Source: Psychromonas sp. Urea-02u-13
GTDB lineage: Bacteria; Pseudomonadota; Gammaproteobacteria; Enterobacterales; Psychromonadaceae
Direction of reading: 5' to 3'
DNA length: 64,000 nucleotides
Assembly: GCF_002835995.1 (NCBI RefSeq)
Contig: NZ_PJBZ01000040.1
Coordinates: forward strand, 62,001-126,000
Part shown: positions 1 through 64,000 of the stretch, in pieces
How the letters are laid out: the number at the start of each line of letters is the position of its first letter
How positions within the stretch are numbered: the first letter of the stretch is position 1
Notes under the pieces: model-generated
Databases searched by the model: none
The model's input: only the letters and a program-made list of their open reading frames with translations
What the model was told of the DNA's origin: nothing
Made by a program: the position numbers and the translations under genes

Positions 1-1
1 T

Positions 2-637
2 GGTCTTGATGGAAAATATAGTCAGTCAGTCTTCACAGAAGAGCAAGGCAATTTTAGTGTCGTTCCGGATATATTCTATTACGGCGAGTATGGGTTTGTT
101 GATGGTGGCCTTGTTAATGTATCGGTATTACCTTACTTAGGCATTTCAGGGCAATGGCGATTCGCTGAAGTATCGAATGACGTAGACTCACTTCCTAGTG
201 GCATCGAAGACCGTGATGGTGATGGTGAGTTAGGGATAACACTAGGCACTGTTGGTGCGCGATTAACTTATTTACACGATGTAACCAATGTTCATGATGG
301 TTACGAATTACAGCTCCATTTGGGTTATAAATTTGATACGCCATTAACAGACTTTACACTGACACCTATCGCAGAAATTGACTACAGAGATAAGCGTTTA
401 TCACAACATCTTTATAATGTTTCAACAACCGAGGCAATCGCATCAGGGTTGAATGAATTTGAAGCAGATGGTTCTTTTGTTTATAAAGCTGGCCTAGTAG
501 GAATTTACTCATTCACGCCCAAGTGGTTAGGTTTAATTAAATTAGATGTCGAACATCATGATAGCGATAGTTCACTTATACAACGAGACCTCGCTTGGGG
601 CTTAAGTTTAGGTGTCACTTATAAATTCACAAATTAA
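2..637 (+). CDS. MipA/OmpV family outer membrane protein, 5'-truncated by window edge
   Basis: The reading frame is open from base 2 to the stop at 635-637; the true start lies outside the window. The translation matches the complete gene at 6394-7128 almost residue for residue, starting about residue 30 of that protein and differing at only a few positions (for example N/S, D/G, I/V, T/A, R/H). The protein is rich in alternating hydrophobic and polar beta-strand segments with Gly/Tyr turns, as expected of an OmpV/MipA-type outer membrane barrel. In the family, MipA scaffolds murein enzymes and OmpV-like proteins are osmo- or nutrient-responsive porin-like proteins; which applies here cannot be read from the sequence. 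The near identity points to a recent duplication or gene conversion with the 6.4 kb copy. Confidence 0.85.
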   Translation, partial: GLDGKYSQSVFTEEQGNFSVVPDIFYYGEYGFVDGGLVNVSVLPYLGISGQWRFAEVSNDVDSLPSGIEDRDGDGELGITLGTVGARLTYLHDVTNVHDGYELQLHLGYKFDTPLTDFTLTPIAEIDYRDKRLSQHLYNVSTTEAIASGLNEFEADGSFVYKAGLVGIYSFTPKWLGLIKLDVEHHDSDSSLIQRDLAWGLSLGVTYKFTN

Positions 638-689
638 TCAACTGACTATTGATTAATTTAAAGGCGGTATAAATAAAAAGCACTCAGTG

Positions 690-970
690 CTTAGCTTGTT
701 CATAACCCTGAACGGTAGTTCAATTCACTCTATTGTTTTTTGCTAAAGTTGCTGTACAGCTAAGAGAAACGTAAACGGAATCTTTGTAGCCACATTGATT
801 CCCTATACCCATACTCAGTTGGGATAATCCAAATTTACAGAAAACACAAGGCAGACAATAACGTTCATCTCGTAACGTTGTGAAAATATACATTAGCTCT
901 AGTAGTTCAAAATGGAAGCCGGCTATTTAAACGACTAAGGCTTAGCCCAAAGGTTCGGGGGCCCTACCTT
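690..970. repeat. Dispersed non-coding repeat A, copy 1 (3' of the first ompV copy)
   Basis: The stretch after the first MipA/OmpV gene contains no credible gene. It carries a roughly 280-base sequence that recurs at about 7440-7745, with partial copies at 7150-7312 and 5140-5260. Recognisable shared blocks are GTGCTTAGC, TTTTGCTAAAGTTG, ACGTAAACGGAATCTTTG, TTGATTCCCTATACCC and GGGATAATCCAAATT. Because it follows both ompV copies, part of it may have been duplicated with them. However, the copy at 5.1 kb is not next to an ompV gene, so the element also moves or duplicates independently. Confidence 0.6.
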
Positions 971-986
971 TTTTGCCTTTTTTTAT

Positions 987-1026
987 TTATTGTGGCTAAT
1001 GCTGACTCAGGTATTAGCCACAATAA
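987..1026. terminator. 14-bp perfect hairpin downstream of dcuA
   Basis: Arms TTATTGTGGCTAAT and ATTAGCCACAATAA (14 bp, perfect) enclose a 12-base loop, starting about 10 bases beyond the dcuA stop codon. Neither side is followed by a clean T-run in the dcuA direction, so this is a likely 3'-end hairpin rather than a textbook intrinsic terminator. Confidence 0.5.
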
Positions 1027-1036
1027 TGAATAATAA

Positions 1037-2344
1037 TTAAAGGATCATCCCGCCAAAAAAGAAACCGAGTATCACTGAGCTTGCAATGGTCGAGACTCCA
1101 GGGATTAAGAAGGGGTGATTAAAGACGAATTTACCAATACGAGTGGAGCCAGTATCATCCATTTCAACGGCAGCAAGTAACGTCGGATAAGTGGGTAATA
1201 CAAACAGTGCACTCACGGCTGCAAAAGAAGCAATGGCGGTTAGTGGTGCGACACCGATAGCTAATGCGGCTGGCATTAGTGCGACGGTGGTGGCGCCTTG
1301 AGAATAAAGTAACATTGAAGCCAAAAATAGAATGATGGCAAGAGTCCATGGGTAATCAATCAATACTGCACCAGCAACTTCTTTAATGCCTACAACATGA
1401 TTACTCACAAATGTACTACCTAACCAAGCCACACCAAGTACACAGATACATGCTGTCATACCTGAAATAAAGGTAGGTGCATTGGCTATTTTTGATGCGT
1501 CTATTTTTGTAAACACCACAATGGCAGCGGCTGCCGTTAACATGATCGCCATAATGGCTTCATTGCGCCCTAATGTCGGATCTTGGATCAAACCTACTGA
1601 GGATGAAATCGCAGCTGCGTAGATGATTACACAAATTATGGCCAGCATGAAAATACAGGTTGCAGGTTTTGCACTTGCAGGGAGTTCACGTTTAGTCACT
1701 CCTCTCATTTTAATTAATCCTTTTTTTAAACGTTCGTTATACACAGGATCATCTTTTAACTCACAGCCCATTTTATTCGCTACAAATGCACCAATCATGC
1801 ACGCGATAAACGTACTTGGAATACAAATAGACAGAAGCGTTAAATAACTAACACCTACAGGCTCTAATATGCCGGAGAAAAAAACAACAGCCGCAGAAAT
1901 GGGTGATGCGGTGATCGCTACTTGAGATGCAATAACGGAAATCGACAGAGGGCGAGATGGACGTATACCTTGCTCTTTGGCAACTTCAGCAATAACCGGT
2001 AATGTTGAAAATGCGGTATGTCCTGTTCCAGCAAAGATGGTCATGAAATAAGTGACGATAGGCGCATAAAAAGTTATTCTTTTGGGATTTTTACGCAGAA
2101 AATTTTCAGCCAGTTGTACTAACCAATCGAGTCCGCCTGCGACTTGCATTGCAGCAATAGCGGTAATAACAGACATAATGATTAAAATAACATCAATAGG
2201 GATAAGTGATTGGCTGGTGGGCATTCCAAGCACCAGTGATAAAAAAATCACACCTGCTCCACCTGCTAAGCCAATGCCAATACCTCCTATTCTTGCGCCT
2301 ATAAATATAAAGACGATCACGGTGATGAATTCTAAAGTAATCAT
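1037..2344 (-). CDS. dcuA: Anaerobic C4-dicarboxylate transporter, DcuA type
   Basis: This is an inner-membrane carrier exchanging or taking up aspartate, fumarate, malate and succinate under anaerobic conditions. The 435-residue protein (E. coli DcuA has 433) is hydrophobic throughout. It carries family-typical stretches: GARIGGIGIGLAGG near residue 16, SAMQVAGGLD-like text near 60, APIVTYF...FAGTGH near 90, and MDDTG(S/T)TRIGKFVFNHPF near the C-terminus. It resembles DcuA more than DcuB. I place the start at the ATG at 2344, preceded by AAGGAA. A longer in-frame extension upstream would only translate the 12-base tandem repeat into a His/Phe-rich string. It lies 140 bases downstream of aspA on the same strand, the classic aspA-dcuA arrangement, so the two probably share a transcript. 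Confidence 0.93.
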   Translation of the reverse strand: MITLEFITVIVFIFIGARIGGIGIGLAGGAGVIFLSLVLGMPTSQSLIPIDVILIIMSVITAIAAMQVAGGLDWLVQLAENFLRKNPKRITFYAPIVTYFMTIFAGTGHTAFSTLPVIAEVAKEQGIRPSRPLSISVIASQVAITASPISAAVVFFSGILEPVGVSYLTLLSICIPSTFIACMIGAFVANKMGCELKDDPVYNERLKKGLIKMRGVTKRELPASAKPATCIFMLAIICVIIYAAAISSSVGLIQDPTLGRNEAIMAIMLTAAAAIVVFTKIDASKIANAPTFISGMTACICVLGVAWLGSTFVSNHVVGIKEVAGAVLIDYPWTLAIILFLASMLLYSQGATTVALMPAALAIGVAPLTAIASFAAVSALFVLPTYPTLLAAVEMDDTGSTRIGKFVFNHPFLIPGVSTIASSVILGFFFGGMIL

Positions 2345-2361
2345 GAGGTATTCCTTTATTT

Positions 2362-2415
2362 GAAATGAATGGTGAAATGAGTGATGAAATAAATGATGAA
2401 ATAAATGATGAAATG
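2362..2415. repeat. 12-base tandem repeat in the aspA-dcuA spacer
   Basis: Four near-perfect copies of GAAATRARTGRT (unit GAAATAAATGAT) run from 2362 to 2409, with a fifth partial copy. They sit about 20 bases upstream of the dcuA start, in the transcribed spacer between aspA and dcuA. Because the unit length is a multiple of three it creates a spurious open extension of dcuA. Copy-number change here could alter leader structure or spacing. Confidence 0.8.
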
Positions 2416-2484
2416 AAAAAAAATAGGAAAAATAGCGCGTTTTTATTATCAATCACACGCTATCGGTGGTTTGAACTTAATGCT

Positions 2485-3945
2485 CTAGCCGTAATGTCTT
2501 GCTTTATATTTAGGGTGCATTAAATTTTCTATTGAAAAAATCTCATCCAATTGTTCTTCGCTTAACAGGCCTCGTTCAAGAACGACTTCTCGGACATTTT
2601 TACCCGTTTCAGCACAAATTTTACCGACGATATCTCCTTCATGATGACCAATTAATGGGTTTAAATAAGTGACGATACCGATTGAATTAAAGACATATTG
2701 TTCACAAACCTCTTTATTGACAGTAATACCAATAATGCATTTATCAGTTAGATTTATGCACGCATTATTAAGTAATGAAATAGATTCAAATAATGCTTGT
2801 CCAATGACTGGCTCCATCACATTAAGTTGTAATTGGCCTGCTTCAGAAGCAAAGGTAATTGTGGTGTCATTACCAATCACTTTAAAGCAAACTTGGTTTA
2901 CTACTTCTGGGATTACTGGGTTTACTTTAGCTGGCATGATAGAAGAGCCGGCTTGTAATTGAGGTAAATTAAGCTCATTAAATCCAGTGCGAGGACCAGA
3001 CGAAAGTAAACGTAAATCATTACATATTTTAGATAGTTTAATGGCAGTACGTTTAAGCGAACTATGCACCATGACATACGCGCCACAATCTGATGTTGCT
3101 TCAATAAGATCTTCGGCAGGTGTACAGGCTAATCCAGTGATATCAGCAAGGTATTTAACTGCTAGTGGTTGATAACCTTCGGGGGTATTTAGTGCTGTTC
3201 CAATAGCAGTCGCACCTAAATTAATTTCAAGCAATAAATTAGCGGTATAGTGAATGTTTTTAATTTCTTCTTTAATAGAAGTGGAAAATGCATGAAACTC
3301 TTGGCCTACTGTCATTGGCACTGCATCTTGAAGTTGGGTACGGCTCATTTTTAAGATATCAGCAAACTCCAGGCCTTTCGCCTCAAGCGCTTTTCTAAGG
3401 TAATCAAGCGATTCAACCATGCTCATTAAACTATTATAAACAGCGATACGAAAACCTGTTGGATAAGCATCGTTGGTAGATTGGCTTTTATTAACATGAT
3501 CGTTGGGATTGATAATGTTGTATTCGCCTTTTTGTTTACCCATTAATTCAAGCGCTAGATTAGCAATAACTTCATTGGTGTTCATATTAACGGATGTACC
3601 TGCGCCACCTTGATATACGTCAGATGGAAATTGATCCATGCATTTACCCGTATTAAGCATCACGTCACAAGCTTGAATAATATATTGGGCAATTTTTGAA
3701 GGAATAGAGCCTAAGTCTTTATTTGCCATTGCAGCTGCTTTTTTAGTAAAGACCATGCCACGTATAAATTCTGGGACATCTGAAATTGTGTGCTTAGATA
3801 TATTGAAGTTTTCGATAGCACGAAGAGTATGAATTCCCCAGTAAGCATCGGCTGGTATTTGACGTTTACCAAGCAAATCTTCTTCAGTACGAGTTGTAAT
3901 GTTTAACGTAGTTTCATTTTGTTCTAGGTAAGTTGTTTGAGACAT
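2485..3945 (-). CDS. aspA: Aspartate ammonia-lyase (aspartase)
   Basis: This cytoplasmic enzyme reversibly converts L-aspartate to fumarate and ammonia, feeding fumarate respiration when oxygen is absent. The protein is 486 residues (E. coli 478). The fumarase/aspartase superfamily signature [11 protein letters not shown] is at residues 333-343 and contains the catalytic serine loop. The N-terminal segment [21 protein letters not shown] and the motif [11 protein letters not shown] near residue 155 are aspartase-like. The continuation after the signature, [15 protein letters not shown], favours aspartase over class II fumarase. It is the first gene of an apparent aspA-dcuA operon. A short palindrome lies just upstream of the start. 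Confidence 0.95.
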
Positions 3946-3963
3946 AACAAAGCCTTAATGAAA

Positions 3964-3986
3964 AATTTTTATTAACAATAAAAATT
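3964..3986. promoter_or_regulatory. AT-rich palindrome immediately upstream of aspA
   Basis: AATTTTTATT and AATAAAAATT form a perfect 10-bp inverted repeat around a 3-base spacer, starting 19 bases upstream of the aspA start codon. It could be an operator or an mRNA 5' hairpin near the ribosome-binding site. It does not match the FNR (TTGAT-N4-ATCAA) or CRP consensus, so the regulator is unknown. Confidence 0.35.
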
Positions 3987-4130
3987 AGGATATTGATCCT
4001 GCTATTGTAAAGAATCCATTCGTAAGCATGAGCTAGAAATGCACTCCAAATGCATCATCGAATTAACTGTAGATTCCTCCCTATTTAGAGGTGATTCTAT
4101 AATCAAGATCAAGTTACTGAGTAAAGTAGG

Positions 4131-4230
4131 ACATCCCTTTATTGATTCGGTGATATTAATCACCCTTGTTCAACATAGAAGGGCACTTGAAGTTGCGTCA
4201 AAAAGATATGGGTGTTCTCGATTGGATTTT
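4131..4230. repeat. Dispersed repeat D, copy 1 (left of the IS30 remnant)
   Basis: The sequence runs from CATCCCTTTATTGATTCGGTG to TCGATTGGATTTTTT and closely matches 6172-6240, which lacks about 30 bases present here. Its right half (4186-4230, TTGAAGTTGCGTCAAAAAG onward) is repeated at 4438-4482. This copy abuts the point where IS30 transposase homology begins. Confidence 0.6.
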
Positions 4231-4235
4231 TTTTC

Positions 4236-4430
4236 TGGGAAAAAGGAGCGGTAGAGCAAGTGAAGGGTTTGATTAGAAGGTATTTACCCAAAGGAACGGA
4301 CTTTATTTTAGTCTCTTCAAAGCGAATAGAAGAGATCGAAAACACACTAAACTCAAGACCAAGAAAGTGTATCGGTTACAAAACACCTTTTGAAATCTAG
4401 TATGAAATACTTAGTGCACTTCCAAGTTGA
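4236..4430 (+). pseudogene. IS30-family transposase remnant (C-terminal fragment, internal stop)
   Basis: The frame starting at 4236 reads WEKGAVEQVKGLIRRYLPKG, then continues with TDF, an S/T-rich linker, and RPRKCIGYKTPFEI. This is the characteristic C-terminal end of IS30-family DDE transposases, including the last catalytic Glu region (E-x-x-x-G-L-I-R-R-Y). A TAG at 4398 interrupts the frame, after which YEILSALPS continues in frame to a second stop at 4428-4430. The N-terminal three quarters and the terminal inverted repeats are missing, so the element is dead. Direct repeats of about 40 bases (4186-4230 and 4438-4482) flank it. Confidence 0.8.
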
Positions 4431-4437
4431 ACGTGGG

Positions 4438-4482
4438 TTTTGAAGCTCAGTCAAAAAGACACGGGTACCCGATTGGATCTTT
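4438..4482. repeat. Dispersed repeat D, copy 2 (right of the IS30 remnant)
   Basis: The sequence TTTGAAGCTCAGTCAAAAAG, followed by ACACGGGTACCCGATTGG, repeats the right half of copy 1 at 4186-4230 and part of copy 3 at 6198-6240. Shorter traces of its CCCCGATTGGCTTC end occur at about 4560 and 8037. Confidence 0.6.
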
Positions 4483-4902
4483 ATATATATTGATTAAAAA
4501 CTTTCGGGCTCCCCGATGATAATTTTAACTTACTGATTTTGTTTATATCAAGATGTGAATGCCCCGATTGGCTTCCTAGGTGCCATTGCCCAGACGCTTA
4601 CGTAGAATTGGCAGGATCTAAAAAATTTCATGTAAAAACAAGCTGTTTTCTTGATGTCTTTGTTGTTTTTTTTTATGAGGTTATTGTTGCATAAAGTATT
4701 CTTTTCTATTCTTCTTATTGTTTATGAAATACTGTTTACCTTAAGTTTTAGCTCGTTTAGTAGTAATAAAACAAGTTACTACTCAGCCCCTAAAAAAGTC
4801 TTAAAAATAATTAATTTAAGGATCAAAAAGGATCGACTTGCTTGATCCTTTTGAGGCGTAGATAAAACTGGATAGATAAAACTGGACATCCCCTCTTTGC
4901 TT
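4483..4902. other. Gene-free stretch, 420 bases
   Basis: No credible gene is present. A 64-codon Phe/Leu-rich frame at 4651-4845 on the plus strand follows a poly-T run, has no family resemblance and no good ribosome-binding site. The short motif GATCAAAAAGGATCGACTTG near 4821 and a duplicated GATAAAACTGGA at 4861-4885 are the only notable sequence features. Confidence 0.5.
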
Positions 4903-5270
4903 CATGGTCGTTCGTCAAGCTCATCCAGTCGATGGTTAAGCTTAATTGGCAGAGGTTTCGCCTTTTGGCTAGTCGATGATTAGAAACCGAAATGCAGTTT
5001 CGCAGTTCTAGAGAATCATGCTTCTCAACAGCAAGAAAAAGTAACCCAAAAGTGCCGTTCCGAAACGTTTTTTATTCTTAGGTAAGCAGCAACTTCTTAA
5101 CGCACCGCCTTTGCATGCAAAGGCTAATGAAAATCAAGGGGCATTCAGTCGGGATAATCCAAATTGACAGCAAACACAAGGCAGGCAATTAAAGTTTATA
5201 TCGCTGAATCGTTTTTAACACTACACTGCACCCTAAGGTTTTGATGCGCTAGATTAGAGTGTTTTAATGA
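4903..5270. repeat. Composite non-coding repeat B-A, copy 1
   Basis: The first part (4903-5040) is about 85-90% identical by eye to 7318-7433. Shared blocks include GGTTTCGCCTTTTGG, AGTCGATGATTAGAAACCGA and CATGCTTCTCAACAGCAAG. After 80-90 bases absent from the second copy (about 5041-5120), similarity resumes with CTAATGAAAATCAAGGGGCA and runs into repeat A (GGGATAATCCAAATTGACAG). The shared junction shows that B and A belong to one element of roughly 300-400 bases. No protein is encoded. Confidence 0.6.
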
Positions 5271-5400
5271 CTATTAGCGAAAAACCCGAAGTCCCTATCG
5301 CAATTAATTACAAATAAATCCGAGCTATCGGTTTGTTTGTAATTATCTTTGTTTTTAGTGGTATCGTTATTTCAAACCATTTGATTAATCGAGAAACACC

Positions 5401-6137
5401 GTGCTTAGCCTTATCGAACCAACAACATTATTATTAGCTTCTGTCATCATATTTTTTGGATCTTTGACTCAAGGGCTCATCGGTTTTGGTCTGGCCGTGG
5501 TCGCGGCTCCTTTTCTTTATATTCTTGATCCGCGACTTGTTCCTGTTCCCATCATACTAATGGGGCTTTCAATTTCATTATTAACCTTACTTAGGGAACG
5601 TAAAGAGTTGAAATTTAATGGGATGCAATATGCTTTATTAGGCCGAATTCCAGGTGGGTTTATTGGTGTCGGATTGTTATTGATAGCCCCACAACCGATA
5701 CTCGGGCTGGTTATTGCAAGTATTGTTGGTTTAACTGTCATGCTCAGCGTACTAAAATTCAATATCAATATTAATCGCTTAAATTTATTTATCGCAGGTA
5801 TATTATCTGGCATATTCGGTAATATTGCGGCTATATAGGCGGTCCACCGATTGCGATTCTGTTAGCGGGTAAAGAAGCTAATCAATTCCGTGCGACACTT
5901 TCTGCCTTTTTTATTTTTAGCTCTCTGATTTCTCTTGCGATTTTAGCCATCGCGGGATTTGTAAATATGAATCAATTATTACTTTCTATTATGTTGCTCC
6001 CTGCTCTGTTTCTGGGCTATCTAGTTTCCAGTAAGTTAGTGCATCGCATTGATAAGAAGCAGATAAAAAGCTTAACCTTGGTACTCTGTACTGCGAGTGC
6101 ATTAACCTTGGCGGTAAAATCTATCGTTGAACTTTAA
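5401..6137 (+). pseudogene. TauE/SafE family exporter, disrupted by a TA-dinucleotide frameshift
   Basis: The first frame (5401-5838, GTG start) encodes an N-terminal half typical of TauE/SafE (DUF81) anion exporters: a membrane segment with GSLTQGLIGFGLAVVAAPFL, then several more hydrophobic helices. It stops at a TAG within GCTATATAGGC. Removing one TA from the (TA)3 run restores AAIGGPPIAILLAGKEANQF, the family's second-half hallmark GGPP, and the frame then runs to a stop at 6135-6137. Rejoined length is about 245 residues, normal for the family. As it stands the gene is broken. A sequencing slip or reversible slippage at the TA run are alternatives. Confidence 0.8.
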
Positions 6138-6171
6138 ATCGGAGAAGGAAGCAATCGAGAAGCAATCAAGG

Positions 6172-6240
6172 GCATCCCTTTTTTGATTCTGTGATAATTT
6201 GAAGCTCAGTCAAAAAGAGTCGGGTGTCCTCGATTGGAGC
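6172..6240. repeat. Dispersed repeat D, copy 3
   Basis: The sequence CATCCCTTTTTTGATTCTGTG through CAGTCAAAAAGAGTCGGGTG and CGATTGG matches 4131-4230 (with a deletion) and 4438-4482. It lies between the TauE/SafE pseudogene and the complete ompV gene. Confidence 0.6.
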
Positions 6241-6393
6241 TCTTTTTTCTTTTCTTTTAAAAGCTCTGGGTTATCCGATTTTTCCACAAAATAATAAACT
6301 GCCAATCTAAAATCCCAAAAACAATTTAATCCATCGTGCAATTTGTTATCGCTAAAACCGTTCTCTTTTAAATAATAATTAGGAGAGTAACAA

Positions 6394-7128
6394 ATGAAAT
6401 GTAAACAATGGATTGGCTTAATAATTAGTACGGTAGCGGTAACGTCTTTTCAAGCAACAGCACAAGAACAGTATTACGACTTTGGTTTTGTTGGTCTTGA
6501 TGGAAAATATAGCCAGTCAGTCTTCACAGAAGAGCAAGGCAGTTTTAGTGTCGTGCCGGATATATTCTATTACGGCGAGTATGGGTTTGTTGATGGTGGC
6601 CTTGTTAATGTTTCGGTATTGCCTTATTTAGGTATTTCAGGACAATGGCGATTCGCTGAAGTATCGAATGACGTAGACTCACTTCCTAGTGGCATCGAAG
6701 ACCGTGATGGTAATGGTGAATTAGGGATAACACTAGGCACTGTTGGTGCGCGGTTAACTTATTTACACGATGTAACAAATGTTCATGATGGTTACGAATT
6801 ACAGCTCCATTTAGGTTATAAATTTGACACGCCATTAACAGGCTTTACGCTAACGCCTATCGCAGAAGTTGACTACAGAGATAAGCATTTATCACAGCAT
6901 CTTTATAATGTTTCAGCAACCGAGTCAATCGCATCAGGGTTGAATGAATTTGAAGCTGATGGTTCTTTTGTTTATAAAGCTGGCCTAGTAGGAATTTACT
7001 CATTCACGCCTAAGTGGTTAGGTTTAATTAAATTAGATGTGGAACATCATGATAGCGATAGTTCACTTATACAACGAGACCTCGCTTGGGGATTAAGTTT
7101 AGGTGTCACTTATAAATTCACAAATTAA
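6394..7128 (+). CDS. MipA/OmpV family outer membrane protein, complete copy
   Basis: The 244-residue protein has a Sec signal peptide: MKCKQ, a hydrophobic core of about 15 residues, and a cleavage site after TAQ-like text near residue 24. It is followed by amphipathic beta strands with many Gly/Tyr/Asp turns, ending GVTYKF plus TN. This fits an MipA/OmpV outer-membrane barrel. The start ATG has AGGAG 8 bases upstream (TTAGGAGAGTAACAA). It is almost identical to the truncated gene at 2-637, with very similar DNA up to the stop codon and for about 30 bases beyond, after which the flanks share only repeat A. Function within the family (murein-enzyme scaffold, porin-like uptake, polymyxin or osmotic response) is not decidable here. 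Confidence 0.85.
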   Translation: MKCKQWIGLIISTVAVTSFQATAQEQYYDFGFVGLDGKYSQSVFTEEQGSFSVVPDIFYYGEYGFVDGGLVNVSVLPYLGISGQWRFAEVSNDVDSLPSGIEDRDGNGELGITLGTVGARLTYLHDVTNVHDGYELQLHLGYKFDTPLTGFTLTPIAEVDYRDKHLSQHLYNVSATESIASGLNEFEADGSFVYKAGLVGIYSFTPKWLGLIKLDVEHHDSDSSLIQRDLAWGLSLGVTYKFTN

Positions 7129-7149
7129 TCAACTAACTAGGATTAACTT

Positions 7150-7312
7150 AAAGGCGGTATAAATAAAAAACACATCAGTGCTTAGCCTGCTTATGCCTCT
7201 TATCTTTTGCTAAAGTTGTTACTCACCTAAGAAAAAGATATAGGGGGTCTGTGTTGTCACATTGATTCCGTATACCGGTATTCGCAGGGGAGGGAACCTA
7301 CCTTTTGGGGTT
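7150..7312. repeat. Dispersed repeat A, partial copy 2
   Basis: The sequence CAGTGCTTAGCCTGCTTATG, then TTTTGCTAAAGTTGTTACTC and TTGATTCCGTATACC, parallels 690-820 and 7455-7590. It directly follows the complete ompV gene and is degraded relative to the other copies. Confidence 0.55.
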
Positions 7313-7314
7313 TT

Positions 7315-7745
7315 TATAGTCGGTCGTCAAGCTTAATTGGCAGGGGTTTCGCCTTTTGGCGAGTCGATGATTAGAAACCGAAACGTAGTTTCGCAGTTCT
7401 AGGGAATCATGCTTCTCAACAGCAAGAAAAAGCTAATGAAAATCAAGGGGCACTCAGTGCTTAGCCCGTTCATAACCCTGAACTGTCGTTCAATTCACTC
7501 CATGATTTCTTTTGCTAAAGTTGTTACTCACCTAAGAAAAACGTAAACGGAATCTTTGCTACTGCATTGATTCCCTATACCCGCACTCAGTCGGGATAAC
7601 CCAAATTGACAGTAAACACAAGGAGACATAATAACGCTCATCTCATCACTTCGGAGAGGTCTCCATTGCCTCTAGTTCAGAATGGAAGTGGATCATTTTA
7701 ACTACTGAGGCTTAGTGAAAAAGGTTCGGGTGTCCTGCCTTTTCC
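7315..7745. repeat. Composite non-coding repeat B-A, copy 2 (fullest copy)
   Basis: Repeat B occupies 7318-7433 and passes through CTAATGAAAATCAAGGGGCA directly into repeat A at 7440-7745, which ends near GGTTCGGGTGTCCTGCC. The corresponding junction in copy 1 (about 5120) carries 80-90 extra bases before it. Against 690-970 the repeat A part is about 80% identical by eye. No open frame of significance is present. Confidence 0.6.
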
Positions 7746-8249
7746 TGGTGGGTGCAAAGGCTTGTAAGACTTCTTCTGGAATTCAGGAGGGCGCGACTCC
7801 CCATAAAGAGTCATTAAGACGCCGGATATATGTCAAGAAACCGTTATCTCAACAGTGAAAAAGCAATTCAGGAAAGGTGATCTATCTAATAAAACGATAA
7901 AGAGCAAAAACAGGTTTAACCAGAAAACCTAGCCCTTACTGTTTAAGTGGCGACGATTATTTTGCACGATATCGATTATTAAATAGCAAAGAAAAAACAG
8001 TGTAACCTTGATTTATAAGGAGTGACCATATATGTCCCCGATTGGCTTCTTTAAAGCGTTGGATGTTTCCAATTTTCAAACCTATCGTAATGATGAGCCA
8101 TACCGCTTGTTCCGCTGGTAAGCGTCGACATCGAATACTTGCTTTTAATGACGCCTCTCAATCCATATGGTCTCAATAACAGTTAAAACGTTGCTGTACT
8201 ATGAGTCTTTTTTTCAAATAACTTATAAACTAATTCCGTTTCTTGATTG
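7746..8249. other. Gene-free stretch between repeats and the lipoprotein operon
   Basis: No gene recognised. The segment near 8032 repeats the CCCCGATTGGCTTC motif found at about 4560 and opens a 29-codon frame (MSPIGFFKALDVSNFQTYRN and nine more residues) with no ribosome-binding site. It could be the end of a decayed mobile element. The rest shows no structure I can support. Confidence 0.4.
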
Positions 8250-8287
8250 AAAAAATCCCCTACCTTTAATAAGATTGAGGGTTTTTA
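8250..8287. terminator. Imperfect A/T-flanked hairpin beyond the lipoprotein operon
   Basis: AAAAATCCC pairs with GGGTTTTT (one G-T wobble) around an 18-20 base loop. It could terminate transcription in either direction. It lies about 150 bases beyond the stop of the last gene of the minus-strand lipoprotein operon. Confidence 0.45.
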
Positions 8288-8433
8288 TCTATCTGCAAAC
8301 TTGTTTTATTTTTATTCATAGATATTTAAATGATCGACATTGACCAATTAGGTAGCCTTCAAGTTATGCGTTTAACGGGTATTATGATAAATGTATAGAT
8401 TCACCTAATGAGATATACCAATCATATTAACTA

Positions 8434-9081
8434 CTATTTTTTTAACGGCAAAGCATAAGGTCCATTAGGTAAAGATGTAGCTGCATCGATATGAAAAACT
8501 TGCTGATTGGCTGCATTTGTTAAAGGCATATAATCAGGAGCCGCTCGATTTATTGCTGACGTAATCAACATACTAATCAGATCAACAAGCGCATTGCCTG
8601 ACGAACCACTATCTGGCGTATAAGCCATGGCTTTCGTTGCCTTCCAAATTGTTTCACCCTCTTTATTTCTAAATTCATAAGAAAAGTTAATATTCGTTGT
8701 ACTAGACAAAACTAAATACGTGGTGTCCCAAGTATTAATCGTAACGTAAAGCACAACATCAGCACCAAACATATCCGCTAGCTGATTAGTTGGTAGGTTT
8801 TGGATTTGATATGGTTCATAAAGTCCTTCATATTCAAGAACAGTTTTTACCGTATAAGACGGGAATACGTAGTACCCTTTCTCTGCCAATAACACTGGCA
8901 ATGAACTATATACAGCTAAAGGGGCTTGCACATCTACGCTGTGATTAACAACAGGCAGTACGAGTATAGATGTAGGGCTATGCTCTGTAAATCTCATGTC
9001 TTTAGCGATAGGCTTAGTTGTTTGACAAGCGCTCAGCACGAATGGAATAATAAATATTAGTGTTAGCTTAAAAAATCTCAT
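8434..9081 (-). CDS. DUF799 / GNA1162-like lipoprotein
   Basis: The 215-residue protein begins with a lipoprotein signal ending FVLSAC, with the lipidated Cys at 19, so it is predicted to be membrane-anchored and periplasm-facing. The body matches the DUF799 (GNA1162) family, with text such as SILVLPVVNHS near residue 40, LAEKGYYVFP near 88 and MFGADVVLYVTINTW near 125. The family has a nucleoside-hydrolase/TolB-N-like alpha/beta fold related to CsgG-type domains, and its biochemical role is unknown. It is the last gene of a four-lipoprotein operon. Its ATG overlaps the stop of the upstream DUF4810 gene by one base (TAATG), which predicts translational coupling. Confidence 0.85.
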   Translation of the reverse strand: MRFFKLTLIFIIPFVLSACQTTKPIAKDMRFTEHSPTSILVLPVVNHSVDVQAPLAVYSSLPVLLAEKGYYVFPSYTVKTVLEYEGLYEPYQIQNLPTNQLADMFGADVVLYVTINTWDTTYLVLSSTTNINFSYEFRNKEGETIWKATKAMAYTPDSGSSGNALVDLISMLITSAINRAAPDYMPLTNAANQQVFHIDAATSLPNGPYALPLKK

Positions 9082-9449
9082 TATTTATCTTCCTTTGGTA
9101 ATTGAAGCTTAAGATTATCCACAAGCGCTTGCATTAAAAATTTACTCTCAGACCAAGCGTTTGATTCCTTATTGTAAAACTCTATCGCTTTAGGTATATC
9201 GCCTGTCTGCAAAGCAAAAGTACCAACTTCAGCATAAAGCCCTGGTGCGGGCTTTTTGTCACTTTTCTCAATTTCTTTTAGATGCGCCTCTAGAATGGCT
9301 GGAAACTCAGCCGCACCAACAGGATCATAATAATATTCATACAAATCACTCTGATATCCACCCCAGCTATAAAGTGAATTTTTTGTTGTCTGACAACCAG
9401 ACAACAAAAAAGGTAATGTGAGGATAAAAATAATCATTATTTTTTTCAT
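9081..9449 (-). CDS. DUF4810 lipoprotein
   Basis: The 122-residue protein has a signal ending FLLSGC (lipidated Cys 19), then SLYSWGGYQSDLYEYYYDP, the recognisable N-terminal motif of DUF4810 proteins. The remainder is helical with a TPR-like pair (GLYAEVGTFALQTGDIPKAIEFYNKES near residues 70-96). It overlaps the preceding gene by 4 bases (ATGA) and the following gene by one base. The family is regularly found beside CsgG-like and DUF799 lipoproteins (from general knowledge), suggesting one envelope complex. Its function is unknown. Confidence 0.85.
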   Translation of the reverse strand: MKKIMIIFILTLPFLLSGCQTTKNSLYSWGGYQSDLYEYYYDPVGAAEFPAILEAHLKEIEKSDKKPAPGLYAEVGTFALQTGDIPKAIEFYNKESNAWSESKFLMQALVDNLKLQLPKEDK

Positions 9450-9766
9450 TTGATGATGATCTCCTTAGTTACGCCATCACCAAGGTATATTTTTCGAGAT
9501 GAAATTAATTCATTATTTTTATATATTTCAATAAGATGCGTTCCAGAAAGAACTCTCAATGCTTCATTTGTATCTGTGTAAGGGGCAATAGAGCCATTAT
9601 CCAAATTATCGATAGAGACAGAGTAATTTGAAACATTACTCTCACCAGTAATGCTAAATGTTAGTTGCGGTCTATTATCGACAGTCTTACTCTCTAACGT
9701 CGGCATTTGAACACACCCGGCCAGAACAAAGGCATAAAAATAAAGCATAATAAATTTAGTTTTCAT
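9446..9766 (-). CDS. Small lipoprotein in the CsgG operon, family not recognised
   Basis: The 106-residue protein has a lipoprotein signal ending FVLAGC (Cys 18). The mature part of about 88 residues is mostly beta-strand in character: QLTFSITGESNVSNYSVSID, then a Gly/His turn (LSGTHLIEIYKNNELISSRK) and a C-terminal TKEIIIK. The last half resembles a PEGA- or carboxypeptidase-regulatory-like beta sandwich, but this is only a shape impression. It overlaps the downstream DUF4810 gene by 4 bases (ATGA), and its start overlaps the CsgG stop by one base. It is therefore clearly part of the operon even though the family is unknown to me. Confidence 0.75.
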   Translation of the reverse strand: MKTKFIMLYFYAFVLAGCVQMPTLESKTVDNRPQLTFSITGESNVSNYSVSIDNLDNGSIAPYTDTNEALRVLSGTHLIEIYKNNELISSRKIYLGDGVTKEIIIK

Positions 9767-10731
9767 TATTTTTTCTCCAAAACATTAAGTTCGTTAAATT
9801 TATAATTATCAATAGAGCCACTTACGATTGATGCGACAGCACCTTCATTACTCTCGTTGTCACCAAACAACTGAAGTATTTTGATACTAGCCACTTCTTT
9901 ACCAGGAAGAGTAATCACAAACCCTGTTTGCTTAGACTTTATTTCCTTACCCTGAGTCTCAACATTAAATACCATGCCTTCTCTTATACCCTGAGATTTA
10001 CCCCCACTGATATAAATGACACCATCTTCAACCGTTAAAATATCGGTTTTCCAAGGGCGGGTTTGCATTTCTTGAGTCAGTTTATTGATTGCATCTGAAA
10101 TCGCGTTGGAGATGGCTAAATCATTAAGCGTTCCGTCATATCCTGCTTTAGATCCGAAACCAGCTACAGACTCTGATTCAGAGCTAGACTCCCCCGCACC
10201 TGATAAAGAGTAGTAAACGAGTCCTGTTTTTGTATCGACTAAACGAAGATCAACTTTTGCATGGGCAACTTGTTTTTTTGTAGAGGAAAGAAATCCACTT
10301 TCACCCTCTGTTTTTCTCCCAAATTCAGTAAGTGAACCAATTATTAATGTATCAACACCAACCAAATTTGTTTCCTCGCCTGTGAGCTTTGCTTCATCTT
10401 GAAGGCGAGCAATATCTGGTCTCTCAAAAACCATATACTGACCTGATTGAGTTAAAGACTTAGACAGCATGTCAGTCACTTGCTTGCCCAAAACATCTCC
10501 CTTAGCATCGCGAAGGAGACTTTTACCGTATGTTGTCTCATTTGTAATTCGGCCTAATGCTACTTTTCGCTTCAGTGTGGGAGCTACAACAAGTTCCAAT
10601 GCCGCTTTTTGGGCTGTAGCTTGTGCCTCTTGAGAGTGTTCGCCTTCAACACCTTTCATTTGAGGAGATTGTGTTGCGCATCCCAACATCGCCGTAGATA
10701 AAATTGAAACAGCTATTAATTTATACTTCAT
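9766..10731 (-). CDS. CsgG-family lipoprotein, first gene of a four-lipoprotein operon
   Basis: The 321-residue protein has a lipoprotein signal ending AMLGC (Cys 18). Residues about 50-215 match the CsgG/HfaB fold: VALGRITNETTYGKSLL, LSKSLTQSGQYMVFERPDI and VDTLIIGSLTEFGRK, followed by VAHAKVDLRLVDTKTG. In curli systems CsgG forms the outer-membrane secretion pore. Here a Ser/Gly-rich segment (SGAGESSSESESVAGFGSKA, around residues 180-200) sits where the pore-forming hairpins lie in CsgG, and an extra C-terminal domain of about 90 residues follows. No csgA/B/E/F-like gene is nearby. All three following genes are coupled lipoproteins, so a distinct envelope complex is more likely than curli export. 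Confidence 0.85.
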   Translation of the reverse strand: MKYKLIAVSILSTAMLGCATQSPQMKGVEGEHSQEAQATAQKAALELVVAPTLKRKVALGRITNETTYGKSLLRDAKGDVLGKQVTDMLSKSLTQSGQYMVFERPDIARLQDEAKLTGEETNLVGVDTLIIGSLTEFGRKTEGESGFLSSTKKQVAHAKVDLRLVDTKTGLVYYSLSGAGESSSESESVAGFGSKAGYDGTLNDLAISNAISDAINKLTQEMQTRPWKTDILTVEDGVIYISGGKSQGIREGMVFNVETQGKEIKSKQTGFVITLPGKEVASIKILQLFGDNESNEGAVASIVSGSIDNYKFNELNVLEKK

Positions 10732-11480
10732 GGTTATTCCTTAGTTTAAAATTATGAGAATTACTGCGTTTTTAATGTTGTTTTTTGTTAGTAAATTTTT
10801 TGTGTATAAAATGACTTTCTCTCACATAAATAACGGTTTCATTATTAAATCAAAACAAATTACTTAAAACTAATGGTTAACTAATCGATATTAACCATAA
10901 AATAGCAGATGAAAAACTTTGTTTTTTTAATGATCTTTAAGTTGTTCATGATATTACTTTGTAAAATTAAGTAGTTATCGATTAGTAGTAAAGTCTGTCG
11001 CATTGCTAGTCTTTTTCTGTAAGGACTCTTAGTGTTTTTCAATTTTTTTTATAATTAGTCTGATATAGGGGGGTCGTGAGTGAGTTGTTTTCTATCTCGA
11101 TAATATAGATACCCGTAGTTTAACCCGCGCATTTAAACACAAATGCGTGACTGTAGTCGCTACAGCATCTTTGAGTACTCTGTGTAGTTAAAATTAAGAA
11201 CTTTACCTCATTGGGTAAGTAATAAATCACATAATAAACTACAGCGTATCCTTTGTGAAGAGAGTCACGGTAAATTAATTATTTAAACTATAAAGTTTAA
11301 GAAGCAATAATTTAGAGTATTAGTGGTTAAGGTGAGCACTTTCACCACGTCCTCCCAATAATGCATGTACAATATGGTTGTAAAACCCAGTGATCTAAAG
11401 ATTTTTCTAATGAGTTTTTGGATCCTTTGAGAGTTTTCTGGCCTAGACGAATGACAGCTGAACGCTTGAGTACAACATTT
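10732..11480. other. Gene-free stretch upstream of the CsgG operon
   Basis: This stretch presumably contains the CsgG-operon promoter (reading left from 10731). It is AT-rich at 10740-10990, with imperfect palindromes such as AATGGTTAACTAATCGATATTAACC near 10870 (shown in part: GGTTAACTAATCGATATTAA). From about 11330 to 11480 the sequence has more balanced composition and ends at two consecutive hairpin terminators. No protein-coding frame with a plausible start was found. Confidence 0.4.
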
Positions 11481-11518
11481 AAAAAACCGCTATCTAAGCA
11501 ATTAAATAGCAGTTTTTT
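11481..11518. terminator. Bidirectional hairpin terminator, not next to a gene end
   Basis: AAAAAACCGCTAT and ATAGCAGTTTTTT pair nearly perfectly (one mismatch) around an AAGCAATTAA-type loop. The T-runs on both sides allow termination in either direction. The nearest minus-strand gene (the Aer-like receptor) ends at 11657 upstream of it, so it may serve that gene. Confidence 0.6.
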
Positions 11519-11526
11519 CATTTTAG

Positions 11527-11559
11527 TCCCTGTTTACTTGACCACTACAGGGGCTTTTT
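11527..11559 (+). terminator. Plus-strand intrinsic terminator without an upstream annotated gene
   Basis: CCCTGT and ACAGGG pair around a 13-base loop, followed by GCTTTTT. The T-run is on the plus strand, yet no plus-strand gene precedes it within several kilobases. It may end an unannotated small RNA, or be read by leftover transcription. Confidence 0.5.
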
Positions 11560-11656
11560 GTTCTATGGCGTATTAAAAGTACGAATTTTTAGAAAATTCA
11601 CCGAAGCCCTGATTCGATTTCACCTATCCTGCCGGATAAGTTCTCCTCATTAAGAC

Positions 11657-13258
11657 TCAACGGAACGTTGAGCTTAACGCTTCTAAAGCGACTGCATTTT
11701 CGTTAACTTTGTTACTGTTTTTATTAACGTTTTCTGCACTTTCTGTGTTTTGTTTGGAGATGCTGTCAATGGCGTAAATGTTTTGATTAATCTCATTAGC
11801 CACAATGCTTTGCTCTTCAACCGAGGTTGCTATTTGAGCGGTAATATCACTGACATTTTCAACCATCGATTTGATACTATTGACGCTTAATTTGACTTCT
11901 TGTGTCTGTTCAACACAATAATTAGCCTCATCACGGCTCGCTATCATGATGTTGCTCCAGGATAACAAGGTATTTTGCAGTGTAATAACTGACTTGCGAA
12001 TGTCTTCGGTTGCAGATTGAGTACGGCCTGCTAATGTTCTTACTTCATCGGCAACGACTGCAAAGCCTCTACCTTGTTCGCCAGCACGAGCGGCTTCGAT
12101 TGCGGCATTAAGAGCCAGTAAGTTAGTCTGATTTGCTATGCCTTCGATTTCGTCCATAATCGTCGCTATATGCTGTGCATCTTTTACTAAATCGTTAGCA
12201 CTTGACGCTGCTTTTTCTACCTCTTGTGAAAGCATTATAATTTTCATTTCACTTTTATCGATGGTGCCAATTGATAGGTTGCATTGATCGGCTATTTCAA
12301 CCACTTTATCATGGGTTTCTGTGGTGTTTTTACTGACTTCGCTTATCGTTGCACTCATTTCAGTTATCGCAGTTGCTAATTGATTTAATTGATTACCTTC
12401 TTCTCTTAAACCGTTCAATGTGTGTTCTGATGTTTGAGAGAGCAATGACGCTAAATTATTTAATACTGATCCAGAGTCACGGCTTCGGCCTAAAATAGTG
12501 CGGATTTTAGCTTTTTGTATAAGTTGAGGGTAATTGAGTAAAGCACTGAGCCCTTTGCCTGAGAATAATAAACGTGACGGGCTATCATATTTGGCTTTAA
12601 TGCTTTTAACGTATCGTGGTAACGAAAACATCTCTTCTGCAAAAATAGCGATCAGGAAAAGCAGGGTTATAAGCTGAATAAGTGCCGCTTGTAACCCGTA
12701 GTTTATATTAACCAGCGTAAGGCTTAATAGCGCAACCATAATGGCTACGATGCGTTTTAAGGTAATGTTAAGTGAAAGTTCAGAAACTGATTTTCCTTTA
12801 TTTAACGTTTGGTAAAGCTTTGTCGCTGCTATTTTTTGATCGTTTGTTGGACAAGTACGCACTGACTGATAACCGATAATAATATCGTTTTCATAAACGG
12901 GGGTAACGTAAGCGTCTACCCAATAATAATCGTTATTCTTGCTGCTGTTCTTTACCATTCCTCTCCATGAGTCTCCTCGTTTTAGCTTTTGCCATAAATC
13001 AGAAAATGCTGCTTTAGGCATATCAGGATGACGCACTATATTATGATGTTGTCCAACGAGCTCTTCGTTTGTGTAACCTGCTATTTTGCAAAAATTATCA
13101 TTTACGTATGTGATCTTCCCCTGTAAATCAGTGATAGAGATAAGCTGTTCAGATTGAGGGAAGGTGATTTCTTTACCAGAGTGCATATTTAATATCCGTA
13201 AATTGAGTTTGCTACTTAGCGCGTTGTTATTGGAAAGTGTGGGTCGAAAAAGAGACAT
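11657..13258 (-). CDS. PAS-domain methyl-accepting chemotaxis protein (Aer-like)
   Basis: This membrane-bound energy or redox taxis receptor signals to CheA/CheW. Residues about 35-140 form a PAS domain very like E. coli Aer: [40 protein letters not shown] and [20 protein letters not shown]. These contain the residues that form the FAD pocket in Aer. Two hydrophobic segments follow around residues 170-210. The rest is a chemoreceptor signalling domain with the hairpin-tip text [20 protein letters not shown] near residue 395. No CheR/B-binding C-terminal pentapeptide is visible. The ATG at 13258 is used here. An ATG about 25 codons further in (MHSGKEITF, preceded by ACGGA) is an equally good start by comparison with Aer. 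Confidence 0.88.
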
Positions 13259-13459
13259 CAACGCGAGTGTTTATATTTTTGACACCATTAATAATTAACA
13301 ATGAATAAATATTACACTTTGCATGATGGTAGAGATCTGAATCGTCCTAGCTGATTGATATTGCGAATAATAAAATGCAATTTTGAAAAAACAGAAACCA
13401 CACTCTAGACAGTGAAAAGCAAAAATAGTATTACAGTATAAAAAGGTGGCGTATTGTCT

Positions 13460-13510
13460 TTGCTTTAATGGTTGTTCGTCAAGTCTAATTAGCAGAGGTT
13501 TTATCTCTTG
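13460..13510. repeat. Fragment of repeat B
   Basis: TGGTTGTTCGTCAAGTCTAA followed by TTAGCAGAGGTTTT matches the start of repeat B at 4905-4965 and 7320-7350 (GTCGTCAAGCTTAATTGGCAG). It is a truncated copy between the Aer-like receptor and the AraC-type gene; the frame here (13295-13543, minus) looks non-coding. Confidence 0.5.
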
Positions 13511-13532
13511 TTGGTCTTTTATTTGAGATAAA

Positions 13533-14321
13533 TTAAGCTTCACGGCCTTTCATATATTGTTTTGGGGGACGTCCAAGCGTTTTCTTAAAAAAGGTAATAA
13601 ACGCGCTGACTGATTCATAACCCAAATGATCTGCGATTCGTTGTACTGAGTTACCTGATGCAAGTTTTTGTAGTGCGACCACGATATGCAGTTGTCCGCG
13701 CCATTTTCCAAAGGTTAAGCCAATTTCTTGTTTAACTAGCCGTGCCAAGGTTCGTTCACTCATGGCAAAGAGTGAAGCCCATTCACCGACTGTGCGTCTA
13801 TCTGATGGTGTGGCGAGTAACCCTAAAGCGATCGCATTGAGTCTTGGCTCTACGGGAATAGGAAAATCAAAGTGCTCCGTCGGCATGGTGGTTAATTGTT
13901 CTATTAATACATCCGCGAGTCGTGCTGTTTGGCTGGTGGGTAAATAATGCTGATCTTGCTGGGTGAGGTGAACGATTAACTCTCTTAGTAAGGGAGAGAT
14001 AGAAATAGTACAACTCTTATTGGGCATACTGACAACATCGGGGTCGATAAAAAGCATACACACATTGGCATCCGCCGATATTTTATTGCTATGGGGAACT
14101 TGGCTGGGGATCCATACTGCGAAATGTTGGGGAACCATCCAAATAGCATCGGATATTTTACATTTTACAAACCCTGTCACGGGCATCACTAGCTGGCATT
14201 TTCGGTGGTGGTGAAAGGGTGTTTCAGCTTCTTTTTCACCGCCTGTCAGTTGCAAAGCCACCACTTTCTGAGGGTATTCATCGGAGTCGAATGCGGGAAA
14301 GTAAGGGGGAAGAGATAGCAT
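13533..14321 (-). CDS. nimR: AraC-family regulator, NimR-like
   Basis: The 262-residue transcription factor has an N-terminal cupin-like sensory half (about residues 1-120, with FHHHRKCQLVMPVTG and WMVPQHFAVWIPSQVPH). Two helix-turn-helix motifs lie at the C-terminus (VGEWASLFAMSERTLARLVK near 178 and SVQRIADHLGYESVSAFITF near 224, ending PPKQYMKGREA). It is divergent from an MFS gene of the CynX/NimT type with a 70-100 base spacer. This is the same arrangement as E. coli nimR-nimT (yeaM-yeaN), where NimR represses the transporter gene. The symbol is given by resemblance and context; the inducer is unknown. Confidence 0.8.
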   Translation of the reverse strand: MLSLPPYFPAFDSDEYPQKVVALQLTGGEKEAETPFHHHRKCQLVMPVTGFVKCKISDAIWMVPQHFAVWIPSQVPHSNKISADANVCMLFIDPDVVSMPNKSCTISISPLLRELIVHLTQQDQHYLPTSQTARLADVLIEQLTTMPTEHFDFPIPVEPRLNAIALGLLATPSDRRTVGEWASLFAMSERTLARLVKQEIGLTFGKWRGQLHIVVALQKLASGNSVQRIADHLGYESVSAFITFFKKTLGRPPKQYMKGREA

Positions 14322-14397
14322 GAAATGACCGTTTATAGATATATATTGTCAATATAGCCCAATACGGTAAGTGAAATAAAGGCTAACCTAGTGTTTT
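14322..14397. promoter_or_regulatory. Divergent nimR/nimT-like promoter region
   Basis: The 76-base spacer is AT-rich, with ATATATTGTCAATATAG near 14339 (an imperfect palindrome centred on TTGTCAA). It must contain both divergent promoters and probably the AraC-type operator. The exact site cannot be set from one sequence. Confidence 0.45.
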
Positions 14398-14418
14398 GTG
14401 AATAATCGGACACATTAT

Positions 14419-15672
14419 ATGGCTGAGCAACCTTTATCTTTAACACCTTCAATATCTTCCAATGCCTCAAAAGCATTCTCCCTGTTAACTGTTGTGGGGG
14501 TTTTACTGATATCACTGAATTTACGTAGTCCTATTACGGGGCTAGGTCCTTTATTGGATGTGATTCGCGAACAGTTACATTTATCGTCGATGCAAGCCGG
14601 TATGTTAACCACTTTACCCTTATTAGCGTTTGCTTTTTTCTCTCCTATTGCCGCTATTTTAGGGCGTAAACGTGGCCTTGAACAATCTTTGATGTTGGCG
14701 TTAGTATTAATACTGATGGGTATTATTATACGATCGCTGGGCTCTGCTAGTTGGTTATTTATCGGTACTGCGATTATTGGTGCAGGTATTGCCATCGCGA
14801 ATGTTTTACTGCCCAGTTTATTGAAACGTGACTTTCCCACTAAGGTCACAACGATCACCGCCGTGTATGTACTTATGATGGGTGTTGGTTCCACGTTGAG
14901 TGCGAGTTTCGCTATTCCGGTGATGAACATGGCCAGTGAATTATCGATTACGTTCATTCCTAATTGGGCATTCTCTTTAGCAGGCATTGTTGCCTTTCCT
15001 GTGATTGCGATACTATTTTGGTTACCACAATTAAAAAAACACAGTGCTCCAACGGCCGAGATGGCGGAAGTTGATAACCATAGTTACCTTTGGCGTTCAG
15101 CGAGTGCTTGGCATATTACGATTTTCTTAGCGCTCAACTCACTGTTGATGTACATCTTTGTCAGTTGGTTACCGGTTATTTTGATCGATTATGGTTATAG
15201 CCATCAAGAAGCAGGATTTATCCACGGTATGCTTCAACTAGCAACGGCTATGCCTGCTCTTATTTTGATCCCCTTAATGGCTAAAATTCACGATAAACGT
15301 GCATTAACGGTATCGATGTCCTTATTGGCATTTATTGGTATCGCTGGATTGATCGCCCAACCTTCGCTGGCCATTGTTTGGGTATTGTTCTTTGGTGTGG
15401 GTGTGGGGGGAGGTTTTATTCTTGCACTGGCATTGATTAGTTTACGTACACAAAGTGCACATCAAGCGGCTGCACTATCTGGTATGGCACAATGTTGTGG
15501 TTATCTGCTGGCTGCATCGGGACCTATTGCGATAGGCGCATTGCACGAATCGGTAGGAAATTGGCTATTACCCTTGAGTATTTGTGCTGCTATCAGTGTG
15601 CTGTGGAGCTTTTTTGCTTTCTTAGCCACAAAACAGAGTCCTATTCTTCCTCCTGTGCAGAGCAAAAAGTAA
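14419..15672 (+). CDS. nimT: MFS transporter, CynX/NimT family
   Basis: This predicted 12-helix inner-membrane exporter belongs to the cyanate/nitroimidazole branch of the major facilitator superfamily. The N-terminal helix contains ISLNLRSPITGLGPLLDVIR, the signature of the CynX/NimT group, followed by the MFS loop AAILGRKRGLEQ. The protein is about 417 residues. NimT in E. coli confers resistance to 2-nitroimidazole; the substrate here is not known. I favour the ATG at 14419 (CGGA 10 bases upstream). A GTG seven codons earlier (14398) is possible but lacks a well-spaced ribosome-binding site. It is divergent from the AraC-type gene. Confidence 0.82.
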   Translation: MAEQPLSLTPSISSNASKAFSLLTVVGVLLISLNLRSPITGLGPLLDVIREQLHLSSMQAGMLTTLPLLAFAFFSPIAAILGRKRGLEQSLMLALVLILMGIIIRSLGSASWLFIGTAIIGAGIAIANVLLPSLLKRDFPTKVTTITAVYVLMMGVGSTLSASFAIPVMNMASELSITFIPNWAFSLAGIVAFPVIAILFWLPQLKKHSAPTAEMAEVDNHSYLWRSASAWHITIFLALNSLLMYIFVSWLPVILIDYGYSHQEAGFIHGMLQLATAMPALILIPLMAKIHDKRALTVSMSLLAFIGIAGLIAQPSLAIVWVLFFGVGVGGGFILALALISLRTQSAHQAAALSGMAQCCGYLLAASGPIAIGALHESVGNWLLPLSICAAISVLWSFFAFLATKQSPILPPVQSKK

Positions 15673-16139
15673 AAGAATATGTAGAACGAAAATGGGGAAC
15701 ACCTGTTTTTTGACTGCATTTAATAGCAACGTTTAAAATAATCTAAGTCATAAATTTAGCATTATTTTATACGTTAATTTTGCTTTCTTATTTTTACGCA
15801 TGAGTGTGGCGCTTATTGCGTATTTAGTTCGTATATTCAACCTTTTATTGGTTAAAATTAATCTCGTTTATGTTATTTTACCGTTGTATTTTATTGAAAA
15901 TTCGCACCGGAAAATTCACACCGGAAAATAAGCGCTCGAATTGTCTGTCGGTAATACAGTAACGGGGCTGCTTAGTTGCTTGCTTTTAAAGTAAGTGACA
16001 AGCCAGCTTATAAGCCCATTTATAAGCTAAGTTAAACTGCCCCTTTAACGTATTAGATTCACCGTTGCATCAGTTTTTACTGCCTTACCTCCATCGTTAC
16101 TTTTTCTGGTGGAGATTAATTTATATAATTTGGATAAAC
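15673..16139. other. Intergenic region before the ankyrin-like gene
   Basis: No credible gene is present. A short direct repeat, AAAATTC(G/A)CACCGGAAAA, occurs twice at about 15896-15930. Around 15990-16035 there are imperfect repeats of AAGC(C)AGCTTATAAGCCCAT, able to form a weak stem. The region must contain the promoter of the downstream ankyrin-like gene. Confidence 0.4.
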
Positions 16140-16736
16140 ATGACACTACTTAGTACCTCTTACGTCACGCTGCTAGATGCATGTAAAAATGGCGACCCAA
16201 TTGATGTGAAAATATTGATTGGCAGTGGCTATAATGCAGACAACGCAGTGGCTTTAGAGTGGTTATGTAAGCGAGGGTTTCATGAAAGTGTTGAGTTATT
16301 ACTTAAAAATGGCTGCGATGCGGATAATGCCTACGCGTTACTGGAATCATGTGAACGTAATGAGCATCAATGTGTTTCTTTATTGATTACTCACGGATGT
16401 AATGTGAAGAATGAAGTCGCGTTATTAGTCGCATGCGCTGAAGGTCACTTAGCCTGTGCTGAGCTACTGATTAAAAATGGCTGTGAAGCAAATAGCTCGA
16501 TAGCGTTAAATGCTGCATGTGGCAATGGGCATTTAAGCTGTGCTAAATTGTTAATCAGTAATGGCTGTAAGACCAACTATAATGGGGCGCTAAAGTGGGC
16601 GATTCATAATGGTGCGATGAATTGTGCCAATTTTCTAATTTCTGAGAAAGGGGATTTAACCCTGACTCAATTAACAGCAATCAAAGCCGACAGAGCCAGC
16701 CGACAATCCAGCAAAACACTTGCTCCGACTTATTAA
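16140..16736 (+). CDS. Compact ankyrin-like repeat protein (28-residue repeats)
   Basis: The 198-residue cytoplasmic protein has no signal peptide when the ATG at 16140 is used; an upstream TTG at 16065 would add an unlikely 25-residue aromatic extension. From about residue 35 it is built of five or so units of exactly 28 residues: xVALxxACxxGHxxCAELLIKNGCxANx. The helix-turn-helix core (A-C-x-x-G-H-L-x-C-A-x-L-L-I) is ankyrin-like. Standard ankyrin repeats are 33 residues with a TPLH motif, which is missing here. Each unit carries two conserved Cys (in the second helix and in NGC). Binding partner and function are unknown. Confidence 0.75.
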   Translation: MTLLSTSYVTLLDACKNGDPIDVKILIGSGYNADNAVALEWLCKRGFHESVELLLKNGCDADNAYALLESCERNEHQCVSLLITHGCNVKNEVALLVACAEGHLACAELLIKNGCEANSSIALNAACGNGHLSCAKLLISNGCKTNYNGALKWAIHNGAMNCANFLISEKGDLTLTQLTAIKADRASRQSSKTLAPTY

Positions 16737-16776
16737 TAAATCGCGCCTGCCATGCAGTGTTATGGAATCAATTGTT

Positions 16777-17060
16777 AACGCCACAAACCCTGCAGGACTG
16801 AAGTCCGCCTGCAAAACAAAACCCTATTAACATATTCCTTGGAAGTGAGCCTTTAAGCTTGCCTCTGTTGCGAACGCCGCAACCCCCTGCAGGACTGAAG
16901 TCCCACTTCCAAAAGTACGCTACTAAAATTCTCTGAAGCTTGCATCTGTTGCAAACGCCACAACCCCTGCAGGACTGATGTTCGCCTGTAAAACAACACG
17001 CTACCAATATATCACTTGGAAGTGAGCCTTTAGGCTTGCCTCTGTTGCAAACGCCACAAA
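16777..17060. repeat. Three-unit tandem repeat with 96/81/96-base periods
   Basis: The landmark TTGCRAACGCCRCAAMCCC starts at 16777, 16873, 16954 and 17050 (counting from AACGCC), giving periods of 96, 81 and 96 bases, all multiples of three. Units 1 and 3 share TTGGAAGTGAGCCTTTA and the middle unit has lost 15 bases. The minus strand is open through all units (16768-17082) and would give a Cys/Gly-rich 104-residue peptide with repeated CGVCNRGK and GSLP motifs. It lies 40 bases after the ankyrin-like gene stop. Confidence 0.75.
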
Positions 17061-17103
17061 CCCAGCAATACAAAAATTCCATTTCCCAAACAGCGCACTA
17101 AAA

Positions 17104-17140
17104 AAAAGCCCTGTAATTCATTTCTATTACAGGGCTTTCT
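17104..17140. terminator. Bidirectional intrinsic terminator downstream of popT
   Basis: AAAGCCCTGTAAT and ATTACAGGGCTTT form a 13-bp perfect stem around TCATTTCT, with A/T runs on both flanks. It ends the minus-strand popT transcript (stop at 17169). Confidence 0.85.
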
Positions 17141-17168
17141 AAGATGGAGTAAGCGGGGGATTTATTCG

Positions 17169-18092
17169 TTATGCTGTTTTATCTGCAAACTTCTCTAGTC
17201 CCCAAACCGCTAAAAATCCTAGTATAGCAGCCACAATAGCGTAAGCGATTAAGGCCGGCGTACCTGTCACTTGCTCAAAAGAAAAAGGAGATAAATTCTG
17301 CTCTAATAATGGTACTTGGTTACCGCTTGAGTTGGTGCGCCAGGTTAATACTTCTTTCCATGGCCAAATCTTATTTAAAGTACCGATCATCAAACCAGTT
17401 AAGAAGGTTAATGCGATATCGCGATAGCTGCGTAATAACCACGATAAAAGATGTGAAAATGATAACAAGCCAATTAAACAACCTAATGCAAAGGTGATTA
17501 AGGTAATAATATCAAAGGATTTAGCTGCGATTAATAATGGCCCGTACATACCTAATAACAACAAAATAAAACTACCTGAAATACCCGGTAATATCATGGC
17601 AGATATTGCGATGGCACCTGCGAATAACATGTTTAAATGTGTGGGTTCCATATTAATAGGGTGTAATACGGTAATGCCGTAAGCAAATACAACCCCTAAA
17701 ATGAGCGAGACTATACGTGTTAGTTGCCATTTTTTGACTTGCTTTAACATGTGAATAACAGACACGATGATCAGACCAAAAAAGAAAGACCATAGTGGAA
17801 TCGGGTGAGTCGTGAGCATCCAAGTGATTAACTGTGCGAAGGTAAATATGCTGGTTAAAATACCTGCAAATAACACAATCAGGAACGTACCATTGATATG
17901 GTTAAAAGCGTGTTTAACGCCTTCTTGCTTGATAATAGAGAATAAGCTTGGGTTAACACGGCGAATACTTTCTAATAACGTATCGTAAATACCTGTTATA
18001 AATGCGATTGTCCCACCTGATATGCCCGGAACAATATCTGCTGCTCCCATTGCAAGACCTTTCAAAAAGGTATGTAAGTTACTCATATTCAT
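17169..18092 (-). CDS. popT: DUF368 family polyprenyl-phosphate transporter
   Basis: The 307-residue multi-pass inner-membrane protein has the DUF368 hallmark KGLAMGAADIVPGISGGTIAF-type motif at the N-terminus (residues about 10-30; GAADIVPGISGGT) and a second copy-like motif SAMILPGISGSFILLLLGMY near residue 162. This indicates an internally duplicated fold. Work on DUF368 (PopT) in Vibrio cholerae and other bacteria identified it as a carrier that returns undecaprenyl phosphate across the membrane, supporting peptidoglycan and surface glycan synthesis, especially at alkaline pH in marine bacteria. The start ATG at 18092 precedes MNMSNLH; the second ATG (18086) is an alternative. Confidence 0.85.
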   Translation of the reverse strand: MNMSNLHTFLKGLAMGAADIVPGISGGTIAFITGIYDTLLESIRRVNPSLFSIIKQEGVKHAFNHINGTFLIVLFAGILTSIFTFAQLITWMLTTHPIPLWSFFFGLIIVSVIHMLKQVKKWQLTRIVSLILGVVFAYGITVLHPINMEPTHLNMLFAGAIAISAMILPGISGSFILLLLGMYGPLLIAAKSFDIITLITFALGCLIGLLSFSHLLSWLLRSYRDIALTFLTGLMIGTLNKIWPWKEVLTWRTNSSGNQVPLLEQNLSPFSFEQVTGTPALIAYAIVAAILGFLAVWGLEKFADKTA

Positions 18093-18267
18093 GTCCTAAT
18101 AATTTGTAATTATTTAAAAATGCAGATTATACAGACTAACAGTGGGAAATATGTTTTTGATAACAATTATTTATGAAAATATATTTTTACGACAACAAGC
18201 TTCATTTTTGAGAATGAAGCTTGTGTGGGAGTGTTTATCTTTGAATTACTGAAGAGCTAATATGCTA

Positions 18268-19566
18268 TCAAAGCTTATTATCAACTCGCAGGAGATTATC
18301 TGTCTCTCCCCAATAATTACCAATATTATTTAACCCCGCACCTATCGAAGTCTCTGCCGTGATATAGATATAACGAGGTTTTGCTTGGCTAGTGTTTGGC
18401 TGTTGCGCTAATGGTTTTAGAATGTCATTAATAAACGGTGTTAAATAATGACTACGGCCTGGGTCTAAGGTGCCTGTTGCACCAGGGAAATAGATCATGT
18501 TTTCATTATGACGCCCAGACATTGTAGAAACTGGATCTCTCTCTCGAACCATATTGATGACATTGCTATAACGCATTTTATTTGCAAACACATGAATATA
18601 ATTTTCTATAATACGGGTTGCTGGTGATGAGAATGTTCGCGTTAATATACCCGTGCGTACACCTGCATCAATTGCGGTATAACCCCCTAACGAATGTCCT
18701 GTAAGCACCACATTGTATGATTTTTCTGTCTGTTTATTTTGGTAACCATGAGCGATTGAACGCGCATTCGGTGGAAACTTTTCTATTACGCTTTGCACAA
18801 AGTTGTAGGCATCAAGCTGCCAGTCTTCATCTGTTTCAGTTAAATTAGCTAACATTAACTCAATGTCTTGAAACACATCACCATTACTACTGGTACCTTT
18901 GAATGAAATTATCACTTCCTCTTCAAGGTTTTCAGAAGGGATAGCGGGCACTTTGATAGCGATACCATAGACTCCACTGTTACCCACAAAGGTATCAAGG
19001 ATCGTGATTTGATTGCTATCAGTCGCTAACATCAATTTTGTAAACACGGGATCGTCATAAAAAGAGAATGAATTTGAGCCTGGCTCTGTACTGTAAATAT
19101 AACTAGCAGCAAAGGCATAACGCAGTATTTTATTGTAGGAGAAAGAGGGTTCAGTGTTATTGAGTGCCAATGCTTGTTGTTCACTAAGTATTGGATATTC
19201 GTAACCGTAAGCATTATCGGTTGCGAAATAAATAATATTTTTAGTGAAGTCCACTGAATACTTTTCAGCGAGAGTATTGCTACACATGGTTGTTAGTATT
19301 GCATGCACTTCTGCAGAGGTTACATCGATGGCGTTAATCGATTTTACGATAAAATAGTTTTCCGTTATCGCGTTATAGGTATTGTCTTTCCAATGTCCCT
19401 CTAGTTTTAGGTACTGATTATTTTCATCGAACGCCCATGATTTTTTAATTAACTCTGAACGTGGCGTAAAAGAGTCTTTAACACCGTAGCATTGAAGGTA
19501 GGTTGTATCTAGCGCATAACTGTTGATGCTTAAAACGCTAATGATAAATATGAAAAATTTCTGCAT
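18268..19566 (-). CDS. Secreted class 3-type lipase
   Basis: The 432-residue protein has a Sec signal peptide (MQKFFIFIISVLSINSYA, cleavage about residue 18). The alpha/beta-hydrolase nucleophile elbow GHSLGGY is centred on Ser 292, preceded by IISFKGTSSNGDVFQD (oxyanion region) and followed by TFSSPATR and a downstream RERDPVS containing a probable catalytic Asp. A late His (GRSHYLTPFI) is a candidate for the triad. The order matches class 3 lipases (PF01764). The N-terminal 150 residues are not recognised. The role is probably extracellular or periplasmic ester hydrolysis; substrate unknown. It has its own transcription unit. Confidence 0.78.
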   Translation of the reverse strand: MQKFFIFIISVLSINSYALDTTYLQCYGVKDSFTPRSELIKKSWAFDENNQYLKLEGHWKDNTYNAITENYFIVKSINAIDVTSAEVHAILTTMCSNTLAEKYSVDFTKNIIYFATDNAYGYEYPILSEQQALALNNTEPSFSYNKILRYAFAASYIYSTEPGSNSFSFYDDPVFTKLMLATDSNQITILDTFVGNSGVYGIAIKVPAIPSENLEEEVIISFKGTSSNGDVFQDIELMLANLTETDEDWQLDAYNFVQSVIEKFPPNARSIAHGYQNKQTEKSYNVVLTGHSLGGYTAIDAGVRTGILTRTFSSPATRIIENYIHVFANKMRYSNVINMVRERDPVSTMSGRHNENMIYFPGATGTLDPGRSHYLTPFINDILKPLAQQPNTSQAKPRYIYITAETSIGAGLNNIGNYWGETDNLLRVDNKL

Positions 19567-19943
19567 TATTTCTCCAGACCCATAATAGTTAGCAACCTTA
19601 AACCACGTAAATAGGGTGGCTTAGCGATAAAGTTAGAATACAGTATTTTTTGAACACATTATGAAGTTAATATTGAATAGGAGACTTGAGGCCTGATTCG
19701 CTAATATTGAGGGTTGCAATTGAATTTCTAGGTACACAGAAGCACTTGCTTTATCTAATGATGTTAAAAAATTAAAGCGTAAGTAAGCATATTTTAAATT
19801 GGCTGAAAGCAGAACTATTTATTGTTAATGGGGAGAGGAGAACAAGAAAGTTGAAAGCACCTTTGTTGTTGATAACAGATAACAAAAGTCTAAATCACTA
19901 TAACGATGGTCATAGTGATTTTTTTATTTGTTAGCTTGCTCTT
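19567..19943. other. Intergenic region between two minus-strand genes
   Basis: It holds the lipase promoter side (reading left from 19566) and the terminator of the ydhF-like gene at 19892-19925. I see nothing else in the remaining sequence. Confidence 0.5.
19892..19925. terminator. Intrinsic terminator downstream of ydhF
   Basis: AAATCACTAT and ATAGTGATTT pair perfectly around AACGATGGTC, with A/T runs outside, about 20 bases beyond the ydhF stop. Confidence 0.8.
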
Positions 19944-20858
19944 CTATGCCACACCAAAACCTTTAGATGCAACCCAAACGCGATACCATTGCTCTGTATT
20001 CATTTGTAATGCCAACGCACTAACGGCTTCTTTTATACGTTCTATTTTTCCTGATCCGATCAATGCAACTGGGTTTGATGGATGTTTTAATACCCAAGCA
20101 AAAATAACTTGCTCCATTGAACTTGCCCCTAGCTCTTGCGCTAGTTCAGTTAATGTTTCACGTAAGCGTTTAGCTTGTTCTGTTTGTGCTCTAAAAATTT
20201 CACCACCGGCTAAGCATGACCATGCCATAGGGCGAACACGTACTTGCTGTAATTGGTCGCAAACGCCATTCTCGATCACATCAAAATTCATTGGGTTAAT
20301 TTCAACTTGATTGGTCACTAACGGCATGTCTAAACGAGATTGTAATAAGTCGAATTGTGAGGCTGTGAAGTTTGATACCCCAAAGTGTTTCACTTTACCG
20401 CTTTGTTTTAATTTCGTGAATGCCTCTGCCACTTGGTCTGCGTCCATCAGAAAATCAGGGCGATGCACCAATAAAGTATCTAACTGCTCTACACCTAAAC
20501 GGCGTAATGAGTGTTCTGTTGATGCTAAAATCGCTTGTTGGCTGCTGTCGTAATGAGAAACGCGTTTTTCATTAGCACCCGTTGCAATGCCGTTAATACC
20601 AAATTTAGAGATTATTTCGATTTGATCACGCATCGATGAATCAAGTTTTAATGCTTCACCAAATAATGTTTCACACTCTCCTGCACCGTAAATCGCAGCG
20701 TGATCAACAGAGGTAATGCCCATTTCAACGTGTGCTTTAAGAAAAGATAAACGTGATTGAGCATTCATATCCCAAGCACCTAAACGCCAGTAACCCTGAA
20801 CTAATTTAGAAAACTGAGGGCCCTGTGGCGCCATTAATACTTTTTCAACATGACTCAT
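19944..20858 (-). CDS. ydhF: Aldo/keto reductase, YdhF type
   Basis: This is an NADPH-dependent cytoplasmic oxidoreductase of the AKR superfamily. The 304-residue protein shows the TIM-barrel signatures: VDHAAIYGAGECETLFG (catalytic Asp and Tyr near residues 52-58), a Lys in IEIISKFGING near residue 88, LLVHRPD (His near 127), and IGSGKIERI near the C-terminus (NADPH phosphate site). GYWRLGAWDM near the N-terminus is typical of YdhF. The ATG at 20858 (MSHVEKV) is chosen because GGAG lies 8 bases upstream; an in-frame ATG four codons earlier would use that GGAG as coding sequence. It is divergent from a LysR-type gene that may regulate it. Substrate unknown. Confidence 0.85.
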   Translation of the reverse strand: MSHVEKVLMAPQGPQFSKLVQGYWRLGAWDMNAQSRLSFLKAHVEMGITSVDHAAIYGAGECETLFGEALKLDSSMRDQIEIISKFGINGIATGANEKRVSHYDSSQQAILASTEHSLRRLGVEQLDTLLVHRPDFLMDADQVAEAFTKLKQSGKVKHFGVSNFTASQFDLLQSRLDMPLVTNQVEINPMNFDVIENGVCDQLQQVRVRPMAWSCLAGGEIFRAQTEQAKRLRETLTELAQELGASSMEQVIFAWVLKHPSNPVALIGSGKIERIKEAVSALALQMNTEQWYRVWVASKGFGVA

Positions 20859-21028
20859 AACAAACTCCAATTAAATATTTTTAGGGCTTGATTCTAACAA
20901 CAATGGTGAGCATCCATTAAGAGGGCAATAATGAAATCATTGTTCGCTATAAAAAATAGTTTCAATTAATATTTTGTTATAGCGTAGAATTAAATGCTAA
21001 TAACTCTCTTTTGCTGTGGGCGACAATA

Positions 21029-21910
21029 ATGCAACAACATAAAAAAATTGAATGTTTAATGTTATTTGTTGAGATTGCTCAGCAGCTTAGTTTTACCAAA
21101 GCAGCCAAAAATCTATCAATCTCTAGAGGGTATTTATCTGAGCAGATAAAAAAACTAGAGGCTGAATTTAAGTGTCCATTATTAGTACGCACGACACGTA
21201 GTGTGCGTTTGACAGCTGAGGGAGAAAAAATACTCACCCAAGGCAAGAAAATAAAAGCCACCATGTTGGATTTGGATCGCAACGTTCATCAGGAGCATAA
21301 TGCGATATCTGGCGCGTTAAGGATCACTGCGCCAACGTTATTCACAGAACGTTTTCTGCTTGATATCTGCCATGATTTTAAGCTGAAGTACCCGGAGATA
21401 TATTTTGTTATCGATTCGAGTTATATCAATTATGATTTGAACCAGGATGATTTTGACTTAGCCTTTCGTGCAACATCGCAGCCACCACAAAATATGGTGG
21501 CAAAAGAGCTATTTTCTTACCAACATTGTTTATGTGCTTCTCCTGAGTATTTAGCGGAATACGGCATGCCAGAAAACATTAACGATCTGGCTTCGCATCA
21601 TTGTTTATCAGCAATAGAAACACAACTTTGGCCTTTAAAGTCAGCAGACGTCACCGTAAAAGGGTGGTTAACAATTAACGATCATCACTTGCTAAAACAG
21701 CAAGCATTAGCTGGGAAAGGGATCATTCGTGTGGCTAATTATTATGTTGATAAAGCGCTAAAACGAGGGACATTGCAGAGGGTATTAGAAAACGAATCTG
21801 TACCGGGGTTAAGTATTTATGTGCTTCATCCGCAGTTAATTTATCCTTCCGCCAAATTAAAAGCGTTTATCAGCTTTGTTCAAGAAAGCTTAGCAAAACA
21901 AGAATATTAG
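21029..21910 (+). CDS. LysR-family transcriptional regulator
   Basis: The 293-residue protein starts with a LysR winged helix-turn-helix (residues about 10-65: FVEIAQQLSFTKAAKNLSIS, RGYLSEQIKKLEAEFKCPLL, RTTRSVRLTAEG). A substrate-binding-like effector domain follows (ISGALRITAPTLFTERFLL onward, KGIIRVANYYVD near 235). The features resemble the DmlR/YafC subgroup. It is divergent from the ydhF-like reductase with about 170 bases between starts. LysR proteins commonly control their divergent neighbour, so ydhF is the likely target. The ATG at 21029 is preferred over a TTG at 21011. Confidence 0.85.
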   Translation: MQQHKKIECLMLFVEIAQQLSFTKAAKNLSISRGYLSEQIKKLEAEFKCPLLVRTTRSVRLTAEGEKILTQGKKIKATMLDLDRNVHQEHNAISGALRITAPTLFTERFLLDICHDFKLKYPEIYFVIDSSYINYDLNQDDFDLAFRATSQPPQNMVAKELFSYQHCLCASPEYLAEYGMPENINDLASHHCLSAIETQLWPLKSADVTVKGWLTINDHHLLKQQALAGKGIIRVANYYVDKALKRGTLQRVLENESVPGLSIYVLHPQLIYPSAKLKAFISFVQESLAKQEY

Positions 21911-21977
21911 TTTAACCGAGTACAAACACATTATTTTAGTTATCCAAGATAATGTTAAACATGAATCTGCTAAACAT

Positions 21978-22017
21978 AAAAAATAGCGAGAAGTCTGATG
22001 ACTTGTCGCTATTTTTT
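21978..22017. terminator. Bidirectional terminator between LysR gene and HBM chemoreceptor
   Basis: AAAAAATAGCGA(G)AAGTC and GACTTGTCGCTATTTTTT form a long stem with a small internal mismatch and a TGAT loop. The two convergent genes (LysR and the chemoreceptor) can both use it. Confidence 0.85.
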
Positions 22018-22047
22018 GTCTTACCTTTTAAAGGTTTAACATGAATA

Positions 22048-24006
22048 TTAGGTTATTTTAAACCCTGCCACAATTGTTTGCAGGTTCTTCGCTGAGTCTG
22101 CTAATGATTGACTTGCCTCAGAGGTTTGATTTGCACCATTTGCGGTTACCTCTGCTGAATCATTAATGGCGGTAATATTGTTATTTATCTCCTCTGCAAC
22201 GATGGCTTGTTCTTCAACTGCGGTTGATACTTGGCTATTCATATCATTAATATGGGTAATGGTTTCTAATATGCTGTCCAGTGCATCACCCGTTGTTTGT
22301 GATTTTGTCGCTGTCTCGCGTGCTTCTACTTGGCTTTCATTCATCACTTTAACCGCTTCACTTGTTCCGGTTTGTAATAACAGAATCATTTTCTGAATTT
22401 CGCTCGTTGACTCTTTTGTTCTTTGTGCAAGTCCGCGTACTTCATCGGCGACCACTGCAAAACCTCGACCTTGCTCACCTGCACGTGCGGCTTCAATCGC
22501 TGCGTTTAATGCTAATAGGTTAGTTTGTTCTGAAATACCTTGTATCACTTCAACCACTGAGTCTATCTCAATAGAATTTTTTTCTAATGACTGGATAACA
22601 TCAACAGATTGCTCAACTCGCTCCGCTAAATGTTGAATGGACATAATGGTATTATCAACCATTACCTTGCCATCTTCGGCTTTCTTTTTAGCATCCTGCG
22701 TTGCAGCTGCTGATTCAGATGCATGTTTTACGACGCTCTGAATACTGTAAGACATTTGTTGAATGGCCGTTGCAACTTGTGTTGTTCGTTCTTTTTGCTC
22801 TCCGGCCGCTTCACTGGTTTGTTGAGAAATGCTTTGTGCTTGTTGTGCATTGGTTGCGATGTCATTACCTGTTGAAACAATGCCGCCAATTAACTCGCGC
22901 AGTTTGATGGTCATCTCGGCCACAGCTAAATAAATGCCCGTTGCGTTGCTGATATCTGGAAATTGATAGGTTAAATCACCTTGAGCAACATTTTGGGTAA
23001 TATTGGCGATGTCTTTAGGTTCGCCACCAATGGGTTTTTTAATCATTTTAGTGATGAATAGAGACAATATTACACCTGCAATTAAACTGGCAATAGAGGT
23101 ATAGGTTACAATTGAAATTGCACTTTGTGCAGTGCTTTGTGCCTGAGGACCCAGCTTGTCTTGCTCGCCTTTAACGGATAATTTAACTTCCTCAATCTTA
23201 TTAGCAACAATGGGGCCGACTCGATTTAAGGTATTATTGATAACATTGTTACGGCTATTAATTGTGTTATGTACTTCATCTATTGTTTTCACATATTTAT
23301 TATGTAAATCATCGAATTCATTAAGTAATCTTTTTCCTTCTCCTTGTGAAAATAGACTATTTAAAGATTGACGATCTGCTCTTAAGTTATCCGTTAACTC
23401 TACTTTGGCACGTTTGTAATCATCTTCTGAGTTGGTCACCAGGTATTTAACTACATATAAACGGCCTAACAATACGTTCTCAGCCACTTTGGCAATTTGG
23501 TAATGTGCAGATTCCATTCCGTTGTTATTGGCAAATTCGCGTAGATCACTCATCTTTTTACGCATTTTGACACCGCTCGGGTTAAGGTCTGCCGCCACTA
23601 TTTTATTACGATGGGCAATTAAATTAACCACTTCTTCAAAACCATTTTTATACTCTTTTACTAAGTCGATAGACTCTTTCACATTTTGCGCCCGTTGCGG
23701 GTTCTGTATCTCTTGTTTTGCTTCTTCGAGGAAACTTTCCATTTTTTCAAAACGTTGATGATATTCACTTAATACGTCATCTTTTGACACTTTTAAATAT
23801 TTTAATGCATTAAGTCGCACTAACAGCATATTGGCTTGTAATCGACCGGCTAGGTTTGTATCTCTGGCTAAGCCTCTGTATTCTTTAAAGTTATTAAAAC
23901 CACTGTCTAAGCCTTTATATGCAACGATTGATACAACACTGAGCAGGATTAAAATCACTGCAAACGCCACGTTTAATTGCACTGATAACTTTAAATTCTG
24001 ATACAT
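22048..24006 (-). CDS. Methyl-accepting chemotaxis protein with a large helical (HBM-type) sensor domain
   Basis: The 652-residue receptor starts at ATG 24006 ([10 protein letters not shown]), preceded by GGTGAT. A first membrane helix lies at residues 10-32. A periplasmic domain of about 265 residues, almost entirely alpha-helical, follows ([20 protein letters not shown], repeated later as [17 protein letters not shown]). This two-module pattern is that of the HBM domain of McpS-type receptors, which bind organic acids such as TCA intermediates. A second membrane helix lies at about 305-330, a HAMP domain follows, then a signalling domain with [20 protein letters not shown] near residue 515. 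No CheR-tether pentapeptide is seen. Ligand unknown. Confidence 0.87.
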
Positions 24007-24063
24007 ATAATCACCATTTTGTTGTAATACAGGACCGTTTCCTTGTTTAATGACTATAGCCAA

Positions 24064-24421
24064 ATATCTTATACATTTTGCCTGTGAAAATAATTGTCAT
24101 TACCTGAGCGATGTCAGGTCATAGGGGAGAGGGTAATCAGTGTTGTGATTGTATCTGTATGATATTTAGGCGATAAGGTGTGTTTTGTGAGTTTTAATTA
24201 TTATTAATTAAGCGTTTTTGAGCCTATTAACAGGTAAAAAAATATAAATAAATGATGTTTGTTGATGCATATTTGTTTTTATGATTTGTAATTTCAAGTT
24301 CAGCTCATGTTTTGGGGAAAACTAATACACGTTAATTTACTAATACGCCACGGCTTAGCCTGTGTAGTAAGTAGCTCCATTATTACCATGGAGCGTCACC
24401 TTTTTAATTCAGGCTGCTAAG
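24064..24421. other. Gene-free stretch between the chemoreceptor and the Lrp-type gene
   Basis: It must contain the chemoreceptor promoter. A 7-bp hairpin (GCTCCAT/ATGGAGC at 24374-24394) lies near the end of the Lrp-type gene but has no T-run on its transcribed strand. Nothing else is supported. Confidence 0.45.
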
Positions 24422-24922
24422 TTAATCTAAAGGCAATTCTGTTTTTTTCAGGACCTCACGTAATACAAAGCTTGAGTGTACACCGGTAACCCCTTCTAAG
24501 CGGGTTACATGGCCGAGTAAAAACTTTTCATAATGTTGCATATCTCGCACAACTACTTTTAATAAAAAATCCGCAGACTGACCAGTCACAATCCAGCACT
24601 CTAAGACTTCGGGTAACAGCGCTATTGCTGTTTCAAAATTATCAAAACGCTCAGGGGTATGCCTATCCATAGTGATACCTATCATCGCAGTCAGGTTCAG
24701 GCCTAAAGCTTGTGGCTTTAATAGAGTGACATGTTTATCGATGATGCCTGATTCTTCGAGGCGTTTTACGCGACGCGAGCAGGGGGTCGGTGATAAACCA
24801 ATATGCTCAGCAAGTTCTAAATTACTGATGCGCGCATTTGCTTGCATCAGCTGAAGAATTTTTTTGTCAGTTCTATCTAATTTTATAGGAAATTTGGTGG
24901 CTGTATTATGGGGTTCTTGCAC
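24422..24922 (-). CDS. Lrp/AsnC-family regulator
   Basis: The 166-residue protein has an N-terminal HTH (DRTDKKILQLMQANARISNLELAEHIGLSPTPCSRRVKRLE region, residues about 16-57) and a C-terminal RAM/AsnC ligand-binding domain (TAMIGITMDRHTPERFDNFE, then ADFLLKVVVRDMQHYEKFL). It is close to Lrp in style, but the Lrp-defining core (for example the MVDSKKRPGKDLDR-like leader) is absent, so a BkdR/Lrp-like paralogue is likely. It is divergent from leuA, a pathway gene often controlled by Lrp-type proteins. The 240-base divergent spacer could carry its operators. Confidence 0.85.
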   Translation of the reverse strand: MQEPHNTATKFPIKLDRTDKKILQLMQANARISNLELAEHIGLSPTPCSRRVKRLEESGIIDKHVTLLKPQALGLNLTAMIGITMDRHTPERFDNFETAIALLPEVLECWIVTGQSADFLLKVVVRDMQHYEKFLLGHVTRLEGVTGVHSSFVLREVLKKTELPLD

Positions 24923-25031
24923 AATTAATTCCTTGTTTGGTTTATTTCACTAATAAATGTTTGTTATGCAGTGATAGATTGCATTATTGTGGTTAATTAA
25001 AGGTGACTTTGCAACCATTCACTCCATAATT

Positions 25032-25100
25032 CTCGCTATAGTTACGCCATGGATAGCGAGCGACGTTTCTAACCGGAAACCGGTGACAATACCCTTACAA
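25032..25100 (+). promoter_or_regulatory. leuA leader/operator region with two inverted repeats
   Basis: Upstream of leuA, CTCGCTAT (25032-25039) and ATAGCGAG (25053-25060) form a perfect 8-bp inverted repeat around 13 bases. About 10 bases later comes AACCGGAAACCGGT, a second short palindrome (ACCGG-AAA-CCGGT). No leucine-codon-rich leader peptide was found in the spacer, which argues against classical ribosome-mediated attenuation. An operator for the divergent Lrp-type protein or an RNA-structure control remain possible. Confidence 0.45.
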
Positions 25101-25162
25101 TGGTGAGTCAACTCGCTAATTCACCTCTCCTCTCTGTAAAACTCTCATCAAGGAAATGAATC

Positions 25163-26920
25163 GTGTCAAATCAAACTAATAGCCAAACAAGTTTTAATCA
25201 TAAAAAATACCGCGCTTTTGCTCCAATGCAAAAAGCTGATCGCCGTTGGCCAAATCAGGTTATCGAAAAAGCACCGCAGTGGTGTAGTGTGGATCTTCGT
25301 GATGGTAACCAAGCATTAATTGAGCCGATGAGCCCAAGTCAAAAATTGGAACTGTTTAAACTATTAGTTGATGTTGGTTTTAAAGAAATTGAAGTAGGTT
25401 TTCCGGCTGCTTCTGCGCCTGACTTTGATTTTGTTCGTCAGTTAATTGAACAAAATTTAATTCCTGATGATGTGACGATTCAAGTATTAACACAGGCGAG
25501 AGAGCCATTAATAGCGCGTAGCTTTGAAGCGTTAAAAGGTGCAAAAAAAGCGATTGTGCATCTTTATAATTCCACTTCAACAGTACAGCGCGAACAAGTT
25601 TTTAAAAAATCACGTGACGAAATTAAAACCATTGCAGTTAATGGCGCGCAGTGGGTACGTGATTGTGCTTTATCGCAACCGGAAACAAAGTGGTCTTTCC
25701 AATATTCGCCAGAAAGCTTTACGGGTACGGAAATGGATTATGCCGTCGAAGTGTGTGATGCCGTTATTGCGGTTTGGCAACCCACTGTTGCTAACAAAGT
25801 GATTATTAACTTACCTGCAACCGTAGAAGTTTCAACACCAAACGTTTATGCCGATCAAATCGAATGGGTTTGTGACAATATTAGCCATCGTGAAGCGGTG
25901 ACTATCTGTTTACATACACATAACGATCGCGGTTGTGGTGTTGCCGCCGCTGAATTAGGCGTACTTGCCGGTGCTGATCGTATTGAAGGCACGTTATTAG
26001 GCAATGGTGAGCGTACGGGTAATATGGATATAGTGACCATGGCGATGAACATTTACAGCCAAGGTATTGACCCTGAGTTAAATTTTGCAGATATGGACCG
26101 TATTATTGCAACCGTTGAACGCTGTACTCAATTAGCCGTGCATCCGCGTCATGCATATGCCGGAGAATTGGTTTTTGCTGCTTTCTCGGGTAGTCATCAA
26201 GACGCTATTAATAAATGTATGGTCATTGATGATAAAAAACGTGCCGTTGATCCTGAGGCAGCATGGCAAGTGGCTTATTTGCCAATAGACCCACGAGATT
26301 TAGGACGTACTTATCAACAAGTGATTCGTATTAATAGTCAATCGGGCAAAGGGGGCGTCGCTTATGTATTGGAACAAGATTATGGTATTCAAATGCCTCG
26401 CTGGATGCAGGTTGATTTCAGCCCTTACGTGCAAGCGGTAGCAGAGAAAAGTGAAAGTGAAGTTTCATCGACTGTTATCCATGATATTTTCTCGGCAACT
26501 TATTTAGCGGCTGAGCAAAATATTAGTATCAACAGTTATCAGCTTAATCGTGATGGCAACAAAGATGTCTTACAAGCTGAAATAGTGGTTGAAGATAATG
26601 CAGTGGCGATTAATGGCGAAGGTAAAGGTGTTTTAGATGCATTTGTACGTGGTTTAAGTGATGCAATTAGCACCGATATTGCCTTAATCGATTATAACGA
26701 ACACGCAATGCCAAGTGAAAAAGGCGCTGAAAATGAGCAAGCGGTCGCTATCGCTTACGTGCAATTGAGTATTAAAGGCACACGTTATTGTGCAGCTGCT
26801 AAGTGTGAAGATATCGTGAGTGCTTCACTACAGGCTGTTTTAAATGCGATTCATAAAAGTGGTTTAGCGTTTTCTACGTCTACAGCAGCCAATAAAGAAG
26901 CCCTGTTAGTTAGTGTTTAA
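25163..26920 (+). CDS. leuA: 2-isopropylmalate synthase, long monocistronic form
   Basis: This enzyme condenses acetyl-CoA with 2-oxoisovalerate, the first committed step of leucine synthesis. The 585-residue protein has the DRE-TIM entry motif VDLRDGNQALIEPM near residue 42, the metal-binding HTHNDRG at 251-257, and GTLLGNGERTGNMD near 278. The C-terminal leucine-binding regulatory domain follows (about 440-575, including NGEGKGVLDAFVRGL). It corresponds to the longer 'type 2' LeuA found outside the leuABCD operon, and indeed leuBCD are not adjacent. The start is GTG at 25163, with AAGGAAA 8-14 bases upstream; the ATG at 25156 is out of frame. Confidence 0.93.
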   Translation: MSNQTNSQTSFNHKKYRAFAPMQKADRRWPNQVIEKAPQWCSVDLRDGNQALIEPMSPSQKLELFKLLVDVGFKEIEVGFPAASAPDFDFVRQLIEQNLIPDDVTIQVLTQAREPLIARSFEALKGAKKAIVHLYNSTSTVQREQVFKKSRDEIKTIAVNGAQWVRDCALSQPETKWSFQYSPESFTGTEMDYAVEVCDAVIAVWQPTVANKVIINLPATVEVSTPNVYADQIEWVCDNISHREAVTICLHTHNDRGCGVAAAELGVLAGADRIEGTLLGNGERTGNMDIVTMAMNIYSQGIDPELNFADMDRIIATVERCTQLAVHPRHAYAGELVFAAFSGSHQDAINKCMVIDDKKRAVDPEAAWQVAYLPIDPRDLGRTYQQVIRINSQSGKGGVAYVLEQDYGIQMPRWMQVDFSPYVQAVAEKSESEVSSTVIHDIFSATYLAAEQNISINSYQLNRDGNKDVLQAEIVVEDNAVAINGEGKGVLDAFVRGLSDAISTDIALIDYNEHAMPSEKGAENEQAVAIAYVQLSIKGTRYCAAAKCEDIVSASLQAVLNAIHKSGLAFSTSTAANKEALLVSV

Positions 26921-27326
26921 TTAACGTGTAACTACTCAGGCCGTTGCCATTTAAGCCTATTTCATCGTTGGGAAATACTCACAAATTCATCGGGAATGAA
27001 TTTGAACATCTGTAAGATGGCCCGTAGGGCGTAGTACAGGATGTACGAAGTATTTAAACCACTAAACTGCGCTTTCCCGCCTTGAACTAGACCTAAAGGG
27101 CTTAGCCCAGAGCAGTTACTTACAGTGTAAAAGGCCAGGTTAAATTAATATTTAACCTAGCCTTTTTTGTTACTGCTCCGTTTATGCGCCCCCTTTTGCT
27201 ATGGCATTAGTACTGCTATTATTTTGTGAGATTTCTATTTTTAGCTATTCTTAAATTATCGCTCGTTGGTATTGGTTAACCGATAATAGACAAGTCGCTA
27301 AGATGACTACAATCATTCGTTAAGGG
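26921..27326. other. Intergenic region after leuA with a repeat and a terminator
   Basis: 27045-27117 (TTTAAACCACTAAACTGCGC, then CGCCTTGAACTAGACCTAAA) resembles 58740-58800 after hisS, so it is a dispersed repeat. A terminator follows at 27128-27168. The remaining 150 bases before the ligase gene must contain its promoter; no gene is visible. Confidence 0.5.
27128..27168 (+). terminator. Intrinsic terminator downstream of leuA
   Basis: AAAAGGCCAGGTTAAAT and ATTTAACCTAGCCTTTTTT form a long stem with one mismatch and end in a T-run. It is about 210 bases after the leuA stop and would also fit a transcript running through the preceding repeat. Confidence 0.8.
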
Positions 27327-28820
27327 ATGCCTGTGGGACAAAATATTAAGAAAACACATTTTACTGAGCAAGAACATTCGCTATTTCGACAACGTTTAAT
27401 AGATAACTTACATGTCTTTAAACAGTTATTAGCCGATCCTGATTTTGGTCAAGGGGCGCCATCATTTGGGGCGGAACTTGAACTGTATATTATCGACCCA
27501 GCCGCTAACCCTTATCCTATTAATAAACTATTACACAAACAGATTAATGATTCGCAGCTATCCTTAGAGCTCACCAATGTAAATCTCGAATATAATTTTA
27601 CGCCTATTGAGCAACAAGCATTGCCGTTTACGCAACTCAGTAAACAGATGTTTACGGCACTCGATAAACTTGAAAGGGCATCGGCATTACATCAAGCTCG
27701 TATTTTACCGATTGGCATTTTGCCTACATTACAAAGCAAACACCTTGGTTTTGATACCATCACCGATGAAGCTCGCTACCAGTTATTTGCAAAAGTATTA
27801 CGTGATAAACGCGGTGAAGATTTTCATTTGCATATCAAAGGGGCTGAATCCTTAGCATTGCACTGGCAAGATATTTCACCTGAGGGGGCCAATAGTTCAT
27901 TTCAATTTCATTATCGTGTCACCCCGCAAGCTTTTGCTAATGCTTATAATGCCGCGCAACTTATCACGCCTTTGTTAATCGCAATAGGCGCTAATTCACC
28001 TCTCTTTCTAGGAAAACAGCTTTGGCATGAAACAAGAATCGCGCTGTTCAAACAAGCGACGGACTATAGAGTAAAAGAAGCGATTACTCAGCATTTACCC
28101 TCACGGGTTCTGTTTGGCTTAGGCTGGGTAAGAGAGAGTGCTTATGAGATTTTTGCCGAAGGTGTATACCTCTTTGAACCTATATTACCTGTTTGTTCGG
28201 CGCATTCTGCAAAGGCACAATTTGCAGTAAAAGGGCGTAGCACATTGGATGAGTTACGTTTACACCAAGGCAGTATTTGGACATGGAATCGTCCTATTTA
28301 TGACCCTGTGTTAGGCGGGCATTTACGCATTGAATTAAGATCATTACCTGCCGGCCCAAGCGTTAAAAATATGGTTGCTAATGCAGCCCTTGCGAGTGGT
28401 TTAATCAAAGGGTTAGAGTCAAAGATAAGCACGTTATTACCTGCAATCCCCTTTTATTTTGCTGAGCAAAACTTTTATCGGGCTGCAAAATACGGCTTAC
28501 AAGCAAAGTTATATTGGCCTAATAAACAAGATGGTCATTTAGTTGAACGGCCTGTGATTGATATTTTGTCTAACCTATTACCCACGGCGGTTGAAGGGTT
28601 ACACTTATTAGGTGTCGATGAACAAGAGATCACTGAACAAATGGCGGTTATTAGTGGCGGGTTAGCAACTCAAATGAATGGAGCAACATGGCAGTTAAAG
28701 CGCTTTAACCACTACTTAATAAAACATGCTAGAGAAGATGCGCTAGCAATGATGGTGGAAGACTATTATCAACAATATAAAACCGCAAAAGCGGTGCATG
28801 AGTGGAGTGATAATCTATGA
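27327..28820 (+). CDS. GCS2-type carboxylate-amine ligase (glutamate-cysteine ligase-like)
   Basis: The 497-residue cytoplasmic protein belongs to the glutamine-synthetase-like ligase superfamily. The opening strand FGAELELYIIDP near residue 48 has the metal-binding E-x-E pair. LPIGILPTL near 122, FQFHYRVTP near 192, and HLRIELRSLPAGPSVKNMVA near 331 match the GCS2 (COOH-NH2 ligase) layout. Such enzymes join a carboxylate (often glutamate) to an amine using ATP. It is not the enterobacterial GshA type, so glutathione synthesis is not assured. The start is GTG/ATG-region at 27327 (ATG of MPVGQN, with AAGGGA just upstream). Its stop overlaps the next gene by 4 bases (ATGA). Confidence 0.8.
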   Translation: MPVGQNIKKTHFTEQEHSLFRQRLIDNLHVFKQLLADPDFGQGAPSFGAELELYIIDPAANPYPINKLLHKQINDSQLSLELTNVNLEYNFTPIEQQALPFTQLSKQMFTALDKLERASALHQARILPIGILPTLQSKHLGFDTITDEARYQLFAKVLRDKRGEDFHLHIKGAESLALHWQDISPEGANSSFQFHYRVTPQAFANAYNAAQLITPLLIAIGANSPLFLGKQLWHETRIALFKQATDYRVKEAITQHLPSRVLFGLGWVRESAYEIFAEGVYLFEPILPVCSAHSAKAQFAVKGRSTLDELRLHQGSIWTWNRPIYDPVLGGHLRIELRSLPAGPSVKNMVANAALASGLIKGLESKISTLLPAIPFYFAEQNFYRAAKYGLQAKLYWPNKQDGHLVERPVIDILSNLLPTAVEGLHLLGVDEQEITEQMAVISGGLATQMNGATWQLKRFNHYLIKHAREDALAMMVEDYYQQYKTAKAVHEWSDNL

Positions 28821-29857
28821 TGCTAGGCGAATTTAATTGTGATTATATTCAATTTTTTCATGATCCTGATAGCGATTTAATCGGCGATTCAGAACAAGCG
28901 TTTTTAAAGTATTTAGGCCAAACCAGCGCTATTTTTATCACCGGGGAAGACCATACTCGTACACGCGCCGTTTGTACGTTATTACATGGTAATGAGCCCT
29001 CTGGTTTCAGTGCTGTTTTTCACTATTTAAAAAGTAAAAAGAAACCCGTTGTTAATACCTTATTTATTATTGCATCGGTACAAGCCGCCAGTTTAGACCC
29101 TTTATTTAGCCACCGTATGCAACCACAACAGCGAGATTTAAACCGCTGCTTTAGCGCGCCTTATGACGATCATCAAGGTGAAGTGGCGAATGCGATTCTT
29201 AAACTGATTCATCTGGTTAACCCTGAGTGTTTGATTGATATTCATAATACATCGGGTTCGGGTCCTGCTTTTGCCGTGGCGATAAAGGAGGATAATAACC
29301 ACGTGGCATTAACCTCTTTATTTACCAATGATTTGATTGTCACGGATTTACGCCTTGGGGCATTAATGGAACTCAGCGAGCAAGACTTGTGTACGGTAAC
29401 TATTGAATGTGGTGGTGCAAAAGATGCCGCCTCATTGATGATTGCTCAAGAAGGTTTGCATCGTTATCTTTCTACACAACAAGTATTAGCAATGGATGAC
29501 GAGCAATATCCGGTTAATGTTTATCATAATCCCATACGCCTTGAAACTATCGCTAATGCACCTGTCGCTTATGGCCATCAAGCACAAGACAATGCCGTGA
29601 TTACCTTGCCATTAAGGGCAGACAAGTTTAACTACGGCATGCTCACTAAAGATGAGTTGATTGGTTACCTAAGACCTAATGGATTAAAGCTATTAACTGC
29701 AAAAGACCCCTTAGGTGTCGAACGTTTAGAGGAGTATTTTGTATTAAAAGGTGATGAACTTTATGCCCGCCATCCGCTTAAAATTTTTATGGCCACTACC
29801 AATTCGTTCATCGCTAAAACAGACTGTTTATTCTATTTCATTGGCGCTGATTCATGA
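28817..29857 (+). CDS. Succinylglutamate desuccinylase/aspartoacylase-family M14 hydrolase
   Basis: The 346-residue protein is a predicted zinc hydrolase of the AstE/AspA (M14) group. The zinc ligands are visible as LLHGNEPSG (His 57, Glu 60) and LIDIHNTSGSG (second His near residue 141). DLNRCF near 108 carries the substrate-carboxylate Arg, and VTIECGGAKD near 194 the general-base Glu. Family members cleave N-acyl amino acids or gamma-glutamyl-like amides. Its start lies inside the stop of the ligase gene, so the two are translationally coupled. A ligase plus amide hydrolase pair suggests synthesis and turnover of one small amide or peptide, identity unknown. Confidence 0.82.
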   Translation: MMLGEFNCDYIQFFHDPDSDLIGDSEQAFLKYLGQTSAIFITGEDHTRTRAVCTLLHGNEPSGFSAVFHYLKSKKKPVVNTLFIIASVQAASLDPLFSHRMQPQQRDLNRCFSAPYDDHQGEVANAILKLIHLVNPECLIDIHNTSGSGPAFAVAIKEDNNHVALTSLFTNDLIVTDLRLGALMELSEQDLCTVTIECGGAKDAASLMIAQEGLHRYLSTQQVLAMDDEQYPVNVYHNPIRLETIANAPVAYGHQAQDNAVITLPLRADKFNYGMLTKDELIGYLRPNGLKLLTAKDPLGVERLEEYFVLKGDELYARHPLKIFMATTNSFIAKTDCLFYFIGADS

Positions 29858-30184
29858 AAAAAATGAGTTTATTGGCTCTGTTATTCTTTGTGGTTTTATG
29901 ATTAATACGTGCTAAAGATTACTTATAAGGGAATTTTGGTGGAGTGTGTTTTTGGAAGTGGGACTTCAACGGTAAAAACAGCATATTTTTATATATTTTA
30001 ATAATTATCAAAAATACTTAAAATCTATCTGTTGTGTGTGTTGGTTAACCATTGCTTTAAATATCGGAACTATACTTTCACCCTTATGCTGGGGAAATTA
30101 TGTTTATACCCAAACTACCTGAATCTGCATTTTCAGGTGGTTTGGGTATAACTGCGAGTAAGTTGCCGGCAGCTATTTTTTAGC
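29858..30184. other. Convergent intergenic region
   Basis: It lies between the M14 hydrolase (plus) and the Tas-like gene (minus). Apart from the large palindrome at 30104-30152 it shows only AT-rich sequence. The stretch from 29858 to 29903 is open in a hydrophobic frame after the hydrolase stop (ATGAAAAAAATGAGTTTATT, short) and is not called as a gene. Confidence 0.45.
30104..30152. terminator. Long palindrome serving the convergent hydrolase and tas genes
   Basis: TATACCCAAACTACCTGAA and TTCAGGTGGTTTGGGTATA form a 19-bp stem with one mismatch around a short loop. It ends 33 bases before the tas stop. It probably blocks read-through from both sides, although it lacks a strong T-run and its ends (TATACCC...GGGTATA) look like those of a repeat family; a similar but weaker structure lies at 51642-51697. 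Confidence 0.6.
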
Positions 30185-31237
30185 TTAAAACGGTGCTGGG
30201 TATTGTTTTAATACACTGGCAATATCGGTTAATGCTTGTTCTGATAAAGGTGAATTAAAGGCATTAATATCTTCTGTTAATTGCGCCATGGTTGTTGCGC
30301 CGATAATTGTGGATGTGACGCCATTAACTTGATCAACCCATTTCAACGCTAGTTGGGCAGCACTCATGCCATGCGCGATAGCGATTTCTTGGTAGGCTTT
30401 TACCGCTGAGTCCACTGCTGGTGTATCGCGGAATAAACGGTTACGTTGACTATAAGTTAAACGACTTCCTGCTGGGCGTGCACCATTTAGGTATTTTCCA
30501 CTTAATATACCCGCTGCCATTGGCGACCACGGTAAATAAGCAATATCTTCATGCACACAGTTTTCAATTAAATAAGGCCAATCTTTCGTGTGTAATAAAC
30601 TAAATTCGTTTTGAATAGAAACGATTTTTGGTAAATTATGCTCTTTACTGAGTCTTAGGTAACTGTTAATTCCCCAAGGAGTATCATCGCTCAGGCCACA
30701 AAATCTAATCTTTCCGGCTTTAACACATTTATCTAAACCCTGAAGAATATCGAGCATGTTTTCTGTTTGTTGCTCGCGATTTAAATCGGTAAATTTAAAC
30801 GAATTTGGCGCATGTTGCCCAAAATGAGGCGCTTGACGATTTGGCCAATGTAACTGAAATAAGTCGATATAATCCGTTTGTAAACGGCCTAACGAAGCAT
30901 CAACGGCTTCAATAACCGCTTGGCCTGTAATAGGGCCTCCATCACGTACCCAGGCTAATCCTGGTCCTGCTATTTTACTGGCTAAAACAAAGTCTTTACG
31001 TTTATTTGGATTTGCAGCTATGTAGTTACCTATGATGGTTTCAGTTTTACCATAGGTATCAGCAGAGGGCGGAACTGCATACATTTCAGCGGTATCAATA
31101 AAATTAATGCCCTGTGAGAGTGCATATTCAATTTGTTCGTTGGCGTCTTGTTGATTGTTTTGCAAGCCCCAGGTCATACTGCCTAAGCAGATACGTGAAA
31201 CCGATAGATTACTTGAGCCTAGTGTTGAAAATTTCAT
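30185..31237 (-). CDS. tas: NADP(H)-dependent aldo/keto reductase, Tas type
   Basis: The 350-residue protein matches E. coli Tas (YgdS) in size and text: KFSTLGSSNLSVSRICLGSM at the N-terminus, FIDTAEMYAVPPSADTYGKTE near residue 47 (catalytic Asp and Tyr), LASKIAGPG near 86 (catalytic Lys), and YIDLFQLHWPNR near 130 (His). An AKR NADPH-binding C-terminus follows (STIIGATTMAQLTEDI). The insertion between the Tyr-containing loop and the Lys strand is characteristic of this subgroup. ATG at 31237 is chosen (GAGG six bases upstream); a GTG two codons earlier overlaps the Shine-Dalgarno sequence. The physiological substrate is not established. Confidence 0.87.
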   Translation of the reverse strand: MKFSTLGSSNLSVSRICLGSMTWGLQNNQQDANEQIEYALSQGINFIDTAEMYAVPPSADTYGKTETIIGNYIAANPNKRKDFVLASKIAGPGLAWVRDGGPITGQAVIEAVDASLGRLQTDYIDLFQLHWPNRQAPHFGQHAPNSFKFTDLNREQQTENMLDILQGLDKCVKAGKIRFCGLSDDTPWGINSYLRLSKEHNLPKIVSIQNEFSLLHTKDWPYLIENCVHEDIAYLPWSPMAAGILSGKYLNGARPAGSRLTYSQRNRLFRDTPAVDSAVKAYQEIAIAHGMSAAQLALKWVDQVNGVTSTIIGATTMAQLTEDINAFNSPLSEQALTDIASVLKQYPAPF

Positions 31238-31243
31238 GTGCAC

Positions 31244-31782
31244 CTCGCTGTATTGCTTAATTAAAAGGCAAATTGTAAATGTTCATAGCAAAGGTTAGTT
31301 CGCAATGATGTCAGTCATACAGTTTTTTATAAATCGAATGAAATTGCAAGCAATTCAATAGATGCTTGTTTTGAAAGTCGAAATTCGTTGTACTTTATTT
31401 TTTAACGATCGAGAAATAAGTAACCGTCGTTTGTTTATGTAGCAGCTTTATTTTGCAGTGGATAGCCAGTTTTCCGGTTAGGTCATGTGACTTTAAAAGT
31501 GTCTGAGGCAAGGCTAGGGAATTTACTTTTTTGATGTCTGGCAAGAAAAATAAAAATAAATAGGATTTATGACCTTGTCATTTTATGCCGCTTAAAAGGA
31601 TGCGCGGTACGGTTTTTTTCGATGATTTTTGGGAATTTACTTGCAGAATAATAAACAGTGCGTTGTACTTTAATTTCCTTGTGGTTAAAATCCTTCGTTC
31701 ATAAAAAACATATTAATAAAACATATGTTGAAAAAAAGGCATTAAGTAAGTACTGTCTTTTTTTACTGCTTAAGGATAAGAA
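31244..31782. other. Divergent promoter region between tas and the amylase gene
   Basis: This 540-base AT-rich spacer must hold the promoters of both genes. ACATATTAATAAAACATATG near 31709 is an imperfect AT palindrome about 60 bases before the amylase start and is a candidate operator. No small gene or RNA was recognised. Confidence 0.4.
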
Positions 31783-33354
31783 ATGAAAAAATTAAAGATC
31801 AAAGCAAAGTGGCTTAAAGCTTCTCTCTTAGCCTGCTTAATAGTAATGTCAGCTCCAACATTCGCACAAACTAACGGTACTATGATGCAGTATTTTCATT
31901 GGTATAATAGTGCTTCAGACAACCTGTGGAACAAGGTCTCTTTAGAAGCGCAGAATTTATCTGATGTTGGTATTACCGCGTTATGGTTGCCTCCCTCATA
32001 TAAAGGTTCGGGTGGAACGTATGATGTGGGTTATTCCGTTTACGATCTGTATGATTTAGGGGAGTTTGACCAGCAAGGGACGGTGCGTACTAAGTACGGG
32101 ACTAAAGATGAGTACTTGGCCGCTATTACTGATGCGCACACTGCCGGTGTACAAATTTATGCTGATGTTGTACTCAATCATAAGATTGGGGCCGATGCGA
32201 CTGAGTCTGTTACTGCGGTAAGGGTAGATTGGGATAACCGTAACAATGAATACGGTGGTGATGTCAATATTGACGCATGGACTGTTTTCGATTTTACTGC
32301 TCGTAATAATACTTATTCTGAATTCAAGTGGCGCTGGTATCATTTTGATGGAACGGACTACGATGCAAACACTAGAGAGAATACGATCTTCAAGTTTCGT
32401 GGTGCTGGAAAGTCCTGGGATCTTAAAGTTGCTAGTGAAAAAGGCAACTACGACTACTTGATGGGCGCTGATATCGATATGGATCACCCTGATGTTGTTA
32501 ATGAGTTGAAAAATTGGGGGAAATGGTATGCTGATTTGACTAAGGTTGATGGTTTTCGAGTCGATGCAGTAAAACACATTAATGCCGGATTTTCTAAAGA
32601 CTGGATTAACGCGGTACGTGCTCATACCTGCCAACAAATGTTTACTGTTGCCGAATATTGGACCTACAACCTTGCGACTCTTCATAATTACTTAGCCGAC
32701 TCGGAATATACGATGTCGCTATTTGATGCTCCTCTACATATGAATTTTCATGTCGCTTCAACATCGAATGGTAATTATGATATGGGTAGCCTGATGAATG
32801 GGACCCTAATGCAATCAAATCCGGCTTATGCCGTTACTTTGGTTGAGAATCATGATACCCAGGCATTACAATCATTAGAATCACCGGTTGCAGACTGGTT
32901 CAAACCGTTGGCTTACTCGTTTATCCTGCTTCGTAATGAAGGCTACCCAAATGTATTCTACGCGGATTATTACGGTGCGACCTATACAGATAAAGGCAAC
33001 GATGGTAAGGATTACACCATCAACATGCAATCGCATAAAGCGACGCTAGATATCTTGATGAAGGCTCGTAGAGACTACGCTTACGGCGTTCAAAATAGCT
33101 ACTTGGATCATTCTGACGTAGTCGGTTTTACACGTGAGGGAGATGCTGAGCACTGGAAAGGTCTAGCGGTATTGATGACGGATAACAGCTACGAAGGTTA
33201 TAAATGGATGAAAGCAGGTGATGCACATAAAAATGCTTGTTTCACCGACATCACCGGTAACTATGCTGCGATTGACAAAGTCTGCACTAATAATAAAGGG
33301 TGGGGGAATTTCAAAACTAAGCCGGGTAGCGTGTCTGTTTGGGTTAAAGACTAA
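31783..33354 (+). CDS. Secreted alpha-amylase (GH13)
   Basis: The 523-residue enzyme hydrolyses internal alpha-1,4 links of starch/glycogen outside the cytoplasm. A Sec signal peptide (residues 1-28, ending TFAQ) is followed by the mature start TNGTMMQYFHWYNSASDNLW, typical of the liquefying/GH13_5-like amylases. The four conserved GH13 regions are present: DVVLNHK near 128, DGFRVDAVKH with nucleophile Asp 261, VAEYW with acid/base Glu 291, and VENHDTQ with Asp 358. A C-terminal beta domain ends SVSVWVKD; there is no extra starch-binding module. The gene stands alone, followed by a strong terminator. Confidence 0.93.
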   Translation: MKKLKIKAKWLKASLLACLIVMSAPTFAQTNGTMMQYFHWYNSASDNLWNKVSLEAQNLSDVGITALWLPPSYKGSGGTYDVGYSVYDLYDLGEFDQQGTVRTKYGTKDEYLAAITDAHTAGVQIYADVVLNHKIGADATESVTAVRVDWDNRNNEYGGDVNIDAWTVFDFTARNNTYSEFKWRWYHFDGTDYDANTRENTIFKFRGAGKSWDLKVASEKGNYDYLMGADIDMDHPDVVNELKNWGKWYADLTKVDGFRVDAVKHINAGFSKDWINAVRAHTCQQMFTVAEYWTYNLATLHNYLADSEYTMSLFDAPLHMNFHVASTSNGNYDMGSLMNGTLMQSNPAYAVTLVENHDTQALQSLESPVADWFKPLAYSFILLRNEGYPNVFYADYYGATYTDKGNDGKDYTINMQSHKATLDILMKARRDYAYGVQNSYLDHSDVVGFTREGDAEHWKGLAVLMTDNSYEGYKWMKAGDAHKNACFTDITGNYAAIDKVCTNNKGWGNFKTKPGSVSVWVKD

Positions 33355-33436
33355 ATAATCTTAATGCTGCTTTCAATCCCATTAACCAGAACTGAGGTTA
33401 ACTAACAGCTAGCCCCACAGAAAAAGAAAGCACCGT

Positions 33437-33468
33437 AAAAATCCAAGGTGTTAACACCTTGGATTTTT
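33437..33468 (+). terminator. Intrinsic terminator of the amylase gene
   Basis: AAAAATCCAAGGTGTT/AACACCTTGGATTTTT is an essentially perfect 16-bp palindrome ending in T5, about 80 bases beyond the stop. Confidence 0.9.
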
Positions 33469-33561
33469 GGGTATCGTCATGAAGAGGGTGATAACTTTGT
33501 TGCTGAACTTTAACTATTATTATTCACTGAACGATACAAGCTCATTTTATTGCTTAGTCTT

Positions 33562-34513
33562 TTAGCTGGTATTGCTGTAACTTTTGCTGCGACATTTACA
33601 TCTCTTCAATTGTGGCATCAAGTTAGCTTTATCCAGAGTAAACCAATAGAAATCGGGTCCGAGTGTTGTGCCTAACATCTCTCTGAAATAGGTGAGTTGA
33701 GGCCCGTGTGCTTTATCTTCTTTAGATAGCTGGTTGGATGCTTTTCCATCATCAGACAACACCAAGAGTGTACTGCTACTTTTGCTCCCTCTTCGACTTT
33801 TCGTGTTATGCCTGCTTTACGTACAAGACGGCCAGTAAAAATATTGATATCATCGTTAACCGACCCGTTGATATTCTGCAACGCTAGTATCTTAATCTTA
33901 GGGTGGTTATTGATCAGGTTTTCCATTGGCATATAAGTATTCGTGCCTAGCTCACCAGTGATTATTACAGTGTTTTCCTGATAGCTAAATTCACTGGAGC
34001 CCGCTTCAATGAGTGATTCATTATAGGTTAGTATCATGTCGTACTGATAATTTCCGGTTGGGTCCATGAAGACGACGTTATAGGTATAATCATCTTCTTG
34101 CTCTTCAATCGTAGGCTTTTCTTTGGCGGTATATTCTTGATAAGAAGAGGTCTCTTCAAAGCCTTGGTTTGGGTCTCCCATTAAAATTCTCAGCCTAGCC
34201 AGAGATTCATTTTGTTTAAAATAAAAAGGAAGAATTAACTATCCCGCATTGAACTCACTCAGAATGTAGTTGTCATTTATTTCAGTAAAATCACTTGTTA
34301 ATGGGTACGTTTTACCATCCAATGTTAGTTGGTTTCTTAAATGTTTTGTTTGAAATTATCAATATAGTCATCCACTTTATCTAGCAGGATGCTATAGGTA
34401 GGGGTCAAAGTTGGAGGTGTCACTGTGGTTGTTTTACTATTGTAACCAGTTAATAAAATGGCGGTAGTGGTAAGATCTCATGTGGCTGCCTTTGATAACT
34501 TCTTATTATGCAT
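33562..34513 (-). pseudogene. Decayed lipoprotein gene with a ClpP-like/COG3904-type domain
   Basis: Read on the minus strand from ATG 34513, the translation starts MHNKKLSKAAT, hits a TGA, and in a shifted frame shows LLTGYNS, a lipobox whose Cys appears mutated to Tyr. Shifted frames then give ILLDKVDDYIDNFKQN and TLDGKTYPLTSDFTEINDNY. The longest intact piece (34181-33672) has VVFMDPTGNYQYDMILTYNE, ITGELGTN and ILALQNINGSVNDD, then NIFTGRLVRKAGITRKVEEG and AKVAVHSWCC. A last frameshift leads to SDDGKASNQLSKEDKAHGPQ and FYWFTL. The order resembles secreted ClpP-like serine-protease-fold proteins, with the part holding the catalytic Ser apparently deleted before KVEEGAKVAVHSWC. At least four lesions make it a pseudogene. 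Confidence 0.7.
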
Positions 34514-34804
34514 AATTGAAATCCAGTGGTAATAATTAAATTATATTTTATAAGCGACCGTGACTGGAAAATAGGTGTACTTTGTATCGGTTTGTAAGAT
34601 TACTTTTCTGATAGGTTACTGGTTTTTTATAGATTAATGGTGACGTTGATAAAAGAGTCTGCCTGCGATTTGTGTATGAAGGAGATTAGTATTTTAGTCA
34701 CCTAGTAAGGCCGTTAGTATATATTCAATAAATATAAATGACGGGATAACATCCATCATTTATATCAAGGTTATTTTTGTTAAAGGAAGAGGCGCTTCAG
34801 TCTT

Positions 34805-36280
34805 TTACAAATCCTCTAAAAATGCAAGTAATTCAACACGTTGTTTTTTTGAGAGTTGTAATACTTTCTGTTTACTCTGCTCAGCTTCACCGCCATGCCA
34901 TAAAACGGCTTCTAATAAATTACGTGCTCGTCCATCGTGTAAAAATGTTGCGTTAGGATCAACTGTTTGTGCCAGTCCAATGCCCCACAGTGGTGGAGTG
35001 CGCCATTCATTGGCTTGTGCGAGAAACTCAACGGGAATATCACCTTTCACGGTTTTACTGTTTTTATCAAAATCAGTTAATGCTTCGCCCATATCGTGCA
35101 ATAACATATCCGTGTAAGGGTAAATTTTTTGATTTGATAATTCAGGAAACTCAGCACTTTTCACTGTGGTGTAACTGGCCGTATGACATTGTTGGCAACC
35201 CAGTTCATTAAACAGTTTTTGTCCATTGCGAACCAGTGTGCTGTAGGCATTACGACGTGCTGGAACCGCTAAGTGATTAGTATAAAAAGTGATTTTATTT
35301 AAGACTTTGGTTGATACTTCGAATTTGTAATCAGCATCTGCCATATCGCCATTACCATTTGGTGATTGTTTACAATCTGATTGGTGCTCTAAACAGTTTT
35401 CCTGTTGAAAAAAGTCAGTGGTTAGCCCCATGTCACCCAAAAATGCACCCGCTGTTTGCTGGCGTAATGTCGGTTGTCCTGCTTTCCAGCCGAATCGACC
35501 AAGGGTGACTTGCTGCGCTTTAACAGACCAGACTTTATTGGCTTTACCTGAAATAGCATCGTTATTGCTGTCATTGATATCTTCTTGCGCCAATATCTGT
35601 TTTTCGTCGATTAACGCTAATAATCCGAGTCCGATCATCGGTGGCGCAACACGAGCAGAGAGTACTGTATCGTCATCAATTTCACAGTTAATGCCTTTTA
35701 CATGCCAGATTGGGTCACGCAAAGTGACTTTTTCACCATCTGTAAAGCTAATCTCTTGGTAGCGATAACTGACCGCTTGTGAAGCTTCTTGTTTAATACC
35801 AAAGTTGGCTTCATGTTGTAGTTGCCCACCAATACAGGTATCACCCACATTCGCCTGCAAACCTAATGACATAGCATTTTTTTGTGATTCACTAATATCA
35901 CTTTTAGCTGCACGTAATAACATGGTCGAAAAATCTGTGCCTTGTTGATTATCTAATGCTTCTGACGCGTGACCTCGTCCATCTCGTACATGACAATCTT
36001 GGCAAGCATTGTTATTAAATAACGGGCCTAAACCATCCTGTGAGCTGACAGAGCCGACACTTTGCGCCCAAGGTTCTTCAAAAAATTTATTGCCACCGTT
36101 AAATTTTAAGATACCTTTTACATCTTTTAAGTTGGCAGAATGTGCTGAATAAGCAGAAGCGTGTGTACGTTTGACTGTGGTATCACCGGCAGAAAGGTGT
36201 TGTGCTTTGTCGCTTGCAAAACTGGCTGCAGAGCTAAGCAGTAGGGTAAAAGTTAGTAGTTGGTTTTTCATAAAAATCAC
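34805..36280 (-). CDS. Dihaem cytochrome of the DUF1111 (thiol oxidoreductase-like) family
   Basis: The 491-residue periplasmic protein has a signal peptide (about residues 1-22, ending SFAS). Two haem c sites are visible, CQDCH at residues 93-97 and CQQCH at 362-366, as in the dihaem peroxidase-like DUF1111 family. KFNGGNKFFEEPWAQSVGSV and RTPPLWGIGLAQTVDPNATF, then LHDGRARNLLEAVLWHGGEA, are family landmarks. It follows the imelysin gene in the same direction, with 65 bases and a hairpin between. Together with imelysins this family is known from iron-responsive loci. A periplasmic redox role in iron handling is inferred. ATG at 36271 (MKNQLL) may be the real start. Confidence 0.85.
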   Translation of the reverse strand: MIFMKNQLLTFTLLLSSAASFASDKAQHLSAGDTTVKRTHASAYSAHSANLKDVKGILKFNGGNKFFEEPWAQSVGSVSSQDGLGPLFNNNACQDCHVRDGRGHASEALDNQQGTDFSTMLLRAAKSDISESQKNAMSLGLQANVGDTCIGGQLQHEANFGIKQEASQAVSYRYQEISFTDGEKVTLRDPIWHVKGINCEIDDDTVLSARVAPPMIGLGLLALIDEKQILAQEDINDSNNDAISGKANKVWSVKAQQVTLGRFGWKAGQPTLRQQTAGAFLGDMGLTTDFFQQENCLEHQSDCKQSPNGNGDMADADYKFEVSTKVLNKITFYTNHLAVPARRNAYSTLVRNGQKLFNELGCQQCHTASYTTVKSAEFPELSNQKIYPYTDMLLHDMGEALTDFDKNSKTVKGDIPVEFLAQANEWRTPPLWGIGLAQTVDPNATFLHDGRARNLLEAVLWHGGEAEQSKQKVLQLSKKQRVELLAFLEDL

Positions 36281-36295
36281 TTAAAGGCAGAAAGC

Positions 36296-36320
36296 AAAAA
36301 AGACAGCGTATGCTGTCTTG
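36296..36320 (-). terminator. Weak terminator/attenuator between imelysin and cytochrome genes
   Basis: On the minus strand AAGACAGC and GCTGTCTTTTTT form a 7-8 bp stem with a 4-base loop and a T-run. It lies in the 65-base gap after the imelysin stop, so it would reduce expression of the downstream cytochrome relative to imelysin. Confidence 0.65.
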
Positions 36321-36345
36321 ACTCGTTGGGACTAAGTGTTGAAAC

Positions 36346-37674
36346 CTAGTCGCCAGTACCGCTTAGAGTCAGTGCTTCAATCGACAGTAGTGCTTCTACT
36401 TTGTCAAAGCTACTGCTTAAACTAACCAATTGATAAACTGCATCTAGTGCCGCTTTCTTTTCTGGTGCGCTATCTGCTTGGCCAATGATTTGGTCAAAAC
36501 GAATTGGATTATTTGTTTGTTCACCAGCGTTTAATACTTTGCTCATGTTCTTTTCGATTGCCTGAAATGCGCTATCAAATTCGTTGAACAGTTTTTTATC
36601 TTTCTGGTTGATAAGGTCTGCTAGGCTTGCACCTTGTACGATTTTACCATCAATGCTTTGGTAACCACCGTAAAAGGCATTACGAATACCTTGGAAGTTA
36701 TGGTAGATAGCAATGTGGCTTAAATCGCTGAAACAATCATGCTCTTGCTCAGGATCAACACCTTCTAAACCTTCGTTCATACGAGCTGCTGCTAACTCAT
36801 CAGTGGCCATGCTTTTTAGTGCAAATAACATGTAACGAATGGCGTCATCACTGTTTAAAAAGTTATGTGCCAATGTACCTGCCGTTGTTGCTGCAGGTTC
36901 ATTCCATTCAAGTTTCATTGCTTGTAGATCATCAACTAATAATTCTGTTGAAACGTTTAAGTAGTCACGACGACGATCACAGTTACTTGCGCTACATAGA
37001 CCGCTTTTATCTGTTTGGAAGTCGTTAAAGCTACGCTCACCGGCGCCAGCTTTAGTACCGTTTAAGTCTTGACCCCAAAGTAAAAACTCAATGGCATGAT
37101 AACCGGTTGTTACGTTTGCTTCACCGCCAACACCGTTTTGTTTAACAAGGTATTCAGCTGTAATTTGTTCGCCATTTTTTTGGTTGATGATACCTGCATT
37201 TTTATTACCTTGAACGTAATCAATTGCTTGCTCATCAAGTGGCCATGCGTTTACTTGACCTTCCCAATCATCAACGCTGCCTAATCCACCTTTTTTAGCG
37301 AGGTCTGCATTAATGGTAATATCTGTATCCCAACGCATAATTTCTGATTGTTGGTAAGGTGCGCGTGCTAATTTATACGCTTCTTTTGCACTGTTTAATG
37401 TTGCTTCAGAAGGGCTTGCTAGGAAAGCCTCAATGCTTTTTTGTAATGTTTTTGCTGTCAGGTAAGAGTCGTCATAAGCAGCATAAGCCATAGTGACGTA
37501 ATTCGCTTTTACTTGCTCAATGGTTACATCAGAGGTTGCTACGCCACGGTGTTGTTGATTATCCGCAAACGATGCAATGGCAACGGCACTAGTGAATGAC
37601 AAAGCAGAAGCGAGTGCGATTGATAGTGCTTTTTTGCTAAATGATGAAGTCTTAAAACCAGTTGAGCTGAACAT
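36346..37674 (-). CDS. irpA: Imelysin-family iron-regulated protein (IrpA-like)
   Basis: The 442-residue protein has a long N-terminal export signal (hydrophobic core at about residues 15-35, ending AIA). The imelysin GxHxxE motif is at residues 191-196 (GYHAIEFLLWGQDLNG). Further family landmarks are VNAWPLDEQAIDYVQG near 145, RRDYLNVSTELLVDDL near 237 and FSDLSHIAIYHNFQGIRNAF near 319. Imelysins are periplasmic or outer-membrane proteins linked to iron uptake rather than proven proteases. Two Fur-like boxes lie just upstream (37728-37772), in keeping with iron repression. It is the first gene of an imelysin/DUF1111 cytochrome operon. Confidence 0.88.
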   Translation of the reverse strand: MFSSTGFKTSSFSKKALSIALASALSFTSAVAIASFADNQQHRGVATSDVTIEQVKANYVTMAYAAYDDSYLTAKTLQKSIEAFLASPSEATLNSAKEAYKLARAPYQQSEIMRWDTDITINADLAKKGGLGSVDDWEGQVNAWPLDEQAIDYVQGNKNAGIINQKNGEQITAEYLVKQNGVGGEANVTTGYHAIEFLLWGQDLNGTKAGAGERSFNDFQTDKSGLCSASNCDRRRDYLNVSTELLVDDLQAMKLEWNEPAATTAGTLAHNFLNSDDAIRYMLFALKSMATDELAAARMNEGLEGVDPEQEHDCFSDLSHIAIYHNFQGIRNAFYGGYQSIDGKIVQGASLADLINQKDKKLFNEFDSAFQAIEKNMSKVLNAGEQTNNPIRFDQIIGQADSAPEKKAALDAVYQLVSLSSSFDKVEALLSIEALTLSGTGD

Positions 37675-37727
37675 TAGTAGGGCTTTCCTTATAGGTGCAT
37701 GGGTGTTTATAGCGCTATTTACATTGG

Positions 37728-37772
37728 TATTGATAATTGTTATCTTTGGCGAATGGTAATTACTATCATTTA
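37728..37772. promoter_or_regulatory. Two adjacent Fur-like boxes in the divergent irpA promoter
   Basis: TATTGATAATTGTTATCTTT (about 37728-37747) and AATGGTAATTACTATCATTT (about 37752-37771) both resemble the Fur consensus GATAATGATAATCATTATC. They lie 55-100 bases upstream of irpA and 60-100 bases upstream of the plus-strand hydroxylase-family gene, so both genes could be iron-regulated. Confidence 0.7.
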
Positions 37773-37830
37773 TTAAATCAAGTGTTTTAACAACTATTTT
37801 ACAAAAAAGGAAAGTAAGATCGCATTTTTA

Positions 37831-38700
37831 ATGGACAGTTTATGGTCACCGTTGGTATTTTTATTTGAGCCTCAAAAGCGAATTTATTGGTTATATCTAC
37901 TGTGCAGTGGTTTACTTATTTTGTTATTTCGCCATAAAATAACCTGCAAAAAAATCCCCCTGTGGAGCGCTTCTTATGCCGTTGATTTAGGTTGGTTAGT
38001 GATTAATCAGCTACTGTTAAAATTGTGGATCGTGCCGTTTTTTGCACTGCAAGTGAGTGCTGCATTATGGGTTAATAGCACGCTGATTGATCTGTTTGCA
38101 ACGGGGAATTTATTTAAGTTAAGTGTGCCTGTTTTTACCCTTTTTTTTGCTTTTACTCTCTTTGTTATTGATGATTTTTGTAAATTTATTGTGCATTTTA
38201 GTTTCCACCGCTTACCTTTCCTTTGGCCATTTCATGCCGTTCATCATAGTGCAACCACGCTAACACCTTTAACGCTATATCGACTTCACCCCGTTGAATT
38301 TGTTATTAATAGCCTGCGTAGTTTTTTAGTGGGTGCGGTGGTCAGCGGCCTCTTTGTTTACCTGTTTGCTAATACGGTTTCGGTCTTTACTATCATTGGC
38401 GTTAACCTGTTTGTGTTTATGTTTAATCTTGCCGGTAGTAACTTGCGCCATAGTCCTTTTTACTTGGGATTTGGCCGTTGGGAAAAGTACTTTATTAGCC
38501 CCGCGCAACATCAAATACACCACAGTATTGAATTCAAGCATTTTGATAAAAACTTTGGCAGTGCATTAGCGATTTGGGATCGATGGTTTAACTGTTTATT
38601 ACTCAGTAATAATCAAAGTGTTTCTGGCTTTGGTCTCGATAAAGGTAAAACAAACAGGCAAACACTAAAACAGCAGTGGCGGGGGGTAAGAGGTAAGTAG
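37831..38700 (+). CDS. Sterol desaturase / fatty acid hydroxylase family membrane protein
   Basis: The 289-residue protein has several membrane helices and the eight-histidine di-iron pattern of the family: HFSFHR near residue 125, HAVHHS near 138, HPVEF near 154, and HQIHHSIEFKHFDKN near 228. Members hydroxylate or desaturate sterols, fatty acids or alkylglycerols using oxygen and a non-haem di-iron centre. The substrate here is unknown. It is divergent from irpA and shares the spacer that carries two Fur-like boxes, so iron-dependent expression is plausible for this iron-requiring enzyme. ATG 37831 has AAAGGAAAG about 18 bases upstream, a rather long spacing. Confidence 0.82.
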   Translation: MDSLWSPLVFLFEPQKRIYWLYLLCSGLLILLFRHKITCKKIPLWSASYAVDLGWLVINQLLLKLWIVPFFALQVSAALWVNSTLIDLFATGNLFKLSVPVFTLFFAFTLFVIDDFCKFIVHFSFHRLPFLWPFHAVHHSATTLTPLTLYRLHPVEFVINSLRSFLVGAVVSGLFVYLFANTVSVFTIIGVNLFVFMFNLAGSNLRHSPFYLGFGRWEKYFISPAQHQIHHSIEFKHFDKNFGSALAIWDRWFNCLLLSNNQSVSGFGLDKGKTNRQTLKQQWRGVRGK

Positions 38701-38829
38701 TCTATTAGGTGTTATATGGAAATAATTAATTGCCATTATTGCTATTTATGCTTTTATTAAGTGTTGATATACTTTTTAACAGTTACCAAACACTTATTAA
38801 ACACTAATTTAGCAGCCTAAGGAATTATC

Positions 38830-39357
38830 ATGAAAGTATTAGCATTTGCAGCAAGTAACAGTGAAAAATCAATTAATAAACAGCTAGCAACTTATGCTGC
38901 TAATTTAATAGAGGGCGCTGATGTTGAAGTGCTTGATATTAATGATTATGAAATGCCTATCTTTAGCGATAAACGTGAAGCGCAATTAGGCCAACCTCAG
39001 CAAGCCAAAGACTTTTTTAGTAAAATTGGCGAAGCAGATGCGATTATTATTTCTTTTGCTGAGCATAACGGTTCTTACACAGCAGCCTTTAAAAACTTGT
39101 TCGATTGGACATCACGTATTGATATGAAAGTGTATCAAAACAAACCTGTATTAATGCTAGCAACATCACCTGGCCCCGGTGGTGCATCAAGTGTACTTGC
39201 TGCTGCTTCTGGCTCTGCACCTTACTTTGCTGCAGATGTGAAAAGTACGTTATCTATCCCAAGCTTCTTTGATAATTTTGACGTTGAAGCAGGGAAACTT
39301 ACAAACAGTGAGTTAAATGATCAACTACAAAAAGCCGTTGCGAAGCTTTCATTGTAA
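38830..39357 (+). CDS. NAD(P)H-dependent FMN reductase family protein
   Basis: The 175-residue flavodoxin-like cytoplasmic protein has an N-terminal phosphate loop FAASNSEKSINKQLA (residues 5-19), DYEMPIFSD near 47 and SFAEHNGSYTAAFKNLFDW near 78, which binds the isoalloxazine ring. MLATSPGPGGASSVL near 114 is also typical of the family. These enzymes reduce FMN, quinones or azo compounds with NAD(P)H. AAGGAA lies 9 bases upstream of the ATG. It is followed by a small hairpin (AGCCTCT/AGAGGCT) that has no T-run. Confidence 0.87.
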   Translation: MKVLAFAASNSEKSINKQLATYAANLIEGADVEVLDINDYEMPIFSDKREAQLGQPQQAKDFFSKIGEADAIIISFAEHNGSYTAAFKNLFDWTSRIDMKVYQNKPVLMLATSPGPGGASSVLAAASGSAPYFAADVKSTLSIPSFFDNFDVEAGKLTNSELNDQLQKAVAKLSL

Positions 39358-39433
39358 GCCTCTCAAAATAGAAAGAGGCTGCTACTAAGTTACGACTGCC
39401 TTTATTAAATTCGCGTACGGTTACACGTTGCAA

Positions 39434-39466
39434 CTCGTTCCCACGCTCCGCGTGGTAATGCGTAAC
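39434..39466 (+). repeat. REP-like repeat, left copy
   Basis: CTCGTTCCCACGCTCCGCGT plus GGTAATGCGTAAC is matched in inverted orientation at 39854-39886 with two mismatches in 33 bases. The internal CCACGC/GCGTGG makes each copy itself a hairpin, as in widespread REP-like sequences. Confidence 0.75.
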
Positions 39467-39629
39467 CATGGGAAGAAGCAGATACAAAATAGTTCAACAA
39501 GATGCACCTCATTTTGTCACATTAACGGTATTGCATTGGAGACCCGTTTTTACTCGTGCGCAGACGGTGGATATTATTTTGAATTCGTTGCGGTATTCTT
39601 GAAAATCATCTTCATCTCATCGTTCAAAG

Positions 39630-39730
39630 TAATGCCAATTCCACTAAGTATGTGAACTAAATTTTGCGTAGTAAAAACGGCTTAATTCAAGGCGTCATTT
39701 GATGTAAATGGTTGTTGCCTATTATTTCAA
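39630..39730 (-). repeat. Truncated MITE-like element (same family as 54857-55020)
   Basis: AATGCCAATTCCACTAAG, then AAATTTTGCGTAGTAAAAAC and CAAGGCGT, align with the complement of the complete element at 54857-55020 (AATACCATTCCGCTTAATTA, then AAATTGCGTAGGAAAAATTG and CAAGGCGT). Only the right half, seen in reverse, is preserved. Confidence 0.6.
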
Positions 39731-39853
39731 TAAAAAACGACCACGAAGAAACCAATATCAAAAATTTAATTTGCTCGTTAACCTTCTTTTTCTTCGTGCC
39801 TTCGTGGTTAACTTCTTTTGAATTTATTTAAATGGTGGTGGTTATTTGCGGTA

Positions 39854-39886
39854 GTTATGCATTACCACGCAGAGCGTGGGAACGAG
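39854..39886 (-). repeat. REP-like repeat, right copy
   Basis: GTTATGCATTACCACGCAGA plus GCGTGGGAACGAG is the inverted partner of 39434-39466. The pair encloses about 390 bases. Confidence 0.75.
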
Positions 39887-39922
39887 ATATAGATAGAGGC
39901 GGCTACTAAGTTGTAGACGCTT

Positions 39923-40465
39923 TTATTCAAACTCTCGCTTCATCTGCCAGTCTGCAAGTTCAACTAAGACTAATAATGCGCCGTGTCCACCAAACTCAAG
40001 TGGGGCTTGATGAAAGGCTAAAATATCTGGGTGCTGTGCGAGCCACAGGGGCACCTGTTTTTTAAGTACATAAGTACCAACGCCGTGTAATACGCTACAG
40101 CAATATAATCCCTCTTTTTTACAACACGAAATTAAAGCGCCGAGTTCACGTTTTGCTTCTACCTGTGTTAAACCATGTAGATCAAGAATGATTTCCGGTG
40201 CAAAATCACCACGACGTAGTTGTTTAAGCAGGTACTTCTGAGCATCATCACGTTTGTAGCGCACTGGGCCATCTTCATTTAGGTGCGGTTCAAAGCCATC
40301 GGAGAAATGATCTGTTTCGAAATTAGCAGCCGCTTTTTCTTGAATAACCTGCTTTTTCTTGATGTTTTTAGGTGGCAGTTTTATGGTATCCTGCGTTAAC
40401 TTTTTAATACCTGAAAATTCTGCGCTAAATAGCGAAAAATCATCATTACTGTTTTTATCTGTCAT
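39923..40465 (-). CDS. smrB: Ribosome rescue endonuclease SmrB
   Basis: The 180-residue protein has the SmrB (YfcN) layout. A charged N-terminal extension (DDFSLFSAEFSGIKKLTQDT) is followed by YKRDDAQKYLLKQLRRGDFA and then the Smr domain, with LDLHGLTQVEAK (residues about 95-106) and the second motif LHGVGTYVLKKQVPLWLAQ (the catalytic-site HGxG). SmrB cleaves mRNA between collided ribosomes and so helps recycle stalled translation. It is divergent from prmB with about 50 bases between, as in related genomes. Its 3' end falls in one arm of the direct repeat described at 39358-39922. Confidence 0.92.
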   Translation of the reverse strand: MTDKNSNDDFSLFSAEFSGIKKLTQDTIKLPPKNIKKKQVIQEKAAANFETDHFSDGFEPHLNEDGPVRYKRDDAQKYLLKQLRRGDFAPEIILDLHGLTQVEAKRELGALISCCKKEGLYCCSVLHGVGTYVLKKQVPLWLAQHPDILAFHQAPLEFGGHGALLVLVELADWQMKREFE

Positions 40466-40519
40466 GGTTTTTCCAACTCTCTATTTTGTAAACGCAGTTT
40501 AACGTAGTTGGAGAAAAAA

Positions 40520-41431
40520 TTGGAATCGAATTTTCGTGAAGAAGCAGTATCAGAGCTGCTTACTATTCAAGACATGTTGCGTTTTGCGACCACTCAGTTT
40601 AACCAAGCCGGACTTTTTTACGGCCACGGCGCAGACAATGCACTAGACGATGCACTGCAACTTATTTTACCTTCGTTAAGCTTACCGTTACACGGTGGCA
40701 CGGAGATGTTAACAGCACGTTTATTACGTAGTGAACGTGAAATGCTGGTGGATTTAATTGCTAAACGTATTGAACTACGTATTCCTGTGGCTTATTTAAC
40801 TAACACGGCTTGGTTTGCAGGCCTTGAGTTTTATGTTGATGAGCGCACGCTTGTGCCACGCTCACCTTTTGCTGAGCTAATTAACGATGGTTTTAAACCT
40901 TGGTTAACAACGCAACCTGAGCGTATTTTAGATCTTTGTACCGGCAGTGGTTGTATTGCCATCGCTTGTGCTTATGCGTTCCCGGATGCTTATGTAGATG
41001 CAGTTGATATCTCAGATGATGCATTAGAAGTGGCAGACATCAATATTCAAGGACATGGCCTAGAGCAACAAGTGATTCCGATGGAATCAGACCTGTTTTC
41101 TGGTATCGAAAATGAGAAGTATGATCTGATCGTGTCAAATCCTCCTTATGTTGATGAAGAAGATATGGCAAACTTACCAGAAGAGTTCAGACATGAGCCG
41201 GAGTTAGGCTTAGCTTGTGGCTTTGATGGGTTAGATTTAGTCCGTAAGATGCTCAATCAAGCGGCCGGTATGTTAAACGAAAATGGCTTGTTATTTGTTG
41301 AAGTAGGAAACTCACAGGTACATTTACAAGAAAGCTACCCTGAAATCCCATTTGAGTGGATCGAATTTAAATCAGGTGGTCACGGCGTATTTGTGCTGAC
41401 TAAAGCACAACTGGATAATATTAGCATTTAA
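40520..41431 (+). CDS. prmB: Ribosomal protein L3 N5-glutamine methyltransferase
   Basis: This SAM-dependent enzyme methylates a glutamine in ribosomal protein L3. The 303-residue protein shows the PrmB/PrmC signatures: [20 protein letters not shown] and [11 protein letters not shown], the SAM-binding [20 protein letters not shown] near residue 140, and the catalytic NPPY near 210 ([13 protein letters not shown]). I place the start at TTG 40520, because GGAG is 8 bases upstream and [20 protein letters not shown] aligns without gaps with the E. coli start. An in-frame TTG at 40508 would include the Shine-Dalgarno sequence in the protein. It precedes aroC by 102 bases, probably in one unit. Confidence 0.92.
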
Positions 41432-41533
41432 GGTGTTAATGACGGCTTAACATCACGGCATGTAAATCATGTCGTCGGTTGAAGTTTATGCCGTCATCTA
41501 ACAAACAGTTAATTAGATAGTAGGGATAAGACA

Positions 41534-42622
41534 ATGGCAGGAAGTAGTATTGGTCAACTTTTTAAAGTGACTACATTTGGAGAGAGCCACGGCGTTGCAT
41601 TAGGTTGTATTGTTGATGGTATTCCACCAGGGTTAGAAATTTGTGAAGCAGATTTACAACATGATTTAGACCGTCGTCGTCCGGGGCAATCTCGTTATAC
41701 AACGATGCGCCAAGAGGGTGATCAGGTAAAAATTCTTTCTGGTGTCTTTGAAGGTAAAACAACCGGTTGTAGTATTGGCCTGTTGATTGAAAATACCGAT
41801 CAGCGTTCAAAAGATTACTCTGAAATTAAAGACTTATTCCGTCCTGGTCATGCTGATTACACTTACCATCAGAAATTTGGACACCGTGATTACCGTGGTG
41901 GTGGCCGTTCTTCTGCGCGTGAAACTGCAATGCGTGTGGCGGCGGGTGCGATTGCGAAAAAATACCTGAAAGAGTTATTAGGTGTTGAAATTCGTGGTTA
42001 TTTAAGCCAATTAGGTGATATTACACCTGATGTGATTGATTGGAACGAAGTGGAAAATAATCCATTCTTCTTCCCGGATACCAGTAAAATCCCTGCACTT
42101 GAAGATTACATGAAAGCGTTAATCAAAGAGGGTAACTCTGTGGGTGCTAAAGTAACGGTTGTTGCTCAAGGTATTCCAGTGGGTCTTGGCGAGCCGGTTT
42201 TTGATCGCTTAGATGCAGAACTTGCACACTCATTAATGAGCATTAATGCCGTTAAAGGTGTTGAATTTGGTGATGGTTTTGCGGTTGCGAATCAAAAAGG
42301 CACAGAGCACCGTGATGAGATGACACCTGAAGGCTTTTTATCAAATCATGCGGGTGGTGTGTTAGGTGGTATTTCAACGGGGCAAGATATTATTGCTTCG
42401 ATTGCACTAAAACCAACCTCGAGCTTAACGATTCCCGGTCGTACTATTACTGTTGATGGCGAAGCGACAGAGATGATCACTAAAGGTCGTCATGATCCAT
42501 GTGTGGGTATCCGCGCTGTGCCAATCGCTGAAGCGCAAATGGCGATCACGTTACTTGACCACCTGTTACGTCATCGTGCACAAAACATGCACGTTGTAAC
42601 GAATACACCAAAGATTACATAA
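41534..42622 (+). CDS. aroC: Chorismate synthase
   Basis: This enzyme converts 5-enolpyruvylshikimate-3-phosphate to chorismate with reduced FMN, the last common step of aromatic synthesis. The 362-residue length is normal. All three chorismate synthase signatures can be read: [18 protein letters not shown] near residue 14, [20 protein letters not shown] near 114, and [19 protein letters not shown] near 318. ATG 41534 follows a weakly purine-rich TAGGGATAAGACA. It is downstream of prmB as in many gammaproteobacteria. Confidence 0.97.
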
Positions 42623-42645
42623 ATCTAATCAAGTGTGGATAAATA

Positions 42646-42674
42646 AAAGGTAGCGAACAAGGCTACCTTTTTTA
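42646..42674 (+). terminator. Intrinsic terminator of aroC
   Basis: AAAAGGTAGC and GCTACCTTTTTT pair perfectly around GAACAAG, 24 bases beyond the aroC stop. Confidence 0.9.
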
Positions 42675-42742
42675 TATCTAAAATTTGGGCTTGAAGGCTT
42701 GAAATCCTTGTGCATTCTCGCCTTACTGCTGAACTATCTTGC

Positions 42743-42780
42743 ACTGATAGCTGATAGCTGATAGCTATCGACTGACAGCT
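42743..42780. repeat. GATAGCT microrepeat cluster
   Basis: ACTGATAGCTGATAGCTGATAGCT is a triple tandem 7-mer (seen from 42745; core unit GATAGCT), followed by ATCGACTGACAGCT. Related AGCT/GATAGCTG blocks lie at 60829-60859 and 60992-61010. It sits between the convergent aroC and LysR genes. Confidence 0.65.
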
Positions 42781-42784
42781 TCTT

Positions 42785-43675
42785 TTAGAAAGGTAATTGC
42801 CATTTTTTACTAAAATCGATGAAGGTTTTAAGTAATGGACTTTGGTAACGGTCTTTATGCCAAATTAACCAGTAGTCTCGGTGCATATCCATATTCAACG
42901 TTAATTGTATTAAACGTTTATCTGCTAGCGCATGACGGGCGGCTACTTTTGAAATACAGGCAATGCCTAATCCTGCACTGGTACTGTTAATAATCGCTTC
43001 GGTACTTTTAAGCTCTAACGATATTTGATAATCACTGAGTTTTCGGCCTATTTGATTTAGAAAAAAGGTACGGCTTCCGGATCCTGTCTCACGTAAAATC
43101 CACTGTTGATCTTCTAAATCTTCAATATTTAAATACTTTTTAAGGCTGAGGGGGTGATCCTTGCCGCAAACAACAACCATCTCATCTTTCAACCACTTAG
43201 TAGACTCAAGTTGGCTATCAAAAAGGTTGGCTTCAACTAAACCAATATCTAATTCATAGTCTTTTATTTGCTCGCTGATAGTCTGGCTGTTATCAATTAA
43301 TAAAGATTGATTTTGATGTTGAAACTGTTTTCTAAAGTCTGCTAGCATCAAGGGTAATAAGTGATTACCTACGGTATTACTCGCACCAATACGTAATTTC
43401 CCATTGAGCTGGTTAGCGTCGCTAAAAAGCGTGCTAATGAGTTTACTGCGCTCAATTTGTTCATCGGCAAGTGGTAACAGTTGTTTACCAAGGTCGTTAA
43501 TGAAAAGGCGATTATTTTTACGTTCAAAGAGTGGCTGTCCGAGCTGTTTTTCCAGTTCACTTAAACTCATACTGACAGCAGGTTTAGTTAAAAATAGTTT
43601 TTCAGCTGCCGCTGTGATGGTTTTTTCTTGGGTAATACAAATGAATACCCGTAATTGTTTGAGTGTAATGTTCAT
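42785..43675 (-). CDS. LysR-family regulator next to a TDT transporter
   Basis: The 296-residue protein has the LysR HTH at the N-terminus (LKQLRVFICITQEKTITAAA, KLFLTKPAVSMSLSELEKQL, residues 5-45) and a periplasmic-binding-like effector domain (KLRIGASNTVGNHLLPLMLA near 92, ETGSGSRTFFLNQIG near 202). The sequence style is that of the CysB/YeiE-like branch, with a RETGSGSR loop often seen in sulfur- or anion-responsive members. It is divergent from the TDT-family transporter at 43780 with a 104-base spacer and is its probable regulator. Confidence 0.85.
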   Translation of the reverse strand: MNITLKQLRVFICITQEKTITAAAEKLFLTKPAVSMSLSELEKQLGQPLFERKNNRLFINDLGKQLLPLADEQIERSKLISTLFSDANQLNGKLRIGASNTVGNHLLPLMLADFRKQFQHQNQSLLIDNSQTISEQIKDYELDIGLVEANLFDSQLESTKWLKDEMVVVCGKDHPLSLKKYLNIEDLEDQQWILRETGSGSRTFFLNQIGRKLSDYQISLELKSTEAIINSTSAGLGIACISKVAARHALADKRLIQLTLNMDMHRDYWLIWHKDRYQSPLLKTFIDFSKKWQLPF

Positions 43676-43779
43676 TGTTTGCTCATGTTCATTATTTGTT
43701 AACGTTAAGTTAAATAATTTAAACTGTTTTTAACATGTTGTGGCGAATATAATAGGCTGTATTCACTAAGGGGGCAATT

Positions 43780-44730
43780 ATGATAGATAAAATAGCGACA
43801 TGGTGTGCAAAAGTACCTACCGCATTAGCCGGTCTTGCATTAGGTATTGCGAGTTTAGGCTGGTGTTGGGAAAGTGGTGGCGACTTTCAAGGGCAAGCGC
43901 AAATGAGCGGGGCATTTGTTGCTTCTCTTTTAGTGAGTGCATTGTTATTGAAGTTCCTGTTTAACCCTGACTTGCTGAAAAAAGATCTGGCTCATCATAT
44001 GAGTGGCAGTGTGGTACCGACGTTCAGTATGGCCACTATGGTCATCGCTAACAGTGTTAATTATTATAACCATCAAGCAGCCCTTATTTTATGGTTAATG
44101 GCTATCTGTTTGCACTTAACCTTTTTGATTATGTTTAGCTATTTCCGCATTAAAGATTTTAAATTCGAGCATGTGTTACCGAGCTGGTTTATTCCGCCTG
44201 TTGGTATCGTGGTTGCGGTGGTTTCTTTTCCGGGTGGGTCGCTGATACATATTGCTAATGGCTTATTAATTTTTGGCTTAGTGACCTATGCCATTTTATT
44301 ACCCACAGTGTTATATCGTTATTTTTTACATGACAAAATAGCGGATCATGAAAAGCCAACGATTGCGGTATTTGCCGCCCCTGCGAGTTTGAGTTTAGCG
44401 GGGTACTTAACCATTGTTGATACACCACATTTTTTGATGGTATTAGTCTTAGGCACAATTGCTTTCTCAATGACATTATTCATCTATTGCGCGTTAACTA
44501 AGCTGTTACGCTTACCTTTTAGCCCTGCCTATTCAGCGTTTACTTTCCCATTGGTGATTAGCGCAACGGCGATGTTTAAAACCAGCCACTATTTATTGAC
44601 TCATGGTTACAGTGTGCAATTAGCTGAACTGGCTGAATATATCGCTTATGTAGAGTTGACGTTAGCTACCTTAATGGTGGTCTATGTGTCATTACGTTAT
44701 GTGATGCACTTTAGCCAAGGTAGTGAGTAA
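43780..44730 (+). CDS. TDT-family (TehA/SLAC1-like) membrane transporter
   Basis: The 316-residue inner-membrane protein has ten predicted hydrophobic segments. VPTALAGLALGIASLGWCWE near residue 10 and LPSWFIPPVGIVVAV near 130 (with the Pro-rich centre typical of the SLAC1/TehA channel fold) support the tellurite-resistance/dicarboxylate transporter family. Bacterial members carry anions, for example C4-dicarboxylates, tellurite-related stress or sulfite. The substrate here is unknown; the divergent LysR gene of CysB-like style makes a sulfur oxyanion one possibility. The ATG is preceded by AAGGGGGCAATT. Confidence 0.8.
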   Translation: MIDKIATWCAKVPTALAGLALGIASLGWCWESGGDFQGQAQMSGAFVASLLVSALLLKFLFNPDLLKKDLAHHMSGSVVPTFSMATMVIANSVNYYNHQAALILWLMAICLHLTFLIMFSYFRIKDFKFEHVLPSWFIPPVGIVVAVVSFPGGSLIHIANGLLIFGLVTYAILLPTVLYRYFLHDKIADHEKPTIAVFAAPASLSLAGYLTIVDTPHFLMVLVLGTIAFSMTLFIYCALTKLLRLPFSPAYSAFTFPLVISATAMFKTSHYLLTHGYSVQLAELAEYIAYVELTLATLMVVYVSLRYVMHFSQGSE

Positions 44731-44868
44731 GGAAGTTAAGTTTTTGAAATGAATAGCGGGGAGGGTCGTTGTTTATTGATGGGTAACGAATGAATAAACC
44801 TCATTGTTTATCCATTCGCTCTCTTTTTATAAGGGCACCTTTATAAGGCGCTCTTATCAAAGGTATGT

Positions 44869-46962
44869 TTAGAAGAACTTTTTAAGTTTATCTTCTAGAC
44901 GTTTTCCCTCTTTCTTTATTTTTTTCTGTGTTTCTACATCTATTTTATCTTCGTATTTTTTAAGTTCTTGTTTTGCTTTCTCTTGTAGACGTTTTTTCTC
45001 AACATCAAGTTTGGCTTTTAACTGCTCTTTCAGGGCGCTGTCGGTATCCAGAGAAATTTTAGGATCAGTAAAGCTGCCTTTAATTAACATCGGAATAGTT
45101 AAGCCATTCAAATCAGCATAATCGGTATCTGATTTACTACTCGAAAGTGGGCTAATACTGAGTTTGTAATCAAGCGTTTCTTTAATGATATGAACCAGTC
45201 CTGAGCCATCAAGACGCATTACAGGTGACAACATCAAGAATTTTTGATTATTAACCAGACCTTTATTAATACTAAAGTCGCCGGTTAACGAGGCAAAATC
45301 GGTCTTTTTAATATTATCCTCAGTCGGTGCTTTTTTACCGGTTAATTTTGCTTTTAATGCACGTATTTCTTGCGGAATATTAACACCGTAAATCTCACCA
45401 TCAAGTAAACTAAAACTACCTTTACCAACAATACCTTGTTTTATCTTAGTCGCGGTTAACCCTTGGCCTTTACCTTTAAAGTTAAAGTTAGTTTCACCAC
45501 TAATCAGGTCTATTTCTGCAGCATCTATTAATAGAGGGCGTATTTGAACACCTTTTAATGTGCTTGTTGCTTGGTATTTATTACGTCCTTTACTGTCGCT
45601 TACTTGCGCGTTTAGCGTTAATAAACCTTGGTATAATTCAGCCGTTAATAATTTTACGTTTGCTGTGCCTTTGTTAATAATCAAATGATTGTTTATTTCA
45701 CCAATATTGATGTTATCCACTTTGACACCGGCAATTTTTAAATGACCGTCAATATCTAAATCATGTAAAAAAGCTAAATCAGGCTCAACTTCCGCTGCCT
45801 GTTCTACAGCACTGCTGGTTGTAGAAGGCTTACTTGTTTCGTTCGCCTTAGCATCAGCAGGCGCGCTGTCTTTTTTATCGGCCGCTTTAGCCATGTAGTG
45901 ATTAAGGTCCCACTTATTCGCCACTAAGTTGTAACGTATTTTAGTGATGTTCGCGGTTTGAACGCTCAGTTCACCGGCCAATTCAAGCTGATCAACCTTC
46001 AGTTTCAACGCCTTAATGGTGGCAAGCTGCTCATCAAGTTGGTAGCTAATCGTTGCATTAACTTGTGTACTGACTTTTTTGTTGGGTAAGTTATCTGCTG
46101 TGATAACGGTATTGATATCAAAATCACTCAAGGTGATTTTTTTGCTATTCACTGCAAAATCGACATCGGTTTTCAGCACACTTTTTAGTTGTCCGTTAGG
46201 TAATACTTTACCTGTCACTAAAGTGTCGACTTGTAGTTTGCTAAGTTTGATATTGGACATATCTTTATTAACAAGAAGCTGTGAATTAAGTTGTATTTCT
46301 GCCTGTAAATCATCAATCACTAACTTAGTATTAATAACAAGTTCAGTCTCTTTGTCGAACGCAAACTCACCCAGTTTTATCTCATTAATAGTAATTTTTT
46401 GATGACTGCCTGCTTGAAGATCTTGTAACTCAATTATCGCGTTATTGATATCAATGCCAGCAAGTTGGGTTTTATCAAAGGCAAAGAAAGGTTCATCTTT
46501 CTCTGAAGCTACCGTCTCCTCTGCTGGTGTTGCATCTTTTACCGCTGCAGGTTGATCTGTTTCAGCGCTTTTCTTGCCCATATTATCCAGGTTAGAAAGG
46601 CCATTTTTATCCGTTAATAGTGTTAATTCAAAACCATCAAGGGTTAACTTACCAATTGAAATTTCACCTTTTAATAAGGGTAAAATATTAATGCCGAGAG
46701 AAGCTTTATTAATTTTTACTAAATGAGGTTGACTGAAACCGCTTAAATTATCTAGCTCAATCTGGCCACTAGAAAACCCAAGTTGTGGGTAAAATGTCCA
46801 GCCAATATCACCAACAATATGTAAATCTCGATTTAGGTTTGTTTTAACCTGTGCTTCAATTTCGCTTTTGTAATCATTTGGGTCAACAAAGATTAATAAC
46901 AAAGTAATTGTTAGCGCCAGTAATGCAAAGATTGCGATGGATAATTTAATTAAAAGTTTCAT
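44869..46962 (-). CDS. asmA: AsmA family envelope protein
   Basis: The 697-residue protein is anchored by one N-terminal membrane helix (residues about 5-26), followed by DPNDYKSEIEAQVKTNLNRD, the AsmA N-terminal hallmark, and GDIGWTFYPQLGFSSGQIEL. Most of the rest is repetitive beta-strand, as in AsmA/VPS13-like bridge proteins that influence outer-membrane phospholipid balance and protein assembly. A low-complexity Ala/Lys/Glu linker lies near residue 370. The C-terminus is a highly charged coiled coil (EQLKAKLDVEKKRLQEKAKQ onward). It is 10 bases downstream of yciH on the same strand. Confidence 0.87.
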   Translation of the reverse strand: MKLLIKLSIAIFALLALTITLLLIFVDPNDYKSEIEAQVKTNLNRDLHIVGDIGWTFYPQLGFSSGQIELDNLSGFSQPHLVKINKASLGINILPLLKGEISIGKLTLDGFELTLLTDKNGLSNLDNMGKKSAETDQPAAVKDATPAEETVASEKDEPFFAFDKTQLAGIDINNAIIELQDLQAGSHQKITINEIKLGEFAFDKETELVINTKLVIDDLQAEIQLNSQLLVNKDMSNIKLSKLQVDTLVTGKVLPNGQLKSVLKTDVDFAVNSKKITLSDFDINTVITADNLPNKKVSTQVNATISYQLDEQLATIKALKLKVDQLELAGELSVQTANITKIRYNLVANKWDLNHYMAKAADKKDSAPADAKANETSKPSTTSSAVEQAAEVEPDLAFLHDLDIDGHLKIAGVKVDNINIGEINNHLIINKGTANVKLLTAELYQGLLTLNAQVSDSKGRNKYQATSTLKGVQIRPLLIDAAEIDLISGETNFNFKGKGQGLTATKIKQGIVGKGSFSLLDGEIYGVNIPQEIRALKAKLTGKKAPTEDNIKKTDFASLTGDFSINKGLVNNQKFLMLSPVMRLDGSGLVHIIKETLDYKLSISPLSSSKSDTDYADLNGLTIPMLIKGSFTDPKISLDTDSALKEQLKAKLDVEKKRLQEKAKQELKKYEDKIDVETQKKIKKEGKRLEDKLKKFF

Positions 46963-46972
46963 TTTTATTCCT

Positions 46973-47299
46973 TTAGCTGCCTGCTAATTTGACGGTATAA
47001 CCTTTTGCTTCTAACAAGGTTTTGATTATTTCTCGTTGTTCACCTTGAATCTCAATAACAAAATCTTTGACTGCACCACCTGTACCGGTACGTTTTTTGA
47101 TGTCTTTCGCTAAAACTTTCAGCTCTTTTTCGTCTAACTGCAAACCTTTAATTAGCGTCACACCTTTGCCTTTACGGCCTTTTGTTTCACGGTGTAAGCG
47201 AATAACCCCATCACCATCAGGTGCTGATTTTTTTTCTTTCGGTTGTTCTATCTTTCCACCATCTGTTGAATAAACCAGATTAAGTCCACTTAAGTCCAT
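46973..47299 (-). CDS. yciH: SUI1/eIF1-like translation initiation factor YciH
   Basis: The 108-residue cytoplasmic protein has the SUI1 domain from about residue 30 to the end: GDGVIRLHRETKGRKGKGVT, LIKGLQ, then DIKKRTGTGGAVKDFVIEIQ and GEQREIIKTLLEAKGYTVKLAG. The Lys/Arg-rich loop and the TGTGG turn are the ribosome-binding elements in eIF1. E. coli YciH influences start-site fidelity under stress. It lies directly upstream of asmA (10-base gap) and is divergent from feoA. Confidence 0.93.
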   Translation of the reverse strand: MDLSGLNLVYSTDGGKIEQPKEKKSAPDGDGVIRLHRETKGRKGKGVTLIKGLQLDEKELKVLAKDIKKRTGTGGAVKDFVIEIQGEQREIIKTLLEAKGYTVKLAGS

Positions 47300-47409
47300 G
47301 TTTTTTCCTTACTTTACAAAATACGATATTAGCTCAGTTTAGCAGAGAGTCATTTAAGATTGATCAAAAACATTGTTTACCCGTATTTTTTACTTTACCA
47401 TTTAATGCA

Positions 47410-47428
47410 AATGAGAGTGATTGGTATT
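47410..47428 (+). promoter_or_regulatory. Fur-like box upstream of feoA
   Basis: AATGAGAGTGATTGGTATT resembles the Fur consensus (AATGAGAATGATTATCATT-like) with about three mismatches, 28 bases upstream of the feoA start. The location is right for iron-dependent repression of feoABC. A weaker FNR-like TTGATCAAAAACATTG lies near 47361. Confidence 0.6.
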
Positions 47429-47455
47429 AGCAATTAATGATAAGGTAAATAACTG

Positions 47456-47686
47456 ATGGTTTTATCAGATCTTAGTGCAGGGCAGTCTGCCCAAATAGTA
47501 AATATGCAGTCCATGGAGCCGGCGATGCGTAAAAAATTATTAAATTTAGGATTCTTACCTAAGGCAAAAGTTGAGTTATTACGTTTGGCCCCGATGGGCG
47601 ACCCTGTGGTAATTCGCTGTGCAAGTAGCAGTATTGCGTTACGAAAATCGATCATTAGTAAAATTAAAGTGGAGCTGTTGAAATGA
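47456..47686 (+). CDS. feoA: Ferrous iron transport protein A
   Basis: The 76-residue cytoplasmic SH3-like protein interacts with FeoB. The text MVLSDLSAGQSAQIVNMQSM, KKLLNLGFLPKAKVELLRLA and PMGDPVVIRCASSSIALRKS follows the FeoA beta-barrel pattern; the leucine and glycine positions are conserved. It is the first gene of feoABC, overlapping feoB by 4 bases (ATGA at 47683-47686). A Fur-like box lies just upstream. Confidence 0.93.
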   Translation: MVLSDLSAGQSAQIVNMQSMEPAMRKKLLNLGFLPKAKVELLRLAPMGDPVVIRCASSSIALRKSIISKIKVELLK

Positions 47687-49971
47687 ATTTATCGATAGCC
47701 ACCATTGGTAACCCCAATTCAGGAAAAACCACGCTCTTTAATATGCTCACTGGCGCAAATCAAAATGTCGGGAACTGGAGTGGTGTGACGGTTGAGAAAA
47801 AGACCGGTTATTTCTCTCTCAGTGATAAAACAGACGTGCGTATCATCGACTTGCCAGGTATTTATAGCTTAGATTATGACAGTGAAGGTTCATCACTAGA
47901 TGAACGTGTCGCCTTTGATTACATTATGCAAAATAGCCCTGATGTGATTATTAATGTGATTGATGCGAGCTGTTTAGAGCGTAGTTTGTATTTGACGGTG
48001 CAACTTAAAGAGCTGGGTTTACCGGTTGTTGCGGTGATCAATAAAATGGATGTCGCGCTGAAGAAAAAACTGCTCATTAATGAAAAAAGCTTAGCTAAAA
48101 AGCTCGGTTGCCCTGTGGTGACTATTTCTGCACATGATAAAAAATCAGTTGCTAAATTAAGCCAACAATTACAAACCTTGTCAGAGAAAAACTTAACAAC
48201 CCCGATTGAGCTGGATTATGGTTCAACGCTCACGCCTATTATCGAAACCAGCACGCAACTATTAGAGAAGGTGACACATCATCTACAAAATAGGGCGCTT
48301 GCCATCAAACTGCTAGAGGGTGATGAAACGGTACTGTCGTTATTGCCCAAAGTTGAACAAGCAATCTTTATTGAGCAAAAGTCGCTACTTTCAGCGCAAC
48401 AAAATGAAGAGATTGACTTACAAATTGCAGATACACGTTATTCCTTTATTTACCAAGTGACACAAGATTCAGTGCGTACGCAGGGTAAGTTAGGCCGTAG
48501 TATTACCGAGAAAATCGATGCGCTTGTGATGAATCGTTACGCGGGTGTGCCGTTCTTCTTATTGGTGATGTACTTGATGTTTATGTTTTCGATTAACATC
48601 GGCAGTGCATTTATCGACTTTTTTGATATCAGCGCTGGTGCTATTTTTGTTGATGGCAGTGCGCAATTATTATCCGCAATATCCGCCCCCGATTGGTTAA
48701 TTAATGTTTTAGCCTATGGCGTGGGTAACGGTATTCAAACGGTGATGACCTTTATTCCCGTGATTGCGTGTTTGTATCTATTTTTAGCGGTACTGGAAGC
48801 GTCGGGTTATTTAGCGCGTGCCGCTTTTGTGATTGATAAAGCGATGCAGTTTATTGGTTTACCGGGTAAATCGTTTGTACCGATGATTGTAGGGTTTGGT
48901 TGTACAGTGCCCGCGGTAATGGCGGCCAGAACACTAGAAAAAGAGAGAGAGCGACTATTAACGGTTGTGATGTCTCCTTTTATGTCCTGTGGTGCAAGAT
49001 TACCTGTGTATGCTTTATTTGCCAGCGCATTTTTTCCTGACAGAGGCCAAAATATCGTCTTTATTCTCTACTTAATTGGTATTGCGGTCGCGGTACTAAC
49101 GGGATATATCTTAAGTCGTACTTTATTACCGGGAAAAAGTGAAAATATGTTCCTGGAGATTCCTGATTACGAGCTTCCTACATTACGTAATACATTAACT
49201 AAAACATGGCAGAAATTAAAAGGGTTCTTATTTGGCGCAGGGCAAACGATTGTTATCGTAGTGACGCTGTTAAATGTGATTAACTCGATTGGTTTAGATG
49301 GCAGTTTTGGTCACCAAGACAGTGCGGATTCTCTGCTCAGTAAAAGCGCACAAATTATTACACCCGTGCTTTCTCCACTCGGTGTGACACAGGATAACTG
49401 GCCAGCAACCGTAGGTATTGTGACTGGATTATTTGCCAAAGAGGCGGTGGTTGGCACGTTAAATAACCTTTATTCAACACAGCAAAGTGATGATGAAGCA
49501 GAACTGACGTTACTTGAAAAACTCAACGAGGCTGTCGCGACAATCCCTGAAAACTTAATGGGTATTAGTGTCAGCGATCCGCTAGGTATTGATGTCGGTG
49601 ATTTAGGCGATTTACAAGCTGCAGCTGAAGACCAAGGTGTGGACTTAACTATCTTTAAAAATATTCAAGATGCCTTTGTGACACCAGAAGCCGCTTTTGC
49701 TTATCTATTGTTCATCTTGTTATATGCACCTTGTGCGGCAGCAATGGGCGCTATTGTGCGTGAAGTGGGCGGGCAGTGGGCTAAGTTTATTGCAATATGG
49801 ACAAGCGCAGTGGCGTACATTGTGTCGGTTTCTTATTATCAAATAGCAACTTTTTCAATGCAGCCCAATAGCCATGTCTTGTATATCATTGTCTCGATTG
49901 TGATTATGGGCGGTGTGGTGTTTATGCTCAAGCGTCGCGGTAACGTACTGGCTGTGAGTTTAGTGTCATGA
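47683..49971 (+). CDS. feoB: Ferrous iron transporter B
   Basis: The 762-residue inner-membrane Fe(II) transporter has an N-terminal GTPase domain. G1 GNPNSGKT is at residues 9-16, G3 DLPGIYSL at about 57-64 and G4 NKMD near 122. A helical GDI-like domain follows, then eight or more membrane helices including the Cys-containing gate motifs GFGCTVPAVMAARTLEKERE (near 406) and MSPFMSCGARLPVYALF. An approximately 60-residue acidic insertion near 605-665 (SDDEAELTLLEKLNEAVATI, then an Asp/Gly-rich part) precedes the final helices; this makes it close in length to vibrio FeoB. It is coupled by overlap to feoA and feoC. Confidence 0.96.
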   Translation: MNLSIATIGNPNSGKTTLFNMLTGANQNVGNWSGVTVEKKTGYFSLSDKTDVRIIDLPGIYSLDYDSEGSSLDERVAFDYIMQNSPDVIINVIDASCLERSLYLTVQLKELGLPVVAVINKMDVALKKKLLINEKSLAKKLGCPVVTISAHDKKSVAKLSQQLQTLSEKNLTTPIELDYGSTLTPIIETSTQLLEKVTHHLQNRALAIKLLEGDETVLSLLPKVEQAIFIEQKSLLSAQQNEEIDLQIADTRYSFIYQVTQDSVRTQGKLGRSITEKIDALVMNRYAGVPFFLLVMYLMFMFSINIGSAFIDFFDISAGAIFVDGSAQLLSAISAPDWLINVLAYGVGNGIQTVMTFIPVIACLYLFLAVLEASGYLARAAFVIDKAMQFIGLPGKSFVPMIVGFGCTVPAVMAARTLEKERERLLTVVMSPFMSCGARLPVYALFASAFFPDRGQNIVFILYLIGIAVAVLTGYILSRTLLPGKSENMFLEIPDYELPTLRNTLTKTWQKLKGFLFGAGQTIVIVVTLLNVINSIGLDGSFGHQDSADSLLSKSAQIITPVLSPLGVTQDNWPATVGIVTGLFAKEAVVGTLNNLYSTQQSDDEAELTLLEKLNEAVATIPENLMGISVSDPLGIDVGDLGDLQAAAEDQGVDLTIFKNIQDAFVTPEAAFAYLLFILLYAPCAAAMGAIVREVGGQWAKFIAIWTSAVAYIVSVSYYQIATFSMQPNSHVLYIIVSIVIMGGVVFMLKRRGNVLAVSLVS

Positions 49972-50198
49972 TTTTAAAATCAATTTGTGATTATGTTTTA
50001 CAGGCTGGGCGGGTAGAGGAATCTCTCTTGCTAAAGCACTTTCATCTTCGCCAAGAGGGTTTAAATGCATTAATGTCGCCTTTGTTAAAACGAGGAAAAA
50101 TACAAAAAACATTACATCAACGGGGTGAAAAACTCACTCCACTTGTTTATTACAGTTATCCATCAGACACTCAAATCCCCTCGATATCAATCGTTTAA
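49968..50198 (+). CDS. feoC: FeoC-like winged-helix protein lacking Fe-S cysteines
   Basis: The 76-residue protein overlaps the feoB stop by 4 bases. MILKSICDYVLQAGRVEESL, LLKHFHLRQEGLNALMSPLL and KRGKIQKTL form the FeoC winged helix. Enterobacterial FeoC has four Cys in the wing loop that can hold an Fe-S cluster; here only one Cys (residue 7) is present and none in the wing, as known for Vibrio-type FeoC. It probably supports FeoB assembly or stability rather than Fe-S sensing. Low sequence conservation makes position the main support. Confidence 0.85.
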   Translation: MILKSICDYVLQAGRVEESLLLKHFHLRQEGLNALMSPLLKRGKIQKTLHQRGEKLTPLVYYSYPSDTQIPSISIV

Positions 50199-50440
50199 AA
50201 AATGATTTATTAGGGGGGCATTATTTATGCTTATTTCAGTACACTGAATTAAGCATAAATCGCGTGCTCCTCTACCATTCCCTTGTATAATTTATAATAA
50301 TAAAAATATATCAGCTACTTACGCTACGACTCACTAAAAATAGAATGAATATTAAATGAGCACTACTTTTTATGGGTAGCTATATATATTAAATATTGTA
50401 GAATCCCTCTTTTTTAGCATTTTGTATTATCGAGGCTCCA

Positions 50441-51559
50441 ATGAGTATTAAAAAAGTAAATCTATTAGATCTGAACCGTGAGGCATTGCGTGAATTTTTT
50501 GTCGAAATGGGCGAAAAACCGTTCCGTGCGGAACAGGTGATGAAATGGGTTTACCATTTTGGCTGTGAAGACTTCGATTTGATGGATAACATCAATAAAA
50601 AACTGCGTGAAAAATTAAAGCAACGCGCTGAAATTGTTGCACCAGAAGTAACAGTAGAGCAACGCAGTAGCGATGGTACCATTAAATGGGTTATGCGTGT
50701 TGGTAACCAAGATATCGAAACTGTTTATATTCCAGAAAAAGATCGTGCGACATTATGTGTTTCATCACAGGTGGGTTGTGCATTAGCGTGTAACTTCTGT
50801 TCAACAGCGCAGCAAGGCTTTAACCGTAACTTAACCGTTTCTGAAATAATTGGTCAAGTATGGCGTGCAGCTAAAATTGTCGGTGTGATGGGTGAAGCGG
50901 GCAAACGTCCTATTACTAATGTTGTAATGATGGGTATGGGCGAACCATTACTTAATCTAAATAACGTTATTCCAGCAATGGAACTGATGCTAGATGATTT
51001 CGGTTATGCGTTATCAAAACGTCGTGTCACTATTTCAACATCGGGTGTAGTACCTGCATTAGATATTTTAGGTGATCGAATTGACGTTGCATTAGCTATC
51101 TCATTACATGCTGCTAATGATGATTTACGTTCACAAATGATGCCGATTAATGATAAATACAACATTGCTGATTTTCTTGCTGGCGTAAAACGCTACATGG
51201 AAAAATCAAAAGCAAACCGTGGCAAAGTAACGATTGAATATTTATTATTGGATCACTTCAATGATTCAACGGATCAAGCACATGAGTTAGGCATTCTTTT
51301 AAAAGATACGCCATGTAAAATCAACTTGATTCCATTTAACCCATTCCCGGGTAATGATTATGAAAAACCAAGTAATAGTCGTGTTGATCGTTTCAGCAAA
51401 GTATTGATGGAATATGGTTATACCGTTATTGTGCGTAAAACGCGTGGTGATGATATTGATGCAGCCTGTGGTCAATTGGTTGGTGATGTTATTGACCGTA
51501 CTAAACGTGTGATTAAGAAGCGTCAGCAAGGCGAAACAATCTCAATTACAGAAGCTTAA
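50441..51559 (+). CDS. rlmN: Dual-specificity 23S rRNA/tRNA adenine-C2 methyltransferase
   Basis: This radical-SAM enzyme methylates A2503 of 23S rRNA and A37 of some tRNAs. The 372-residue protein has the CX3CX2C cluster motif CALACNFC with Cys 113, 117 and 120, followed by [12 protein letters not shown]. It also has [12 protein letters not shown] near 162, [10 protein letters not shown] near 225 and a C-terminal [15 protein letters not shown] with the methyl-carrying Cys. It opens the rlmN-pilF-rodZ-ispG run. The ATG follows GAGGCTCCA. Confidence 0.97.
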
Positions 51560-51641
51560 AATAAAATCTTAATATACAGAATGATCGAAGTAGGAAAACC
51601 ACACAAAATAGAATGAAAAATGGCATTACTTCGGTCACAAT

Positions 51642-51697
51642 GCCTATACCCATATTTCTTCAAAATACTTTCTTTACGTAGTTGATGATTATGGGTA
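51642..51697. repeat. TATACCC...GGGTATA palindrome between rlmN and pilF
   Basis: CTATACCCATA and TATGGGTATA flank about 35 bases with a second imperfect pairing (TTCTTC/GATGAT region). It resembles the palindrome at 30104-30152 in its ends, so the two may be degenerate members of one repeat family. It lies about 25-30 bases upstream of pilF. Confidence 0.5.
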
Positions 51698-51728
51698 TAT
51701 CTTGCTTATCAAATAGTCTAAGGGAAAT

Positions 51729-52511
51729 ATGCGTCTATTTTTTGTTGTTCTTTCATCTGTTCTGTTTTTAAGTGCTTGTGTCTCTAGCGAAACATCTATC
51801 ACCACCAAAAATACAGGCGCAGGTCATGCAACTCAGTTCGACCCAAAAGGGGCCGCTGAAACACGGGTTAAACTTGCATTGGTTTATTTGCGTAAAAGTA
51901 ATATGCAACAAGCAAAAGAAAACCTCGATAAAGCCTTAGAATACCAACCCAATGATGCCAATATTTACCGAATTTTTGCCTACTATTATCAACGCGTAAA
52001 CGAAAATGATACCGCTGAAGAGTATTATAAAAAATCACTGCGTATCGACTCAAAAAATGCAGATACCTATAACAACTACGGCACTTTTTTATGTAAATTG
52101 GCGCGTTATAAAGAAGCTGAAAAAGCTTTTGTAACCGCTGTTGAGCAGTCGACTTATACCGGTGTTGCAAATACTTATGAGAATGCCGCTGTGTGTGCAG
52201 AAAAAGCAGGCGTCACCGAAAAAGCACTTTATTATTACCAATATGCGCTTTCGCATAATCCTAACAAATCTTACATTAACCTTTCTTTAGCGAAACTGAA
52301 TATTGATGAAAAAGAATATGCTGCCGCACGTTTAAACTTGTTTAATTTCCAGAAAAAAAGCAAAACCAATGCAGAAAGTTTATGGCAATGGATTCGCTTA
52401 AGTTACGCGACCGAGAAAGGGGCTAGTTTAAGCAAGTATGCCGGGCAGCTATTAGAGCAGTTCCCTGACTCTGAGCGTGCATTAGATTATTTAAACCATG
52501 AGTATTATTAA
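51729..52511 (+). CDS. pilF: Type IV pilus biogenesis TPR lipoprotein
   Basis: The 260-residue lipoprotein has a signal ending LFLSAC (lipidated Cys 17). Consecutive TPR units run from about residue 42 (AETRVKLALVYLRKSNMQQA, ANIYRIFAYYYQRVNENDTA, ADTYNNYGTFLCKLARYKEA, YENAAVCAEKAGVTEKALYY). PilF/PilW of this class is the pilotin that brings the secretin PilQ to the outer membrane. The gene sits between rlmN and rodZ, its standard place, with 2 bases to rodZ. Confidence 0.92.
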   Translation: MRLFFVVLSSVLFLSACVSSETSITTKNTGAGHATQFDPKGAAETRVKLALVYLRKSNMQQAKENLDKALEYQPNDANIYRIFAYYYQRVNENDTAEEYYKKSLRIDSKNADTYNNYGTFLCKLARYKEAEKAFVTAVEQSTYTGVANTYENAAVCAEKAGVTEKALYYYQYALSHNPNKSYINLSLAKLNIDEKEYAAARLNLFNFQKKSKTNAESLWQWIRLSYATEKGASLSKYAGQLLEQFPDSERALDYLNHEYY

Positions 52512-52513
52512 CA

Positions 52514-53614
52514 ATGAAAATAGATGATAGTGAATCACCTGAAATTATTGTCCCGTTAGGTAAAGCCTTAAAAGATGCACGTTTACAGGCTTCATTATCG
52601 GTTGATGAAGTCGCAGAGAAGCTGAATTTAGGGCTTGCTACAGTACATGAACTTGAAGATGCGCTGGACAGTGTGTTAGAAACGAAAAAATACCCAGTGA
52701 TTTATTTACGCGGTTACCTTGTCAACTATGCCAAATTAGTTGGATTAAATACCTTAGAGTTGTTTGTTGAATATCAGCAACTTTGCACTGTGCAGAAAAA
52801 AACAAAATCCATTTCTTCCTCCTCTCTAACTATTCCGTTGACTAAGAAACGCTCTAAATTTTTACCCGTTTTATTTATTTTTATTATGCTATCTATTGTC
52901 ATTGCAGCGGTATTGTTCCTGTTTAACAAACCCTTTCTGAACGTATTTCAGGCTATCAATTCAACATTCTCAACCAGTGTTGAACACGAAGGCTCGAGTA
53001 CAAAGCTGATCCTCACAGAAAATATTTCATCAGAGAGTGAAAAGCAATTAACAGACAGTGAAAATACAGGCGCTAATGACACGCTTAACGAGACGTCGAC
53101 ACAAGCAAAAAAAGACGCCATTAAGGTAAACGTTAGTCCTGAACCTGTTGCGCATGTTGTTGAACCCATTGCAGAAGATGTCGCGGTGCCACTTGTTGAG
53201 CCCACAGAGGTTATCGAAGACGTTAGCACTGCAGAAAGCAGCAGTGAACCTGTTCAACAAGTTGAAGCAAGCTTTGATGCTTTTGAAGCAGTTGCCTCTG
53301 ATACTGAAAACGATGAACAAGCGTTCGCAGAAGAAACCGCTGAAGCCGCGATTGAAGAAGAATTACCCGCAGGGCCAGAGGCTTTGTCGCTGGCTTTTAA
53401 TGCCGATTGTTGGACAGAAGTATTTGATGCAAAGGGCGACCGAATTGCCTTTGGTTTGTACAAAGCTGGCCGTGTATTAATGCTTTCTGGCAGCGCTCCT
53501 TTTCAGCTAAAATTAGGTGATCCCAGCGTTGTCGAGATACAATATCAAGACCAAATTATCGAAGGTGAGTTTACACCTGGTCGTAGTGCGCAGTTTAGCG
53601 TACCACTCTCTTAA
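52514..53614 (+). CDS. rodZ: Cytoskeleton protein RodZ
   Basis: The 366-residue single-pass inner-membrane protein couples MreB to the elongation machinery. A Cro/C1-type HTH occupies about residues 14-80 (GKALKDARLQASLSVDEVAE, LGLATVHELEDALDSVLETK, YLRGYLVNYAKLVGLN). A basic juxtamembrane stretch (LTKKRSKF) leads to the membrane helix at about 115-137. A long Glu/Ser/Ala-rich periplasmic linker (residues about 160-285) ends in the conserved C-terminal beta domain (FNADCWTEVFDAKGDRIAFG). Two bases separate it from pilF and 21 from ispG, indicating one operon. Confidence 0.94.
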   Translation: MKIDDSESPEIIVPLGKALKDARLQASLSVDEVAEKLNLGLATVHELEDALDSVLETKKYPVIYLRGYLVNYAKLVGLNTLELFVEYQQLCTVQKKTKSISSSSLTIPLTKKRSKFLPVLFIFIMLSIVIAAVLFLFNKPFLNVFQAINSTFSTSVEHEGSSTKLILTENISSESEKQLTDSENTGANDTLNETSTQAKKDAIKVNVSPEPVAHVVEPIAEDVAVPLVEPTEVIEDVSTAESSSEPVQQVEASFDAFEAVASDTENDEQAFAEETAEAAIEEELPAGPEALSLAFNADCWTEVFDAKGDRIAFGLYKAGRVLMLSGSAPFQLKLGDPSVVEIQYQDQIIEGEFTPGRSAQFSVPLS

Positions 53615-53635
53615 ATTTTACACAGAGTTGCTTTT

Positions 53636-54745
53636 ATGAGTCATACCTCTTCAATTATTCGCCGCGTATCTAAACAGATAATGGTTGGCAATGTTCCCGT
53701 TGGTGGTGGTGCCCCGATCACAGTCCAATCGATGACCAATACCTTAACCACTGACGTTGCAGCCACAGTGGCACAAATCAAACGCTTAGAAGCGGTTGGT
53801 GCAGATATGGTACGTGTTTCAGTACCCACTATGAACGCTGCAGAAGCGTTTAAAGAAATTAAAAAACAAAGTAATATTCCGTTAATTGCGGATATCCACT
53901 TTGATTACCGAATCGCGCTTAAAGTCGCTGAGTACGGCGTCGATTGCCTGCGAATTAACCCAGGTAATATCGGCAACGAACAACGTATTCGCAGTGTGGT
54001 AGATGCCGCGCGTTTTCATAATATTCCAATTCGTATTGGCGTAAACGGCGGATCGCTTGAAGCCGATATTCAAGAGAAATACGGTGAACCTACGGCGCAA
54101 GCCCTGGTTGATTCTGCATTGCGCCATGTTGATATTTTAGACCGACTTAACTTTGAACAATTTAAAGTGAGTGTTAAAGCGTCTGATGCGTTACTTGCCG
54201 TTGAGTCATACCAGCTATTGTCAAAACAGATTATCCAACCATTACATTTAGGTATTACTGAAGCGGGTGGTTTACGCAGCGGTAGTGTTAAATCAGCGGT
54301 GGGTATGGGCATGTTACTGTCGCAAGGTATTGGTGATACGTTACGTGTTTCATTAGCCGCTGACCCTGTTGAAGAGATCAAAGTCGGTTTTGATATTTTA
54401 AAATCACTGCGTATTCGTAGCCGTGGTATCAACTTTATTGCGTGTCCGACTTGTTCGCGTCAAGAGTTTGATGTGATAGCAACGGTGAATGCGTTAGAAG
54501 AACGTTTAGAAGATATTATCACCCCGATTGATGTTTCAATTATTGGCTGTGTTGTAAACGGCCCTGGTGAAGCGCTTATTTCAGATATCGGCATTACCGG
54601 TGGTAAAACCAAAAGTGGTTTTTATGAAGACGGTAAACGTCAAAAAGATCGCTTCGATAATGACAATGTTATCGACCAGCTTGAAGCAAAAATTCGTGCG
54701 CGTGTGAGCCGTACTGATCCAAACAATCTAATTCTAAAAGTGTAA
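53636..54745 (+). CDS. ispG: 4-hydroxy-3-methylbut-2-enyl diphosphate synthase (flavodoxin)
   Basis: This is the penultimate enzyme of the MEP isoprenoid pathway, a [4Fe-4S] protein. The 369-residue protein has the TIM-barrel text [20 protein letters not shown] near residue 22, [14 protein letters not shown] near 60 and [14 protein letters not shown] near 103. The cluster-binding half has [12 protein letters not shown] near 268 and [10 protein letters not shown] near 304, giving the three Fe-S cysteines and the catalytic Glu. A strong terminator follows, and hisS, normally the next gene, is displaced by about 2.7 kb. Confidence 0.97.
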
Positions 54746-54763
54746 ACGCTAGACTCGAACGTT

Positions 54764-54801
54764 GAAAACCCGTGATGTTTAAGCATCACGGGTTTTTTTA
54801 T
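54764..54801 (+). terminator. Intrinsic terminator of ispG
   Basis: AAAACCCGTGATG and CATCACGGGTTTTTTT pair perfectly around TTTAAG, shortly after the ispG stop. Confidence 0.92.
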
Positions 54802-54856
54802 ACCTGCTGACTTCCAATTTAACGGCACCCTGATTGTCTATTAAGGGTAACGGCTG

Positions 54857-55020
54857 TTATACCAATCCGCTTAACTCTCTGATCTACCTTGCTGGTTAAA
54901 ATCGACGATAACGTCGTTGTTTTTAATCCCAATAGCCAGCTATTGCTCAATCAAACGCCTTGTTTGCATCAATTTTTCCTACGCAATTTTAGGCCTCTTA
55001 ATTAAGCGGAATGGTATTAA
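54857..55020. mobile_element. MITE-like element, about 164 bases, no gene
   Basis: Terminal inverted repeats TTATACCAATCCGCTTAA (54857-54874) and TTAAGCGGAATGGTATTAA (55002-55020) match with one mismatch and one base gap. The interior encodes nothing but can fold (AAAATCGACGATAACGTCG, with CGACGATAACGTCG as a hairpin). A truncated relative lies at 39630-39730. The ends are typical of non-autonomous miniature elements in marine gammaproteobacteria. It stands beside the inserted chemoreceptor. Confidence 0.7.
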
Positions 55021-55058
55021 ATAGTATCAACTTTATTTTTGATGATTTTTGAAGCTAA

Positions 55059-56972
55059 CTATTTAAGCTTAAATCGACTTACAATACCGACCAATTGTTC
55101 ATTACAACTTGCTAGACTTCTTGTACTATCCATTGTTTTATCACCATTATCAGTAAGCTGAGCTACCATATCTTGAATAGCAGTCATATTACGATTAATC
55201 TCTTCCGTTACTGAGCTTTGCTCTTCCGCTGCTGTGGCTATCTGAATCCCGAGATCATTGATTTCGGTGACAGAAGCGGTCATAGAATCTAAGCTATTAT
55301 TGACGCTAGATGTCGTTTCAGCCGTTTGTTGGCAACTGACTTTAGTGATATCCATTGCTTGAACAACAGAGCCTGCGCCCGCGTTCAATTTAGCCAGCAT
55401 TGCATTGATTTCAGAAGTACTCTGTTGTGTTCTTGCCGCCAGTGTTCGCACTTCATCTGCGACGACAGCAAATCCTCGGCCCTGTTCACCTGCACGAGCT
55501 GCTTCAATAGCTGCGTTTAATGCCAGTAGGTTAGTCTGATCGGCTATTGCACCAATCACACCCAGCACAGTACTAATTTTTTTTGTATCTTCATTCATGG
55601 TTTGAATAGTAATTGCCATCGCTTCAACTTCATTGACCAAATCAGCAACACTAAGCACAGCACCTTCCACCACTATTTTAGATTGGCGCGCCTCATCAGC
55701 TGACTTTTGAGTGAATGTAGCGGATTGTGCTGCACTTTGCGCGACACTATCAGCCGTTGAACTCATCTCGGTTACAGCCGTTACCACTTGATCTGTTTCG
55801 GATGCATGCGAAAGTAAGACGCCATTGTTATGTTCAGTTTGTGATTTTAGTTGCTCAACGCCTGCTGAAATATGCTCAGTGGACTCCGATATTTCTAACA
55901 TCATCTGTTGTAAATTACTGACAAATTTATTGACAGACTCAGCTATTTGGCCCAAATCATCTTCACTATTTACCGCAAGGCGCTGGGTCAAATCAGCATT
56001 ACCATGTGCCAGATCGAAGATAGTTTTTTTCAATGCCAAAATAGGACGATATATTTGATTAAGCACAAGGAGGATAATGGCAATGGCGAATGAAAGTAAG
56101 ATGGTTGCTGTCAGTATTAATGAGGTTAATGCCTCTTCGACTTCAGCGTAAACAACAGACTTAGAGACAGCAACAAGTAAGTGCCAGCTAACGTCATCAC
56201 TCAGGTTAATAGATTGAAAGTAGGCTATTTTCTCAATGCCATTCAAAGAGAAGTTAACGATTCCTTTGTTGTTGTTTAGTACTTCATGTTCCAAGTCGAC
56301 GAGATCAGGAAAATCAGAGAGTTTGCTTTTACCTGGGATATCAACGTTACCCGTTGATGCTATCGTAATGCCTCGACGGTCATATAAACCTGTCATGGCG
56401 CCTGAAAAAAGGGATTGTTTGACTATGTCTTCAATCGTATCTAATTCTATATCCGCTAATAACACGCCTTCTAATTTTCCATTTTGATAAAAAGGTTCGG
56501 CTATGCTCACTAATAATTTTTTAGTGAGTGCATCTTGGTAAATATCCGTGACAATCGTTTTACGTGCTTTTTGGGCGAGGATGTACCAATCACGTGTCCG
56601 CGGATCGTAAAGAGAGATGTCTCGTTTGCCACTGGCTGCGCCGAAAGTGCTGCCATCAGAAAAACCAACAACAATATCAGAGGCTTTTGTTGATGCTGTA
56701 ATTTGTTTAACCATGTGATGAATTTGTTCATCACCACGTGCTTGCGCAAAGTCTGGAGCCGTCGCAATTAGCGCCTCTTTAATCGTTTGAAACCACGTGT
56801 TTATTTTTGCTGAAGTCGTCTCCACTTTTAAAGTCGAGTATTGATCAATATTTTCCGACATTGCGCTAGATAGCTGGCGGTATGAAAGGGCATTTGAAAT
56901 CGTTAGGGTAATAGTCAGCAGTAAAATGACAACTGTGATAATTCGGCCTTTAAAACTTGAAAAAAAATTCAC
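55059..56972 (-). CDS. Methyl-accepting chemotaxis protein with dCache sensor domain
   Basis: The 637-residue inner-membrane receptor has a first membrane helix at residues 10-30, a periplasmic double-Cache domain at about 35-275, a second helix at about 285-305, a HAMP domain ([22 protein letters not shown]), and a signalling domain with [20 protein letters not shown] near 485. The distal Cache pocket reads [15 protein letters not shown], then [15 protein letters not shown] and LLADIEL. The R...WY...Y...D order matches the described amino-acid-binding dCache_1AA motif, so an amino-acid ligand is inferred. It is inserted opposite in direction within the ispG-hisS run. Confidence 0.88.
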
Positions 56973-57419
56973 GCGGGTATGTATCCTTTGGTCGGTGTTT
57001 GATCTGCAATTTGTAATAACACTAGATGCAGATATAAGTATTGATCTAGTCAGGTTTTTTAAAAAAATAATACTATAGAACTACGCTGTATTTGTATATT
57101 TGTTTGTCTAAATATGACATGAGCTGCCGGACCTGTTGCTCTAGGTTGTTTTTGTATTTATTGACCGATAAACAAGCGATTTATTTATAGAGTTATCTGT
57201 ATGTTAAATTGTTTGTTTTTTTGAATCATTGATGGAAAAAAATGTAGCGGCTTTGATTAAGTCTTAGTACTAACAATTTATGAGCCAGCAGTACGTGAGC
57301 CTAGTCGTTGTTTGGTTTCATGCCTCGACTATGTTCATCTAAGGGCTGCTGAATTTTGCATATTGAATGATAACGGGTATAATCTTTAATTTTTTATTCA
57401 CCAGCATTGAGAATTCATC
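56973..57419. other. Divergent promoter region of the dCache receptor and hisS
   Basis: It holds the promoters of both genes. AT-rich sequence dominates; TTGATTAAGTCTTAGTACTAAC near 57252 and ATAACGGGTATAATC near 57370 contain possible -35/-10-like hexamers (TATAAT at 57379) for hisS. No gene or RNA recognised. Confidence 0.45.
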
Positions 57420-58691
57420 GTGGCAAAAAAGATCCAAGCTATTCGTGGCATGAACGATACCCTTCCTGAGCAAACTCCTGTTTGGCAAAAATTAGAAACG
57501 CTTTTAAGAAGCGTGGTGAGTAGTTACGGTTACTCTGAAATTCGTATGCCAATCGTTGAAAGTACAGCGCTTTTCAAACGTTCAATCGGTGAAGTCACCG
57601 ATATCGTTGAAAAAGAGATGTATACCTTTGATGATAACGGTGACAGTTTAACATTACGCCCTGAAGGTACTGCTTCTTGTGTTCGTGCTGGTAACGAACA
57701 TGGTTTACTTTATAACCAAGAACGCCGTATGTGGTACATGGGACCTATGTTCCGCCACGAGCGTCCTCAAAAAGGCCGTTACCGCCAATTTAATCAATTT
57801 GCGATTGAAACCTTTGGTATTGCAACGCCTGATATCGATGCGGAAGTTATCTTACTTTCTGCTCGTTTATGGAAAGCACTGGGTATCGACTCACATGTTG
57901 AGCTGCAGTTAAACTCACTAGGTTCAAATGAAGCTCGTGCTTTATATAAAGAAGCGTTGGTGAGTTATTTAGAATTACACGAAGATAAGTTAGATGATGA
58001 CAGCAAACGTCGCATGAAAACCAATCCATTACGTGTTTTAGATAGCAAAAACAAAGACGTTCAAGCTGTTTTAGTTGATGCACCGAAACTTTCTGAGCAT
58101 CTTGATGACGAATCAGTGTCTCATTTTGCAAAACTGCAACAATACCTTGATGCAGCGGGTATTAAATACGTGATCAACGAACGTCTTGTACGTGGTCTTG
58201 ATTATTATAACCGCACTGTATTTGAATGGGTTACATCAAGCTTAGGCGCGCAGGGTACTATTTGTGCTGGCGGTCGTTACGATGGTCTTGTTGAACAACT
58301 TGGTGGTAAAGCAACACCTGCTGTTGGTTTTGCGATGGGACTTGAACGTATTGTATTAATGCTTAACGAACTTGAGCTTAATGGCGATGTGACAAAAGAT
58401 GTGGATATTTATAGTGTGCTTGTGGGTGACGATACCGATATTGCAGGCTTTAAAATGGCAGAGCTTATTCGTAGTGAATTACCACAGCTTAAAATGATGC
58501 ATCACTGTGGCGCTGGCAAGTTTAAAAAACAGATGAAACGTGCTGATACAAGCGGCGCGCGCATTGCGTTAATTATTGGTGAGAGTGAGTTACAAGATAA
58601 CACTGTTACTATTAAAGATTTACAAGGCAACGCTGACCAACAAACTGTTTCAATGGATGAACTGGTTGCGGTTTTGGCGACTTATTTTTAA
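57420..58691 (+). CDS. hisS: Histidine-tRNA ligase
   Basis: This class II synthetase charges tRNA-His. The 423-residue length matches E. coli (424). Landmarks are [20 protein letters not shown] at the start, [13 protein letters not shown] near 82, [20 protein letters not shown] near 111 (motif 2), and the histidine-specific [17 protein letters not shown] near 257. [13 protein letters not shown] near 285 and [11 protein letters not shown] (motif 3) complete the active site. GTG at 57420 is the start by alignment with MAKNIQAIRG. It begins the hisS-yfgM-bamB-der part of the cluster. Confidence 0.97.
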
Positions 58692-58739
58692 GGTCATGCT
58701 TTAGATTAAGGTCGTTTAAGGCAAATTTTAAGCGGAAAT

Positions 58740-58800
58740 ACGCATTTAAATTATTAAACTGCGCTTTCCGCCTTGAATTGGACATAAATGCCTTACCCCT
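58740..58800. repeat. Dispersed repeat shared with the leuA downstream region
   Basis: GCATTTAAATTATTAAACTG plus CGCTTTCCGCCTTGAATTGG resembles 27045-27117 (TATTTAAACCACTAAACTGC plus GCTTTCCCGCCTTGAACTAG), about 80% identical by eye over 50 bases. It lies in the 166-base gap between hisS and yfgM. Confidence 0.5.
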
Positions 58801-58857
58801 GGACATTAGCACTTATATAATAATTTTTAGAACAAATAATATATTAAGGAAAAGATT

Positions 58858-59532
58858 GTGGTTGATATTATTGAAGGTTACGAAACAGAAGAACAACAAG
58901 TTGACGCTATTAAACAGTGGTGGAAAGATAACGGCAATACATTAATGATTGGTGCTGTTGTTGGTTTAGCGGGACTTTGGGGCTGGCGTTTTTATAACGA
59001 TTCTGTTGTTGAAGGACAAGAGAAAGCATCACAAGCTTACAGCGATATGTTAGTGCAGTTTGAATCTCAAGGTTCAGACGCTGATCTTGATAACGTACAA
59101 GCATTTATTACTGAAAATGGTGATAGTAACTACGCAGTATTAGCGTCTTTGTTATTAGCAAAAGAAGCCGTCGTACAAAAAGATTTCACGCTAGCAAAAA
59201 CACAATTAGTACAGTTGCAAGGGCAAAACAAATACGCGCCACTGAATGCGCTTATTAACTTGCGTTTAGCACGTGTTGAAGTTGAACTGGGTCAGTTAAC
59301 TGATGCATTATCAACGCTTGCTTTGATTACAGAAGCTGGCTTCCTCGCTAAAGCTGAGCAAATTAAAGGCACTGTTTATTTACAACAGGGCGATGTAAAT
59401 AATGCGCGTATCGCATTTCAAAGTGCCATTGATGCAAGTAAAGGGCGTATTGATCCTATTTTACAACTGCAGTTTGATGACATTGCAATCGCTGTTGAAA
59501 CTGAAGCAACTGAGCCCGTTTTAGGCAATTAA
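58858..59532 (+). CDS. yfgM: YfgM family periplasmic ancillary chaperone/translocon protein
   Basis: The 224-residue protein begins with a short cytoplasmic part (YETEEQQVDAIKQWWKDNGN), the YfgM hallmark, then one membrane helix (LMIGAVVGLAGLWGWRFY, residues about 21-38). A periplasmic TPR-like helical domain follows (SNYAVLASLLLAKEAVVQKD, APLNALINLRLARVEVELGQ). In E. coli YfgM sits at the Sec translocon with PpiD and also links to periplasmic chaperones. The start is GTG 58858 with AAGGAAAAGATT upstream. It is between hisS and bamB (17 bases to bamB). Confidence 0.93.
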   Translation: MVDIIEGYETEEQQVDAIKQWWKDNGNTLMIGAVVGLAGLWGWRFYNDSVVEGQEKASQAYSDMLVQFESQGSDADLDNVQAFITENGDSNYAVLASLLLAKEAVVQKDFTLAKTQLVQLQGQNKYAPLNALINLRLARVEVELGQLTDALSTLALITEAGFLAKAEQIKGTVYLQQGDVNNARIAFQSAIDASKGRIDPILQLQFDDIAIAVETEATEPVLGN

Positions 59533-59549
59533 CAATAGTTGAGATAATA

Positions 59550-60752
59550 ATGAAAAAAGGCCTTAAACAGCTTCTAACATTAGCAACGTCTACCTTGTTA
59601 TTAACCGGGTGTTCACTTTTTTCAAGTGAAGAAGATGTTGTTACGATGGCTGAGTTACCCGTTTTTGAAGCAAGCTACACACCTCAAATCGCCTGGACAG
59701 CAAGTATCGGTAGTGGTGTTGAGAAATACTATTCACAACTACAGCCTGCCGCTGATGATGACGCTGTTTATGTGGCATCTCGCGAAGGCGAAGTAAAATC
59801 GTTTAATGCAGTGACCGGTAAACAGCTGTGGTCTAAAGACTTCGGCGACCATGAAAGTAACGCGCTTAATCGTTCTGCGCGTTTCTCTGGTGGTGTTCAT
59901 TTAGCCCTGGATACGCTTTTTATTGGCACTGAAAACGCACAGGTTTTAGCGATTGATAAAGACTCTGGCGACCTTCGCTGGTTGGTTAAAGTCTCAGGTG
60001 AAGTGATTGCAAGTCCGATTTATTCTACCGGCCTAGTGATTGTTCATACCAGTCGTGGTGATCTGATTGCGCTTGATAGCAATAGTGGTGAAGAGGTTTG
60101 GGTACTTAATAACAAGCAACCTAAATTAACCTTACGTGGTAGTGCAACACCGACTATTTCCCAAGGTGGCATCATTTATGGTCGCGCCGATGGATTTGTT
60201 TCTGCTGCATTATTGTCATCAGGACAGCCACTATGGCAGTTGCCAGTTGCCCGCCCTTATGGTGCAACGGAACTTGATCGTATTGTTGATGCGGACATGA
60301 AACCGATTATTCGTAACGGTGTAATTTATGCATTAGCTTATAACGGTAACCTTGTTGCGATTGACCTGATGAAAGGCACGCAGTTGTGGGAACGTAAATA
60401 CTCGGGTTACAACGATATCGCTTTATCGGGTAGTACTATTTATCTGAGTGATTACCGCGGTTATTTGTTTGCTATCGACAGAACAACAGGTGATGAGATT
60501 TGGGTCAATAAACAGCTGACTTATCGTAATCTCACCGGTGTTGCTATTGCTAATCAATTTATTGTGGTGGGTGATGCTGAAGGTTACCTGCATTGGATTG
60601 ACCGTGATAACGGGCAATTTGTCGCACAACAAGAATTAGATTCAGATGGTTTATATATGCAACCCTTCGAAAGCTACAGTTACCTCTATCTGCAAACACG
60701 TAGTGGTAAACTGATTGCGATTGAGAAGCCGTCAATTAATAAGAAAGAGTAA
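59550..60752 (+). CDS. bamB: Outer membrane protein assembly lipoprotein BamB
   Basis: This subunit of the BAM beta-barrel insertion machine is anchored to the inner leaflet of the outer membrane. The 400-residue protein has a lipoprotein signal ending LLLTGC (Cys 21). The mature part is an eight-bladed PQQ-type beta-propeller with recurring blade ends: AVTGKQLWSKDFG, DKDSGDLRWLVKVSG, DSNSGEEVWVLNNKQ, DLMKGTQLWERKYSG and DRTTGDEIWVNKQ. Its place between yfgM and der is the standard one. A strong terminator follows, so der has its own promoter. Confidence 0.95.
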   Translation: MKKGLKQLLTLATSTLLLTGCSLFSSEEDVVTMAELPVFEASYTPQIAWTASIGSGVEKYYSQLQPAADDDAVYVASREGEVKSFNAVTGKQLWSKDFGDHESNALNRSARFSGGVHLALDTLFIGTENAQVLAIDKDSGDLRWLVKVSGEVIASPIYSTGLVIVHTSRGDLIALDSNSGEEVWVLNNKQPKLTLRGSATPTISQGGIIYGRADGFVSAALLSSGQPLWQLPVARPYGATELDRIVDADMKPIIRNGVIYALAYNGNLVAIDLMKGTQLWERKYSGYNDIALSGSTIYLSDYRGYLFAIDRTTGDEIWVNKQLTYRNLTGVAIANQFIVVGDAEGYLHWIDRDNGQFVAQQELDSDGLYMQPFESYSYLYLQTRSGKLIAIEKPSINKKE

Positions 60753-60773
60753 AGGTATATTTACTCTTTATAA

Positions 60774-60806
60774 GCCTCTCGCCTTTATTGGCGAGAGGCT
60801 TTTTTC
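60774..60806 (+). terminator. Intrinsic terminator of the hisS-yfgM-bamB unit
   Basis: AGCCTCTCGCC and GGCGAGAGGCT pair perfectly around TTTATT and are followed by T6, 20 bases after the bamB stop. Confidence 0.93.
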
Positions 60807-60828
60807 GTTTAGGGGAGGGGGAAACAAG

Positions 60829-61226
60829 CTATCAGTTTTTAGCTATCAGCTGTCAGTAAGGTCAAAAGATAAATTCAAAGCCCAATTTAAAAGCGATTAA
60901 CTACAAAAGGAAAGCTAGCATGTTTTGCTCTTTTTCTTCGTGTAGCGTTCGCGGCTTCGTGGTGAAATGCTTTTGAACTTATGTTGTGAATTTACTGATA
61001 GCTGACGGCTAACAGCTGTTTTTCTCGTGTTCTCTGTGTGGAAATTATTGTTATACAGCGCACATAAATAATAAGAAATAGTAAATTTACATTTACTACG
61101 TATAATAGCTTATCGCCTTTTTGACTAGGGCATTTTTAGTTTTAAAGCATGCACAATTATACGAACTGAGAAAGTCTCGCGTTTAATAAGCAAGCGTATT
61201 ATTTAGTTTTATAGGATACACAATTT
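60829..61226. other. Repeat-bearing spacer between bamB and der
   Basis: No gene is present. AGCTATCAGCTGTCAGTAA (60841-60859) and TTACTGATAGCTGACGGCT (60992-61010) form a 19-base inverted repeat enclosing about 130 bases. The enclosed segment contains TCTTTTTCTTCGTGTAGCGT plus CGGCTTCGTGGTG, similar to 39770-39815. The last 200 bases before der should contain its promoter. Confidence 0.55.
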
Positions 61227-62696
61227 ATGTTACCAGTGATCGCCTTAGTAGGTCGTCCAAATGTGGGTAAATCCACATTATTTAACCGTTTAACACGCAC
61301 ACGTGATGCGCTTGTTGCGGATTTTCCAGGTCTCACACGTGACCGTAAATATGGACAAGCAAAAATCGATGAAGATGAATTTATCGTTATCGATACAGGT
61401 GGTATTACTGGTGATGAAGAAGGCTTAGACGCTGTAATGGCTGAGCAGTCTTTGATGGCTATTGATGAAGCTGATGCCGTTTTATTTATGGTTGATGCCC
61501 GCGTAGGTATGATGGTTGCTGACCAAGCAATTGCTGATCATCTACGTAAACAAGAAAAGAAAGTTTTCATTGTTGCTAATAAAACCGATGGTATTGATGC
61601 CGATTCAGCTTGTGCTGAATTTTACGGTTTAGGATTAGGCGAAGTTTATCATATCGCAGCTGCACACGGTAAAGGTGTGCGCCAAATGATAGATACAGCA
61701 TTAGATGGTTTCTTTGAAGCACCTGTTGAAGGTGAACTTGATGACGAAGAATTCTTCGCACAAGATGAATACATCGAAGATGATGAAGAAAAACTATTAA
61801 AAGAGCAGGAACGTCTTGCTGCTATGCCAATTAAATTGGCTATTATCGGTAAACCAAACGTAGGTAAATCAACACTAATTAACCGTATTTTAGGTGAAGA
61901 ACGTGTTGTTGTATTTGACCAACCTGGCACAACGCGTGACAGTATCTACATTCCGATGACACGTGATGAAAGAGAATATATCTTAATCGATACGGCGGGT
62001 GTTCGTAAGCGTAAAAAAGTGAATGAAACTATCGAGAAATTCTCGGTAATTAAAACACTACAAGCGATCGAAGACGCTAATACCGTATTATTGGTTATCG
62101 ATGCACGTGATGGTATTGCAGAGCAAGATTTGTGTTTATTAGGTTATACCCTAAACGCAGGTCGCTCATTAGTAATTGCAGTGAACAAATGGGATGGCAT
62201 GACTGATTACGATAAAGAGCGTGTTAAAAGCGAACTTGATCGTCGTCTTGGTTTCATCGACTTTGCTAAAATTCACTTTATCTCTGCATTACACGGTACG
62301 GGTGTTGGTCATCTTTATGAGTCTATTGAAGAAGCATACGACTCATCAACTAAGCGTATTTCAACGTCTATGCTAACGCGTATTATGACCATGGCAACAG
62401 ATGATCATAATCCACCTATGGTACAAAGTCGTCGTGTTAAATTACGTTATGCACATGCCGGTGGTTACAATCCACCATTGATCGTAATTCATGGTAACCA
62501 AGTTAAAAAGCTACCACATTCTTACAAGCGTTACTTGATGAACTATTTCCGTCGTTCTCTTAAAATTATGGGCACACCTATCAGAATCGAATTCCGTGAA
62601 GGTAGTAACCCGTTTGAAGGTCGTCGTCAAAAACTGACACCAAACCAACTGCACAAACGTAAGCGTATGATGAGCCACCATACTAAGAAAAAATAA
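61227..62696 (+). CDS. der: Ribosome biogenesis GTPase Der (EngA)
   Basis: This essential GTPase with two tandem G domains takes part in 50S subunit assembly. The 489-residue protein has G1 motifs at GRPNVGKST (residues 9-17) and GKPNVGKST (near 211). G3 motifs DTGG and DTAGVRKR and G4 motifs NKTD and NKWD are readable in each domain. An acidic linker ([20 protein letters not shown]) separates the domains. A C-terminal KH-like domain ([20 protein letters not shown]) precedes a basic tail ([14 protein letters not shown]) that contacts rRNA. It is followed after 12 bases by the zinc-ribbon gene yfgJ. Confidence 0.97.
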
Positions 62697-62708
62697 TAGA
62701 GATTTAAG

Positions 62709-62933
62709 ATGGAATTGAATTGTCCTAAATGTGAGCATGAATTAGATCGCAGTGGCGAATTAAAACGTCATTGTGAAAGCTGTAATAGCGATTTTAAATT
62801 GTTTATTGCTTGCCATGAATGTGGTGATGAAATAGAGCGCTTAAAAGCATGTGGGGCAGTGAGTTTTTGGTGTAATAGTTGTAATGAGCTGAAAAGTAAA
62901 TCTTCAGCGATTTATACCTTAAAAGATGATTAA
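62709..62933 (+). CDS. yfgJ: YfgJ-like zinc ribbon protein
   Basis: The 74-residue protein carries four CxxC pairs: CPKC (5-8), CESC (22-25), CHEC (35-38) and CNSC (55-58), enough for two zinc ribbons. The spacing matches YfgJ (about 71 residues in E. coli), which sits next to der there as well. The role is unknown; nucleic-acid or protein binding is likely for such double ribbons. The ATG is 12 bases after der, with AGAG upstream. It shares a terminator with der. Confidence 0.88.
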   Translation: MELNCPKCEHELDRSGELKRHCESCNSDFKLFIACHECGDEIERLKACGAVSFWCNSCNELKSKSSAIYTLKDD

Positions 62934-62960
62934 CTGACTCAAATTCCAATTGAATTTCTT

Positions 62961-62992
62961 AAGCGCAATGGGGCAACTCATTGCGCTTTTTT
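62961..62992 (+). terminator. Intrinsic terminator of der-yfgJ
   Basis: AAGCGCAATG and CATTGCGCTTTTTT (one base offset around GGGCAACT) form a strong stem with T6, 28 bases after the yfgJ stop. Confidence 0.9.
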
Positions 62993-63038
62993 GTTGCGCT
63001 TGCTAGGATCACTTTTTTGATTTTGCTAGGTAACTATT

Positions 63039-64000
63039 TTGACTCTCTCCGTAAACACCCTTAAAAAACATCTTTCTCACGTTTTAATTAAAGATCAATT
63101 TAAGTTTTCACGCCGCTTAGCAAATAACAGCCAAATTAAAGATAAAGAAAAGGCTGAATTAAGCCTGGTTAAAATCGCCTGCGATATTCAAACTTCAATG
63201 GATAAACGTCAATTTCGTTTTGATAACCGTCCAGAAATCAATTACCCCGATCTACCTGTTAGTCAGAAAAAAGACGAAATAGCAGAAGCCATTTTAAAAC
63301 ACCAAGTGATTATTATTGCGGGTGAAACGGGCTCGGGTAAAACTACTCAGATTCCTAAAATATGTTTAGAATTAGGCCGTGGTGTGAGTGGTTTAATTGG
63401 CCATACACAACCAAGACGAATTGCTGCCAGTACCGTTGCTAATCGTATTGCGGAAGAGTTAGATTCTGAGCTCGGTGGTGTTGTGGGTTACCGCGTTCGT
63501 TTCACAGATAAAGTCAGTGAAAACTCGTACATCAAATTGATGACCGATGGTATTTTATTAGCCGAGATTCAACAAGATCGTTTCTTAACCAAATATGACA
63601 CCATTATTATCGATGAAGCGCATGAGCGTAGTCTTAATATCGATTTCTTATTAGGTTACCTAAAACGCTTATTGCCACGCCGTCCTGATTTAAAAATAAT
63701 CATCACCTCAGCAACCATTGATCCTGAACGTTTTTCCAATCATTTTAGTGATGCTAAAGGCAACAAAGCGCCGATTATTGAAGTCTCTGGTCGTACCTTC
63801 CCAGTGGAAACTCTGTATCGTCCTTTAGAGGAATACGCGGGTGGTGATCAAATCGAAGGCATCTTTAATGCCGTTGATGAATTACAACGCTTAGGCCGTG
63901 GTGACATTCTTATTTTCATGAATGGTGAACGCGAGATTCGTGATACTGCTGAGGCACTTAATAAACGTCAAATGCGTGATACTGAAGTACTACCTTTGTT
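63039..64000 (+). CDS. hrpA: ATP-dependent RNA helicase HrpA, 3'-truncated by window edge
   Basis: The frame is open from TTG 63039 to the end of the window (about 320 codons of an expected 1,250-1,300). The N-terminal leader (LSHVLIKDQFKFSRRLANNS onward, with FDNRPEINYPDLPVSQKKDE) is HrpA-like. It is followed by helicase motif I GETGSGKTTQIPK (about residues 98-110), Ia HTQPRRIAASTVANRI, and motif II DEAHERSLNIDFLLGYLKR. SAT (ITSATIDPERF) is motif III. HrpA resolves stalled ribosomes and remodels RNA. The TTG start has TAGGTAAC about 8 bases upstream; no in-frame ATG occurs before residue 65, so a rare start is needed. Confidence 0.92.
   Translation, partial: MTLSVNTLKKHLSHVLIKDQFKFSRRLANNSQIKDKEKAELSLVKIACDIQTSMDKRQFRFDNRPEINYPDLPVSQKKDEIAEAILKHQVIIIAGETGSGKTTQIPKICLELGRGVSGLIGHTQPRRIAASTVANRIAEELDSELGGVVGYRVRFTDKVSENSYIKLMTDGILLAEIQQDRFLTKYDTIIIDEAHERSLNIDFLLGYLKRLLPRRPDLKIIITSATIDPERFSNHFSDAKGNKAPIIEVSGRTFPVETLYRPLEEYAGGDQIEGIFNAVDELQRLGRGDILIFMNGEREIRDTAEALNKRQMRDTEVLPL

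Follow-up and report, generated by a model that had tools for sequence, protein, structure and literature searches.

FlgT, PelC, PqiC and CsgG all form rings. The described gene set closest to the one considered here is the Neisseria-type operon (NMB1164-1162), seen in a stretch of N. gonorrhoeae. It holds three of the four genes of our unit in the same order, with a CsgG-like protein that lacks the FlgT_C-like domain described below and without the small gene. In L276, the N. gonorrhoeae record, two overlapping frames share the DUF4810 match (about 3627-4003). A meningococcal table gives DUF799, unnamed and CsgG genes as consecutive (PMC5282872). Two Neisseria unit members, NMB1164 and NMB1163, are listed as lipoproteins of outer membrane vesicles, and the same source places GNA1162 among the top antibody targets (PMC10097807). 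A transcription table for Haemophilus parasuis biofilms lists NMB1162- and NMB1164-like genes (PMC4245831). The three-gene unit is common, yet the open-licence papers searched neither describe the four-gene type nor assign the unit a function. Database records label the CsgG-like protein as CsgG/HfaB family and the small gene as a hypothetical protein.

The unit lies on the minus strand of a window of 64,000 nucleotides, the whole stretch of DNA analysed, and is read from 10731 down to 8434. It begins with a long-type CsgG-like lipoprotein of 321 residues (9766..10731; Pfam CsgG PF03783, E 8.2e-35, 120.5 bits against a cut-off of 20.8), continues with a small lipoprotein of 106 residues (9446..9766), for which a Pfam search gave no family above cut-off, and with a DUF4810 lipoprotein of 122 residues (9081..9449; PF16068, E 2.3e-20), and ends with a GNA1162/DUF799 lipoprotein of 215 residues (8434..9081; PF05643, E 2.5e-36). 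The three junctions overlap by 1, 4 and 1 bases, and each protein has a lipobox Cys in its sequence (residues 18, 18, 19 and 19), which confirms the four lipobox-bearing genes, their boundaries and their 1- or 4-base overlaps as given in the first-pass annotation. The small gene, which had been called the fourth, is in fact second in the transcript. The CsgG-like gene is the only CsgG-domain match in the host genome, and a profile search of that genome for CsgF gave no match.

A promoter scan returned 10 sites, compared with 12.4 in shuffles. The DUF4810 gene contains a perfect inverted repeat of 14 bp where its lipobox is encoded (9379..9411, minus strand). It is one of the two longest perfect stems in the window (14 bp, among loops of 3-8), folds at -16.7 kcal/mol (z -5.7), and has no counterpart in three close relatives (L147, L149 and L150). 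A role as a terminator appears doubtful, because the sequence behind the stem has no clean T-run. As a strong hairpin within the gene, it could even make expression of the unit unequal, where the first-pass annotation had proposed synthesis in equal ratios. Elsewhere in the window, a block containing transporter-like and aspartase-like ORFs sits between two MipA-like copies (320-637 and 6394-7128), whose C-terminal 105 residues look near-identical by eye.

Conservation was scored in samples of 299 genomes of the phylum (25 with a DUF4810 match) and 394 of the order (72 with a match), together 90 distinct genomes. Two were dropped before counting: G610, a false DUF4810 match with no operon, and G621, where CsgG is cut by the contig end. 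The first-pass annotation would have been contradicted by homologues occurring mostly apart; instead, the CsgG-like, DUF4810 and GNA1162 genes are adjacent on one strand in 88/88 scorable genomes. In three genomes of family f83 the order is reversed (GNA1162-DUF4810-CsgG) and the genes are still together; these divergent three-gene units (L123, L124, L125) have larger GNA1162 frames of ~330 residues. Junctions in long-type loci, with starts called by rule and hence approximate, overlap in 45/88, 30/89 and 56/91 scored cases (4, 1 and 4 further junctions had no called start), and distances exceed 30 bases in only 4, 6 and 1. The genes are thus one conserved, tightly packed operon, and the four-gene unit is more than a chance arrangement.

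The 88 genomes fall into two types. In the short type (68/88), at most 11 residues of the CsgG-like protein follow the CsgG domain, and the small gene is found in none of the 68. In the long type (20/88), the protein has ~90 further residues and the small gene is next in all 20. The window protein, with a C-terminal tail of 93 residues and a fourth gene behind it, does not belong with the Neisseria-type operons, whose CsgG-like protein ends at the CsgG domain and which lack that gene. Weak matches to the small family in three short-type operons (E about 1e-3) fall inside the DUF4810 frame and were not counted. One short-type genome (G407) has a longer gap of 401 nt between domains, in which no lipoprotein ORF was seen. 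When named genomes were scanned with the long protein, a comparison confined to the best 80 of 572 relatives and so to loci chosen for likeness to that protein, the small gene followed in 79/80 long-type loci; in two of these the contig end truncates it. In L155, the only one of the 80 without it, the CsgG stop is immediately followed by a transposase pair that looks IS3-like by eye (about 5963-7153). Apart from L155, the FlgT_C-like domain and the small gene occur together or not at all in the sets examined. In one genome (L108, G301) a frameshift in the long CsgG-like gene places its C-terminal domain in a different reading frame, and the small, DUF4810 and GNA1162 genes keep open frames.

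The GNA1162 and DUF4810 domains, which both types share, were used for a quick tree of 115 rows (89 sample genomes and 26 of the 76 usable named loci), with G621 labelled short even though its CsgG is cut by a contig end. It needed one type change (support 87), compared with 36 in shuffles, and some of its long branches were flagged. On this tree, the C-terminal domain and the small gene were gained or lost jointly once; the loci reflect long co-retention and not independent events. The long type turns up in a plasmid record of Prevotella and in records labelled Gamma-, Beta- and Alphaproteobacteria, Myxococcota, Kiritimatiellales, Verrucomicrobia and Nitrospira, although metagenome bins may carry wrong labels. 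The nearest long proteins, among the best 80 out of 572 relatives, come from Shewanella chilikensis (78%), S. indica (77%), a Cellvibrionaceae isolate (72%) and Agarivorans (70%). No GNA1162 match was obtained in any of the 23 other genomes of the host genus, of which three are less than 90% complete, and a DNA search for the insertion site in the genus returned mostly short segments of chemoreceptor genes.

Horizontal transfer of the unit is suggested by the presence of both types in four families of the order (f3, f7, f10 and f16); two long-type operons are carried on plasmids of 144 and 135 kb. The plasmid collection held 13 records with a match, six of which were fetched. Long-type operons with the small gene were found in Polaromonas, Novosphingobium, Paraburkholderia and Prevotella, and short-type operons without it in Comamonas and Neisseria gonorrhoeae. 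A tblastn of the collection with the window small protein had Polaromonas as its sole match at E up to 0.01; in the other three long-type records the small gene needed the family profile, with weaker matches in Novosphingobium (4e-9) and Prevotella (1.5e-7). Plasmid pPNAP04 (L271, 6952-8892) carries VWA and TerD-family genes and an IS5 transposase close to the operon.

The long CsgG-like protein consists of a CsgG/TolB-N-like domain (residues 50-230) with shortened hairpin segments and a FlgT_C-like C-terminal domain (residues ~228-321). The first-pass annotation had correctly described a protein that differs from plain CsgG in carrying an extra C-terminal domain. It had also described a Ser/Gly-rich insertion at the position of the CsgG hairpins, and this stretch is instead a shorter replacement. 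Counted between anchors chosen by hand, the two hairpin-equivalent segments have 28 and 34 residues, compared with 34 and 41 in E. coli CsgG (6 and 7 fewer), and these lengths are constant across 46 members. Their best scores for an alternating hydrophobic face are 0.32 and 1.40, against 2.10 and 2.54 in E. coli CsgG. No barrel-forming amphipathic hairpin pair was found, and the segments are low-confidence loops in the predicted single-chain model. That model has FlgT as its best structural match, and FlgT, PelC, PqiC and CsgG are, as judged from the model, its near folds. The middle and C-terminal domains of FlgT are both represented. The FlgT N-terminal domain is not: both structural matches begin at FlgT residue 88, and only a signal peptide and linker precede the first domain of our protein.

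The small lipoprotein is predicted to be a PEGA/transthyretin-like beta-sandwich (AF2 model m63923ff981c6, mean pLDDT 92.7). PEGA (PF08308) matches 10 of 52 small-family members at E up to 0.1 (best 6.9e-5), the window protein not among them, and a sequence comparison of the family with solved structures gave nothing credible. Cj0090, whose fold is Ig-like, is absent from the 50 structural matches listed for the small protein, an absence that excludes no relationship. The DUF4810 protein bears a weak resemblance to BamD (E 0.004, far below the BamD family cut-off). The GNA1162/DUF799 lipoprotein matches PDB 4hrv (E 2.8e-20), which also matches the CsgG-like model (E 2.9e-7); it is related in fold to the CsgG domain. 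FlgO was rejected as a relative of GNA1162 or of the CsgG-like protein, as its matches cover signal peptides only. Only one of the 379 scored proteins of long-type loci has Asp at +2 after the lipobox Cys, which in enterobacteria signals the inner membrane; six matched proteins of these loci had no called lipobox. One long CsgG-like protein (L101, G324) lacks the lipobox Cys and apparently has an ordinary signal peptide.

What might such a unit build? The likeliest reading, for which we consider the chances evenly balanced, is that it forms a ring-shaped, collar-like lipoprotein complex under the outer membrane, without a pore of its own and with the small partner docked. The four lipoproteins would form an envelope complex, lipid-anchored at the inner face of the outer membrane, in which the long CsgG-like protein, and perhaps GNA1162 too, would oligomerise by way of the CsgG/TolB-N-like fold; the resulting ring or collar would sit in the periplasm without spanning the membrane. 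We infer that the FlgT_C-like domain would jut from this ring and dock the small PEGA/transthyretin-like lipoprotein as its dedicated partner; their tight pairing predicts direct contact and offers a handle on the unit. DUF4810 may serve as an adaptor. The collar might brace the envelope or receive another envelope-spanning structure, like the Vibrio flagellar H ring, PelC and PqiC, and would be linked to neither flagella nor curli.

The genomes that carry the unit allow other readings to be weighed (41 carrier handles, of which G550 and G661 are apparently one genome, and among which some assemblies may be incomplete). The domain of PBP1B on which LpoB docks, UB2H, gave a strong match (E < 1e-15) in 19 of the 41 and not in 22; 26 pass the cut-off, and the weaker matches are mostly frames of about 1150-1230 residues that look like another protein. 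This scarcity, and a fold nearer to FlgT and CsgG, make it unlikely that the unit is an LpoB-like regulator of peptidoglycan synthesis or remodelling, whose TolB-N-like domain would span the periplasm and activate a synthase or restrain hydrolases, although a synthase lacking any recognisable UB2H could still be its target. Such a role would agree with Pfam LpoB (PF13036), which matches 13/46 members at E values no higher than 0.5 (best 2e-4); the window protein reaches E 0.026 and 14.8 bits against a cut-off of 22.3. It would also agree with lipoprotein sets that are similar by their descriptions, Campylobacter Cj0089-0091 and Helicobacter HP0018/HP1457: HP1457 is called an LpoB homologue, loss of HP0018 is described as causing hypervesiculation, and HP0018 is described as co-precipitating AmiA and MltD (PMC11394524, PMC3100323).

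An accessory part in the flagellar H ring, as FlgT is, would fit the best structural match and the presence of FlgI in 32/41 carriers, yet we regard it as very improbable. FlgI has no match in the other nine, which include four Polynucleobacter and Pontiella, so that an obligate flagellar role was rejected; the host encodes a separate FlgT and FlgO on the contig that also holds FlgI; and the FlgT N-terminal domain is missing. Nor did a neighbour family recur outside the operon when ORFs of at least 90 residues were clustered around 100 long-type and 37 short-type loci: the largest clusters covered 13 and 7 of the 100 long-type loci, although a flagellar or other gene may still lie beside individual operons. 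The same clusters held no recurrent neighbour fit to be the substrate of a CsgG-kind secretion pore exporting something encoded elsewhere. This reading we find decidedly improbable, given that the hairpin segments are 6-7 residues shorter than in E. coli CsgG and lack its alternating hydrophobic face, and that CsgF was found in only 9/41 carriers by the profile presence test. Because flagella, CsgF and UB2H-bearing PBP1B are each not found in part of the carriers, the unit seems to need none of them. From the first-pass interpretation, the conserved tight operon, the departure from plain CsgG and the scarcity of curli partners (no CsgF match in the host or in 32/41 carriers) stand, and the suggestion of a different pore is not supported, such a pore being unlikely with hairpin segments so short and less hydrophobic.

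Returning to the collar-like complex, a broader proposition, which we hold tentatively and think somewhat more apt to fail than to hold, is that the unit represents a widespread non-flagellar, H-ring-like machine: an outer-membrane ring of FlgT-like lipoproteins with a dedicated PEGA-like partner on its FlgT_C-like domain, the pair gained once atop a simpler three-gene Neisseria-type system and spread across phyla partly on plasmids, which would brace or gate an envelope structure. In that case FlgT-type motor collars would belong, as a single branch, to a wider family of collars in the periplasm.

Set against known systems, the unit shares with the CsgG curli channel the domain fold, the lipobox and the N-terminal region, but its hairpin segments are shorter and less hydrophobic, it has the extra C-terminal domain, and its host lacks CsgF; on hairpin length, polarity and absent CsgF, a curli pore was judged unlikely. 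The ring lipoproteins PelC and PqiC match only the CsgG-like domain and have the partners PelB and PqiAB, whereas our unit has no recurrent neighbour. The C-terminal domain has weak profile matches to LysM proteins from type IV pilus machinery (E 0.007 for 6ve2 and 0.017 for 3jc8, named TsaP), with an unrelated CRISPR protein close by at 0.019 in the same list. TsaP, which is associated with the pilus secretin, carries a LysM domain and is not known to have a CsgG domain. FlgT, the H-ring protein of the Vibrio flagellum (PDB 3w1e, 8z5n), differs in its further N-terminal domain and in being flagellar, and FlgT proteins of relatives have, by eye, no lipobox of the kind seen here. The resemblance to FlgT supplies a concrete hypothesis of structure that could replace the curli-pore label.
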